Shown: in pieces, positions 1 to 49,814 of the stretch
Layout of the letters: each line of letters opens with the position of its first letter
Position numbering within the stretch: position 1 is the first letter of the stretch
DNA from: Sneathiella sp.
Lineage (GTDB): Bacteria; Pseudomonadota; Alphaproteobacteria; Sneathiellales; Sneathiellaceae
NCBI RefSeq assembly: GCF_002694385.1
Contig: NZ_NZMB01000003.1
Location: forward strand, 61,428 to 111,241
DNA: 49,814 nt
Direction: 5' to 3'
Position numbers and translations under genes: made by a program
The notes under the pieces: generated by a model
What the model was told of the DNA's origin: nothing
Database searches by the model: none
The model's input: only the letters and a program-made list of their open reading frames with translations

Positions 1-1189
1 GTTTATGGGCGAGGTCGCGGGCGACGATGATCGTGCCGGTCAGGCTGAGACGGGTGCGGATCGGATACTGGCTGAGGGTCGCCAGAATTTCCTTCATCGG
101 GCGGTTGAGATCGATCTTGACGACATTGCCGCCCAGATCCTTGTCCGTTACCTCCGGCAGATATTTCGCGGGGTTGGTTTCAAGCTGTTCCAGAAACACG
201 CCGTCCTTGTTGATCTTGCCCTTGATCTGCCGGTCGGCGGAGCAGGACACTCCGATGCCGATGGGGACGCTGGCGCCATGACGCGGCAGGCGGATCACCC
301 TGACGTCGTGGCAGAAATATTTGCCGCCGAACTGGGCGCCGATGCCGAGCCCTTGCGAAACTTTGAGGATTTCCGCCTCCATATCGAGATCGCGGAAGGC
401 GCGGCCATGCTCATTACCGCTGGTCGGCAGGGTGTCGTAATATTTGGTCGAGGCCATCTTGACGGTCTTCATGGTCTCCTCGGCGGAGGTGCCGCCGATA
501 ACCACGGCAAGGTGATAGGGCGGGCAGGCTGCCGTGCCGAGGGAGAGCATCATTTCCTCAATCGCCGGGACAAGCCGTTCGGGCGTCATGACGCTGGGCA
601 CCGCCTGATTGAGGAAGGTCTTGTTGGCCGAGCCGCCGCCCTTGGCCACGAACATGAAGTTATATTCATCCCCGTTTACGGCATACAGGTCGATCTGGGC
701 GGGCAGGTTGGTGCCGGTGTTCTTTTCTTCGAACATGCTGATGGGGGCGAGCTGGGAATAGCGGAGATTGGTTTCCGTATATGTTTCAAACACGCCACGG
801 GAAAGCTGTTCCTTGTCCGTCCCGTCCGTCCAGACATATTGCCCTTTCTTGCCCATGATGATGGCGGTACCGGTATCCTGACAGCCGGGCAGGATCATGC
901 CCGCGGCGATATTGGCGTTTTTCAGAAGCTCGGTCGCGACGAATTTATCATTCTCGGATGCTTCATCATCTTTCAGGATATTGGCGAGCTGCTGCAGATG
1001 CTGCGGGCGCAGGAGATGCGCCACATCATGCATGGCCTCTGCGGCCAGCAGGCTGAGCGCCTCCGGCTCGATTTTCAGGATTTCCTGGCCCTCGACCGTG
1101 ATTGTCGAGACATGATCGGACGTCAGCTTGCGGTAGGGGGTGTCGTCTTTGCCAAGGGAATACATTTCCTGATAATGAAATTCGGGCAT
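1..1189 (-). CDS. Class I fumarate hydratase, C-terminus missing at window edge
   Basis: Iron-sulfur fumarase that interconverts fumarate and malate in the TCA cycle. About 396 residues are visible, beginning [16 protein letters not shown] at 1189; the family is usually about 500-550 residues, so the C-terminal part lies outside the window. The three cysteines expected to hold the 4Fe-4S cluster in FumA-type enzymes are present, in [11 protein letters not shown] (Cys103), GTAACPPYH and GVSCSADRQ. The gene follows sspB on the same strand after about 54 bases and may be cotranscribed. A tartrate dehydratase-like relative is possible, but the full-length fused layout favours fumarase. Confidence 0.9.
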
Positions 1190-1243
1190 GGTAGGGGCTT
1201 TCAATGCAGATATTGAGGGGTGATAGGTTGCGCGGAAGATTAT

Positions 1244-1729
1244 CTATTTTTTACGGAACGCATCAAGGGTTATGACTTCCCCCTGCTTCTCGCCATCGGC
1301 CGCGGGAGCAGTTTCCGATGTTTCGGTGGATGCTGCGGGGGTCTGTTCCTCATTTTCCGCCTTCTCCCTTTCGGAAAGGGGGGGCGAAAACTGAAGGCCG
1401 AATTGTACAGACGGATCGGCAAAGGCGGTCAGGGCGCTGAACGGGATGCGGAGGGTTTCGCGCTTGTGATTGAAGCTGAGATCAACCGTAAAGTAATCGG
1501 GTTCCACGGTGACATCCCAAAACTGATGCTGCAGGACGATGGTCATCTCGTCCTTGTAACGCTCGGCCAGATGCGTCGGGATGGAAACGCCGGGATGATG
1601 GGTTCTGAAAGTGATATAGAAATGCTGATCCCCGGGCAGGCCCTTCACAGCTATATGACGAAGCGCATTGCGGACAACATCCAGCAACGCCGTCTCAACC
1701 ATCTTGGCATAATTGATTTCGTCATTCAT
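1244..1729 (-). CDS. sspB: SspB, alpha-type ClpXP adaptor
   Basis: 161-residue protein matching the alphaproteobacterial SspB family. SspB binds ssrA-tagged proteins and hands them to the ClpXP protease in the cytoplasm. The N-terminal 110 residues form the substrate-binding domain (starts MNDEINYAKMVETALLDVVR). An acidic, Ala/Thr/Glu-rich flexible linker follows, and the last residues GEVITLDAFRKK look like the ClpX-binding tail of SspB-alpha proteins. It lies next to ssrA, the tmRNA gene that makes its substrates, on the same strand. Family assignment is from remembered sequence pattern. Confidence 0.88.
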   Translation of the reverse strand: MNDEINYAKMVETALLDVVRNALRHIAVKGLPGDQHFYITFRTHHPGVSIPTHLAERYKDEMTIVLQHQFWDVTVEPDYFTVDLSFNHKRETLRIPFSALTAFADPSVQFGLQFSPPLSEREKAENEEQTPAASTETSETAPAADGEKQGEVITLDAFRKK

Positions 1730-1818
1730 ATGTTAATCCGACCCCCACCTTCAATGCGCCGACGGGCAGTCACATTCCTCTAATGCGGAAGACAGTTTAA
1801 CCGGGCGTCGCATGCTGT

Positions 1819-1858
1819 AAAAACAAGTGGAGGGGCTTCTGTTGCCAGGTGCCCCTCC
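1819..1858 (-). terminator. Intrinsic terminator of ssrA
   Basis: An 8-bp GC-rich stem (GGAGGGGC at 1829-1836 with GCCCCTCC at 1851-1858) is followed on the minus strand by ACTTGTTTTTA. It sits just after the tmRNA coding piece. Part of the hairpin could be retained in the mature RNA. Confidence 0.7.
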
Positions 1859-2122
1859 GAACCCCGTGTAGTGCAATTAAGCAGCTACGGCAAATGCTTC
1901 GTCGTTATCGTTAGCATTTATAGATTTGACCCCGTTATACGGTGGTATCATGCCGGGCAAAAATTACATCTTTACTGCGCGCGTCGAGCCTATTTCGCCC
2001 CCATCATAAAAACAGCCGTCGGTGCAACTGCGTCTGTCCTTATGGTGGAGGCGCCGGGTACCGCCCCCGGGTCCGCAACGTTTATTCCATGCAACGTTTA
2101 TCGCCATAGTTGGTTTCCCAAC
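1819..2122 (-). ncRNA. ssrA: Two-piece (permuted) tmRNA
   Basis: tmRNA rescues stalled ribosomes and adds a degradation tag. The gene is circularly permuted, as in alphaproteobacteria. Reading on the minus strand, the acceptor piece comes first: T-arm with stem CCGGG/CCCGG at about 2054-2070, acceptor strand CGCCTCC, and encoded ACCA ending at 2043. An intervening stretch of about 40 bases follows, then the coding piece starting GGGGGCG at 2002. The two acceptor strands pair over 7 bp with a G-U at position 3, the alanyl-tRNA synthetase determinant. The tag reading frame at 1877-1915 encodes ANDNDEAFAVAA then TAA. Outer ends are estimated from the promoter and terminator. Confidence 0.93.
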
Positions 2123-2128
2123 AGACTG

Positions 2129-2156
2129 AATATAATTGTTTTAATGTAATTTTGAA
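2129..2156 (-). promoter_or_regulatory. Probable sigma-70-type promoter of ssrA
   Basis: On the minus strand, a -35 like TTCAAA (2151-2156) and a -10 TATATT (2129-2134) are separated by 16 bases. The predicted start near 2122 coincides with a GTTGG-GAAA-CCAAC hairpin that would open the acceptor RNA. Called by eye. Confidence 0.5.
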
Positions 2157-2164
2157 AGGGGGAA

Positions 2165-3495
<1,331 letters not shown>

Positions 3496-3616
3496 CGGAC
3501 AAATTTCGGCTAAAAATATGGAATATATTGTGGGAGGATAAAACAAAAGCCCCGTGAAGAACAGTCCGAATCAGCAGCAGTGGAATATTCCCTTCCATCG
3601 CCTGATTCGCCGATAG

Positions 3617-3955
3617 CTATTCGATTTTCTCCTCCAGAAAAGCGCGTCCCTCCCGGTCCTCGATTTCCAGTACCCAGAGATCGGGATCATTCTTCACTCG
3701 TCTTTCGATATAGGCGTCGGCATCCGCTTCCTCAACCCAGTCCGGCCCCGTGCCTTTCAGCCACATCCGCGCCCCGTCATCAAAATTCGTGGTGGGGGAG
3801 AGAACCATGCAGCCCGGCCCCAGCCGGTTGATCTTGATAAGAACGGAGCCCGCCGTCTCATCGCCGCGCCGGACAACCACCGCCGGAATATTAAAGGTGG
3901 CACATTTGCGGATATGGGCCTTGATCCAGATTTCCGCTTTCAGCCGTGGTTGCAT
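3617..3955 (-). CDS. DUF1491 family protein
   Basis: 112-residue cytoplasmic protein, beginning MQPRLKAEIWIKAHIRKC. It matches the small DUF1491 family that is widespread in alphaproteobacteria and has no established function as far as I know. Features include the early LKAEIWIKAHIR stretch, the VVVRRGDETAGSVLIKINR core and a W/E-rich second half (WLKGTGPDWVEEADADAYIERR). No membrane segment or signal peptide is visible. It lies between tag and thyA on the same strand. Confidence 0.75.
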   Translation of the reverse strand: MQPRLKAEIWIKAHIRKCATFNIPAVVVRRGDETAGSVLIKINRLGPGCMVLSPTTNFDDGARMWLKGTGPDWVEEADADAYIERRVKNDPDLWVLEIEDREGRAFLEEKIE

Positions 3956-4026
3956 GGGGTCTGTCCGAATATTTCAGGGAGCATGGGGCAGGAATGCCTC
4001 TGTTTGCCGGTGAGAGCAAGGGGAAA

Positions 4027-4605
4027 TCAGCGCACCAGACGCTTTACTTCCGCATGGCGGGGGCAGCCGGTCATATGGTCGTTGACCATGCCGACGGCCT
4101 GCATGAAGGCATAGACAATGGTCGGCCCGACAAATTTGAAGCCCCGTGATTTGAGATCCTTCGATATGGCGCGGCTGAGGTCTGTCTCGGCAGGTACATC
4201 CGCGCGGGCCTTCCAGCTATTTTGCAGGGGCGCGCCGTCGAGGTAATTCCACAAAAGATGAGAAAAACCGTCCGGCTGTTTCTCTTCAATCTCCAGGAAA
4301 AGCTGCGCCCCTTTGATGGTGCCGACAATTTTGGCGCGGTTGCGAATGATGCCGCTGTCCTGCATCAGGCTTTCCACCTTCGCTTCATCATAGCGGGCGA
4401 TGATTTCCGGGTTGAAATTGTCGAAGGCGGCTTTGAAATTCTCCCTTTTCCTGAGAATCGTGATCCAGGAAAGACCAGCCTGAAACCCGTCGAGGATGAG
4501 TTTTTCATATAGCGCCCGGCTGTCATATTCCGGTACGCCCCATTCCTCGTCATGATAGGCCTTGTAAAAGGGGTCGTCCCCGTACCATGTGCAGCTCTCG
4601 CTCAT
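4027..4605 (-). CDS. tag: DNA-3-methyladenine glycosylase I
   Basis: 192-residue base-excision repair enzyme that removes 3-methyladenine from alkylated DNA. The zinc ligands of Tag are present: Cys5 (SCTWYG), His18 (YHDEEWG), and the C-terminal NDHMTGC pair at about 176 and 180. The active-site segment LILDGFQAGLSWITILRKR carries the aromatic binding residues. Length matches E. coli Tag. A short leader separates it from ygfZ upstream. Confidence 0.95.
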   Translation of the reverse strand: MSESCTWYGDDPFYKAYHDEEWGVPEYDSRALYEKLILDGFQAGLSWITILRKRENFKAAFDNFNPEIIARYDEAKVESLMQDSGIIRNRAKIVGTIKGAQLFLEIEEKQPDGFSHLLWNYLDGAPLQNSWKARADVPAETDLSRAISKDLKSRGFKFVGPTIVYAFMQAVGMVNDHMTGCPRHAEVKRLVR

Positions 4606-4689
4606 TTCCGGTCCTGTTTGCTTTTTCTGAGAATTACGTTCACTTTATGTTCTTTGTCGCCACCATGCAAGCATATTGCAGGCAGGAGA

Positions 4690-5574
4690 TTATTCTGCGA
4701 TTGCGGGGGTGATATAGTCCGGTTCAACAATCCGGATGCCTGCCGGTTCCAGCGCCGCGGGTTCCCCAGCCATTCCGTCCAGCCGGACCAGGGCAAGACC
4801 CTGACCATTCGCGAAGGAACGCACCTCGCCGATTTCCCGCCCCTCAAGGGTGATTTTATCGCCGTCGGTCAGTTCGCCGTCAAACTCGATGCGCAGCAGG
4901 CGTTTCTTGATCGTCCCGCGATATTTTGTGCGCGCGGTGAGTTCCTGCCCCACATAGCAGCCTTTTGCAAAGCTGACGCCGTTCAACTCCTCGAAATTGG
5001 CTTCCAGCAGGAAGTTTTTCTCCGGCAGGATATCGCGCCCGCCATCGGGAATGGCTAGCTTGAGGCGATGGGCGTCATAGGCCGCAGCGTCCGATTTGGT
5101 TGCATCCGGGAACAGGGACGCGGGATTGAAATCGGCCGCGGCAATGATCCGGACGCCGAGGGATTGCTGACGTGGATCGACATAGAGAATGCTTCCCGCC
5201 TGATCGACAGCGGCGCCCGGTTTCTCCGCTAGTCCGGCCGTAGCGATGGCGTCCGCGCCAAACAGCGCGAAAACGGCCTGATCTGTTGGGCTGATGGTGA
5301 CATCGGCCCGCAGCTTGTACAGGGTCAGACGGCGGATCAGATCCTCCGCCCGGTCGCGGGCAACATCCAGAAGATACGCATCGCCGCTTTTCACAATGAA
5401 AAAGTCATGCAGGAATTTTCCCTGCGCGGTGAGCAAGGCGGAATAAAGGCCGTGTGTCTCGCTGACCCCCTTCATGTCATTGGTGATGAGATTTTGCAGA
5501 AACGTCCACACATCCTTTCCCGCAAGGGCAAGGATGCGGCGATTGTCGAGTTTTGTAACAGTCAGTTTCGCCAT
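4690..5574 (-). CDS. ygfZ: YgfZ/GcvT-like folate-binding protein
   Basis: 294-residue protein of the YgfZ family, which uses a folate in maintenance or assembly of some iron-sulfur enzymes. The diagnostic signature KGCYVGQE with its conserved cysteine is present at about residue 205 (GVSFAKGCYVGQELTARTKYRG). The N-terminal half resembles the GcvT fold. It is divergent from pyrC with 126 bases between the starts. Confidence 0.88.
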   Translation of the reverse strand: MAKLTVTKLDNRRILALAGKDVWTFLQNLITNDMKGVSETHGLYSALLTAQGKFLHDFFIVKSGDAYLLDVARDRAEDLIRRLTLYKLRADVTISPTDQAVFALFGADAIATAGLAEKPGAAVDQAGSILYVDPRQQSLGVRIIAAADFNPASLFPDATKSDAAAYDAHRLKLAIPDGGRDILPEKNFLLEANFEELNGVSFAKGCYVGQELTARTKYRGTIKKRLLRIEFDGELTDGDKITLEGREIGEVRSFANGQGLALVRLDGMAGEPAALEPAGIRIVEPDYITPAIAE

Positions 5575-5700
5575 GGCTTATCGCAACTCCGGGCCTTTCC
5601 GCAACGTCCCTAACAGGTATGTCAGGAACGCGCCCTTGGCAAGAGCGACATCGCGTATTATGAAAGAGCGGCATCTCCGGAATTTGAGGATGGATCTTAG

Positions 5701-6789
5701 ATGAGTGACGCAGGAACCGAAAAGAAGGTCAGCCCCGAAACGCGCACGGCGATCACGCTGCGCCGCCCCGATGACTGGCATGTGCATCTGCGCGATGGTG
5801 AAATGCTGAAGGTGGTCGCAGAATATACGGCGCGGCAGTTCGCCCGTGCCATTGTCATGCCGAACCTCGTCCCGCCCGTCACCACGATGGCGGCGGCGGC
5901 GGCGTATCGGCAGCGGATCATGGCCGCCTTGCCTGCGGGCGCCGATTTCACGCCGCTGATGACCTGTTACCTCACCGACAGCATTGACCCGAGAGAGCTG
6001 GAACAGGGCAAGGAGGCGGGCGTCTTTACCGCGGCCAAGCTTTACCCGGCAAATGCCACGACCAATTCCAGCCATGGGGTCACAAATATCCGCAATATCT
6101 ATCCCGCGCTGGAGGTGATGCAACGGGTGGGCCTGCCGCTCCTCGTGCATGGGGAGGTGACGGATGCGCATGTCGATATCTTCGATCGCGAGGCAGTGTT
6201 TATCGAACAGGTGATGATCCCGCTGCTGAAGGATTTTCCCGGCCTGAAGGTGGTGTTTGAGCATATCACGACCGCCGATGCCGCCGCCTTTGTCGAAGCG
6301 GGCGGGCCCAATATCGCGGCGACAATCACGCCGCATCATCTCGTCTTTAACCGCAATGCCATCTTCAAGGGCGGCATTCGCCCGCATTTTTACTGCCTGC
6401 CGATCGCCAAGCGGGAGGTGCACCGGCTGGCGCTGCGCAAGGCCGCGACATCGGGTTCCGCGAAATTCTTTCTCGGCACCGACAGCGCCCCGCATGCGGC
6501 AAAGGATAAGGAGGCAGCCTGTGGCTGCGCCGGATTGTTCAATGCGCCTTATGCACTCGAAAGCTATGCCATGGTGTTCGAGGAGGAAGGGGCGCTGGAC
6601 CGGCTGGAAGCGTTTGCTTCGGAAAACGGGCCGAATTTCTATGGCCTGCCGCTCAATGAAGGGCGGGTGACACTGGAGCCTGTCAGCTTTACGGCACCGG
6701 AGCGGATTGAGGCGCCAAACGGCGGCCTCGTCCCCTTTCTTGGCGGGGAGGAGGTCAACTGGCGCTTCGCGGGAAGCACCGGCGGGTAA
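5701..6789 (+). CDS. pyrC: Dihydroorotase
   Basis: 362-residue zinc amidohydrolase of pyrimidine synthesis, interconverting carbamoyl aspartate and dihydroorotate. The metal-binding DWHVHLRDG motif is at about residues 25-33. The carbamylated lysine is expected in [23 protein letters not shown] and GTDSAPH motifs follow in family order. Length is slightly above E. coli PyrC owing to a short N-terminal extension. Convergent with usg, with 9 bases between the stops. Confidence 0.95.
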
Positions 6790-6798
6790 GCTGATCGT

Positions 6799-7062
6799 CT
6801 AGTGCAGACGATAGGCGCTATCCGCAAAACGGATTTCGCCCGGATAAATCAGCTTGTTGGAGGCAAAGCGGACGGAATGCAGTTTTCCGTCCAGTTCCCG
6901 CTGCCAGAAATCAAGGAATTTCTGCAAGGTCGGGTATTTCGGGGCAAGGTCATATTCCTGCCAGATATAGGTTTGCAGAAACTCCGGATAATCTGGCAGA
7001 TGATACAGAATTTCTGCCGTTGTCAGGACATATCCCTTAAGCTTTTTCTCCATTTCCAGCAT
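6799..7062 (-). CDS. Usg family protein
   Basis: 87-residue protein matching the alphaproteobacterial Usg family, named after a small gene near trp genes and sometimes annotated as a phosphoribosylanthranilate isomerase-associated protein; its function is unproven. Conserved stretches are GYVLTTAEILYHLPDYP, LQTYIWQEYDLAPKYP and LHSVRFA. ATG at 7062 is chosen because an AAGGAG site (7069-7074) sits 6 bases upstream; the in-frame TTG at 7068 would abut the site. No trp gene is nearby. Confidence 0.82.
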   Translation of the reverse strand: MLEMEKKLKGYVLTTAEILYHLPDYPEFLQTYIWQEYDLAPKYPTLQKFLDFWQRELDGKLHSVRFASNKLIYPGEIRFADSAYRLH

Positions 7063-7226
7063 AAGCAACTCCTTAACTGTCGGGTGACATCGGGAAGCGT
7101 CTTTCTATATAAAATAGTGTAAAATATTTTCCTTAAAAAACAATTGCTTGTGAGTTAGTATTTCAACGGGATGCGCGAACAGGCTGTAAAGGGTAAAAAC
7201 AGCCAGTAAAAAATAAGGGAAAAAGC

Positions 7227-8216
7227 ATGAGCGATACTTTCAGAGCATTGGTAATCGAAGATCAGGATGGTAAGCAGAAGGCAGGCTTCAAGACCCTCTC
7301 TGTGGCCGATCTGCCGGACGAGGATGTGCTGGTTGATGTGTCTTACTCCACTCTGAATTACAAGGATGGCCTTGCTGTCCTTGGCAAGGGTATTGCCCGC
7401 CGTCTTCCCATGGTTGGCGGGATCGACCTTGCCGGGACGGTTGCGGAAAGCAAATCGCCGGACTTCAAGCCGGGCGACAAGGTGATTGTTAATGGCTATG
7501 GCCTGTCAGAGCTTTACTGGGGCGGCTATAGCCAGAAACAGAAGCTGAAACCGGAATGGCTGATCAAGCTGCCGGACGCCTTCACGATGCAGGACGCCAT
7601 GGCCATCGGTACGGCGGGCTATACCTCCATGCTGTGCGTTCTGGCGCTGGAAAAGGCGGGCGTGACGCCGGATAAGGGCGATATTCTGGTAACCGGCGCG
7701 GCCGGGGGTGTCGGTTCCGTTGCCATTGCCCTGCTGGCGAAGCTTGGCTATCGCGTCATTGCCTCAAGCGGTCGGGCAGAGACGGCGGATTATCTCAAGA
7801 AACTTGGCGCGGCAGAAGTCATCAGTCGTGAGGAAACCATGGGCAGCGGCCGTCCGTTTGACAAGGAACGCTATGCCGGGGCGGTGGATTGCGTGGGCAG
7901 TAAAATCCTGGCCGCCGTGCTGGCGCAGATCAAATATGGCGGGGCGGTTGCCGCCTGCGGTCTTGCCGGGGGCAACGACCTTCCGACATCGGTTCTGCCG
8001 TTCATCCTGCGGGGCGTCTCCCTTCTGGGTGTGGATAGCGTCATGGCGCCACGGGAGAAACGGATCGAGGCATGGAGCCGTCTTGCAACCGATCTCGACA
8101 AGTCGCTGTTCGCTGATATGACACGGGTGGAGCCGATGACCAACCTGCCGTCACTGGCGGCGGATATCATCAACGGCCAGATCAAGGGCCGTGTTGTAAT
8201 TGATGTGAACGCCTGA
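7227..8216 (+). CDS. acuI: AcuI/YhdH-type acryloyl-CoA reductase
   Basis: 329-residue medium-chain NADPH oxidoreductase. The family reduces acryloyl-CoA to propionyl-CoA, which matters in DMSP and 3-hydroxypropionate metabolism. Visible marks are YSTLNYKDGLAV, the GGIDLAGTV segment, the nucleotide-binding VTGAAGGVGSVAIALL at about 155-170, and GLAGG. There is no zinc-ligand set, as expected for this branch. A strong AAGGGA site precedes ATG, and a GGCTGT/ACAGCC hairpin lies in the leader at 7182-7204. The substrate is inferred from family only; a generic quinone-oxidoreductase-like role is possible. Confidence 0.82.
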   Translation: MSDTFRALVIEDQDGKQKAGFKTLSVADLPDEDVLVDVSYSTLNYKDGLAVLGKGIARRLPMVGGIDLAGTVAESKSPDFKPGDKVIVNGYGLSELYWGGYSQKQKLKPEWLIKLPDAFTMQDAMAIGTAGYTSMLCVLALEKAGVTPDKGDILVTGAAGGVGSVAIALLAKLGYRVIASSGRAETADYLKKLGAAEVISREETMGSGRPFDKERYAGAVDCVGSKILAAVLAQIKYGGAVAACGLAGGNDLPTSVLPFILRGVSLLGVDSVMAPREKRIEAWSRLATDLDKSLFADMTRVEPMTNLPSLAADIINGQIKGRVVIDVNA

Positions 8217-8228
8217 CCCTATGCCGGT

Positions 8229-8999
8229 TTAAAGACGGCCTCTGGCAACGAAATAGGGGTTGTCGTGGCCGTCCTTGCCATAGCGGAGGGGGGCGCCGTC
8301 CAATGTTTCGACGGTGCCGCCCGCAGCCTCCAGAATGGCCTGTCCGGCGCCGATGTCCCATTCCATCGTCCGTCCGAAGCGCGGGTAGAGGTCGGCCTTG
8401 CCTTCCGCCACCAGGCAGAGCTTCAGGGATGAGCCTGCGGAGATAAGCTCTTTCACGGTGAATTTTTCAATATATTCATCCGTCTCCGGCGTCCGGTGAG
8501 AACGGCTGGCAACGACGGTCAATCCGTCTTGCGGTGCGACGCGGACCGAAATGGGAGCGGGGGCGCCGTCCCCTTCCTGCCGCCAGACACGGCCGGGGCC
8601 TTCGGCGAAATAGGTGGTGCCCCGCGCCGGGACATGGATAACGCCCATGGTCGTCCGTTCATTCTCGACAAGGGCGATGTTGACGGTGAAGTCTCCGCGC
8701 TTATTGATAAACTCCTTGGTGCCGTCGAGGGGGTCCACCAGCCAGAACACGCCGCCGGAAAGATCGGGCACGCGCCCCGCGGCCTGGCTTTCCTCTGCAA
8801 GGACCGGGATATCGGGCGTCAGATCGGCAAGGCCTTTCAGGATGATTGCTTCTGCGGCCTCATCCGCTTCCGTCACCGGGGAACTGTCCGACTTCACTTT
8901 AAAATCGAAATCCTGATTATAGATGGTGAGGATCCTGTCCCCCGCTTCGCGGGCGATTTTTACAATTCCTTTTATCAGGGCGGGACGGTCAAAGGGCAT
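8229..8999 (-). CDS. cysQ: 3'(2'),5'-bisphosphate nucleotidase CysQ
   Basis: 256-residue magnesium-dependent phosphatase of the inositol monophosphatase superfamily that removes PAP formed during sulfate assimilation. Metal-binding motifs are visible: VTEADEAAE, LAEESQ, WLVDPLDGTKEF (about 85-97) and MEWDIGAGQAILEAAGG (about 210). An AGGA site lies 7 bases before ATG. Convergent with the acuI-like gene, with about 12 bases between the stops. An inositol monophosphatase is the alternative, but the DPLDGTKEF form favours CysQ. Confidence 0.9.
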   Translation of the reverse strand: MPFDRPALIKGIVKIAREAGDRILTIYNQDFDFKVKSDSSPVTEADEAAEAIILKGLADLTPDIPVLAEESQAAGRVPDLSGGVFWLVDPLDGTKEFINKRGDFTVNIALVENERTTMGVIHVPARGTTYFAEGPGRVWRQEGDGAPAPISVRVAPQDGLTVVASRSHRTPETDEYIEKFTVKELISAGSSLKLCLVAEGKADLYPRFGRTMEWDIGAGQAILEAAGGTVETLDGAPLRYGKDGHDNPYFVARGRL

Positions 9000-9098
9000 A
9001 ACGATATCCTGAAGCGTAACGTGTCAATTGAGGACGTAACATATCGACAAATACGTGGATGTCACTAGCGAAACTCCAAGCGAAAGCCCGTTTCCTTC

Positions 9099-10151
9099 TC
9101 AGATATTTGCGCGGCGGGATGCTCTTAAGCGCCGGGCAAGGGCAAGCGCAGGCTTCTCGACGAAGGTCCAGGACAGGACGGCGCAGGCAAGGGCCAGCGG
9201 AAAGGCCAGCAGAATATTCATCATGGGCGTCGTGACGCCGGAATAGGCAATGAGTTGCTGGATGGGAAAGGCATAGATATAAATGCCATATGAATAATCG
9301 CCGAGACGATTGTAGGAGCGGACCGATCCCGTCGGCAGGTATCCAAGCAGAAAAACCCAGTAGACCAGCGCGAAAACAAAGATCTCTCTGAAAACAAGGC
9401 TGCCATGGGCGGCGAGGGCGAGCAGGGCCAGCGCGATCCCGATCCACCAGCTCATGGGCAGGCGCTTGCGCCAGACAAAAAAGAGGACGCCGATCATGAA
9501 GGGAAACGCCAGCTTGGTGAGGGCGACAAGCCGCTTCTCCGGTTCAAGGTAAAGGGTCATCGCATAGAGAAGAACGAACAGGATCCAGACAAGAAGCATG
9601 AGGCGGGGATGCTTCAGCATCCCGGCGAGCCCCAGCAGGGTCACAAGAAAATAGCAAAGGAGTTCGTGGCTCAAGGTCCAGAGCGGAATGTTGATGGCGC
9701 CGCCGACGGGATTTCCTTTGAACACGCCGGGCAGGAACTGATCCAGCGAAAAGAGCGTGAAATTGCGGAGGATATATTCCGGTGCCTCCTTCAACACGGC
9801 ATCAACTGTTGCAACCGTGATGATCGGCGCCAGCACCAGCGCCGTGATCAGCAGGACAACCAAGAGAGCCGGAAAGATACGCAGGGCGCGAGCAGTCCAG
9901 AAATGCGTCAGCTTCGGATCGCGGTCATAGCTTTGCGCGATCAGGTAACCGGAAATGGCAAAAAAGATATAGACGCTGATCATGCCAAGGTCGATGCCGT
10001 TCAGTAGAGTGGCAAGGGGTTGATCCTCAATCACGCCGGTTGAGACGGGCCAGGCATGGGAAATCAGCACGCCCGTCGCCGCGATCATCCGGATCAGGTT
10101 CAGATTGTTATCGCGCCCCTGCTCAATATCGGCCAGCGTGGCAAATTTCAT
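9099..10151 (-). CDS. Acyltransferase 3 family membrane protein
   Basis: 350-residue integral membrane acyltransferase (OafA/YrhL type) that would O-acetylate or otherwise acylate a cell-surface sugar. The conserved histidine lies in LIRMIAATGVLISHAWPV, followed by YIFFAISGYLIAQSYDRD, and about ten hydrophobic segments continue to the end. ATG at 10151 is favoured over an in-frame start 48 bases upstream because GGAG lies 5 bases before it. No glycan gene cluster surrounds it, so the acceptor cannot be guessed. Confidence 0.82.
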   Translation of the reverse strand: MKFATLADIEQGRDNNLNLIRMIAATGVLISHAWPVSTGVIEDQPLATLLNGIDLGMISVYIFFAISGYLIAQSYDRDPKLTHFWTARALRIFPALLVVLLITALVLAPIITVATVDAVLKEAPEYILRNFTLFSLDQFLPGVFKGNPVGGAINIPLWTLSHELLCYFLVTLLGLAGMLKHPRLMLLVWILFVLLYAMTLYLEPEKRLVALTKLAFPFMIGVLFFVWRKRLPMSWWIGIALALLALAAHGSLVFREIFVFALVYWVFLLGYLPTGSVRSYNRLGDYSYGIYIYAFPIQQLIAYSGVTTPMMNILLAFPLALACAVLSWTFVEKPALALARRLRASRRANI

Positions 10152-10281
10152 ATATACTCCCCTGACGCCGGACGTCACATATGTGAAAAGGTTCGTCATT
10201 CCGGCGCCTGATAGAGTGCATTTTACATGAATATGGTAATTAAATTCTTACATTTCGGTTTTCGGCAGGGTGGATGAAGTC

Positions 10282-10902
10282 ATGAAAGGCGCAATTCCGG
10301 CGGTTATTCTGGCGGGCGGGCGGTCACGCCGTATGGGCGGCGGCAGAAAGTATTTGCTGGAACTTGACGGCCAGACGCTGCTTGAGCGGACTTTTGCCCG
10401 CCTGCGTCCGCAAACGGCAGAGATATTGCTGAACCTGAATGATCCTGATGGCATGGTATTCAGCTCGGAGATTGCCATCCGCCCGGATTGCATAGAAGGC
10501 TTTCTTGGCCCGCTTGCCGGGATATTGACCGGCCTTGATTATTTTGCGGGCAGAGGCATCACGGAGGGACACATGCTGAGCGTGCCAACCGATGTCCCCT
10601 TTCTTCCCGGTGATCTTGTCAGTCGGCTATCGTCCAATGAGATAGTTGACAAGGAAACTATCGTCATGGCCCGGTCGGGTGACCGCACACACCCTGTGAT
10701 CGCCCTCTGGCCCCTGTCCATCATCGGGGCATTGCGCCATGCGCTGATGAAAGACAATCTGCGCAAGGTAACGGACTTTACGGCCCGCTATCCCTGTCAG
10801 GAGGTGGAATGGCCAATCGGGAACGGGGATCCTTTTTTCAATATCAACCGGCCGGAAGATATGGAGCTTGCGCGCGAGAGGGTGAAGAACGGCTGTTCCT
10901 AG
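10282..10902 (+). CDS. mobA: Molybdenum cofactor guanylyltransferase
   Basis: 206-residue nucleotidyltransferase that joins GMP to molybdopterin. The GTP-binding signature LAGGRSRRMGGGRKYL is at the N-terminus, with PTDVPFLP (metal-binding Asp), THPVIALWP, and FFNINRPEDM near the end, all typical of MobA. ATG at 10282 puts LAGG at the usual distance; a GTG 12 bases upstream in the same frame is an alternative. Its stop codon overlaps that of the convergent DMT exporter. Confidence 0.9.
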   Translation: MKGAIPAVILAGGRSRRMGGGRKYLLELDGQTLLERTFARLRPQTAEILLNLNDPDGMVFSSEIAIRPDCIEGFLGPLAGILTGLDYFAGRGITEGHMLSVPTDVPFLPGDLVSRLSSNEIVDKETIVMARSGDRTHPVIALWPLSIIGALRHALMKDNLRKVTDFTARYPCQEVEWPIGNGDPFFNINRPEDMELARERVKNGCS

Positions 10903-11792
10903 GGTTTCCGCGCAGGGATATTGATCAGCGCAACGCCGAGGATGGCGATGGCAACCCCGATTGCAACGGTGAGGGAGAGTTGTTCTCCGAATATCAGGAT
11001 ACCAAGAATGACCCCGACCCCCATACGCAGATAGCTCTGGCTCGCCGCATTCATGGAGCCGAGCGTATTGATCAGCCGGAAATAGATCAGCAGGGCAATG
11101 GCGGTTCCGAATGTGCCGAGAACCATCACCGCGGCGAGGGAGCGCAGACTCGGCTCCAGCGTCCAGGGCTGGTCAACAATTAAACTGGCGGGCACCAGCA
11201 CGGCGGAGGCCATGATCATGACGCCCGCCGCCGTGACGGTGGAGGGCAGGTGCGCGAATTTCTTGCCGCGGATGGCGGCATAGCCGAACAGCATGGCCGC
11301 GAGCAGGATGACGAGCTGGGCGAAGACCTGCTGCCCCAGACTTTGCAGGGCATCGACCCCGATGATCAGGATGACCCCGGCAAGGCCAATGAAGGCGCCT
11401 GCGATCTTGCGGAAAGTGACGGTCTCATGTCTGGTGATCAGCCAGGTGATCAGGAAAACAAAGATCGGCGAGGTGGAGTTGAGCACCGTGGCCAATCCGC
11501 TATCCACAAATTGCTGGCCCCATGCGACCAGCGTCCATGCGCCGAAGCCGTTCAGGAAGGACTGAACGAAAAAATTCCACCAATCCGTCCGGGTGGTCGG
11601 CAGCCGGTATCCCTGACGCCAGATGACCAGCAGGAGGATCAGCGAGGCAAAGGAGACACGCAGCGCAACCAATGTTGTCGGCGGCAGCGATTCCAGCCCC
11701 ATCTTCGTGAACATATAGGAAGAGCCCCACAGGCAGGCGAGCAGGATCAGCAGCAGATACTCTTTCGGGCGATTGATTTGCGGGACGGTAAT
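10899..11792 (-). CDS. EamA/DMT family exporter with probable ATT start
   Basis: About 297-residue membrane protein with ten predicted helices in two EamA repeats, a family of small-metabolite exporters. The first helix, LLLILLACLWGSSYMFTKMG, contains the family WGSSY motif, which lies upstream of the first ATG (11714). The frame is open back to a TAA at 11811-11813, and the only plausible initiator before helix 1 is ATT at 11790-11792, with GAGGT 7 bases upstream. Starting at ATG 11714 would remove most of helix 1. The stop overlaps mobA's stop. Substrate unknown. Confidence 0.8.
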   Translation of the reverse strand: MTVPQINRPKEYLLLILLACLWGSSYMFTKMGLESLPPTTLVALRVSFASLILLLVIWRQGYRLPTTRTDWWNFFVQSFLNGFGAWTLVAWGQQFVDSGLATVLNSTSPIFVFLITWLITRHETVTFRKIAGAFIGLAGVILIIGVDALQSLGQQVFAQLVILLAAMLFGYAAIRGKKFAHLPSTVTAAGVMIMASAVLVPASLIVDQPWTLEPSLRSLAAVMVLGTFGTAIALLIYFRLINTLGSMNAASQSYLRMGVGVILGILIFGEQLSLTVAIGVAIAILGVALINIPARKP

Positions 11793-11912
11793 GGCTCTGA
11801 CCTCTTCTTGTTATGTTTTACGGGGAGCCCAAGAATAGCGGGGGATATGTCTCAATGATTCGATGCAGGCCGAAGTATCATTAAAATCTTTCGGCGGGCG
11901 GGTTTTGACGGC

Positions 11913-12818
11913 TCAGTATTCGCCCATCAGTTTATTGCGCTTTTCTGCAACAACGTCACTTAAAAAATCACTGACCGCCTTGATGCGGGCAAGGTCATGA
12001 ATATCCTCCGGCGTGTTCAGCCAGTAGCTTCGTTCAATGTTGATTTCACGGGGCAGGATGGGAACCAGCGCCGGATATTCTTCGGCGGAGAAACAGTGCA
12101 GAATGCCAATCCCGGCCCCTGCCAGTACGGCCTGAAACTGAAAGATGATGCTGGAGCTTTTCAGGCGGATCTCCGGGTTGCCTATCACATCCCTGAGATA
12201 GAGAAGCTGCGGGTCCGGAACCAGCTCCTCGATATAGGTGATGAAGCTGTGATGGCGTAAATCCTCCCGCCGGCGTATGGGCGGATGCAGGTCCAGATAA
12301 TCTTTTGTGGCATAGAGGCGCAGACGATAGTCGGTGAGCTTGCGGGAAATGAGCCGGCCGGATTTCGGACGGCCGAGGGTAATCGAGAGGTCGGCCTCCC
12401 GCTTGGACAGGCTGACAAAGCGGTCATTGGCGACAAACTCCAGCTCCAGATTCGGGTGCTGGCGTTGAAACTCCGGGATTTCATGGACCAGAAACTGACT
12501 GCCGAAGCCTTCCGGCACGCCAAGGCGCACCGTGCCGGTGAGGGTCTGGTTCTCTCCGCCCACCATATCCTGAATGGTGGCGGAGGAGCTTTCCATCTGC
12601 TCGGCAAGGGGCAGCAGCCGTTCCCCCGCCTCGGTCAGGACAAACCCCCGTGCCGTGCTTTCGAACAGCTTGGCGTCCAGTTTCTGTTCAAGCGCCAGCA
12701 CGCGGCGGCTGACCGTCGTGTGATCAACTTTCAGTGCTTTAGCCACTTCCGTCAGGCGGCCTTTACGGCTAAGCTCAAGGAAGAAACGGATATCGTTCCA
12801 GTCAAAAATAACGATCAC
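11913..12818 (-). CDS. LysR-type transcriptional regulator
   Basis: 301-residue regulator. The N-terminal winged helix-turn-helix (DWNDIRFFLELSRKGRLTEVAKALKVDHTTVSRRVLALEQKL, residues 6-48) is typical of LysR proteins that take a small-molecule coinducer in the C-terminal periplasmic-binding-like domain. The start is GTG at 12818 without a clear ribosome site. It diverges from mmsA, and the shared gap carries phased repeats, so it probably controls mmsA and itself. The ligand may be a valine-catabolism intermediate; that is inference from position. Confidence 0.88.
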   Translation of the reverse strand: MIVIFDWNDIRFFLELSRKGRLTEVAKALKVDHTTVSRRVLALEQKLDAKLFESTARGFVLTEAGERLLPLAEQMESSSATIQDMVGGENQTLTGTVRLGVPEGFGSQFLVHEIPEFQRQHPNLELEFVANDRFVSLSKREADLSITLGRPKSGRLISRKLTDYRLRLYATKDYLDLHPPIRRREDLRHHSFITYIEELVPDPQLLYLRDVIGNPEIRLKSSSIIFQFQAVLAGAGIGILHCFSAEEYPALVPILPREINIERSYWLNTPEDIHDLARIKAVSDFLSDVVAEKRNKLMGEY

Positions 12819-12824
12819 CTGATG

Positions 12825-12887
12825 TGCGTTTTTACACAGGGAATGTGCATTCTTATCTAATTACTTTGCATTTTTACCTATGTAAAG
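12825..12887. promoter_or_regulatory. Three 21-bp-phased repeats, probable LysR operator
   Basis: TGCGTTTTTACAC (12825), TGCATTCTTATCT (12846) and TGCATTTTTACCT (12867) start exactly 21 bases apart, two helical turns. The third overlaps an inverted repeat, CTTTGCAT with ATGTAAAG and 8 bases between (12864-12887, 7 of 8 pairs). A possible mmsA promoter, TTTACC-N16-TATAAG, overlaps the last copy. Confidence 0.6.
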
Positions 12888-12921
12888 TTCACGATATAAG
12901 AATCCTATGGGAGCAGATTAC

Positions 12922-14415
12922 ATGACCGAACAATTAAAGCATTTTATCGACGGCAAATATGTGGCCGGGAAATCGGGCCGCTTCGGTCCCGTCTATAATC
13001 CCAGCACCGGGGAACATAAGGCGGATGTGCCGCTCGCGACGGAGGCGGAAGTCGGTGACGCGGTTGCCAGCAGCCTTGCGGCCTTTCCGGAATGGGCGGC
13101 CACATCGCCCATCACCCGCGCCCGGGTGATGTTCAAATTCAAGCAGCTCGTCGAAGACAACCTCGATGATCTGGCCGCCCTGCTGTCCAGCGAGCATGGC
13201 AAGGTGCATTCGGACGCCAAGGGCTCCGTCATCCGTGGCCTGGAAGTGGTCGAGTTTGCCTGCGGCATTCCGCATCTGCTGAAAGGTGAGTTCTCGGACA
13301 ATGTGTCGTCCGGTATCGACATGTATTCCATGCGCAAGCCCCTGGGGGTGGTGGCGGGAATTACGCCGTTTAACTTCCCGGCCATGGTGCCGATGTGGAT
13401 GTTCTCCGTGGCGATTGCCTGTGGCAATACATTCGTGCTCAAGCCGTCTGAAAAAGATCCGTCCCTGCCGATGCGCCTGGCGGAGCTGATGCTGGAAGCA
13501 GGTGCGCCGAAGGGTGTTCTTAACGTCATCAATGGCGACAAACTTGCCGTCGACACCATTCTCGATGATCCGCGCATCAAGGCGGTCAGCTTCGTTGGCT
13601 CCACGCCGATTGCGAAATATGTCTATTCCCGCGCCGCCGCCGCAGGAAAGCGCTGTCAGGCCATGGGCGGGGCCAAGAACCACATGCTGGTGATGCCGGA
13701 TGCCGATATGGACAAAGCCGTCGATGCGCTGATCGGCGCGGGCTATGGCTCTGCCGGGGAACGCTGTATGGCCATCTCCGTCGCCGTGGCTGTGGGCGAT
13801 GCGGGGGACGAGTTGATCGAAAAGCTGGCGCCGCGGGTGCGCAATCTCAAAATTGGACCGAGTGCGGCCGATGGCGATATGGGGCCGCTGGTGACCCGCG
13901 AGCATCTGGACAAGGTCAAGGGCTATGTGGACCTTGGTATGCAGGAAGGCGCGGATCTGGTTGTCGATGGACGCGAACTGTCGCTGCAGGGCTATGAAAA
14001 TGGCTTCTATATGGGCGGCTGTCTGTTTGACAATGTGAAGACCGACATGCGGATTTATAAGGAAGAGATTTTCGGACCGGTTCTGTCCGTCGTCCGCGCG
14101 CCGACTTTCAATGACGCCATCGAGATGGTGGACAAGCATGAATTCGGCAACGGCACGTCCATCTTTACCCGGAATGGCGATGCGGCGCGGGCCTTCTCCA
14201 ACAATGTTGAAGTCGGCATGGTCGGCGTCAATGTGCCGATCCCGGTTCCGCTGGCCTTCCATAGCTTCGGTGGCTGGAAAAACTCCGCTTTTGGTGATCA
14301 TAACCAGCACGGTCCGGAAGGGGTGCGTTTCTATACCAAGGTGAAAACGGTGACTTCCCGCTGGCCGGACAGCATCAAGGCCGGAGCCGAGTTCATCATG
14401 CCAACCCATAAATAA
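12922..14415 (+). CDS. mmsA: Methylmalonate-semialdehyde dehydrogenase (CoA-acylating)
   Basis: 497-residue aldehyde dehydrogenase superfamily enzyme that turns methylmalonate semialdehyde into propionyl-CoA in valine catabolism. Visible features are [15 protein letters not shown], the cofactor region [31 protein letters not shown], and the catalytic cysteine in [16 protein letters not shown] at 12922 is chosen (GGAG 8 bases upstream, usual length); an in-frame ATG at 12907 would add five residues. It is followed by mmsB, which makes its substrate. Confidence 0.95.
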
Positions 14416-14426
14416 GAAAAGAATGG

Positions 14427-14459
14427 CGGCTCCGGTCTGATGGCCGGGGCCGTCTTTTT
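14427..14459 (+). terminator. Intrinsic terminator between mmsA and mmsB
   Basis: A 9-bp stem CGGCTCCGG (14427-14435) with CCGGGGCCG (14444-14452), containing one G-U pair, is followed by TCTTTTT. It ends just before the mmsB ribosome site, so it may reduce rather than abolish read-through into mmsB. Confidence 0.7.
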
Positions 14460-14474
14460 GACAAGGAGAAGGAT

Positions 14475-15362
14475 ATGGCCAGAATTGGATTTGTCGGGGT
14501 CGGGAATATGGGCGGGCCGATGGCCCTCAATCTTCTGAAGGCGGGGCATTCGGTCAAGGTTTTTGATCTGTCCGCCGACGCGGTTGCCAAATGCGTTGCC
14601 GAAGGCGCGACCGCGGCGGCGACCGCGGCGGAGGCGGCAAAGAATGTCGGCATTGTCGTCACCATGTTGCCGAAGGGCGATCATGTGCGCGCCGTTTATC
14701 TGGGCGATGACGGGATTGTCGCGGCCGCGGATCAGGGCACGCTGTTTATTGATTGTTCCACCATTGATGTCGCCACCGCGCGTGAGGTTGAGGCGGCTGT
14801 CGCTGCCGCGGGCAAGAGCATGGTTGACGCGCCGGTAAGTGGTGGCGTTGGCGGGGCGGCCGCGGCGACGCTTACCTTTATGGTGGGCGGCACCAAGGGT
14901 GCGTTTGAGACGGCGAAGCCGATCCTGGAAGCCATGGGTAAGAATATCGTTCATACCGGCGGCGCCGGGAACGGCCAGGCCGCGAAAATCTGCAACAACA
15001 TGATCCTCGGTATTTCCATGATCGGGGTGTGTGAGGCGTTTGTGCTGGCGGAAAAGCTGGGCCTTGAGCATCAGACCATGTTTGATATCGTCTCAACCGC
15101 GTCCGGCCAGTGCTGGTCCCTCACCAGCTATTGCCCGGTTCCGGGCCCGGTCCCGGCAAGCCCGGCCAATAATGGCTACAAACCCGGATTTTCAGCGGTC
15201 AATATGCTAAAAGACCTGCATCTCAGCCAGGAGGCCGCGGAAGGCTTCGGCGCGTCCACCGCGCTCGGCAAGGCGGCGATGGACCTTTATGAGAGTTATG
15301 TCGGCGGAGAGGGGCGGGAAGCCGACTTCTCCGGCATCGTCAATATGATCCGGAAATCGTGA
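14475..15362 (+). CDS. mmsB: 3-hydroxyisobutyrate dehydrogenase
   Basis: 295-residue NAD-dependent beta-hydroxyacid dehydrogenase that oxidises 3-hydroxyisobutyrate to methylmalonate semialdehyde. The Rossmann motif GFVGVGNMGGPMALNLLKAG opens the protein. DAPVSGGVGGA and GNGQAAKICNNMILG follow; the latter holds the catalytic lysine. AAGGAG precedes ATG by 6 bases. Product and order fit the valine route with mmsA. Its TGA overlaps the GTG start of the next gene. Confidence 0.94.
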   Translation: MARIGFVGVGNMGGPMALNLLKAGHSVKVFDLSADAVAKCVAEGATAAATAAEAAKNVGIVVTMLPKGDHVRAVYLGDDGIVAAADQGTLFIDCSTIDVATAREVEAAVAAAGKSMVDAPVSGGVGGAAAATLTFMVGGTKGAFETAKPILEAMGKNIVHTGGAGNGQAAKICNNMILGISMIGVCEAFVLAEKLGLEHQTMFDIVSTASGQCWSLTSYCPVPGPVPASPANNGYKPGFSAVNMLKDLHLSQEAAEGFGASTALGKAAMDLYESYVGGEGREADFSGIVNMIRKS

Positions 15363-16162
15363 CGGCAGGGCCGGATTTTAGAACTGACATTATTGCGAAC
15401 CGCCGGATCGAATACCGCCTCATTGGGGAGCCTGATCCGGCGTCTCCAGCTCTTGTTTTTCTGCATGAGGGGCTCGGCTGTACGGCTCTCTGGCGGGATT
15501 TTCCGGATCGGCTCTGCGCGGCAACCGGCCTCGCGGGGCTGGTGTACAGCCGCCAAGGGTATGGCGGATCGGATCCGTGCGACCTGCCGCGCCCTCTCGA
15601 TTATATGGAGCGGGAGGCGTGCGATGTTCTGCCGGAAGTGCTGGCCCATTTCGATATCCGGAAATTCATTCTCGTCGGCCATTCTGACGGTGCGTCGATC
15701 GCCCTGATCTATACGGGCCTGCCGGATGTCAAGCCGGCCGAGGGGATCATCGTCATGGCACCGCATGTGTATGTCGAGGATGTCTCAATTGCCGGAATCC
15801 GGGCCGCAAAAGCTGCCTATGAGCAGGGGGATCTGAAACGGCGGCTTGAAAAATTCCATGGAAATAATACCGACTGCGCTTTTCGCGGCTGGAACGATGC
15901 CTGGCTGAACCCCGCCTTTCTGAAATGGAATATTGAACGCTTTCTGCCTTTTTGCACCATACCCGTTCTCGCCATTCAGGGGCGGGACGACAACTATGGG
16001 ACGCTGGCGCAGATTGAGACGATAAAGGCGGCGGTTTCCGGGTCATTTGATGCGCTGATTCTGGAAAAGTGCGGGCATGGCCCCTGGCAGGAAAAGCCCG
16101 ATGAAGTGCTGGCCGCATCGGCACATTTCATTGCGGGGCTTGTCCCGAAAGATGTTCGCTAA
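15359..16162 (+). CDS. Alpha/beta hydrolase
   Basis: 267-residue alpha/beta-hydrolase fold protein starting at GTG, overlapping the mmsB stop, so translation is probably coupled. The nucleophile elbow GHSDGASIAL carries the serine at about residue 110. The oxyanion-hole region is FLHEGLGCTALWRDFP, the acid is likely in IQGRDDNYG, and the histidine is in KCGHGPWQEKP. The substrate is not evident; its place in the mms operon suggests an ester or thioester of branched-chain catabolism. No signal peptide. Confidence 0.82.
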   Translation: MTAGPDFRTDIIANRRIEYRLIGEPDPASPALVFLHEGLGCTALWRDFPDRLCAATGLAGLVYSRQGYGGSDPCDLPRPLDYMEREACDVLPEVLAHFDIRKFILVGHSDGASIALIYTGLPDVKPAEGIIVMAPHVYVEDVSIAGIRAAKAAYEQGDLKRRLEKFHGNNTDCAFRGWNDAWLNPAFLKWNIERFLPFCTIPVLAIQGRDDNYGTLAQIETIKAAVSGSFDALILEKCGHGPWQEKPDEVLAASAHFIAGLVPKDVR

Positions 16163-16225
16163 AATCTTCACCCTGACGACGAATATTGCTTGCGGTTTTT
16201 CATCTTTTGACTGACTAATTAAGCA

Positions 16226-17149
16226 ATGAGCATACCCCTTTCGGACAATATGCGCGGGGCGGTCTTCATGTCGATCAGCATGGCCGCCTTTGTCGTGAAT
16301 GATACCGCCATGAAACTGGTGGCGGAGCATCTCAGCGTGTTTCAGGCGATGTTCCTGCGCGGTATCATGACCAGTCTGATGCTGGCGGCTTTTTGCCATT
16401 ACAAGGGGGTTTTGATCTTTCGCGTGCCGAAGGGCGACAGGTTGCTTGTCATCCTCCGTCTCATCGGGGAGGTTGGCGGCGCGGCGTTCTATCTGACGGC
16501 GCTGTTCCATATGCCGCTGGCCAATGCAACGGCGATCCTGCAGTCGCTTCCCCTGGCGGTGACGCTGGCGGGCGCGATCTTTCTGCGCGAACCCGTTGGC
16601 TGGCGCAGATATCTCGCCATTTCCGCCGGATTCATCGGTGTCCTGATGATTGTCCGTCCGGGAACGGAAGGATTTAACGAATATTCCATATACGCCGTTA
16701 TTTCCGTATCATTTATTGTCATGCGGGATCTGGCAACCCGGCGTCTGTCGGTGGCGATACCGACGCTTTTTGTCACTTTCCTGACGTCATGTTCGGTGAT
16801 GACGGTGGGCGCCGTCCTGTCGGCCTTTGCGGAATGGAAGCCGATCACGGTGGACGGGATCAGCCTGCTGGTGCTGGCGGCCCTGTTTGTGATGGTGGGA
16901 TACCAATGCAGCATTACCGCCATGCGGGCGGGTGATCTCAGCTTTACATCGCCCTTCCGCTATACAATCCTGATCTGGGCGATCATTCTGGGTATCATCG
17001 TGTTCGGGGAGTTTCCGAATATCTGGATGATCCTTGGCAGTATTATCATCGTTGGCAGCGGTGTTTATACCTTCTATCGGGAACGGTATCTGATCCGTAA
17101 AATGAGAAAGGAACAGATGCTGAAAGCGGGGGAGGCGCTTAAAACATGA
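16226..17149 (+). CDS. EamA/DMT family transporter
   Basis: 307-residue membrane protein with ten hydrophobic segments in two EamA repeats, beginning MSIPLSDNMRGAVFMSISMAAFVVNDTAMKL. The AFVVNDTAMKLVAEHLSVFQAMFLRG and MPLANATAILQSLPLAVTLAGAIFLREPVGWRRYLA stretches are typical of the family. The C-terminus is basic (YRERYLIRKMRKEQM), so likely cytoplasmic. Its last codons overlap the start of the crotonase gene by 4 bases (ATGA), suggesting coupling. Substrate unknown. Confidence 0.83.
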   Translation: MSIPLSDNMRGAVFMSISMAAFVVNDTAMKLVAEHLSVFQAMFLRGIMTSLMLAAFCHYKGVLIFRVPKGDRLLVILRLIGEVGGAAFYLTALFHMPLANATAILQSLPLAVTLAGAIFLREPVGWRRYLAISAGFIGVLMIVRPGTEGFNEYSIYAVISVSFIVMRDLATRRLSVAIPTLFVTFLTSCSVMTVGAVLSAFAEWKPITVDGISLLVLAALFVMVGYQCSITAMRAGDLSFTSPFRYTILIWAIILGIIVFGEFPNIWMILGSIIIVGSGVYTFYRERYLIRKMRKEQMLKAGEALKT

Positions 17150-17886
17150 CATCACTGGTTTTGAGAGAGAATGTGGATGGCATTGCGATCCTGACGCTGA
17201 ACCGGCCGCAGGCGTTGAATGCGCTCAGCCCCGCGCTTTTTGTTGAATTGCGGGGGCATGTCACGTCACTGGCCCTTGAGACGGACGAAATCGGCTGCGT
17301 CATTCTGCGCGGGGAAGGGCGTTCGTTTTCTGCGGGAAATGACCTGAAAGCCATGCAGGCCGGAGAACAGGCGCCGTATCCGATGTATCAGGCGGAAGTG
17401 GTCGAGATGATCGAGGATCTGCCGCAACCCGTGATCGCCGAAGTACAGGGACATTGCTATACCGGCGCGCTTGAACTGGTGCTTGCTTGCGATCTGCTGA
17501 TCTGCGGCGAGAGTGCGAAATTTGCCGATACCCATGGCAAATGGGGATTGACCCCGATCTGGGGCATGAGCCAGCGACTGCCCCAGCGTATCGGCGTTCT
17601 GAACGCCAAGGAAATGATGTATACCGGCCGCGTGGTCAGCGGGGAGGAGGCTTTCGAAATCGGCCTTGCCAACCGGTGCGTGCCGGATGCCCGCCTGCAT
17701 GAGGAGACAATGCAGTTGGCGCGGGAAATTGTCGGCAATTCCTGGCATACGCTGCGGGCCGACAAAATGCTGGTGAACCGCAGTCAGGATTACGGTTTGA
17801 AAGAAGGGCTGGCATTTGAGCGCAAGAACAGCCCGGGGCGCGAGGCCGGGGCGGCGGAACGACTCTCCGGTTTCCGGAAAGAATAA
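17146..17886 (+). CDS. Enoyl-CoA hydratase/isomerase (crotonase) family protein
   Basis: 246-residue crotonase-fold protein acting on an acyl-CoA thioester. Visible are ALNRPQALNALS-like N-terminal residues, the CoA oxyanion-hole segment FSAGNDLKAM, and GHCYTGALELVLACDL, whose Glu matches the first catalytic Glu of hydratases. The usual second Glu (QPE before LGLxP) is replaced by THGKWGLTP, so it may not be a classic hydratase. Last gene of the mmsA-to-crotonase run and coupled to the transporter by an ATGA overlap. Confidence 0.84.
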   Translation: MTSLVLRENVDGIAILTLNRPQALNALSPALFVELRGHVTSLALETDEIGCVILRGEGRSFSAGNDLKAMQAGEQAPYPMYQAEVVEMIEDLPQPVIAEVQGHCYTGALELVLACDLLICGESAKFADTHGKWGLTPIWGMSQRLPQRIGVLNAKEMMYTGRVVSGEEAFEIGLANRCVPDARLHEETMQLAREIVGNSWHTLRADKMLVNRSQDYGLKEGLAFERKNSPGREAGAAERLSGFRKE

Positions 17887-17936
17887 GAATAGCAACGCTT
17901 GTCCCCATTGCGGGGAAGGGGCATTCGCAAGCGGCT

Positions 17937-18650
17937 TTATATGCGCCGTTCGCCTTTGAGAATATCGGCGATCCAGCCGCCATAGATTTCCTGGTCATTT
18001 GGCCCGGCGAGGGAGGCAAGCGCATCATCCGCATGCTCTGTCGTCAGTTGCAATCCGCGCCGCTGATTGATCAGGTCCACCATAAAGGGCAGTGTCAGCT
18101 CCGGATGTGCCTGCATGGAAAAGCAGCTGGGTGAATATTTGAAGCCGGCAAACAGGCAGAAATCCGCCGTCATGATCAGCTCCGCATTCTCCGGCGGCTC
18201 CATCACCTGATCTTCATGCGAAAAGTGCAGCCGTGCGTCCTGTGTGTTGACAAGATCGGTCAGTGTCATCCGGCCAATATTCCAGCCGCCGGGGAATTTC
18301 GCCACCTTGCCGCCCATGGCCTGCGCCATCAACTGATGGCCGAAACAGATGCCGACTGTCGGCTGCCCGCTGACAACGAGTTTGCGGATAAAGGTTTCAA
18401 GCGGTCTGATCCAGTCCAGATCTTCATAGACCGCGTGCTTGGAGCCGGTAATCACCCAGGCGTCGCATTCAAGCGGATGCTTGGGGAATTTCCTGTCTAT
18501 GGCGGGGTAGACCGTATAGTCGAACGGCTCTCCCTTGAACAGGGTCATGAACATATCCGGGTATTCCCCGTATTTCACCCCTAGAGAGCCGCCGACGCGA
18601 CCCGTCTGGATGATGCCGACTGTGGTTTTTCTTTCCAGATCGGAGGACAT
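17937..18650 (-). CDS. Class I glutamine amidotransferase-like protein
   Basis: 237-residue stand-alone class I glutamine amidotransferase-like protein. The nucleophile elbow is VGICFGHQLMAQAMGGKV (cysteine at about residue 100) and the His/Glu pair is in SMQAHPELTLPF (about 180), so the Cys-His-Glu triad is intact. Such proteins hydrolyse gamma-glutamyl compounds or supply ammonia; which one applies here is not visible. No synthetase partner is adjacent. Convergent with the crotonase gene. Confidence 0.85.
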   Translation of the reverse strand: MSSDLERKTTVGIIQTGRVGGSLGVKYGEYPDMFMTLFKGEPFDYTVYPAIDRKFPKHPLECDAWVITGSKHAVYEDLDWIRPLETFIRKLVVSGQPTVGICFGHQLMAQAMGGKVAKFPGGWNIGRMTLTDLVNTQDARLHFSHEDQVMEPPENAELIMTADFCLFAGFKYSPSCFSMQAHPELTLPFMVDLINQRRGLQLTTEHADDALASLAGPNDQEIYGGWIADILKGERRI

Positions 18651-18783
18651 GTTGAGCCGTTTCCCTGCCCGTCGTTAACCATAATGAAGCTAACTTCCGC
18701 GATTTTTCAAGGGCGGTCAAGCGCCGGATGGTAACGGTTTGGCGAGAGGTGAAATATTTATGTGAAAGCCGTAAAGCCCCGGG

Positions 18784-18981
18784 TCAGGATTGCCGGTTTC
18801 TGGTGGCTTCCTCCTCGTCAATCACGATCAGATCAATGACGCTGACAATGATCATCTGCTTGCCGGCATGCTCAAAATTGACGGTAACGCGATCGGCGAT
18901 GGCGGATTGCACCTGCCCAATTCCCCAGTCGGGTTCTTGTGGATGGCGGACGAATTGGCCGGGCGAAAGCCGTGTAAGCAT
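18784..18981 (-). CDS. DUF3553 family protein
   Basis: 65-residue small protein beginning MLTRLSPGQFVRHPQEPDWGIGQVQS. The PGQFVRHP, PDWGIGQVQ and VTVNFEHAGKQ stretches match the DUF3553 family, a small beta-rich domain common in alphaproteobacteria; related segments are found in UvrD/CarD-like contexts. Function unknown. Divergent from chpT with 128 bases between the starts. Confidence 0.75.
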   Translation of the reverse strand: MLTRLSPGQFVRHPQEPDWGIGQVQSAIADRVTVNFEHAGKQMIIVSVIDLIVIDEEEATRNRQS

Positions 18982-19109
18982 GATTTTTCTCTTAACAGAA
19001 AGGGATGGATTGTTGCATAGTCGAGCCTATCAGATTGTCGCCCTGACGACAAAGATTGTGAGTAAGTTGATTAAAGAGTATGCCGCTACCCTGCGGGTCT
19101 GGAGAGAAA

Positions 19110-19748
19110 ATGATTGATCTGAAACTGGCCTCCCTCATGAGTTCCAAGCTCTGTCATGATGTGATCGGACCCATCGGAGCGGTCTGTAACGGAATTGAGC
19201 TGGCAAGTGATGACAGCAATGCGGACATGCGTACCGAAGCGTTGAAACTGGTCAGCTCCAGCGCGGGTGACGCATCGGCACGGCTGCAATTCTATCGGCT
19301 CGCTTTCGGTCTTGCCGGGGGCATGGGACAGGATGTTTCAATCCGCGATGCGCGCAGTTTAAGCCGGGATCTGATGAGCTATGGAAAGGTGGCGCTGGAC
19401 TGGCCCGATACGGCGGGCGGCGCGGAACTTCTGCCGAAGGATGTCATCAAGATTATTTGCAACCTTGTCGTGATTTCCGCCGCTACCCTGCCGCGCGGTG
19501 GCACGTTGGCCGTTTCCGGCGATGTGAAAGACGGGGCCTGGTCCTTCACCTTTCATGCTAGGGGGCCGCGCGCCGTCCTGCGGGAGGATGTGACGGCAAT
19601 CCTGCAAAATGGATATGACGAGGAAGGTTTGACGGCGCAGAATGTCGGAGTTCAGTATCTGATGGCCCTGTGTGCAAATAATGGCGCGACACTCCATATC
19701 CGGGAAGTTGAAGATGAAAGCGTCGTCCTGTCAGTGCAGTCCGCCTGA
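19110..19748 (+). CDS. chpT: Histidine phosphotransferase ChpT
   Basis: 212-residue phosphotransferase that in Caulobacter passes phosphate from CckA to CtrA and CpdR. The phospho-accepting histidine lies in LASLMSSKLCHDVIGPIGAVCNGIEL (His16), followed by a degenerate histidine-kinase-like ATPase fold ending ALCANNGATLHIREVEDESVVLSVQ. ATG at 19110 follows GGAGAG; an in-frame ATG ten codons upstream would add a non-conserved leader. It precedes cheA in the same direction, and its target gene ctrA lies 6 kb downstream. Confidence 0.9.
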   Translation: MIDLKLASLMSSKLCHDVIGPIGAVCNGIELASDDSNADMRTEALKLVSSSAGDASARLQFYRLAFGLAGGMGQDVSIRDARSLSRDLMSYGKVALDWPDTAGGAELLPKDVIKIICNLVVISAATLPRGGTLAVSGDVKDGAWSFTFHARGPRAVLREDVTAILQNGYDEEGLTAQNVGVQYLMALCANNGATLHIREVEDESVVLSVQSA

Positions 19749-19969
19749 AGATGTTTCGATCATACACGTCTGATATGGACTAGGCGTTTTTCCATGCTTC
19801 AGGGGGCGGCAATCCCCAAATATTACCCGTGAGAATCCGCGTATAAAAAGTCGCGAATTTCCGTATCGCATGTAACTGCTTGTTAACCTATATCCGGCAT
19901 TCTGTATCCGGGAAATCCCGGGAAATCTGCCCCCGGGATGACATGACGATACGGAAAGTGTGCACGGAA

Positions 19970-22705
19970 ATGGACGACCTTCTCAGCGAATTCCTTACGG
20001 AAACCAACGAAAGCATCGGTATTGTGGATGCCTCTCTAGTTGCTCTGGAACAGGACCCGGGTGACGAAAGTCAGATCGACAGTATCTTTCGTCTTGTGCA
20101 TACCATCAAGGGGACTTGCGGCTTTCTCGGCCTGCCCCGGCTTGAGGCTGTCGCTCATGCCGGCGAGAATGTCCTCGGTAAGATCAGGGATAAGGAGCTG
20201 ACGGTCACAGCCGATGTTGTGACCATCATTCTTGAGGCGATTGATGTCATCAAGGATATTCTGGCGACAATTGAGGAAACCGAACATGAGCCTGAAGGCA
20301 ATGATGCGGATTTGATCGCCCGTTTGAATGATGTGGCGTTTGGCACGGCTGCGGTGGCTGCGCCTTCGGCCCCGGTTCCGGAGCCGGTTGCGGAAACCCC
20401 GTCCGGGCAAGTCTCTCTGGATGAGCTGGAAGCGGCCTTTCAGGCGGCGGCAGGCCCCGAAGAACGCGATCTGAAACCCGGTGAAGTCTCTCTTGAAGAA
20501 TTGGAAGCAGCATTTCTGGCGGCGCCCGGCCCGGAAGAGATGGCCGAGCCTGTTACGCAGAAAGCCGAAGCCGTTTCGCAGGATGACAATAAATCCGGAG
20601 GAGAGCGCGCCGCCAAGGAATCGAGTCTGGCCAATCAGAGCATCCGGGTAAATGTGCAGATGCTCGAAAATCTGATGACCATGGTGAGCGAGCTTGTGCT
20701 GACACGCAACCAGCTTTTGCAGATGGTGCGCGGCATGGATGATAACGAATTTACGGTGCCGTTGCAGCGTCTCAGCCATGTCACGACAGAGTTGCAGGAA
20801 GGGTTGATGAAAACCCGTATGCAGCCCATCGGCAATGCCTGGTCCAAGCTACCGAGAATTATTCGTGACCTCAGCCATGATCTGAACAAGAAAATTGATC
20901 TGGTCATGCATGGAGCCGAGACCGAACTTGACCGGCAGGTTCTGGAGCTGATCAAGGACCCGCTGACCCATATGGTGCGCAATTCCGCGGATCACGGTCT
21001 TGAAATGCCGTCAGACCGTCTCGCCGCGGGCAAGCCGGAGATCGGTAAAATTGTGCTGGAAGCCTTTCATGAAGGCGGGCATATCATTATCAAGATTTCC
21101 GATGACGGGCGGGGCCTGAATGTTGCTAAAATCGGCAAGAAGGCCATTGAAAGCGGGCTGACGACGGAGGCGGAACTGGAGGGCATGAGCCCGCAGCAGA
21201 TCCAGAGCTTCATCATGCGCGCCGGGTTTTCGACGGCCGAGAAAATTACCAATGTTTCCGGCCGGGGGGTCGGAATGGATGTGGTTCGTTCCAACATCGA
21301 AAAGATCGGCGGAACCATCGCGCTCAGCTCCGAAGAGGGGCAGGGATCGGTTTTCACCATCAAGATACCGCTGACACTTGCCATTGTCTCGGCATTGATC
21401 GTTGAATGCTGCGGGGAGCGTTTCGCTATTCCGCAAACCAGCGTACTGGAACTGGTCCGTGCCTCTACCAACAGCAGCAGCGATCATACCATCGAGATGA
21501 TCAACCAATCGCCCGTCCTGCGCCTGCGTGATCATCTGCTGCCGCTGGTGCATCTTAACGATATCCTTAAGCTGGAAACGGCGGCCGATGAAGTGGCGGA
21601 CCAGAGTAAGGCGCGGGGCGCCGAAGAGTTTATTGTTGTCATTCAGGTGGCCAGCTATGTCTTCGGGATTGTTGTTGATCGTGTCTTCGATACCGAAGAA
21701 ATTGTCGTTAAACCGATTGCGCCGATCCTGAAAAACCTTGCCATCTTCTCGGGCAATACAATCCTGGGGGATGGCAGCGTCATCATGATTCTTGATCCGA
21801 ACGGGATTGCCGCCGTGTCCGGTGATGGAATTGTCAATTCGGACAATACCGAACGGGAAACGGTTGCAGATAGCCAAAGGCAGGACGATAAGACCGCGTT
21901 GCTGGTCTTCCGGGCCGGCAGCCAGCATCCGAAGGCCGTGCCGTTATCGCTTGTCGCGCGGCTGGAGGAGATTGATGTTGCCTCTATCGAAGATGCAAAC
22001 GGACGCCAGGTGGTGCAATATCGCGGACAGCTTATGCCGCTGACAACGATTGACGGGAAACAGTCCGTCCTTCAGGAGGGGCGCCAGCCGGTTCTGGTGT
22101 TCAGTGATCAGGATCGCAGCATGGGCCTGCTCGTGGACGAGATTGTCGATATCGTCGAGGACCATCTCGAAATCGAAATGGCCGCCAAGCTGGATGGGTT
22201 TGTCGGCAGCGCTGTCATACAGGACAAGGCGACGGACATTGTGGATGTCGGCTATTTCCTGCAAAAATGTTTTGGCAACTGGTTCGGCATGAGGGACGCG
22301 CGTCCCTTTGGACAGAAAAAGGGCAAGCAGAAGATTCTTCTGGTCGATGACAGCCCGTTTTTCCGGAACATGCTGGTGCCGCTGCTGAAAACGGCCGGAT
22401 ATGATGTCACAACGGCGGAAAATGGCGTCGAGGCATTGAAGCATCGTGAGCTTGGGAAGCAATATGACATCATCATCAGCGATATCGAAATGCCCGAAAT
22501 GGACGGGTTTACCTTTGCCGAGGAAGTGAATGGGGACGGACGTTGGAGCGAAACACCCATTGTCGCGCTGTCGTCCCATACAACCGCCGATGATTTTGAT
22601 CGGGGGCGGGCGGTCGGCTTCTCGGATTATGTCGCCAAATTTGACAAGGATTCCCTCATGACGGCCCTGTCGCAAACTCTCAAAGCAAGTGGAAGTTCAC
22701 GATGA
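19970..22705 (+). CDS. cheA: Hybrid chemotaxis histidine kinase CheA with two CheW-like domains and a receiver
   Basis: 911-residue CheA. Order of domains: HPt (phospho-His44 in FRLVHTIKGTCGFLG), an Ala/Glu/Pro-rich linker at about 115-220 with two near-copies of VSLxELEAAFxAAxGPEE, the dimerisation and ATPase core (HMVRNSADHGLE, DDGRGLN, GRGVGMDVVRSNI), a CheW-like domain (about 490-640), a second CheW-like domain (about 665-770), and a receiver (about 782-905; KILLVDDSPFF, IISDIEMPEMDG). ATG 19970 matches the family start; ATG 19943 is an alternative. No separate P2 domain is obvious. Coupled to cheW by an ATGA overlap. Confidence 0.93.
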   Translation: MDDLLSEFLTETNESIGIVDASLVALEQDPGDESQIDSIFRLVHTIKGTCGFLGLPRLEAVAHAGENVLGKIRDKELTVTADVVTIILEAIDVIKDILATIEETEHEPEGNDADLIARLNDVAFGTAAVAAPSAPVPEPVAETPSGQVSLDELEAAFQAAAGPEERDLKPGEVSLEELEAAFLAAPGPEEMAEPVTQKAEAVSQDDNKSGGERAAKESSLANQSIRVNVQMLENLMTMVSELVLTRNQLLQMVRGMDDNEFTVPLQRLSHVTTELQEGLMKTRMQPIGNAWSKLPRIIRDLSHDLNKKIDLVMHGAETELDRQVLELIKDPLTHMVRNSADHGLEMPSDRLAAGKPEIGKIVLEAFHEGGHIIIKISDDGRGLNVAKIGKKAIESGLTTEAELEGMSPQQIQSFIMRAGFSTAEKITNVSGRGVGMDVVRSNIEKIGGTIALSSEEGQGSVFTIKIPLTLAIVSALIVECCGERFAIPQTSVLELVRASTNSSSDHTIEMINQSPVLRLRDHLLPLVHLNDILKLETAADEVADQSKARGAEEFIVVIQVASYVFGIVVDRVFDTEEIVVKPIAPILKNLAIFSGNTILGDGSVIMILDPNGIAAVSGDGIVNSDNTERETVADSQRQDDKTALLVFRAGSQHPKAVPLSLVARLEEIDVASIEDANGRQVVQYRGQLMPLTTIDGKQSVLQEGRQPVLVFSDQDRSMGLLVDEIVDIVEDHLEIEMAAKLDGFVGSAVIQDKATDIVDVGYFLQKCFGNWFGMRDARPFGQKKGKQKILLVDDSPFFRNMLVPLLKTAGYDVTTAENGVEALKHRELGKQYDIIISDIEMPEMDGFTFAEEVNGDGRWSETPIVALSSHTTADDFDRGRAVGFSDYVAKFDKDSLMTALSQTLKASGSSR

Positions 22706-23157
22706 CCAACAGCAATATGCAGGATTATGTGACCATTCTTATCGCGGATCAGCTGTTCGGCATCCCGGTGTTGAAAGTGCATGATGTACTTCGTGGTCTG
22801 AAACTCACGAAAATCCCGCTTGCCCCGCCGGAAGTCGCAGGCGCGCTCAACCTGCGGGGGCGTATCGTGACCGCAATCAATGTGCGAAAACGCCTTGGTC
22901 TGCCTGAGCTTGAAGTGGTCAAGGAAGGAATGAGTATCGTTGTGGAGCATCACGGAGAGCCTTACAGCCTGATGATCGACAATGTGGGTGAGGTGCTCAG
23001 TCTCGATCAGAATGGGCTTCAGCCGACCCCGGTTACGCTGGACAGTTGCTGGAAGGAAATTTCGGGCGGCGTCTATCGCCTTGAAGATAAGCTGCTGGTT
23101 GTCCTGCAAATCGAGCGACTGCTGGATTTTGCAGGTAACACGACAATAGCAGCCTGA
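22702..23157 (+). CDS. cheW: Chemotaxis coupling protein CheW
   Basis: 151-residue single-domain CheW that links chemoreceptors to CheA. The fold is recognisable from YVTILIADQLFGIPVLKVHDVLR, APPEVAGALNLRGRIVTAINVRKRLGL and VGEVLSL. The start overlaps the cheA stop by 4 bases. No chemoreceptor gene is in the window, so the partner receptors are encoded elsewhere. Confidence 0.95.
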   Translation: MTNSNMQDYVTILIADQLFGIPVLKVHDVLRGLKLTKIPLAPPEVAGALNLRGRIVTAINVRKRLGLPELEVVKEGMSIVVEHHGEPYSLMIDNVGEVLSLDQNGLQPTPVTLDSCWKEISGGVYRLEDKLLVVLQIERLLDFAGNTTIAA

Positions 23158-23176
23158 CAAGAAACGGAGAAATAGA

Positions 23177-23542
23177 ATGCCGTCATGCTTGATTGTTGAT
23201 GATTCCAAGGTTGTCCGGATGGTGGCCCGGCGGATTTTGGAGGATCTGAGTTTTGGTATCCTGGAAGCTGAGGATGGAAAAAGCGCGTTGAGCAGCTGTC
23301 AGGAAAAAATGCCGGATGTTATCCTGCTGGATTGGAATATGCCGGTGATGAACGGTATTGATTTTCTGAGAACCTTGCGCGGTTCGAAAGAGGGCGAACA
23401 GCCGATTGTCATTTTCTGCACGACGGAAAATGATATGGCGCATATCCGCGAGGCGATATCGGCCGGTGCGAATGAATATATCATGAAACCGTTTGATCGG
23501 GCCATTATCGAGGCAAAATTCTCGCAGGTGGGAGTCCTCTAG
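23177..23542 (+). CDS. cheY: Chemotaxis response regulator CheY
   Basis: 121-residue stand-alone receiver. The acidic pocket is LIVDDSKVVR, the phospho-aspartate is in VILLDWNMPVMNG, the Thr/Ser switch is IVIFCTTEND, and the lysine is in EYIMKPFDR. CheA phosphorylates it and it then binds the flagellar switch (FliM/FliN). A GGAG-like site precedes ATG. Its stop touches the GTG start of cheB. Confidence 0.94.
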   Translation: MPSCLIVDDSKVVRMVARRILEDLSFGILEAEDGKSALSSCQEKMPDVILLDWNMPVMNGIDFLRTLRGSKEGEQPIVIFCTTENDMAHIREAISAGANEYIMKPFDRAIIEAKFSQVGVL

Positions 23543-24709
23543 GTGAGTCAACCGCAAAGCATTGTTGGAAGAACCGGATCGCGGGCGGCGGCGCCATATC
23601 GCGTGATGATCGTGGATGACTCTGCGGTTATCCGCGGATTTCTTATCAGGTGGCTTGAAGCGGAGCCGGATATTGAGGTTGTGGCCATCGCCAGTAATGG
23701 CGCGCATGCGCTGCGTGAGTTTGATCGCGCGCGCCCCGAACTGGTGGTTCTGGATATCGAAATGCCGGAAATGGACGGGTTGACGGCTTTGCCGGCGCTG
23801 GTTAGGCGTGATCCCGATGTCCAGGTTATCATGGCGTCTACCCTGACCCGCCGCAATGCGGATGTCAGCCTTAAAGCCCTTTCCATGGGCGCGGCGGATT
23901 ATATTGCCAAGCCTGAATCCACCCGCGTGGTCAATGAGAAGGAAATGTTCCAGCGCGGTCTTGTGGAAAAGATCAGAGCGCTTGGGGCGACCCGCCGGGG
24001 CCGGGATGCCGCCGCAGGGAAAGCGGTTGCACGGTCTGAACCCGCGCAGGCTATAACAGCATACAAGCGACCTGCGGCCCAATCTGTAAAGCCCCCGATT
24101 GCGTTGCGTTCGCTCAAAACGCTGCCGGTTCCCAAGGCGATTGCCATTGGCGCGTCGACGGGCGGCCCGCAGGCGTTATTCAAACTTTTCGAAGCCCTGA
24201 AAGGCAAGATCGACTTGCCAATCTTTGTGACGCAACATATGCCGGAAACCTTTACGGCTATCATGGCCGAGCATCTCAACAGGTTATATGACAAGGAATG
24301 CGTTGAGGCGAAGGATGGTCAAAAGGTCTCTCACAACGGTGTTTATATTGCGCCCGGCAACTGGCATATGACGATTGTCAATAAAGGCGTGGATATGTTT
24401 ATCAGACTCAATCAGGAGCCGCCGGAAAATTACTGTCGTCCGTCTGTTGAGCCGATGCTGCGTAGTCTGCACACTGTCTTCGGCGCAAATCTCCTGACGG
24501 TTATTCTGACAGGAATGGGGCATGACGGACTGGATGCCTGTAAAAAACTTGCGGAGTCAGGAGCTGTGGTGATTGGTCAGGATGAAGAAACAAGCATCGT
24601 TTGGGGCATGCCGGGGGCGGTTGCCAATGCGGGTCTCTGCAACAGGGTGCTGCCATTGCAGGAAATTCCGCAAGCCATTGAAAGTGTCATCAGGGGGAGA
24701 CTGGTATGA
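23543..24709 (+). CDS. cheB: Chemoreceptor methylesterase/deamidase CheB
   Basis: 388-residue response regulator esterase. The N-terminal receiver (VMIVDDSAVIRGF, LVVLDIEMPEMDG) is joined by a basic linker to the C-terminal methylesterase. The catalytic triad regions are IGASTGGPQALF (Ser), VTQHMPETF (His) and GMGHDGLD (Asp). It removes methyl groups from chemoreceptors during adaptation. Starts at GTG directly after the cheY stop and overlaps cheR by 4 bases. Confidence 0.95.
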   Translation: MSQPQSIVGRTGSRAAAPYRVMIVDDSAVIRGFLIRWLEAEPDIEVVAIASNGAHALREFDRARPELVVLDIEMPEMDGLTALPALVRRDPDVQVIMASTLTRRNADVSLKALSMGAADYIAKPESTRVVNEKEMFQRGLVEKIRALGATRRGRDAAAGKAVARSEPAQAITAYKRPAAQSVKPPIALRSLKTLPVPKAIAIGASTGGPQALFKLFEALKGKIDLPIFVTQHMPETFTAIMAEHLNRLYDKECVEAKDGQKVSHNGVYIAPGNWHMTIVNKGVDMFIRLNQEPPENYCRPSVEPMLRSLHTVFGANLLTVILTGMGHDGLDACKKLAESGAVVIGQDEETSIVWGMPGAVANAGLCNRVLPLQEIPQAIESVIRGRLV

Positions 24710-25542
24710 ATAGTCAGGATTTCCAGCTTTTTGGCGACATCGTCAGGACACGCTCCGGTCTGGTTCTGACCGAGGAAAAAATCTATCTGCTGGAAAGCAG
24801 GCTTATCCCTCTGGCGCGGCGCCGTGGCCTTGACAGCCTTGAGGCGCTGGCAGCGGAAGTCAGGCGGACCAAAGACGAGCGGTTGCTGATGGAAATAACC
24901 GAGGCGATGACGACGAATGAAACCTTTTTCTTTCGTGATACCCGCCCCTTCGACACCTTCCGCGATGTGGTTCTGCCGCAGCTTCTGAAAGCCCGGGCAG
25001 CCAAAAAATCGCTCCGGATCTGGACGGCGGCCTGTTCAACCGGGCAGGAACCCTATTCCCTTGCCATGCTGCTCAAGGAAGAAGCCGCCAAAATGGCGGG
25101 CTGGCGCGTTGAAATTCTGGCGACGGATCTTTCCAATGAAGTTCTTGAAAAAGCCAAAGCCGGCCTTTATTCCCAGTTCGAAGTGCAGCGTGGCCTGCCC
25201 ATCCAGCTTTTGATGAAGCATTTTCAGCAAGTGGGCGAGATGTGGCAGATTGACAGCTCCATCCGGGCGATGGTGAAATTTCAGCCGCGTAATCTGCTGG
25301 AGGATTTCAGCTCTATCGGCCAGTTCGATGTGGTTTTCTGCCGGAATGTCCTGATCTATTTTGATCAGGCAACCAAGAGCCAGGTTCTGAACCGCGTCTA
25401 TGACATTCTGGCCGTGGATGGCGCCCTGTTTCTTGGGGGGGCCGAAACTGTCCTGGGCATCTGCGACCGTTTCAAGCCGGTCGAGGGTCAGCGCGGTGTC
25501 TACACATCCGCCGAGAGTGGTTTGCTGGCGGCTGCCGGATAA
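24706..25542 (+). CDS. cheR: Chemoreceptor methyltransferase CheR
   Basis: 278-residue SAM-dependent methyltransferase that methylates receptor glutamates, opposing CheB. The N-terminal helical domain precedes TTNETFFFRDTRPFDTF, the SAM-binding RIWTAACSTGQEPYSLAM, ILATDLSNEVLEKAKAG, and FDVVFCRNVLIYFD. No C-terminal TPR extension is present. Last gene of the che run; a strong terminator follows. Confidence 0.95.
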   Translation: MNSQDFQLFGDIVRTRSGLVLTEEKIYLLESRLIPLARRRGLDSLEALAAEVRRTKDERLLMEITEAMTTNETFFFRDTRPFDTFRDVVLPQLLKARAAKKSLRIWTAACSTGQEPYSLAMLLKEEAAKMAGWRVEILATDLSNEVLEKAKAGLYSQFEVQRGLPIQLLMKHFQQVGEMWQIDSSIRAMVKFQPRNLLEDFSSIGQFDVVFCRNVLIYFDQATKSQVLNRVYDILAVDGALFLGGAETVLGICDRFKPVEGQRGVYTSAESGLLAAAG

Positions 25543-25591
25543 GAATATCCGCCGCTTTCCCGCGGCGCTGTGCTGATTGGTTCGCAAAACA

Positions 25592-25630
25592 AACCCCGCA
25601 GAATTTGCAGTTCTGCGGGGTTGTTTATTT
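25592..25630. terminator. Bidirectional terminator between cheR and ctrA
   Basis: A perfect 12-bp stem AACCCCGCAGAA (25592-25603) and TTCTGCGGGGTT (25611-25622) with a 7-base loop is followed by GTTTATTT on the plus strand and TTTGTTTTG-like sequence on the minus strand. It separates the convergent cheR and ctrA genes. Confidence 0.88.
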
Positions 25631-25653
25631 GCTATATTTAGGGAGAGAGGCGA

Positions 25654-26355
25654 TCAGCTCGCCCGCGCCTGAAGGGCTTCTTCCGGGTCACGCAGGACAT
25701 ATCCGCGACCCCAGACAGTTTCGATATAATTTTCGCCATTGGTTGCCGCAGCCAGTTTCTTGCGCAGCTTGCAGACGAAAACGTCGATGATTTTGAGTTC
25801 CGGCTCATCCATGCCGCCGTAGAGGTGATTGAGGAACATTTCCTTGGTCAGGGTTGTTCCCTTGCGCAGGCTGAGCAGTTCCAGCATGCCATATTCCTTG
25901 CCTGTCAGATGCAGGCGCTGGCCGCTGACTTCGACCGATTTGGAATCCAGATTGACCACAAGGCGGCCTGTCTGGATGGTTGATTGCGCATGGCCCTTGG
26001 AGCGGCGCACGATGGCGTGAATACGCGCCACCAGTTCATCTTTGTTAAATGGCTTGGTCAGGTAATCATCCGCGCCGAAGCCGAGACCCTTAACTTTGTC
26101 ATCCGGTTCCGACATGCCTGACAGGATCAGGATCGGGGTGGATACCTTGGCCGTCCGCAGCTTTTTAAGGACGTCATAACCGGACATGTCGGGCAGGCCG
26201 AGATCCAGTATAATAATGTCATAGTCGTAGAGTTTTCCGAGGTCTACGCCCTCTTCACCGAGATCGGTGGTGTATACATTGAAGCCCTCTGCGCTCAGCA
26301 TCAATTCGATGCCACGCGCCATCGAGCTATCATCTTCTATCAATAAAACCCGCAT
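25654..26355 (-). CDS. ctrA: Cell-cycle response regulator CtrA
   Basis: 233-residue OmpR-type regulator, a master regulator of cell cycle and flagellar genes in alphaproteobacteria. Receiver: [11 protein letters not shown] with phospho-Asp51 in [16 protein letters not shown] and KPF lysine. DNA-binding domain: [42 protein letters not shown] at 26355 follows AGGAGG by 8-9 bases. The C-terminus is QARAS, not the double alanine I recall for Caulobacter CtrA. Upstream it has TTAA-type boxes fitting self-control. Confidence 0.95.
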
Positions 26356-26397
26356 CTTACTGTACCTCCTGTACGCAACCATTATTAATAAATTAAC

Positions 26398-26412
26398 TTA
26401 ACAAATAGTTAA
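26398..26412. promoter_or_regulatory. Perfect CtrA box (TTAA-N7-TTAA)
   Basis: TTAACAAATAGTTAA has the 7-base spacer of the CtrA consensus. It lies about 43-57 bases upstream of the ctrA start and about 80 bases upstream of fliI, so it could serve both divergent genes. Confidence 0.72.
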
Positions 26413-26427
26413 AATAAAAGATAAAAA

Positions 26428-26444
26428 TTAACTATCTTTGTTAA
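26428..26444. promoter_or_regulatory. Second TTAA element, inverted relative of the CtrA box
   Basis: TTAACTATCTTTGTTAA has a 9-base spacer. Its reverse complement is the neighbouring box with two extra bases in the spacer, so the two form a mirror pair. It lies about 46-62 bases upstream of fliI. The spacing is off consensus, so CtrA binding is uncertain. Confidence 0.45.
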
Positions 26445-26489
26445 CCCCGATTTACGCCATTTACGAAACATTAAAAGGTGTCGGGCACA

Positions 26490-27875
26490 ATGGCCGGTGA
26501 GATCAACTACTGGGTTCTCCAGATCGACCGGTGGAGCATTTTTTTGCAGAATATAATTTCAGAAGTCAGCCGTCTTCCGACAGCGCAATATTATGGCCGC
26601 GTGGCCGCGATACAGGGGCTGCTGATTGAAATCGGCGGCATCCAACGGCGCCTGAGCATCGGCAGCCGTGTCAACCTCTGTGCCCGTGATGGGGGCAGGG
26701 TGAAGGGGGAGGTGGTCGGCTTCCGCGATGACCGGGCGCTTCTGATGCCGTTCGGAGCGCTTGACGGGATCGGGATTGGGTGCAAGGCGGAAATCGCCGA
26801 GCGTGATCCGGTGATCTATCCGAACCCAAGCTGGCTTGGTCGGGTCGTCAATGCAATGGGAGAACCGATCGACGGGGGGCCACCTCTCAAGGCGGGGAGT
26901 GATGCCGTTCCCTTCCGCAATGCCCCACCACCCGCCCATGCGCGGCAGCGGGTGGGGGAGAAGATAGATCTCGGCGTTCGGGCGCTGAACAGTTTCGTGA
27001 CCTGTTGTCGCGGGCAGCGGATGGGGATTTTTGCGGGCTCCGGCGTCGGCAAATCCGTTCTCTTTTCCATGCTGGCGCGGAATACGGCGGCGGATGTCAA
27101 TGTGATCGGCCTGATCGGCGAGCGGGGCCGTGAAGTGCAGGAATTTATCAAGGACGACCTTGGCGAGGAAGGGCTGAAACGCAGCATTGTCGTGGTGGCG
27201 ACATCCGATGAGTCTGCCCTGATGCGACGGCAGGCCGCCTACCTCACCCTTGCCCTTGCCGAATATTTCCGCGATCTGGACAATGACGTTCTCTGCCTGA
27301 TGGATAGCGTGACCCGTTTCGCTATGGCACAGCGGGACATCGGCCTGTCGGGCGGGGAACCGCCGACCAGCAAGGGCTATACGCCCACTGTATTCAGTGA
27401 ACTTCCCAAGCTGCTGGAACGGGCCGGACCGGGAACGGGTAAAGGTTCTATCACCGGGCTGTTCACGGTGCTTGTTGAGGGCGACGACCATAACGAACCG
27501 GTGGCCGATGCGGTGCGCGGCATTCTCGATGGGCATATCGTGATGGAACGCGAGATTGCCGAGCGCGGACGATACCCGGCCATCAATATTCTGAAATCCA
27601 TTTCCCGCACCATGCCCGGCTGCAACAGCGAGGAAGAAAGTTTCCTAGTCAACAAAGCAAAACAGTATCTGTCGACCTATGATGACATGGCCGAGATGAT
27701 CCGTCTTGGCGCCTATCGCCGGGGCAGCGATGCGCTGGTTGATGAGGCGATCCATTTCTATCCGCTTCTTGAACAGTTCATGAGCCAGGGCAAGAAGGAA
27801 CGGACAACCCTTGCCGACTGTTTTGCAGCGCTTTCCGACATTCTGGAACACAAGCCAGAATTTGAACCAGCCTGA
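26490..27875 (+). CDS. fliI: Flagellar export ATPase FliI
   Basis: 461-residue ATPase of the flagellar type III export apparatus, related to F1 beta subunits. The N-terminal domain has [25 protein letters not shown]. The Walker A motif is [17 protein letters not shown] (about 175-190) and the Walker B region is [30 protein letters not shown] 26490 is chosen; a GTG four codons upstream is an alternative. Divergent from ctrA and followed by fliJ after 16 bases. FliH, its regulator, is encoded in the minus-strand operon. Confidence 0.95.
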
Positions 27876-27891
27876 AATGAGAATATGACGC

Positions 27892-28308
27892 ATGAAGGGA
27901 CTGGAAAATCTGATCCGGGTGCATAAATGGAAGCTCGATGAAAAACGGCGGGAGCTTGCCGATTTTGAAGAGCTCCGCCTCGGTTTCGTCAAACAGCTTC
28001 GCACACTTGAAGAGCAGCATCTGCGGGAACAGGAAGTGTCCGCCGGAAACCCCGAGGTTGGATTTTCCTATGCCGGCTATGCCGCCGCCGTGAAAGAGCA
28101 GAGCGGGAATATTCGCGCCAGCATTGCCGAGGTCGATGCAAAGATCGCGGAACTCACGGAAGAGGTTTCGGAATGCTATCAGGAGCTTAAAAAGTATCAG
28201 ATAGCCCTTGATGCGCATAAGGCGAAAGAGAAATATGAGCAGAAAAGGCTTGAACAGATGAGCCTGGATGAAATTGCGCTCGAACTGCACCGCCGTAAAA
28301 GCCGTTAA
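27892..28308 (+). CDS. fliJ: Flagellar export chaperone/stalk FliJ
   Basis: 138-residue, highly charged, largely coiled-coil protein (LIRVHKWKLDEKRRELADFEELRLGFVKQLRTLEEQHLREQE) of the size and position of FliJ, which sits in the FliI hexamer and couples it to the export gate. There is no enzyme motif, as expected. Second gene of the fliI-fliJ pair. Confidence 0.87.
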   Translation: MKGLENLIRVHKWKLDEKRRELADFEELRLGFVKQLRTLEEQHLREQEVSAGNPEVGFSYAGYAAAVKEQSGNIRASIAEVDAKIAELTEEVSECYQELKKYQIALDAHKAKEKYEQKRLEQMSLDEIALELHRRKSR

Positions 28309-28409
28309 AACAAGACTTTCATAAATTCCGGGCATCATTCGCTTTTTTAGTTGCGAGGGAGCTTCAAGTTGTATAGCATGAACAAATCATGAACATTGAG
28401 GCTGTGATT

Positions 28410-29249
28410 ATGAATGTTCGGGAAAAGGCAGAGCTATTCAAGGCCCTGCATCAGCGGCAGCAAGCCTTTATCCTTCCCAATCCGTGGGATGCGGGTTCGG
28501 CAAAAATGCTGACGGCGCTCGGGTTTGAGGCCTTGGCGACAACAAGCGCGGGCTATGCCTTTTCATCCGGCAAGGGAACGGCAATCGGTGAAATCAGCCG
28601 GGAAGAAGCGCTTGATCACGCGGCCGGAATTCTTGCGGCGACGTCTTTGCCGGTCAGTGCCGATTTTGAAAATGGATACGGGCATAAGCCGGAAGACGTG
28701 GCGGAGACTGTCCGCCGTGCCGCCGAAATCGGCCTTGCCGGCTGCACCATAGAGGATACAACCGGTGATCCGAATAACCCCATTTATGATCGGGGGCAGG
28801 CGATTGAGCGGATTGCCGCAGCGGCGGAAGTTGTGGCGGGCCTCGACCGGCCTTTCATGCTGACGGCGCGGGCCGAGAATTACCTGTTCGGCAGGCCCGA
28901 TTTTGCGGATACGCTGGCCCGGCTCCAGGGGTATGAGGCGGTCGGCGCCGATGTGTTGTATGCCCCGGCCCTTCCTGATCTTGAAACCATCGCGACAGTT
29001 TGCCGGGAAGTCTCGAAGCCCGTCAATATTGTCGCCGGTATCGGCCTGCCCGGGATTACGGTTGCTGAACTCGAAAAAGTCGGGGTGCGCCGGATCAGTG
29101 TCGGTTCCGCATTCGCCCGCCTGGCGTTTGGCGCAATGGTGAATGCCGCACGGGAAATCCGCGAAACCGGCTCCTTCGCCCCGTTCCAGTCCGCCGCAAC
29201 CTTTGCCTCGCTTGAAAAGCTGATCAGGTCAGCCTCGCCATCACTGTGA
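28410..29249 (+). CDS. Isocitrate lyase/PEP mutase family protein
   Basis: 279-residue (beta/alpha)8 enzyme of the ICL/PEPM superfamily. Marks are FILPNPWDAGSAKML, SADFENGYGHKPEDV (magnesium-binding Asp/Glu), GCTIEDTT and the RAENYLFGR segment. Members cleave or rearrange C-C or C-P bonds of 2-oxo acids; the loop KKCGH of isocitrate lyase is absent, so it is not the glyoxylate-cycle enzyme. ATG 28410 has GAGG 8 bases upstream; an in-frame ATG at 28389 is possible. Not related to flagella. Confidence 0.85.
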   Translation: MNVREKAELFKALHQRQQAFILPNPWDAGSAKMLTALGFEALATTSAGYAFSSGKGTAIGEISREEALDHAAGILAATSLPVSADFENGYGHKPEDVAETVRRAAEIGLAGCTIEDTTGDPNNPIYDRGQAIERIAAAAEVVAGLDRPFMLTARAENYLFGRPDFADTLARLQGYEAVGADVLYAPALPDLETIATVCREVSKPVNIVAGIGLPGITVAELEKVGVRRISVGSAFARLAFGAMVNAAREIRETGSFAPFQSAATFASLEKLIRSASPSL

Positions 29250-29260
29250 CGACGAGGTGA

Positions 29261-30166
29261 TTACTTGCTGCCGATATGCGTTTCGTTGCGCGCCCTGGCG
29301 AGATGGATCTGTTTCTGCCGGTCGGCGAAGCGCTTTTTTTGATCCAGGCTCAGCTCGTCATGACAGCGCGGACAGCAGACTCCTTCCACATAAAGGTGCG
29401 ATGATTTTTCTGCGTCCGTAATTGGCCGACGGCAGGCATAGCATTGATCATAGGAGCCTTTTTCAAGATCATGATTGACCGTCACCCGCTGATCAAAGAC
29501 GAAACATTCCCCTTCCCAACGGCTCTGTTCTTTCGGAATATCCTCCAGATATTGCAGAATGCCGCCTTCAAGGTGGTAGACATTCTCGAACCCTTTGGAC
29601 AGAAGGTAGGATGTGGATTTCTCGCAGCGGATCCCGCCCGTGCAGAACATGGCGATTTTTTTATCGCGCACCGGATCCAGCTTCTCTTCGACGAATTTTT
29701 TGAACTCGCGGAAGGTTTTCGTCTCCGGGTTGACCGCGCCGCGAAAGGTGCCGACCTCAACCTCGTAATCATTGCGCGTGTCGATCAGCAGCATATCGGG
29801 TTCATTAATCAGCCGGTTCCAGTCTTGCGGCTTGATATAGGTGCCGACTGTTTCACGTGGATCCAGCCCCTCTGCGCCAAGCGTGACAATTTCTTTTTTG
29901 AGCCGCACTTTCATACGATAGAAAGGCTGCTCCTGATGCAGGGCTTCCTTATGCTGAAGATCATCGAAACGGGAATCGGATTTCAGAAATTCAAGCAGCG
30001 TATCAATCGCCTCGCGGCTGCCGGATACCGTGCCGTTGATCCCTTCTTCCGCAAGCAGGAGGGTGCCCTGGATACCGTTCCGCTTGCACAGGGCGAGCAA
30101 CTTGCCCTGCAATTCCGCATAGTCCGGTAGCTTTACGAATTTATAGAGTGCCGCAACGACGAACAT
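29261..30166 (-). CDS. trhO: tRNA uridine(34) hydroxylase TrhO (rhodanese-like, YceA)
   Basis: 301-residue protein of the TrhO/YceA family, which hydroxylates U34 of tRNAs. An N-terminal ferredoxin-like domain ([44 protein letters not shown]) precedes a rhodanese domain with the catalytic cysteine in [18 protein letters not shown]. The C-terminus is cysteine rich ([21 protein letters not shown]), possibly metal binding. Start [11 protein letters not shown] at 30166; a longer in-frame opening upstream has no family similarity. Confidence 0.92.
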
Positions 30167-30289
30167 GTCCTGCTTTCCAAAATGAAAATATGCGGCGAAT
30201 ATGGCGTAGCCGTCCGGTTCAATCAAGATTGAATATTGACATGTTCGGCGGAAGGCGGCGGCGGGCGGTAACAGGCGGAGAAGAAAACC

Positions 30290-30643
30290 ATGACACGCTA
30301 TGAATTCGATCAATTCTGTCGCTCGCTTCCGGCGACAACACATGTCATTCAGTGGGGCGATGCCTCCGTCTGGAAAGTCGGGGACAGGATTTTTGCCATC
30401 TGTTCAAACTGGGGGGCGGGCGAGGGGCCGAAGATCAGCTTCAAATGCAGCGATCTTGCCTTCCGGATCTTGAGCGAACAGAAGGGGATTATTCCCGCCC
30501 CCTACCTTGCCCGCGCCAAATGGGTGCAGCTTGCCCGATCCGGGGCGATGCCGGATGACGATATCCGCGATTACATTCGGGCGGCGCATCGTCTGATAAG
30601 CGGGAAATTGCCAAAGAAGCGGCGTGAAGAACTGGGCCTTTAG
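30290..30643 (+). CDS. MmcQ/YjbR family protein
   Basis: 117-residue protein matching the MmcQ/YjbR family, a small alpha/beta fold similar to a CyaY-type architecture that may bind DNA; function not settled. Typical residues are [41 protein letters not shown] and a C-terminal [17 protein letters not shown]. Divergent from trhO; its stop overlaps that of the convergent FliK-like gene by 4 bases. Confidence 0.83.
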
Positions 30644-32424
30644 GGGCTCGGCGCGGCAGTTCCCTCTTCCCACTCTGCCAAGGGGTCTAGCGGAAAGGCG
30701 GGGCTGGCCCGGAAGGTAAGGTGACCCTTGAGACCGGAAATTTCCATATGTTCGGTGAAGATGCGGCTGATTTCCATCCGCATGGCGTCGGAAAGGTCGC
30801 TATGGCTGCGAATGGCAAGATTGAACTGATGGGCCTTGAACAGGCCGTCGAGTTGCATCTGACCGGAGCGAGTCAAGTTCAGCTCGATCACGAATCTTGT
30901 TGTTTCCGGCTGGCCTTCATTCTCCGGGTTGCCGTGACGGCGATAGAACATTCGCACCTGCCGTAAATTGGCGCCGTCGAAGAAGGGGAAGTTGAGGCTT
31001 TTCCAGTCTTGCCCGCCGGTCTCCCCCTGCAGGCGGCCGAGGCTTTTGAAATCATCGTCGAGCGCCTGCAACAGGGCGCCCCGGCCGCTGCCGCGCAGGG
31101 CACTGGTGAATTCCTGCCCCAGCCATTTGTCGATGGACCCGAGGCTGAGCGCGACGATGAAGAACAGCAGGCTGTTTGAAAGCTGGGCATTGGCCTGCGG
31201 GATCGCCTGACTGATCACATTCTGTGCGATGATCGGATCGGTCCGCGCAAGATGGTTGAGGGCTTCGCGCAAATTCGGCCAGTCCGCCATCAGCGGCTGC
31301 TGCGGGGCCTTGCTCCCGGCAATCCGGAGGTCTCCCTCCGGCAGTGGGAAAGCCGTGATTTCATTGGCAGGGGCGAACTGCATCGTCGTGCCGATAGAGG
31401 GGGGCGTTTTGCTGTTGAAAGCAAGCGTGCCGAGGGGCGTTTGCAATGTCACTCGCGCGAAGACAGTCGGCTCCGCCGCCCGCGCAATGGCGATGACACT
31501 GCCCTGGTAAATTCCTTCGCGCGGGGATAAGGGGGTGCCGGCGGTTTGCGGGCGGATGATAATATTGAATTTTTCCGTGCCTGCCGGGTGTGCAGCCTCT
31601 TGCGGACGCCCGGTTGTCATGCCGGGTGGGGACAGGATTTCCGCGCGGACAAGATGCTGTAGGGGATGGCTCTGCGCGCCGCCGGGGCGCGGCGGCGAGA
31701 GGGGGGGGTGCACTCCGCCTCCCGCCGTCGGGGCAGGATTGTAGGAACGCTGATAGGCTGCGAAACCATGAGAGTGAGTCGTTCCGACATTGCCCGGCGG
31801 CATTTCGAAGCCATCCGGCAGCGGCGGGAGCGTTCTTATCGCGACGGTGGCCGGAGGCGCTGAGGCCGCGGACGGAACTTCCGGTGACGATGGCAAAGGC
31901 GGAGTTGTCGATGGGGCAAGACGCAGGGCCAGAGACGACAAAACAGGTCTATCGGTAGCGACCTGCGCCGGATTAAGCTGGCCCGCTCTGACATAGCCCT
32001 CGGCCGTAAGAGGCGGTTTGTCAATGATTGGCAGCAGCCGAACCTCAAGCGGCGGGCTAATCTCGCGTCCGTTAAAGGCGATGAGGCGGGCCATCACCAC
32101 ATCCTGATGCTGAGTAATTTCAAAAGTGATATGGCTGCCAATCGGAAACTGCAGGGGGGTAGTGATGCGGAAATTACCAAGCTCGGTGTGCAGCACAACA
32201 TGATCGTTGGATGTTTTCGCCATGACTACGGCGTGCAGGACCGTATTTTCCTGTAATTGCCGGGCGGGCGGCTGCGGTTGGCCGTTTTGCGCAGGCAAGC
32301 CGTCTCCCTGCCCGGTGGAAGGGGCGGTGCTGGCGGGCGCAACTGGCCCTTGACCACTGGCAGGTGAAGCCGCGCTTCCTGCAAGGGTTGGTGGGACGCC
32401 GGATGATGCGCGAATGCCGCTCAT
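30640..32424 (-). CDS. FliK-like protein (hook-length control-like C-terminus), second copy
   Basis: 594-residue protein. The N-terminal 300 residues are Pro/Ala/Gly-rich and look disordered. The C-terminal part (FVIELNLTRSGQMQLDGLFKAHQFNLAIRSHSDLSDAMRMEI) resembles the FliK hook-length control domain, though less clearly than the gene at 45.3 kb. Last gene of the fliF-to-flhG operon, 15 bases after flhG. It could be a paralogue of FliK or an uncharacterised flagellar assembly factor. Confidence 0.6.
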   Translation of the reverse strand: MSGIRASSGVPPTLAGSAASPASGQGPVAPASTAPSTGQGDGLPAQNGQPQPPARQLQENTVLHAVVMAKTSNDHVVLHTELGNFRITTPLQFPIGSHITFEITQHQDVVMARLIAFNGREISPPLEVRLLPIIDKPPLTAEGYVRAGQLNPAQVATDRPVLSSLALRLAPSTTPPLPSSPEVPSAASAPPATVAIRTLPPLPDGFEMPPGNVGTTHSHGFAAYQRSYNPAPTAGGGVHPPLSPPRPGGAQSHPLQHLVRAEILSPPGMTTGRPQEAAHPAGTEKFNIIIRPQTAGTPLSPREGIYQGSVIAIARAAEPTVFARVTLQTPLGTLAFNSKTPPSIGTTMQFAPANEITAFPLPEGDLRIAGSKAPQQPLMADWPNLREALNHLARTDPIIAQNVISQAIPQANAQLSNSLLFFIVALSLGSIDKWLGQEFTSALRGSGRGALLQALDDDFKSLGRLQGETGGQDWKSLNFPFFDGANLRQVRMFYRRHGNPENEGQPETTRFVIELNLTRSGQMQLDGLFKAHQFNLAIRSHSDLSDAMRMEISRIFTEHMEISGLKGHLTFRASPAFPLDPLAEWEEGTAAPSP

Positions 32425-32439
32425 GCCTTTACCGCATTG

Positions 32440-33249
32440 CTATGCGGTCCCCCTGATAATATAGCGGGCGAGATCCTCAACGGCGCCTGCCGCGCGGCTC
32501 GTCGGGAAGCGGGTCATCAGCCCCATCTGTGCCCGGATGGCATTCGAGACTTTTTCATCCTGTTCGATAATTCCTGCGAGCGGCGGCTCGATCTGCAGGA
32601 AATTCCGACAGGCGCTCAGCAGCTTGTCATAAATCTTGAGCCCTTCCGCCTCTGATTTCGCCATATTTATCAGAATGCGTAAATCTGCCTCCGGCGCCGT
32701 CTGGGTCGTCACCTTGATATAGGCATAGGCGTCGGTCAGCGATGTCGGATCACCGGTTGTAATAACAAGTTTCGGGCCCAGGCCGCTGGAAAGCGTCTTG
32801 ACCGCATCATCAATCCCGGCGCCAAGATCAAGGATGATATAATCATACTCCGCGCCCAGCAGGGCAAGATCCTGCCGGATTTCCCGAAGCTGGGTGACAC
32901 CGAGGGAGCCGAGCGAACCGGAGCCGGAACGCCCGGCAATGAGGTCGAACCCTCCAGCGTCACAGCGGAAAATGACATCGTGAAGAGACATCTCTCCGCT
33001 GATCACGGTGGCAAGGTCCAGCTCCGGCATGAGGCCAAGCTGAATATCCACATTGGCGAGGCCGACATCGCCGTCAAACAGCAGGACTTTCTTGCCGGCA
33101 TTGGCAAGGGCCTGCGTAAGACTGACCGCGAGAACCGTTTTGCCGACGCCCCCCTTGCCAGAGGCGATGGTGATGATGTTATTGCCCGCAGGGCGCATGG
33201 CGGGATGCATTTCGGGCCGGTTGCGAAGGGGGCTTTCTGTCTGGATCAT
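32440..33249 (-). CDS. flhG: FlhG (MinD/ParA-type ATPase controlling flagellar number)
   Basis: 269-residue MinD-family ATPase. The deviant Walker A motif is IITIASGKGGVGKTVLAVSL (about 25-44), followed by LLFDGDVGLANVDIQLG and DYIILDLGAGID. FlhG opposes FlhF and sets flagellar number and position. Start overlaps the flhF stop by 4 bases (ATGA). The partner FlhF immediately upstream makes FlhG far more likely than MinD. Confidence 0.92.
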   Translation of the reverse strand: MIQTESPLRNRPEMHPAMRPAGNNIITIASGKGGVGKTVLAVSLTQALANAGKKVLLFDGDVGLANVDIQLGLMPELDLATVISGEMSLHDVIFRCDAGGFDLIAGRSGSGSLGSLGVTQLREIRQDLALLGAEYDYIILDLGAGIDDAVKTLSSGLGPKLVITTGDPTSLTDAYAYIKVTTQTAPEADLRILINMAKSEAEGLKIYDKLLSACRNFLQIEPPLAGIIEQDEKVSNAIRAQMGLMTRFPTSRAAGAVEDLARYIIRGTA

Positions 33250-34358
33250 GGTTTTACCTTGTCAAATTCCTTGCCGACTTCCGGGCGGGTGGGATCGCGA
33301 AGCAGAAGCCGCGCCAGATTTACCGGGTTGATGGTGTGAAGGCCGGTTGCGACGGACGGCGAGACGCTGGCGTAGGAAAAGCTGAGCTTTGCACTCCGCG
33401 CCGCCGTGAAAATACCGCCATAGCGGCGTGTTGTATCAAGGCGGGTAACGATCATCCGCCGGGCGCCGAGGGCGGCAAACCCTTCTGCGGTGTCGCTCAT
33501 CTCGGCGGTGTCTGTGCCCGCGGCCAGAACGACAACCGGCTCCGCGCGGGCCGCAATGATATAGCGGGTGAGGGCGGCCACCTCTCCTTCGTCATAAATA
33601 TTGATGCCACCGGTGTCGATGAGGATATCGGCCGTACCGTCGATCTTGCTGCTTTCCAGCAGTGCTTTGAGTGCTTCCGGCGTTTCGATTACTTCAAGGC
33701 TGAAGCCGAGAATGTCCGTATAGGCCCTGAGCTGTTCGATGGCGCCCGCCCGGCTGGTGTCGGTCGTGATTACGTGAACCTGCCGCCCCTGCATTTTGGC
33801 GGCGGCGGCGAATTTGGCGATTGTCGCGGTTTTGCCAACGCCAGGCGGGCCGACCAGCATCATCGGCGCCTTGCGTCCCGATAGGCGGGATGAATAGGCG
33901 AAGTGGCTGTCAAAGGCCGCCGCGAGGGCCATTTCCGTATCCTCCGTCTTGACCGCAAGGGCTGTTCGACAAAGTATTTCCGCAAGCCGTGTGGGAATGC
34001 CGTGATAAGCCATGGACTGTACAAGCGTTTCCATTTTCGGCGTGACCCGGATGGGCTGGCTGGCGTCAGAGGACTGGACACGCGCGTCCTGTTTCGGTGT
34101 CGGCATCTGTCCATGACCATTGACGGCATCAGGGGCGGGCGAGCCGGTTTCGGCTTTCCAGTCCCGGTCCCAGTCAGCCGCCCAGCTGTCCGCTTTATGC
34201 GCCGCCGGTTTTTCCATCTGCTCGACAGCGGCCGTCAGCTGGATTTCCCCGCTGTCCATCGTCTGGCTTGACAGGATGATCGCTTCCGGGCCCATTTCAA
34301 GACGCAGCAGGCTGATCGCCTTTTCCATGGAAGGAGCTGTGTAAGTCTTGATCCGCAT
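33246..34358 (-). CDS. flhF: FlhF, SRP-type GTPase placing the flagellum
   Basis: 370-residue signal-recognition-particle-type GTPase. It starts MRIKTYTAPSMEKAISLLRLEMGPEAIILSSQ, the FlhF B-domain signature. The NG domain has the P-loop MLVGPPGVGKTATIAKFAAAAK (about 175), DTSRAGAIEQLRAYTDILG, DTGG, and the TRLDTTRRYGG guanine-recognition region. The long linker between them is variable. FlhF recruits FliF to the pole in polar flagellates. Located between flhA and flhG. Confidence 0.94.
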   Translation of the reverse strand: MRIKTYTAPSMEKAISLLRLEMGPEAIILSSQTMDSGEIQLTAAVEQMEKPAAHKADSWAADWDRDWKAETGSPAPDAVNGHGQMPTPKQDARVQSSDASQPIRVTPKMETLVQSMAYHGIPTRLAEILCRTALAVKTEDTEMALAAAFDSHFAYSSRLSGRKAPMMLVGPPGVGKTATIAKFAAAAKMQGRQVHVITTDTSRAGAIEQLRAYTDILGFSLEVIETPEALKALLESSKIDGTADILIDTGGINIYDEGEVAALTRYIIAARAEPVVVLAAGTDTAEMSDTAEGFAALGARRMIVTRLDTTRRYGGIFTAARSAKLSFSYASVSPSVATGLHTINPVNLARLLLRDPTRPEVGKEFDKVKP

Positions 34359-34369
34359 TCAGCCGGTCC

Positions 34370-36484
34370 TCACACTTGCGCCAAAGTTTTGAGGCGGGCT
34401 TTCGGATGCACCTCATTTTGCGACATTACGACGGTCGTCGGGCGGAACCGCTCGATAATGGAGCGGACATAAGGCCGGATGACCGGGCTGGTCAGCATCA
34501 CGGGGCTGTGCCCCTGTCTCGCCAGCGTGTCGAACACGTCGCGGACGCGGGCAATGAATTCCTGAAGCTGGCTCGGCGCCATGGAAAGCTGGCGGTCATC
34601 GCCCTGCCCGATAATGGCATTGGCGAAATTCTGCTCCCACTGCGGCGTCAGGGTGACCAGCGGGATATAGCCGTCATCCGCCGTGTTGACGGCCGAAATC
34701 TGCCGCGCAAGCCGGGCCCGGACATGTTCGGTAATAATGTTGATATTCTTGGAATATCCGGTGGCTTCGGAAATGCCTTCCAGAATGGTTGCCAGATCGC
34801 GGATTGAAATCCGTTCCGCCAGCAGGTTCTGCAAGATGCGCTGGACACCGCTGACTGAAATATGGGTCGGGATCAGATCGGCGATGAGCTTCTGGTTAAT
34901 GCTTGGCAGATCATCGAGCAGTTTCTGCGTCTCGGCATAGGACAGCAGGTCCGGCATATGATCTTTGAGGATTTCTGTCAGATGCGTGGTGATGACGGTT
35001 GACGGATCAACGATGGTATAGCCACGGAAGGATGCTTCCTCGCGCTGTCCCGTATCCACCCAGATGGCGGGCAGGCCGAATGTCGGCTCTACCGTTTCCT
35101 CGCCCGGCAGGTCGATACTCCTGCCCTGCGGATCCATGATCAGCAAGTTGTTCGGGCGGACATCGCCGGAACCGGCCTCCACTTCCTTGACGCGGACAAG
35201 ATAGCTGTTCGCCGGAAGCTGCATGTTATCAAGAATGCGCACGCTTGGCATGACGAAGCCCATCTCGCTCGCAATCTGGCGGCGCAGGGCCTTGATCTGA
35301 TCGGTCAGGCGGTAGCCTTCCGTGTCATTGATAAGGGACAGCAGGCCGTATCCGAGTTCAAGTCGCAGATCGTCGATGGCGAGCGCTGTGGATATCGGCT
35401 CTTCTGCCGGAACGGCGGCCTTTTTGCTTTCGAGTTTGAGCTGTTCTTCCTGGCTCGCCTGCAGTTCCTGTTTACGGTTGAGGACAAAGGCGGAATAGCC
35501 AATCCCCCCGGCGAGGATGAGAAAGGGGATCATCGGCACACCGGGCAGCAGCGCCAGACCAACCAGCAGGGCGGCGCTGACGCCAAGGGCGCGCGGGTAT
35601 CCGCCAAGCTGGTCGAGCAGGGCCTTATCCGTTGTCCCGGTGATCCCGCCGCGCGAAACAAGAAGGCCCGCCGCAACTGAAACGATCAGCGCGGGAACCT
35701 GGCTGACGAGACCGTCACCAACGGTGAGCAGGGTATAGCTGTTGGCAGCGGCGGAAAAGGTCAGGCCTTCCTGCGCGACGCCGATAATGATACCGCCGAT
35801 GATATTGATGAAGGTGATGAGCAGACCGGCAATGGCATCGCCGCGCACGAATTTGGACGCACCGTCCATGGAGCCGTAGAAGCTGCTTTCATCCTCCAGC
35901 TCCTTGCGCCGCTTGCGGGCAGTGTCTTCATTGATCATGCCGGCGGAAAGATCGGCGTCGATGGCCATCTGTTTGCCCGGCATGGCGTCCAGGGAGAAAC
36001 GGGCTGCGACTTCAGCAATACGTCCCGAACCCTTGGTGATGACAACGAAATTGACAAGGATGAGAATGGCAAAAACGATGATGCCGATCACAAAATTCCC
36101 GCCCATGACGAAACTGCCAAAGGCCGCAATCACATGACCGGCAGCCTCTGGTCCCGTATGCCCCTCTGACAGGATCAGGCGGGTCGAGGCGAGATTGAGG
36201 GCCAGACGCAGCATGGTCGCAATCAGGAGTACTGTCGGGAAGGAGCTGAAATCGAGAGGCTTCGAGATAAACAGGCAGGTCATGAGGATCACGACCGAAA
36301 AGGTGATCGAGATGGCCAGGCTGAAATCCAGCAGCCAGCTCGGCATCGGCAAGATCAGGACCATCAGGATGCAGACGACGCCGAAAGCAAGGCCGATATC
36401 GCTCCGTCCGACGAGCTGTGTCGCCCGTCCCAGAAGGGCGCTGCCGCCTCGCATGGCTCCTGCGGATGACTGAGTGTCACTCAT
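34370..36484 (-). CDS. flhA: Flagellar export gate protein FlhA
   Basis: 704-residue core membrane protein of the flagellar type III export gate. The N-terminal half has about eight helices (GVVCILMVLILPMPSWLLDFSLAISITFSVVILMTCLF onward) and the cytosolic FHIPEP-type loop SGRIAEVAARFSLDAMPGKQMAIDADLSAGMI. The C-terminal ring domain (from about 360) binds chaperone-substrate complexes. Length is normal. Confidence 0.97.
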   Translation of the reverse strand: MSDTQSSAGAMRGGSALLGRATQLVGRSDIGLAFGVVCILMVLILPMPSWLLDFSLAISITFSVVILMTCLFISKPLDFSSFPTVLLIATMLRLALNLASTRLILSEGHTGPEAAGHVIAAFGSFVMGGNFVIGIIVFAILILVNFVVITKGSGRIAEVAARFSLDAMPGKQMAIDADLSAGMINEDTARKRRKELEDESSFYGSMDGASKFVRGDAIAGLLITFINIIGGIIIGVAQEGLTFSAAANSYTLLTVGDGLVSQVPALIVSVAAGLLVSRGGITGTTDKALLDQLGGYPRALGVSAALLVGLALLPGVPMIPFLILAGGIGYSAFVLNRKQELQASQEEQLKLESKKAAVPAEEPISTALAIDDLRLELGYGLLSLINDTEGYRLTDQIKALRRQIASEMGFVMPSVRILDNMQLPANSYLVRVKEVEAGSGDVRPNNLLIMDPQGRSIDLPGEETVEPTFGLPAIWVDTGQREEASFRGYTIVDPSTVITTHLTEILKDHMPDLLSYAETQKLLDDLPSINQKLIADLIPTHISVSGVQRILQNLLAERISIRDLATILEGISEATGYSKNINIITEHVRARLARQISAVNTADDGYIPLVTLTPQWEQNFANAIIGQGDDRQLSMAPSQLQEFIARVRDVFDTLARQGHSPVMLTSPVIRPYVRSIIERFRPTTVVMSQNEVHPKARLKTLAQV

Positions 36485-36521
36485 GTATCAGTTCTTTCAA
36501 TAAAAGGATCGCGGGGCATTC

Positions 36522-37895
36522 TCAGGCGCGGGCCTGATAGCGGGCTTCGCCTGCGGCCGCCGGGATATCAATGCCATCATCGGAGTAGAGCTTGAGCTTG
36601 TTCCGCAGCGTACGGATTGAAATGCCGAGAATATTGGCGGCGTGCGTCCGGTTGCCGAGGCAATGATCCAGGGTATTGAGGATCAGGTCTTTTTCCACAT
36701 CGGCAACTTTCCGCCCGACGAGGGTGCTGACCGGTGCAGCGCCTGCTGCGGCAATACTCATGGCGGCGACGCCTGAATGGGTATCCGGTGTGGCGCTGCC
36801 ATCCGGCATCAGGATCGCATCTGCGGTAATGGCATCCCCCTGACACAGCAGAACGGCGCGATGGATAGTGTTTTCCAGCTCCCGCACATTGCCTTTCCAT
36901 GGATTTGCCTTCAGCTTGGCCATGGCACCCTCATTGATCTTGCGCTCGCTGAGGCCATTGGACTCTGAATATTTCTTGGCGAAATGCCGGGAAAGGATCT
37001 CGATATCCTGCGGGCGCTGGCGTAGCGGCGGAATTTTCAGCGTGACGACATTCAGGCGGAACAGCAGATCCTCGCGAAATGTCTTTTCGGCCACAGCTTC
37101 GGCGAGGTCCCGGTTGGATGTCGCAATGATGCGGATATCGACGGGGACCGGCTTTGTGCCGCCGACGCGGTCGATCATCTTTTCCTGAATGGCGCGCAGC
37201 AGCTTGGCCTGAAGCTGAATGTCCATTTCACTGATTTCATCGAGCAGCAGCGTGCCGCCGCTCGCTTCTTCGAATTTGCCGATGCGGCGGGCGATGGCGC
37301 CAGTGAACGCGCCTTTTTCATGGCCGAAGAGCTCGGATTCCAGCAGGTTTTCCGGGATGGCGGCGCAGTTCACGCAGACAAAAGGCTTGTCCGCGCGATT
37401 GCTTTTCGAATGCAGATAGCTCGCCATGACTTCCTTGCCGGTTCCCGTTTCGCCATTGATCAGGACAGAGGCGGAAGAGGGGGCAATCTGATCGGCAAGG
37501 GCGACAACGTCGCCCATGGCGGGATCGGCGAAAACCAGCCGGTTGTTTTCCTGGGAAACGGCTTCCAGAACGGCGGCGATGAGCTCAGGATCCGGCGGCA
37601 GCGGCAGAAATTCCTTCGCGCCCGCCCGGATGGCATTGGCGGCGGCTGTCGCGTCCGTATTCACGCCGCAGGCGATGACCGGCAGATTGATCCGCTCGCT
37701 GGAGAGCATGGAGACGAGATTGCGGATTGGCAGATTGACATCAATCATGGCCATGTCCGCGCCCTTGCCCGCCCGGAGCGATGCCATCGCCATTTCGATA
37801 TCGTCCACATGGCTGACCTTGGCGCCGCGCGACATCGCAATCTGGCTGGCGGCACCGATCTGACCGTTCAGGGAACCGATTATTAGCAACCTCAT
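36522..37895 (-). CDS. flbD: FlbD, sigma-54 activator of late flagellar genes
   Basis: 457-residue activator. The N-terminal receiver-like domain lacks the paired acidic residues (LLIIGSLNGQIG) and the conserved lysine (FLPLPPD), though an Asp is present in MAMIDVNLP. The AAA+ domain has GETGTGKEV, the sigma-54 contact loop GAFTGA, and LLLDEISEM. The Fis-type HTH is NRTHAANILGISIRTLRNKLKLY. In Caulobacter FlbD activates hook genes and represses fliF. GGAGAG precedes ATG. Its likely targets are the sigma-54 promoters near 47 kb. Confidence 0.93.
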   Translation of the reverse strand: MRLLIIGSLNGQIGAASQIAMSRGAKVSHVDDIEMAMASLRAGKGADMAMIDVNLPIRNLVSMLSSERINLPVIACGVNTDATAAANAIRAGAKEFLPLPPDPELIAAVLEAVSQENNRLVFADPAMGDVVALADQIAPSSASVLINGETGTGKEVMASYLHSKSNRADKPFVCVNCAAIPENLLESELFGHEKGAFTGAIARRIGKFEEASGGTLLLDEISEMDIQLQAKLLRAIQEKMIDRVGGTKPVPVDIRIIATSNRDLAEAVAEKTFREDLLFRLNVVTLKIPPLRQRPQDIEILSRHFAKKYSESNGLSERKINEGAMAKLKANPWKGNVRELENTIHRAVLLCQGDAITADAILMPDGSATPDTHSGVAAMSIAAAGAAPVSTLVGRKVADVEKDLILNTLDHCLGNRTHAANILGISIRTLRNKLKLYSDDGIDIPAAAGEARYQARA

Positions 37896-37915
37896 CGAAT
37901 TACTCTCCTAAAGAC

Positions 37916-38692
37916 TTAGCTGTAGTACTGCACGCGGCTTGCGGGCGGCAGCAGGGTGTTTAACAACATTTCAAGGCGGCGCGGATTTTCCTGCCGGCCG
38001 ATAGAGGCGGCGCCAAGCATGAAGACACGGTTCAGCAGCACTTCCTCGGCGGAATTGCGCTCCAGCTTCGATGCCAGCGGATTAAAGAACATGTTGGCGA
38101 GAACAGCGCCATAAAAGGTGGTGAGCAGAGCGACGGCCATGGCGGGGCCGATGGTGCTCGGGTCATTCAGATTGCCCAGCATCTGGACAAGACCGACCAG
38201 CGTGCCGATCAGGCCCATGGCGGGGGCAACTTCGGCGGCTTTGCGCAGTACGCCCGAGCTGGTGTTGTGTCGCGCGATCATGCCATTCAGGTCATTCTGA
38301 AGAATGCGATTGACTTCCTCTGCGGGCAACCCGTCGATGACAAGCTGCAAGGATTTGCGCTGAAAGCTGTCTTCTTCCAGCATCTGGATGTAGTTTTGCA
38401 GGTGGAGCACGCCTTTCCCGCGGCATTTGTCCGCCAGTTCGAGCATGGAATAGGCGGCGAAATCAGGCGATAAATTCTTGGTGAAGAGGGTGCCCACGAT
38501 AAGCTTCTGCGCCCGAATGACTTCGCTCAGCGAAAAGCTGATTGTGGTGACAAGAAATGTCCCGCCCAACACCAGGAGAACGGAGGGCAGATTAAAGAAT
38601 GACGCAAGCGACCCGCCCAGCAGAACGGCGCCGGTGACCAGCGCGAAACTGCCGAATAGTCCAAGAACGGTTGCCAAGTCAAATCTGTTCAC
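37916..38692 (-). CDS. motA: Flagellar motor stator protein MotA (PomA-like)
   Basis: 258-residue stator subunit with four membrane segments. The start LATVLGLFGSFALVTGAVLLGGSLASFFNLPSVLLVLGGTFLVT resembles the PomA/MotP (sodium) subgroup more than the longer proton-type MotA. The conserved proline-rich channel region VAPAMGLIGTLVGLVQML is present at about 150, followed by IGPAMAVALLTTFYGAVLANM. The partner MotB/PomB gene is not in the window. Lies between fliN and flbD. Confidence 0.88.
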   Translation of the reverse strand: MNRFDLATVLGLFGSFALVTGAVLLGGSLASFFNLPSVLLVLGGTFLVTTISFSLSEVIRAQKLIVGTLFTKNLSPDFAAYSMLELADKCRGKGVLHLQNYIQMLEEDSFQRKSLQLVIDGLPAEEVNRILQNDLNGMIARHNTSSGVLRKAAEVAPAMGLIGTLVGLVQMLGNLNDPSTIGPAMAVALLTTFYGAVLANMFFNPLASKLERNSAEEVLLNRVFMLGAASIGRQENPRRLEMLLNTLLPPASRVQYYS

Positions 38693-38704
38693 AACGTGCT
38701 CCGC

Positions 38705-39100
38705 TTATCCCTGACGGCGATCTGCTTTGATGATTTCGGTCATGGTGACGCCGAGACGGTCTTCCACGACGACGACCTCACCGCGCGCGACGAGCCGGTT
38801 GTTGACATAGATGTCGATGGCCTCGCCGACCTTTCGGTCCAGTTCGATCACTGCGCCGCGTCCGAGCTTCAGAAGCTGGCTGACCCGCATCCGTGATTTG
38901 CCCAGAACGGCGGTTACATGAACGGGAATGTCGAAGACAGCTTCAAGATCCGCCGCTGTACGGGCGATCTCGCTGTCGTCTTCTGCATTGAATTCATGGC
39001 TTTCTGCAGTTTCCGTCTCATCGCTGACGGCGACATCGGCGGATTGCGCTTGCGGTTTGCCAAGATCTTCAAGGTCGAATTCATCATCTGCCACTTTCAT
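38705..39100 (-). CDS. fliN: Flagellar motor switch protein FliN
   Basis: 131-residue protein of the flagellar C-ring. The C-terminal SpoA domain is clear: IPVHVTAVLGKSRMRVSQLLKLGRGAVIELDRKVGEAIDIYVNNRLVARGEVVVVEDRLGV. The N-terminal 50 residues are acidic and unconserved. It binds FliM and FliH. Follows fliH by 6 bases. AAGGAG precedes the ATG closely. Confidence 0.94.
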   Translation of the reverse strand: MKVADDEFDLEDLGKPQAQSADVAVSDETETAESHEFNAEDDSEIARTAADLEAVFDIPVHVTAVLGKSRMRVSQLLKLGRGAVIELDRKVGEAIDIYVNNRLVARGEVVVVEDRLGVTMTEIIKADRRQG

Positions 39101-39106
39101 TACTCC

Positions 39107-39793
39107 TTAAAGCGGGCCAGTTTCGGACTGGCTGAATGGGTTATCTGTTGGTTCCGCGCTGCCTTCAATAGAGCGGATGAAGCGGCCGATCATTTCATCA
39201 AGCCGCCCTTCAATATTGCTGAGACGCCGTTCCGTCCCCCCATCGGCCCATTCAATACGGCAATCGCCGGACTGGGCCTCATCGTCAGGCAGCAGGATCA
39301 ACTTTCCCTGAAATCCGGCACGCATGCCGATTTCGTCAAGCCGGGGGGCAATACGCTGGCAGGTGTCATCGCTGGCGCGAACCACGATCCGTGGTTCGTC
39401 GTGCAGATCGGCCAGGCATTCTTCGATCAGACGCCGGACTTCCGATTCCGGAGCCAGTTCAATCATCTTTGGGGCGAGCCGGGATGCCAGCGCAAATGCA
39501 AGGCTGGCGGCCTCGCCTTTGATCGCATTGACCTTCTGTTCGTGATTTCCGATAAGCCTGCCGAGCTGTGCGCCGATTGATCCGATGGTTTCCGCAATAT
39601 TTGTTTCCAGGCCCTGCAATGCCTGGCTCTGGCCTTGCCGCCGGCCATTTTCAAAGGCCTCTGCCTTCAAAGACGCGACTTCGGTTTCGGTGAAGACGAC
39701 CTCTTCGCGCGGGGCCGGTTTCGAGGCCTGCTTTCGGGCGGCGCCTTCAATTCCGAATTCGGTATCGAACATAAATTTGGTGGTGACGGTCAT
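39107..39793 (-). CDS. fliH: Flagellar assembly protein FliH
   Basis: 228-residue cytoplasmic regulator of the FliI ATPase. Recognised from position between fliG and fliN and from the typical composition: charged N-terminus, Gln/Gly-rich helix (NGRRQGQSQALQGLETNIAETIGSIG), and C-terminal domain (LIEECLADLHDEPRIVVRASDDTCQRI). Sequence conservation in this family is low. Confidence 0.82.
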   Translation of the reverse strand: MTVTTKFMFDTEFGIEGAARKQASKPAPREEVVFTETEVASLKAEAFENGRRQGQSQALQGLETNIAETIGSIGAQLGRLIGNHEQKVNAIKGEAASLAFALASRLAPKMIELAPESEVRRLIEECLADLHDEPRIVVRASDDTCQRIAPRLDEIGMRAGFQGKLILLPDDEAQSGDCRIEWADGGTERRLSNIEGRLDEMIGRFIRSIEGSAEPTDNPFSQSETGPL

Positions 39794-39807
39794 AACGGAT
39801 TGCGCCC

Positions 39808-40821
39808 TCAGTAAATCAGTTCATCATCACCGCCGCTATCGGCGAGAATGATGTCGCCGTTATCGGCCAGATCTTTGGCGATATTGACAATTTCCATCTG
39901 GGCTTCATCCACGTCGCGCAAGCGGACCGGCCCCATTGCCTCCATATCCTCGCGCAGGATTTTGGCGGCGCGTTCCGACATGTTCGTGAAAAACAGATCC
40001 CGCAGGCTTTCCGAAGCGCCTTTGAGGCAGATCCCCAGGCGTTCCTTGTCAACATTGCGGAGCAAGGTCTGCACGCCTGCCGGATCAAGTTTCAGCAGAT
40101 CTTCAAAGGTGAACATGAGGGCCTTGATTTTTTCAGCGGAGTCGCGGTTGCGTTCCTCCAGCGCGGAAACGAAGCGGCCTTCGGTATTGCGATCAAAATT
40201 ATTGAAGATTTCGGCCATCATTTCATGGCTGTCGCGCTTGTTGGTTTTGGCGAGGTTGTTCATAAACTCGCTGCGCAGCGTATCCTCTATCTTGTCGAGG
40301 ACTTCCTTCTGCACGGATTCCATCTGCAACATCCGGTTCACAACTTCGAGGGCAAAATCCTCGGGCAGCGTCGAGAGGACCTTTGCCGCATGTCCGGGGC
40401 TGATTTTGCTCATAACGACGGCGACGGTCTGCGGATACTCATTTTTGAGATAGTTCGCCAGCACCTGTTCATTCACATTGGCAAGCTTGTCCCACATTGT
40501 TCGCCCGGCGGGACCGCGGATCTCTTCCATGATGCCTTCAACACGGTCTGTGGAAAGCGCTTTCATCAGCAAACGTTCCGTTGCCTCATAGCTACCGACG
40601 ATATTGCCGGTGGATGAAATCTTGCTGGCGAACTCGACGAACAGGGTTTCCATCACCGATGCCGATATTGATCCCAGATTGGACATTGCCTGCGATATTT
40701 CCTTGATCTCCTCCTCGTCAAGGCGGGTCCAGAGATCTTTTGTATGCTCCTCGCCGAGAGCGAGCATCATGACGGCGGCTTTATCCACGCCGTTCAGATA
40801 TTTTGCATCATTAATGACCAT
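39808..40821 (-). CDS. fliG: Flagellar motor switch protein FliG
   Basis: 337-residue rotor protein joining FliF to the C-ring and contacting the stator. The N-terminal domain begins [29 protein letters not shown]. The middle domain carries the [27 protein letters not shown] region, equivalent to the EHPQ motif. The C-terminal torque helix is [45 protein letters not shown]. Follows fliF by 15 bases. Confidence 0.96.
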
Positions 40822-40836
40822 GAATAAGCGCCCTTT

Positions 40837-42513
40837 TTACGAGTCGTGGTAGAGCCAGCTACGGAGAATGGAGATGGCCTCATCGGGGTGTTTGTCGACG
40901 ATTTCGGAGACCTTGTTGAGGGCGGAGGTTCTGACCTGACCGTCCACCTTGTCGATGTCGATCATGTTGTCCACTTCGTTCAGCGTTTCAGATCGTGGAG
41001 CACTGGCCTGGGCCTGACCATGGGCGATTGCGGGGACCGCACCGCCCCCAGCAAGGGCGCCGACAGCACCGGCAGGTCCGGCAAGAGCGGGGGTTGCACC
41101 ACCAAGAGCAAGGGCACGGTTGAGCAGCGGACGGACGACGAGAAGCAACGCCAGTATGGCGACAATCACCAGAACGCCCATTTCGCCAATTTTGAACAGA
41201 TCCTTTTTCGTCAGCCCCATAAAGAGAACGTCGCTTTCGACTTCTGCTTCGGGAAAGGGCTCGGCTACCATGGCGAAAGGCATGTTGACCACCTCGACAA
41301 CATCGCCGCGCGCGTCATCGAAGCCGATTGCCGATTTGACCAGTCGGCTGACTTTTTCCAGCGCGTCTGCTTCCAGCGGCTGGTAGTTTCTGGTTCCGTC
41401 TTCTGCGATAGACGTCTGGCCGTTGACAAGAACGGCGACCGTAAGACGCCGGACCGGCCCGGCTTCCCGTACTTCTGTCGTAACGGTTTTCGAAATTTCG
41501 TAATTGACGGTTTCTTCCGTTCGGGAGGTGGCATTTTCAGAGCTGGAACCGGCGCCATTTCCTGCATCGGCTTCAGGAAGGTTGTTTGCGACGGTAACGG
41601 CCTGATCGCCCGTGGTCCCTTCATTTGAACTGCTGTTTTCCTCAACAAGCTGAGAGGAGCGGACAACCTGGCTGTCGGGATCGTAGGTCTCGGAGTGCAC
41701 GGTAAGCTGGTCGAAATCCATAACCGCGCTGACTTCCGCCCGCACATTGCCCCGGCCAAGCGACTTTTCGAGAAGCTCTTCTATCTGGTCTTTCAGACGG
41801 CTTTCATAAGCGATACGCTTGAAGTCATTTTGTGAACTGATCCCGACGCCCGGCGTTTCCTTGCCATCGCCGCGGGCCAGCAGGTTGCCATTTTCATCGA
41901 CGATTGAAATATGTGACGGGGAAAGTGACGGGACGGCGGATGCGGTCATATGCTGGATGGCGGAAATCTGGTCTTCGGTCAGGCGCCCGCGACCATTGAG
42001 TTTAAGGACAATGGAGGCGCTGGCCTCCCGTTTGTCGCGACTGAAGACTTCCCGCTTCGGCAGGACAAGATGCACACGGGCCGCGGCGACACTGTTGATC
42101 GCGCGGATGGTACGCGCCAACTCACCTTCAAGTGCGCGGACATAATTGACATTCTGGACGAAGCTGGTTGTGCCGAAGGTATCTGAATTGTCGAAAATTT
42201 CATATCCGACGGAACCGCCGTTCGGCAACCCGACTTCCGCCATCTTCAGGCGGATAAGGGCAACCTGGTCTTCGGGAATGAGGATATCACGGCCGTTGGC
42301 TGAAACCTGAAAGGGGATATTGTCCGTTTCCAGCTTGGCGACGATCGAGGCGGAATCCGACGGTTCCAGTCCACCATAGAGAAGCGCATAATCAGGGCTG
42401 CTGATCCGGCTCGCCATCAACATGATCAGCGCGATCAGGCCTATTGCGACTGATCCCAGAATGACAACTTTAACTGTTCCCAAACTTTGAAGAAGCTGGC
42501 TTAGTCCGTTCAC
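40837..42513 (-). CDS. fliF: Flagellar MS-ring protein FliF
   Basis: 558-residue membrane protein forming the base ring. The first membrane helix is VVILGSVAIGLIALIMLMASRI; the ring-building region has YALLYGGLEPSDSASIVAKLETDNIPFQVS and YVRALEGELARTIRAINSVAAARVHLVLPKREVF. A second helix (IGEMGVLVIVAILALLLVVRPLL) precedes the FliG-binding tail (WLYHDS at the end). First gene of a ten-gene operon running to 30640. Upstream lie a TTAA-type site and a candidate FlbD element. Confidence 0.96.
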   Translation of the reverse strand: MNGLSQLLQSLGTVKVVILGSVAIGLIALIMLMASRISSPDYALLYGGLEPSDSASIVAKLETDNIPFQVSANGRDILIPEDQVALIRLKMAEVGLPNGGSVGYEIFDNSDTFGTTSFVQNVNYVRALEGELARTIRAINSVAAARVHLVLPKREVFSRDKREASASIVLKLNGRGRLTEDQISAIQHMTASAVPSLSPSHISIVDENGNLLARGDGKETPGVGISSQNDFKRIAYESRLKDQIEELLEKSLGRGNVRAEVSAVMDFDQLTVHSETYDPDSQVVRSSQLVEENSSSNEGTTGDQAVTVANNLPEADAGNGAGSSSENATSRTEETVNYEISKTVTTEVREAGPVRRLTVAVLVNGQTSIAEDGTRNYQPLEADALEKVSRLVKSAIGFDDARGDVVEVVNMPFAMVAEPFPEAEVESDVLFMGLTKKDLFKIGEMGVLVIVAILALLLVVRPLLNRALALGGATPALAGPAGAVGALAGGGAVPAIAHGQAQASAPRSETLNEVDNMIDIDKVDGQVRTSALNKVSEIVDKHPDEAISILRSWLYHDS

Positions 42514-42578
42514 AGGCGCCCCACTCGATTAAAATATGCGTAAAATTATTTCACTTCCTGAAAAATACGCGGAGGAGA

Positions 42579-42593
42579 TAAACAACTGGTTAA
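42579..42593 (-). promoter_or_regulatory. Possible CtrA site upstream of fliF
   Basis: On the minus strand TTAACCAGTTGTTTA is TTAA-N7-TTTA, one base off the CtrA box. It lies about 66-80 bases upstream of the fliF start. In Caulobacter the fliF operon is CtrA dependent. No sigma-54 match was found here. Confidence 0.42.
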
Positions 42594-42603
42594 CGGCAGG
42601 CAA

Positions 42604-42617
42604 TTTTTGCCGGGCAG
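42604..42617. promoter_or_regulatory. Candidate FlbD (ftr-like) element near fliF
   Basis: TTTTTGCCGGGCAG (minus strand CTGCCCGGCAAAAA). An identical 14-mer lies at 47078-47091 between the two sigma-54 promoters. It is about 90-105 bases upstream of fliF. Assignment to FlbD is inference. Confidence 0.45.
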
Positions 42618-42702
42618 TCGGAAAATTTTGCCTAGCATGTTTCAACAGGGCGTCAGGGAAAGAGAGCGGGACAGGGGAGATATTTCTGAATACGCCAAAA
42701 TA

Positions 42703-42727
42703 AAAGCCCGGCGGAATGCCGGGCTTT
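42703..42727 (-). terminator. Intrinsic terminator downstream of sciP
   Basis: A 10-bp stem AAAGCCCGGC (42703-42712) with GCCGGGCTTT (42718-42727) and a 5-base loop is followed on the minus strand by TTATTTTGG. It lies 30 bases after the sciP stop and insulates the fliF promoter region. Confidence 0.85.
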
Positions 42728-42756
42728 GCATAAAAATGGAATAACAAGTGACTTAA

Positions 42757-43056
42757 TCAGTCATTTTTGTGAATGGGATCGCTGGGGCGATATTCCTGAA
42801 TACGGGTCGTCCGGAGCCCCGGAAGGCCATGTTTGTCGATTGCTTTTTGCCAGGACAGAAATTCCTCGACAGAAAGTGTGTAGCGGCGGCATGCATCATC
42901 CAGACTTATAAGTCCGCCGCGAACGGCAGCAACGACTTCCGCCTTGCGCCGGATAACCCATCGTTTGGTATCCTTGGGCGGCAGATCATGGATCGTCATC
43001 GGCTGACCATCCAGCCCAATGATACGATTTACCTTGCGGTCCATTTGCGACTGCAT
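42757..43056 (-). CDS. sciP: SciP, CtrA inhibitor (DUF1153)
   Basis: 99-residue helix-turn-helix protein of the DUF1153/SciP family. In Caulobacter SciP binds CtrA at target promoters and blocks activation. Conserved stretches are GLDGQPMTIHDLPPKDTKRWVIRRKAEVVAAVRGGLISLDDACRRYTLSVEEFLSWQ, the last part being the HTH. GAGG lies about 10 bases before ATG. It sits between two flagellar operons, with TTAA-type sites upstream that fit CtrA control. Confidence 0.93.
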   Translation of the reverse strand: MQSQMDRKVNRIIGLDGQPMTIHDLPPKDTKRWVIRRKAEVVAAVRGGLISLDDACRRYTLSVEEFLSWQKAIDKHGLPGLRTTRIQEYRPSDPIHKND

Positions 43057-43113
43057 TTTCGCATTACCTCATACTTGTGTTTTCTCTTGAGCCGTCATCA
43101 TATCCGCTGCGAT

Positions 43114-43148
43114 TTAACAAACCGCTAATGAGGTTGGTTAATTTAACC
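43114..43148. promoter_or_regulatory. TTAA-type (CtrA-like) sites upstream of sciP
   Basis: TTAACAAACCGCTAA (43114-43128) is TTAA-N7-CTAA, one base off the CtrA box. A near-palindrome GGTTAATTTAACC follows at 43136-43148. They lie about 58-92 bases upstream of the sciP start. CtrA activates sciP in Caulobacter; binding here is inferred. Confidence 0.48.
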
Positions 43149-43182
43149 TTCATGGCGAAAAGGGCTGTTTTCCGCCATGAAG
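43148..43182 (-). terminator. Hairpin after flgE
   Basis: CTTCATGGCG (43148-43157) pairs with CGCCATGAAG (43173-43182), extended by AAAA/TTTT with one bulge. It lies about 25 bases after the flgE stop. The tail on the minus strand is GTTAAATT rather than a clean T-run, so termination efficiency is uncertain. Confidence 0.5.
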
Positions 43183-43206
43183 ATATGATTTCAAGCCCCT
43201 GATCCG

Positions 43207-44529
43207 TTACCGTTTCAGACGGATCAGCTCTTCCAGCATTTCATCGGCCGTGGTGATGATTTTGCCGGACGCGGAATAGGACCGCTGGGTGACGATCATG
43301 CGGGTAAATTCTTCCGCAATATCCACTGTTGACGCTTCTGTCGCCGAAGAAATTATCTTGCCCGCGCCACCAATGGTGGCTTCGCGCAGGGTAAAGGTGC
43401 CGGCTTCGGGCGTTTCGTCATAGGCATTGCCATCCCGGCTTTGCAAGCCATTGGGGTTGGCGAAGGTGGCGATTGGAATCTTGTAGATTTCCTGCGAGGT
43501 GCCGTTATCGAACTTGGCCACCAGAACACCCTGCTCATTGATGTGTACAGATTCAAATGCGCCAAATAGTGCGCCGTTCACGTCAGAGGAAACAAGTTCG
43601 GATACTGCGCCTGATTGCGTGAACCCATTGGACAGACCATCAGTACCAAAAGAGAGATCAATCGCCTGCGGGGAATTGATCCCCATTGTGGCGGCCCAGG
43701 GGATGCTGATGGAGTTGGGCAGTGTTGTCGCGCCCATATCCAGTGTACCGTCAGAGTTGAAACCGACAATAGCGGAGGTGATCATGTTTTCCGCGCCGTC
43801 GCCGTCCGTATCAGCCGTTATCTCAACCGTCCATTCGTTGGGTGTCACGCCGGAGCCGGTTCGCAGGAAGTTAAGCGTTACCGTATGAGCGGCACCGAGA
43901 CTGTCATAAATCTGGAACGAGCGGACGAAATGCGGCTCGACTGTACCATTGGTCATGTCACCCGCCACATAGCCGGGACCATAGGTTGTCTGGTTGGCGG
44001 AAAGATTGGCTTGTAGTGAGATGCTGGAGGTTGCCTCGGCATTGCCCGTCAGACCGGTGATATTGACCGGCGACAGCGCCGCAAGATCTGACCGGTTGGC
44101 GGGAATGTTTCCATCGGGATCAATTTCCCAGCCTTGCAGATAATAACCCTGTGCATTGCGAAGCAGGCCGTTCGCATCCGGCTCGAACGTACCGGCGCGC
44201 GTAAAGACATAGTTATCGCCGGTCGTGCCGGGGTTCGCCGAAGAGCTGACGACAAAGAAACCATCGCCAGCAATGGCCATATGGGTATCGCTTGTCGAGC
44301 CGGAGACCAACCCCTGCCGATCAATCTGCGTACGTGGATGGACCTGAACACCGCCGGCAGTATAGGTGGTGTCCGTTGAGCTTTCGGTTACAAGGGTGGA
44401 AAAGATTGCTTTCGTTCCCTTGTAGCCGATGGTGTTGGTGTTCGAAATATTATCCGAAATCGTTGCCATCGCCATAGATTGCGCGGCCAATCCGGAAACA
44501 CCGGAAAACATTGCTGCAGTCAAACTCAT
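43207..44529 (-). CDS. flgE: Flagellar hook protein FlgE
   Basis: 440-residue hook subunit. The N-terminus (MSLTAAMFSGVSGLAAQSMAMATISDNISNTNTIGYKGTKAIFSTLVT) has the conserved NTIGYK segment, and the C-terminus (EFTRMIVTQRSYSASGKIITTADEMLEELIRLKR) has the paired coiled-coil end of axial proteins. AGGAG precedes ATG. Secreted by the flagellar export apparatus without a cleaved signal. Third gene of the fliK-flgD-flgE operon. Confidence 0.95.
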   Translation of the reverse strand: MSLTAAMFSGVSGLAAQSMAMATISDNISNTNTIGYKGTKAIFSTLVTESSTDTTYTAGGVQVHPRTQIDRQGLVSGSTSDTHMAIAGDGFFVVSSSANPGTTGDNYVFTRAGTFEPDANGLLRNAQGYYLQGWEIDPDGNIPANRSDLAALSPVNITGLTGNAEATSSISLQANLSANQTTYGPGYVAGDMTNGTVEPHFVRSFQIYDSLGAAHTVTLNFLRTGSGVTPNEWTVEITADTDGDGAENMITSAIVGFNSDGTLDMGATTLPNSISIPWAATMGINSPQAIDLSFGTDGLSNGFTQSGAVSELVSSDVNGALFGAFESVHINEQGVLVAKFDNGTSQEIYKIPIATFANPNGLQSRDGNAYDETPEAGTFTLREATIGGAGKIISSATEASTVDIAEEFTRMIVTQRSYSASGKIITTADEMLEELIRLKR

Positions 44530-44587
44530 TTTCTCTCTCCTATATTACCGCCCGCCCAGGGGACGCGGCGTGTTGCAGTTGCCGCGA

Positions 44588-45286
44588 TCAGGCGGACGGT
44601 TCATTCAGATTTTGCTGGGTGACGGAATTGATATAGTCCAGACCGACCGGAACTTTGCCGATCTTCAGAACGGTTTCACCATTGAGGGTTTCAACGCTTG
44701 TGGCGATGCCTTCGAAACTATAGTCAACCTGCACCTTGCTGCCCCCGGCTGTTTTGCCGTTCACGACGAGATAATAAACGCCGTCGCTTGCGGCGGCGCC
44801 GCTGGATTTTGTGCCATCCCAATGATACTGCTGTGCGCCAGCCGCGGCGCTGTCTTTCGTCTCACTGAAGACGCGCGTACCATTCTGGTCATAGATTTCA
44901 TAGGTTGTCTCACCGGCGCTGCTGCCGAGGCTGAGATTCCAGCTCGCCTCCCCGCCCTCAAGGGCGGCCACATTCAGGTTTGTCCCGATGGATTTGCCAA
45001 GATAGTTGATCATCGTGGCGGACATCATATTTTGCTGTGACATCTGCTGAAGCTGAACCAGTGTTTCCAGATTCTGGTTGGTTGCGATCGCCTGTTCGAC
45101 ATTTGTGAAATTCACCAGTTGATTGGTGAATTCCGTGGTGTCCGTCGGGTTGAGCGGATCCTGATTGGTGAGCTGGGTTGTCAGCAATGTCAGGAAGTCA
45201 TCAAAATTATTCGCCAGATTTTTTTGTGCGGTTGTGGCCCCGCCATTCTGGGACTGGTTTGCAGAGGTTATTTCCGTCATGGTCAT
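44588..45286 (-). CDS. flgD: Flagellar hook-capping protein FlgD
   Basis: 232-residue scaffold that caps the growing hook. The N-terminal conserved region NNFDDFLTLLTTQLTNQDPLNPTDTTEFTNQLVNFTNVEQ (residues 25-65) is diagnostic. A beta-rich, FlgD Ig-like domain follows with YHWDGTKSSGAAASDGVYYLVVNG. Lies between fliK and flgE. Confidence 0.96.
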   Translation of the reverse strand: MTMTEITSANQSQNGGATTAQKNLANNFDDFLTLLTTQLTNQDPLNPTDTTEFTNQLVNFTNVEQAIATNQNLETLVQLQQMSQQNMMSATMINYLGKSIGTNLNVAALEGGEASWNLSLGSSAGETTYEIYDQNGTRVFSETKDSAAAGAQQYHWDGTKSSGAAASDGVYYLVVNGKTAGGSKVQVDYSFEGIATSVETLNGETVLKIGKVPVGLDYINSVTQQNLNEPSA

Positions 45287-45325
45287 TAACTCACTTTCTG
45301 GAAATCAATAAATGTAATCAATTTG

Positions 45326-46924
45326 TTAGACCTGAATATCGAGATTGCCGTCGTTCCTGCCGCTGCCTGTGTAGGCGGGCAGGGGCGTCTCCGCCCAGAT
45401 GTCATCGTCCGGCAGGCGATCAGGTGAGGGCTCAAGCCCGGCAAATCCGGCGCCTCTTTCATGTCCTTCGCCACCGTCCTGACGGAGGCTGAAATTCAGG
45501 CTGTTGGATCCGGTGTCGAAACCGGCATTCTGAAGGGCGCGTTCAAGACTGCGGGCATCCCGCTGCAACAGATCAAGGGTTTCCTGGCGATCAACCGAAA
45601 CAGCCGCCAGAAGGCGTCCGTCATGACCGATATCGAGTTTGACTTCAACCCGGCCGAGTTCCGATGGATGCAAACTGATCTTGATACGGTCATGACCTTC
45701 CTTGATCGCGCTGCTGATATGGGTTGATAGCTGCTCCGCGACCGGGGCATGAGCGGCGCGGGCCGCATTGGCGGCCTGGCTGGCGTTATTGGCGGCTGTC
45801 GCCTCCACATGCTGAATGGCGCCGGTCGGGGCTGTCGGCATTATCTGTGCTGTTGTATCGGGCGTCATGCCTTGCTGCGTGGAGGACGGCGCTGGATGGG
45901 TTGTCTGTGGGATCAGGCCGCCCATCTGCATCTGCGCATTGGCGAGTGCGGACGGGGCTGCATTTGGCGTTGCTGCCGGGTTGGCGGCCATACTGGCCGT
46001 CACCAGTGTCGTGCTGCTGGCAAGGGTGGACTGAAAGCTTTGCTTCTTGCCTGCATTGGCGGCGAGGCTGCCATTGCCATCGCGCAGCATCTCGGCAATC
46101 TTGGCAGAGAGAATGTCTTTTTCGCTCATTTTGGCGGTTGCTTCCGCGCGGACCGTTTCAAGGGCTTTGGGCGGCACTAAATCAGTCGCAACCTCCGCCT
46201 TGCCGGATGTGGGCTGGTTTGCTTGCGGGGCGCTTCTCTCGCGATTCCCGGCTGCTGCGGCCTGCATTAATGCGGATTCGGCAGTCTTGGCTTCACCACT
46301 CGCGTGTGGTGCTACTTTAGGGTCAGCCGTTGCGCCCGCGTCTTTTGGCGGCTGCGTTGGTAAGAGTGCGCTGGCGCCCGCCTCTTTTTGCGCTAGCGTT
46401 GGCACGGGGGCCGCGTCGCCCTGCTTTTTGATCTCAGCCTTTCCCGGATCGGTAATGATGCCTTGCGTCAAGTCGATCTCGGGTTGGGCGTCCGCGGGCA
46501 TCCCGGTCGGCAGAGCGATGGTTTCCTCATTCCCGTTAGCGGTCTCCACAGGAGAGGGCTCTCCGTCTTTTGTTAACGGATTACCGGTCGTTGCAGCGCC
46601 TTTTGTCTCCCCCTTCGGGAGAGCAGGCGAAGGATCGGCCCGCTTGTCATCTTTATCTGTCGGCGCCTCTGCCGTGGTGGTCTTCTCGGAATTAGCGGCA
46701 CTTTTATCCATCTTCCCGTTGTCTGGCGTTCCATTGGCAGTCGAAGCACCGTCGGCGTTCTTTGCGGACGGCCGCTCTTTTGCGGCGGGGTCCTTCAGGA
46801 AGCTGGAAAACCCGTCTTCTCCCGCCTTGGGAACATCCTTGTCCCGGCGGGGTGGCTCGCTTGTCATTCCCAATACTTGACCAACATCCATGACATGTTT
46901 CTCGCAATTAATTCTGTCCCGCAT
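45326..46924 (-). CDS. fliK: Flagellar hook-length control protein FliK
   Basis: About 532 residues. A long Ala/Pro/Lys/Glu-rich, probably disordered N-terminal region leads to the hook-length domain (LSTHISSAIKEGHDRIKISLHPSELGRVEVKLDIGHDGRLLAAVSVDRQETLDLLQRDARSLERALQNAGF). FliK measures the hook and switches export specificity. Start is uncertain: ATG 46924 has GAGGA 9 bases upstream but only about 15 bases of leader after the predicted sigma-54 start; ATG 46891 is the alternative. An upstream TTG at 46954 falls inside the promoter and is ruled out. Confidence 0.88.
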   Translation of the reverse strand: MRDRINCEKHVMDVGQVLGMTSEPPRRDKDVPKAGEDGFSSFLKDPAAKERPSAKNADGASTANGTPDNGKMDKSAANSEKTTTAEAPTDKDDKRADPSPALPKGETKGAATTGNPLTKDGEPSPVETANGNEETIALPTGMPADAQPEIDLTQGIITDPGKAEIKKQGDAAPVPTLAQKEAGASALLPTQPPKDAGATADPKVAPHASGEAKTAESALMQAAAAGNRERSAPQANQPTSGKAEVATDLVPPKALETVRAEATAKMSEKDILSAKIAEMLRDGNGSLAANAGKKQSFQSTLASSTTLVTASMAANPAATPNAAPSALANAQMQMGGLIPQTTHPAPSSTQQGMTPDTTAQIMPTAPTGAIQHVEATAANNASQAANAARAAHAPVAEQLSTHISSAIKEGHDRIKISLHPSELGRVEVKLDIGHDGRLLAAVSVDRQETLDLLQRDARSLERALQNAGFDTGSNSLNFSLRQDGGEGHERGAGFAGLEPSPDRLPDDDIWAETPLPAYTGSGRNDGNLDIQV

Positions 46925-46949
46925 CGCGCGGTTTCCTCGGCTGTTATCA

Positions 46950-46965
46950 AGCAAGGCTCGGGCCA
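46950..46965 (-). promoter_or_regulatory. Sigma-54 promoter of fliK-flgD-flgE
   Basis: On the minus strand TGGCCCGAGCCTTGCT matches the TGGCACG-N4-TTGCW consensus except for one base, with the GG-N10-GC spacing exact. The predicted start is near 46939. Confidence 0.78.
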
Positions 46966-47077
46966 GTTTTTTAAATTTGAGAAAAACGTACTTATATCAA
47001 TAGGATAAATAAGAATTTCCGAAAACCGGAGAGGGAAAAATCGACCATACGTCACTCAACTTTTTCCGGTTGGACAT

Positions 47078-47091
47078 TTTTTGCCGGGCAG
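47078..47091. promoter_or_regulatory. Candidate FlbD (ftr-like) element between fliK and flgK promoters
   Basis: TTTTTGCCGGGCAG, identical to the element near fliF at 42604-42617. It lies about 55 bases upstream of the flgK -24 and about 113 bases upstream of the fliK -24, both enhancer-like distances. The rest of 46966-47145 is AT-rich with no gene seen. Confidence 0.48.
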
Positions 47092-47145
47092 AAACAGCCG
47101 TTCCCAGCGCCGTTCTTTAGATGTGTCGTGGAGATTTGTAAAAGC

Positions 47146-47161
47146 TGGCATCATAATTGCT
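47146..47161 (+). promoter_or_regulatory. Sigma-54 promoter of flgK
   Basis: TGGCATCATAATTGCT keeps TGGCA, the exact GG-N10-GC spacing and TTGCT. The predicted start is near 47172, giving flgK a leader of about 200 bases. Confidence 0.75.
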
Positions 47162-47223
47162 TGGTATGTGTCAGAAATCTTGTCTGGGCGGCAATCCGTT
47201 CGTCCCGATTAAGGGTAGAAGTT

Positions 47224-47376
47224 ATGAAAACTATTGAAAATCAAAGGATTGCAATAATTTTTCCAGTCGCTCCCGGCAGCTGTGGGAAGAGGCTGCCCGG
47301 TATCTTTTGCCATGGGGCGGCTGATTTTGCCGCTGCCAACCTTCTCTTTTCATTCGCCCTGGAGCAAATGTCATGA
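47224..47376 (+). CDS. Possible 50-residue leader ORF upstream of flgK
   Basis: Starts MKTIENQRIAIIFPVAPG, with AAGGG 8 bases before ATG. It ends FALEQMS with a TGA that overlaps the flgK ATG by 4 bases. It lies entirely inside the predicted sigma-54 transcript leader. No family is recognised. It may couple translation to flgK, or be a chance open frame; the leader also holds a GGCAGC/GCTGCC hairpin at 47275-47297. Confidence 0.35.
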   Translation: MKTIENQRIAIIFPVAPGSCGKRLPGIFCHGAADFAAANLLFSFALEQMS

Positions 47377-49469
47377 GCCTGAATGCAATTATGAACTCCG
47401 GTATCAGCGCCATGTTGACAAACCAGAGCGCGCTTAATGTGACCTCGAGCAATATCGCCAATGTGAATACGGATGGATATGCGCGTAAGACGGTTGATTT
47501 CAGTGCGGTTTCAATCAACGGCTTCGGCTCCGGAGTGGAGATTGCCGAAGTCCGGCGCATTACCGATGAGTATATTGCCAAGGAGCTTCGGCTCGCGACG
47601 GCCGGTTCCGAGCAATATAAGGCGATGTCAAAGCTGTATGATCAGCTTCAGTCTCTGCTCGGCGATCCGGCCGCAAACAGCTCCCTGACAGGTAAGCTTG
47701 ATAGCCTTCATTCGGCCTTTGCGGCGTTGACGACGGATCCGACGATGCCCGTTGCCCGGAAGACAGTGCTGAATGAAATTTCAAGTTTCGGGGTTGAGGC
47801 GAACCGGCTTCTCAGCCAGATACAAGTGTTGCGAAAAGAGGCGGACAGCCATATTGGACAGGAGATTGAAACCGTCAATAATGCGCTGTTACGTATTCAT
47901 GAACTGAATATTGAAATCCGCTCCGGGAACCAGAGCAGCCGACCGGTGGGCGATCTGCTCGATCAGCGGGATCAGGCTCTGGCCGAAATTTCAAAGATCA
48001 TGGATGTCAAAACCTATCCGATGACGGATGGCGCAGTTGCTGTTGTCACCGATACCGGCCATCAGCTTCTCGATTATCAGCCGCGTCAGCTTGTCTATTC
48101 TCCGGCGGCATATGTCGGCAGCGATACGATTTTTAATCAGATCACCATTAATAACTATGATGTGGCGACGAAAGAAGTGGCGGCGACGGGGTTGCCGCTG
48201 GATTCCGAATTGACAAGCGGGTCTCTGCGCGGCTGGCTTGATATGCGTAATACGGAATTGCCCAATCTCGCCAGTCAGATAGGCGCCCTCTCGGCGGGTG
48301 TGGCGGAGCAGCTCAATGCGGTGCATAACGAAAACATCACCGTGCCGCCGCCCGCTGTCATGACGGGGGTGAATTCCGGTGTGCTGGCAACTGATGCACA
48401 TGGGTTTACAGGGCAGGCGACATTTTACAGCTTTGATGCGAATAATAACGTCCTGGCCTCTCATACCGTCGATTTTGACGACCTGGGAACCAATACGATG
48501 GCCGATGTTCTGGCCGAGGTGAATGGAGCGCTGGGTGCGGGGACTCTCTCCCTTGCCAATGGTGTCTTGACTATGTCCGCCCAGGGCGGTGCAGCGGGTA
48601 TTGGCATTGGGCAGGATGCGGCGAGCCCGTCTGAACGGGGCGGGCGCGGATTTTCGCATTTTTTCGGCATGAATGATCTGGTCCGGGCGGATATTAAAAC
48701 ATCCTTTGCAACGGGAATGTCCGCAGGAGACGCCCATGGATTTAGCGGCACCACGACGCTGGAACTGATGGGGCCAAATGGCGAAAGTCCGGTTTCGATG
48801 ACGCTCGATTTCGGGGCGATTGGCGGGACGATGGCGGATGTCGTCAATGCCATCAACAGTAATCTTGGTCCCTATGCGACGGCATCGCTCGATGCCAGCG
48901 GGGCACTGGTGTTCAGCACAGCCACCGGCTATGCGGGATATCAGATTAACGTTACGGAAAATAGCTCTCTTCGCGGCGCGACAGGCGTCAGCTTTCCGGA
49001 AATGTTCGGGGTCGGCCTGCGTTATCCGGCGGACGCCGGACTGGGGTTTACCGTCAATCCGTCGATTGACGCCAATCCACAGCTTCTTGCCACCGCCAGA
49101 ATTGATCCCGCGGGCACGCCAGCGATCACGGTGGCGGATAACCGGGGGGCGCTCGCGTTTCAGGAACTGGCGACGGCAAGCATTGCCTTTCCGACGATAG
49201 GCGGCCTTACGGGTTCCACGGTTTCTCTTGGGGATTATGCTGCACAGATCCTGGCAAAATCCGGGCTGGATGCCGCCCGCGCTGACAGCCTGCATAGTGA
49301 TCGTTCGGCCCTGGCCACGGAGTTTCAGAGCCGGATGCAGGAAGTGTCCGGCGTCAATATGGATGAGGAACTCGCCAATCTCATTGTTTTTCAGAATGCC
49401 TATAACGCGTCCGCGCGCATCATTACGACGGCGCGCGAAATGTATGACATTCTGATCGATCTCGTTTAG
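47373..49469 (+). CDS. flgK: Flagellar hook-associated protein 1, FlgK
   Basis: 698-residue hook-filament junction protein. The N-terminus MSLNAIMNSGISAMLTNQSALNVTSSNIANVNTDGYARK and the C-terminus (LANLIVFQNAYNASARIITTAREMYDILIDLV) form the conserved axial coiled coils. The middle has a duplicated module: DAHGFTG at 341 and DAHGFSG at 453, each followed about 33 residues later by TMADV. This makes it longer than the roughly 550-residue E. coli FlgK. GGAG lies 8 bases before ATG. Followed by flgL after 10 bases. Confidence 0.95.
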   Translation: MSLNAIMNSGISAMLTNQSALNVTSSNIANVNTDGYARKTVDFSAVSINGFGSGVEIAEVRRITDEYIAKELRLATAGSEQYKAMSKLYDQLQSLLGDPAANSSLTGKLDSLHSAFAALTTDPTMPVARKTVLNEISSFGVEANRLLSQIQVLRKEADSHIGQEIETVNNALLRIHELNIEIRSGNQSSRPVGDLLDQRDQALAEISKIMDVKTYPMTDGAVAVVTDTGHQLLDYQPRQLVYSPAAYVGSDTIFNQITINNYDVATKEVAATGLPLDSELTSGSLRGWLDMRNTELPNLASQIGALSAGVAEQLNAVHNENITVPPPAVMTGVNSGVLATDAHGFTGQATFYSFDANNNVLASHTVDFDDLGTNTMADVLAEVNGALGAGTLSLANGVLTMSAQGGAAGIGIGQDAASPSERGGRGFSHFFGMNDLVRADIKTSFATGMSAGDAHGFSGTTTLELMGPNGESPVSMTLDFGAIGGTMADVVNAINSNLGPYATASLDASGALVFSTATGYAGYQINVTENSSLRGATGVSFPEMFGVGLRYPADAGLGFTVNPSIDANPQLLATARIDPAGTPAITVADNRGALAFQELATASIAFPTIGGLTGSTVSLGDYAAQILAKSGLDAARADSLHSDRSALATEFQSRMQEVSGVNMDEELANLIVFQNAYNASARIITTAREMYDILIDLV

Positions 49470-49479
49470 GAGAAAAGCC

Positions 49480-49814
49480 ATGACACGCATTTCGACATTT
49501 CAGCAGAGTCAGTCTCTCATCAGTGAGATGCTGAAAGCGCAAAGCAATGTTGCGTCAGCCCAGAAACAAGTTTCGACCGGGCATAAAGCGGAATATTACA
49601 AGGACATCCATATGGATGTTTCCAGCCTCGCAGGGTCAAAATCCCTTCTCTCGCGTCTGGAGCAGCATGAGGCGAATAACGGCAAGGTGATGAACCGCCT
49701 TGCCCTGTATGACCAGTCGCTTGCCGGGATGGAAAATGCGGGAAGCGATGTTCGCGATGCCGTCATGTCGGCGGTTAGTTCCTCCTCGCCGCAGGGATTG
49801 ACGGCAACGATTGA
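49480..49814 (+). CDS. flgL: Flagellar hook-associated protein 3, FlgL (partial)
   Basis: The first 111 residues are visible; the rest lies beyond the window. MTRISTFQQSQSLISEMLKAQSNVASAQKQVSTGHKAEYYKDI is the flagellin-like N-terminal helix of FlgL, and the position right after flgK supports this over flagellin. AGGAGA precedes ATG. FlgL forms the second junction ring between hook and filament. Confidence 0.88.
   Translation, partial: MTRISTFQQSQSLISEMLKAQSNVASAQKQVSTGHKAEYYKDIHMDVSSLAGSKSLLSRLEQHEANNGKVMNRLALYDQSLAGMENAGSDVRDAVMSAVSSSSPQGLTATI

Follow-up and report, generated by a model that had tools for sequence, protein, structure and literature searches.

A divergent hook switch is already known from Caulobacter, going by the titles of work by Mullin and Newton from 1993 and by Benson and others (Benson et al., 1994), and the 1993 title names a sigma-54 promoter together with downstream elements, ftr2 and ftr3, for flaN and flbG. 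We take flaN to be flgK and flbG to be fliK. According to passages of one further paper, the ftr4 element that precedes fliF in Caulobacter is bound by FlbD, which represses fliF and stimulates middle and late genes (PMC3930126). Passages of another describe how the loss of FliX raises a fliF reporter and lowers a fliK reporter (PMC3096577), and both sources treat it as established that FliX ties FlbD to basal-body assembly in Caulobacter (PMC3096577, PMC3930126).

The window analysed here, by which we mean the whole stretch of 49,814 nucleotides, comes from a Sneathiella-like alphaproteobacterium whose FliG is 95% identical to that of S. chungangensis. The host draft genome consists of 3.6 Mb in 30 contigs and is 98% complete. 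On the minus strand the window carries fliK-flgD-flgE, sciP, the string fliF-fliG-fliH-like-fliN-motA-like-flbD-flhA, and then flhF- and flhG-like genes, with flgK on the plus strand and divergent from fliK-flgD-flgE. The genes needed for the comparison are as follows.

47373-49469, plus strand: flgK (hook-associated protein 1), FlgK_D1 match at 4.4e-38
45326-46924, minus strand: fliK (hook-length control), Flg_hook match at 1.2e-13
44588-45286, minus strand: flgD, by profile match
43207-44529, minus strand: flgE (hook protein; FlgE/F/G family), by profile match, named by its place after flgD
42757-43056, minus strand: sciP (CtrA inhibitor family), lying between flgE and fliF, NF051866 at 139 bits against a cut-off of 100
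40837-42513, minus strand: fliF (MS ring), first gene of its string, by profile match
36522-37895, minus strand: flbD (activator), NF050807 at 772 bits

In-frame ATGs at 46924, 46891, and 46867 are candidates for the fliK start codon; the mechanically assigned TTG at 46954 was rejected, as it falls within the fliK-facing sigma-54 promoter. The first-pass annotation had placed flbD inside the fliF operon, and this very probably holds because the two genes belong to the same string, with intergenic gaps of 6-20 bp from fliF to flbD. A MotA/PomA-like proton channel gene (37916-38692, minus strand) lies within that string between fliN and flbD, and a 594-residue frame without a Pfam or NCBIfam match (30640-32424, minus strand) directly follows the flhG-like gene. 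The putative function of SciP as a CtrA inhibitor is taken only from the name of its NCBIfam family. A CtrA-like box (TTAG-N7-TTAA) is found at 43114-43128 on the minus strand, 57 bp upstream of the sciP ATG, and a terminator-like hairpin follows sciP at 42703-42727.

Both of the Caulobacter regulators have counterparts in this organism. FlbD matches the curated NCBIfam model over its full length, against a cut-off of 750 bits, and 4 Caulobacter genomes, C. segnis among them, share its recognition helix (the HTH stretch GNRTHAANILGISIRTLRNKLK) without a single change. FliX is encoded elsewhere in the host genome, at C8:34009-34425 (PF10768, 62 bits against a cut-off of 25). The genome has 4 matches to the FlbD model in all, and the 3 besides FlbD are other NtrC-type regulators.

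The control region between fliK and flgK holds two promoters and four dyads, the latter located with the matrix described below.

46950-46965, minus strand: sigma-54 promoter (-24/-12) of fliK-flgD-flgE, TGGCCCGAGCCTTGCT, strict pattern, in 19 of 20 family genomes
47033-47045, no strand: weak FlbD-like dyad, GGGAAAAATCGAC, score 5.5, first of a pair between the promoters
47073-47085, no strand: FlbD-like dyad, GACATTTTTTGCC, score 10.9, overlapping the 14-mer at 47078-47091
47146-47161, plus strand: sigma-54 promoter (-24/-12) of flgK, TGGCATCATAATTGCT, strict pattern, in 20 of 20 family genomes
47299-47311, no strand: FlbD-like dyad, GGTATCTTTTGCC, score 6.8, downstream of the flgK promoter, within the leader
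47319-47331, no strand: FlbD-like dyad, GGCTGATTTTGCC, score 11.5, second dyad of the flgK leader, 20 bp from that at 47299

Two outward-pointing sigma-54 sites had been read here from the single sequence, and both are present where they were placed and are conserved in the family (these counts hold for the search pattern used and include the host). The strict pattern has 12 matches in the host genome against 5 for a control, and the fliK/flgK pair accounts for 2 of the 12. Transcription would be expected to start near 42555 for fliF, near 46939 for the fliK operon, and near 47172 for flgK, and the last two starts would place the 47073-47085 dyad at about -93 relative to the flgK start and about -140 relative to the fliK start.

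The first-pass annotation had also drawn attention to a 14-mer between the promoters, TTTTTGCCGGGCAG at 47078-47091, that recurs upstream of fliF. The recurrence is real, with 14 of 14 positions identical at 42604-42617. As for the suggested genome-wide search for copies gathered at sigma-54 flagellar promoters, the exact 14-mer does occur at only these 2 places, hook and fliF, in the host draft genome, but its four one-mismatch copies all lie within open reading frames that look non-flagellar by eye. With up to 2 mismatches there are 101 matches in the genome versus 66 for a reversed control, and because this count is not far above background the 14-mer is a poor search motif. On these counts, together with the one-mismatch copies in frames, we rejected the 14-mer as the functional unit in favor of the dyad; this spans 13 bp, GGCAA-N3-TTGCC, and the 14-mer corresponds to one of its arms plus flank. 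The dyad nature of the element, its partner dyad at fliF, the two dyads in the flgK leader, and the CtrA-like box at fliF all go beyond that earlier reading.

The dyad matrix is symmetric, 13 bp long, and was derived from the second fliF dyad of 21 relatives, with the host genome, the outgroup G001, and all hook regions left out of training. Its best matches in the window are the two fliF dyads. The 407 bp from the fliK promoter to flgK contain 2 of the 8 window positions that score at least 10, against an expectation of 0.033 based on the remainder of the window (Poisson 5e-4). Taken alone, the host hook region gives a modest signal, since its 2 matches of at least 10 are equalled by 23 of 3000 shuffles. 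The fliK-flgK regions of 20 family genomes, host included, together have 32 such matches, spread over 16 of the 20, and 300 dinucleotide shuffles of the same regions have a mean of 2.3 and a maximum of 6. When 150 of 2850 first-look candidates in the host genome were scored with a sequence-only model of the fliF site, the hook dyads were not returned, and a filter-free scan of the window with the same model found the 47073 dyad at an E value of 3.8 and no leader dyad.

The dyads of the hook region fall into two clusters, one between the promoters and one in the flgK leader. At a threshold of 5, the cluster between the promoters is matched in all 20 family regions and the one in the leader in 19 of 20, and counterparts of the weak dyad at 47033-47045 lie 41-43 bp from the second dyad in four genomes (G004, G006, G008, and G019). 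The earlier proposal of one FlbD enhancer serving both hook operons is not supported in that form, given that there are two clusters and that one of them is in the flgK leader.

This arrangement was compared with the hook regions of four Caulobacter genomes (C. segnis, C. zeae, and strains RHG1 and Root1455), which are not the mapped C. crescentus sites. In all 4, a sigma-54 site faces fliK, one dyad lies between the genes (234-271 bp before flgK; GGCGTTTTTTGCCGGG in C. segnis), and another lies in the flgK leader (53-69 bp before flgK; GGCAGATTTCGCC in C. segnis). A flgK-facing sigma-54 site was found by the strict pattern in none of the 4, and RHG1 shows TTGGCGCCGTCCTTGC by eye. Several of the other 9 hook regions in the same comparison, from which 3 of 16 genomes had been dropped for a weak FlgK match (L195-L197), have no match for one or both sigma-54 sites. 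The Sneathiella region thus resembles Caulobacter flaN/flbG in its divergent hook operons, its fliK-facing sigma-54 site, its flgK-leader dyads, its FlbD and FliX, and a between-gene dyad ending in TTTTTGCC, while its dyads differ in score and in spacing, with 40 bp separating the two between the promoters in Sneathiella. FlbD-like sites lie between outward flgK and fliK promoters, and the further sites downstream of the flgK promoter (47299-47331) have Caulobacter counterparts. The motif shared at these orthologous promoters was recognized by comparing genome sequences and not from the printed ftr motif.

Upstream of fliF the same type of dyad is found twice, next to a CtrA-like box.

42620-42632, no strand: FlbD-like dyad A upstream of fliF, GGAAAATTTTGCC on the plus strand, by dyad matrix and family comparison
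42599-42611, no strand: FlbD-like dyad B upstream of fliF, GGCAATTTTTGCC, overlapping the 14-mer at 42604-42617, by dyad matrix and family comparison
42579-42593, minus strand: CtrA-like box of the fliF promoter, TTAACCAGTTGTTTA (TTAA-N7-TTTA), by a pattern found in 23 of 23 family genomes

The box has the form TTAAC-N4-TGTTTA or TGTTCA in every one of these 23 genomes, and a -10-like TA is kept 11 bp after it in the family. The dyads that precede it within the genus are broadly GGCAA-N3-TTCC and CCCGGCAA-N3-TTGCC, with a spacing of 21 bp in 19 of 21 same-genus relatives, as in the host, and 22 bp in the other 2. In the host their centres lie upstream of the start of the box, by 12 and 33 bp, and dyad B ends 5 bp from the box. 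A model of the tandem dyads, from which the 2 of 21 relatives with 22-bp spacing (L067 and L072) were dropped, finds fliF in the host genome at an E value of 1e-9 among the 150 of 2962 first-look candidates scored; its other 6 matches are partial, with E values of at least 0.26, and one of them is fliF itself on the opposite strand. The same two relatives account for the 6 of 84 site rows dropped from the single-site model. The hairpin after sciP was considered as a further FlbD site and rejected, as it has only GCCCGGC in common.

The fliF block is like Caulobacter ftr4 in having this dyad type beside a CtrA-like box (GGTAAATCCTGCC in Caulobacter, a dyad that by its place is probably ftr4), and it is unlike ftr4 in where the dyads stand. 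In most of the Caulobacterales compared, a single dyad lies over the predicted -10, its centre 31 bp downstream from where the box starts, and in our reading of the sequences the Caulobacter dyad covers the -10-like position after the box. Sneathiella instead has its two dyads upstream, and no dyad was found over the -10 or start, downstream of the CtrA-like box, at the host fliF. The Caulobacter picture, in which FlbD sits over the fliF promoter, therefore does not carry over. The first-pass annotation had proposed feedback on fliF through the same element; the shared dyad type stands, but Caulobacter-style repression cannot be assumed here because the dyads are upstream of the CtrA-like box and the predicted -10 is free.

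We then asked where the best dyad stands relative to the box in other Alphaproteobacteria, using 64 usable loci of the 80 found as best FliG matches (16 had no usable FliF start plus 150 bases upstream) and allowing up to 1 mismatch in the CtrA-like box. At 58 of the 64 loci the best dyad is at one of two fixed places, 19 of them upstream (centred at about -12, counted from the start of the box) and the other 39 downstream (at about +31), and shuffled flanks place a mean of 0.2 and at most 3 dyads there. An independent class-wide sample fits more loosely; its 54 regions with a dyad of at least 10 divide into 25 upstream, 12 downstream, and 17 neither, with no such box at all in 7 of the 17, and two class-wide dyads added later (G166 and G111) are both upstream. 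On a FliG and FliF tree of the 64 loci, built by a quick method and with some weak branches, the upstream label changes 3 times versus 16.6 when shuffled, and the downstream label 6 times versus 20. Two Parvibaculum genomes (L098 and L122) have dyads both upstream and downstream of the box. No earlier description of two operator positions at fliF was found among the titles listed, in the opening parts of their abstracts, or in passages of PMC3930126, PMC3096577, and PMC6180460.

The distribution of the fliF dyad across the class follows that of FlbD. Our class-wide sample comprised 144 genomes, 90 of them with a FliF match, and 78 fliF regions from 77 genomes were taken at first. Genomes were counted as FlbD-bearing at a model match of at least 579 bits, the curated cut-off of 750 being passed by 44 of the 144. 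A dyad of at least 10 is present in 56 of 70 FlbD-bearing fliF regions versus 0 of 9 FlbD-lacking ones, which leaves 14 of the 70 without a dyad of that score. The first count, 54 of 67 versus 0 of 9, corresponds to a Fisher value of 3.5e-6 that overstates independence as the genomes are related; by FliF, moreover, the genomes lacking FlbD are some of the most distant in the sample. Mononucleotide shuffles of the 67 regions have a mean of 0.9 and at most 3. Regions added later comprise G166 and G111, with a dyad, and G098 (152 bases only) and G086, without one. Three genomes with FlbD matches of 470-528 bits (G071, G107, and G086) were set aside from the count of 70 versus 9, and 2 of the 3 have a dyad. 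The sample excludes genomes already used (G000, G002, and G006), regions that were partial or at a contig end (G046, G056, and G163), and weak partial matches (G082, G108, and G114).

Elsewhere in the host genome, the sequence-only fliF-site model found 5 places among the 150 of 2850 first-look candidates scored. The fliF dyads were returned at E values of 0.45 and 0.6. Another place is between fliL and a FlgE/F/G-family gene, flgF by its position, beside a sigma-54-like TGGCACGCTGCTTGC read by eye, and two are inside open frames without a flagellar look, one of them a 202-residue frame near an apparent tRNA end. The 12 strict sigma-54 sites include, besides fliK and flgK, those of a flagellin and of an orphan gene, both of which have dyads of at least 10 upstream, beside the sigma-54 sites. 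The orphan gene (C1:482540-483451; L171, L202) encodes 304 residues without a Pfam or NCBIfam family. All 21 family loci counted, host included, have the sigma-54 site, and 19 of them have a dyad of at least 10; 4 of 25 loci (L221 and L224-L226) were left out as partial or ending early. This conservation suggests that the orphan is likely an undescribed flagellar gene and a member of the flagellar regulon. Open frames of at least 100 residues overlap 6 of the remaining 8 strict sigma-54 sites. One of the 8, at C1:205740-205755 (L170), overlaps an open frame and is preceded, by about 100 bp, by a dyad of 10.9, with no clear flagellar gene behind it; no dyad of at least 10 accompanies the other 7.

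The matrix matches, the co-occurrence with FlbD, the Caulobacter dyads in the same two places, and the identical recognition helix together indicate that the dyad is very probably the FlbD operator (ftr) and that the region is very probably the orthologue of Caulobacter flaN/flbG. FlbD, which the first-pass annotation had named as the factor behind the element, is encoded in the window, and the tracking of FlbD by the dyad and its recurrence at other flagellar sigma-54 sites point to the same protein. It is quite improbable that the shared 14-mer is a chance match or the site of another factor, such as an NtrC-type regulator, IHF, or SciP. Such an origin would accommodate the GCCCGGC that recurs in the hairpin at 42703-42727, the 3 further FlbD-model matches in the host genome, and two-mismatch counts that are not far above background, and it would leave unexplained the conserved fliF block, the shuffle test, the co-occurrence with FlbD, and the identity of the helix.

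We consider it highly likely that FlbD binds these dyads and activates both hook operons, a judgment that does not extend to the sign of its effect at fliF. In the sequence of events we propose, CtrA would start the fliF operon, and FlbD would be made. FliX would hold FlbD in check and then activate it once an early basal body exists, which would set the timing of the hook genes. FlbD would bind as a dimer to the dyads of both clusters, between the promoters and in the leader of flgK (each 13 bp long, GGCAA-N3-TTGCC or a degenerate version of it), and from there would contact the sigma-54 polymerase by looping, so that fliK-flgD-flgE and flgK are switched on. The two fliF dyads, 21 bp apart beside a CtrA-like box, suggest that FlbD would also act back on fliF, its own operon.

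What sign this feedback has is a question with two candidate answers, and the place of FlbD next to CtrA at the Sneathiella fliF fits either exclusion or help. An even chance may be given to negative feedback, in which bound FlbD would repress the fliF operon not by covering the -10 but by crowding CtrA off the box. Repression of fliF is what this protein brings about in Caulobacter, according to passages of PMC3930126 and PMC3096577. The 5 bp between dyad B and the box would favor this answer, as would the membership of flbD in the operon string, although the dyad is 12 bp upstream of the box start here versus 31 bp downstream in most Caulobacterales, and a tandem upstream pair is a normal layout for an activator too. 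That same layout, two dyads in phase (21 bp) that precede the CtrA-like box and leave the predicted -10 uncovered, is what would be expected if FlbD instead co-activates fliF with CtrA in this lineage, giving positive feedback. We know of no precedent for FlbD activating a CtrA promoter, which counts against co-activation, and we regard it as the less probable answer, at perhaps half the weight of repression. Our preference for repression by crowding CtrA is a mild one.

The hook switch of Sneathiella is of a known kind, and it varies in the placement of the dyads at fliF. A speculative extension, which we put forward as doubtful, is that the FlbD operator at fliF favors two positions 43 bp, or about four helical turns, apart around the CtrA box, downstream in Caulobacterales and their kin, upstream on the Sneathiella, Minwuia, and Ferrovibrio side, and both in the two Parvibaculum genomes, and that with the move between them FlbD may have gone from repressing its own operon to co-activating it alongside CtrA. 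As the operator at fliF tends toward one of two set places around this box, reporter fusions could be used to test how flagellar feedback evolved. The comparison as a whole would carry the hook switch of Caulobacter over to a distant lineage of Alphaproteobacteria, with an operator motif that can be tested, and it flags an unnamed orphan gene that likely belongs to the flagellar regulon.
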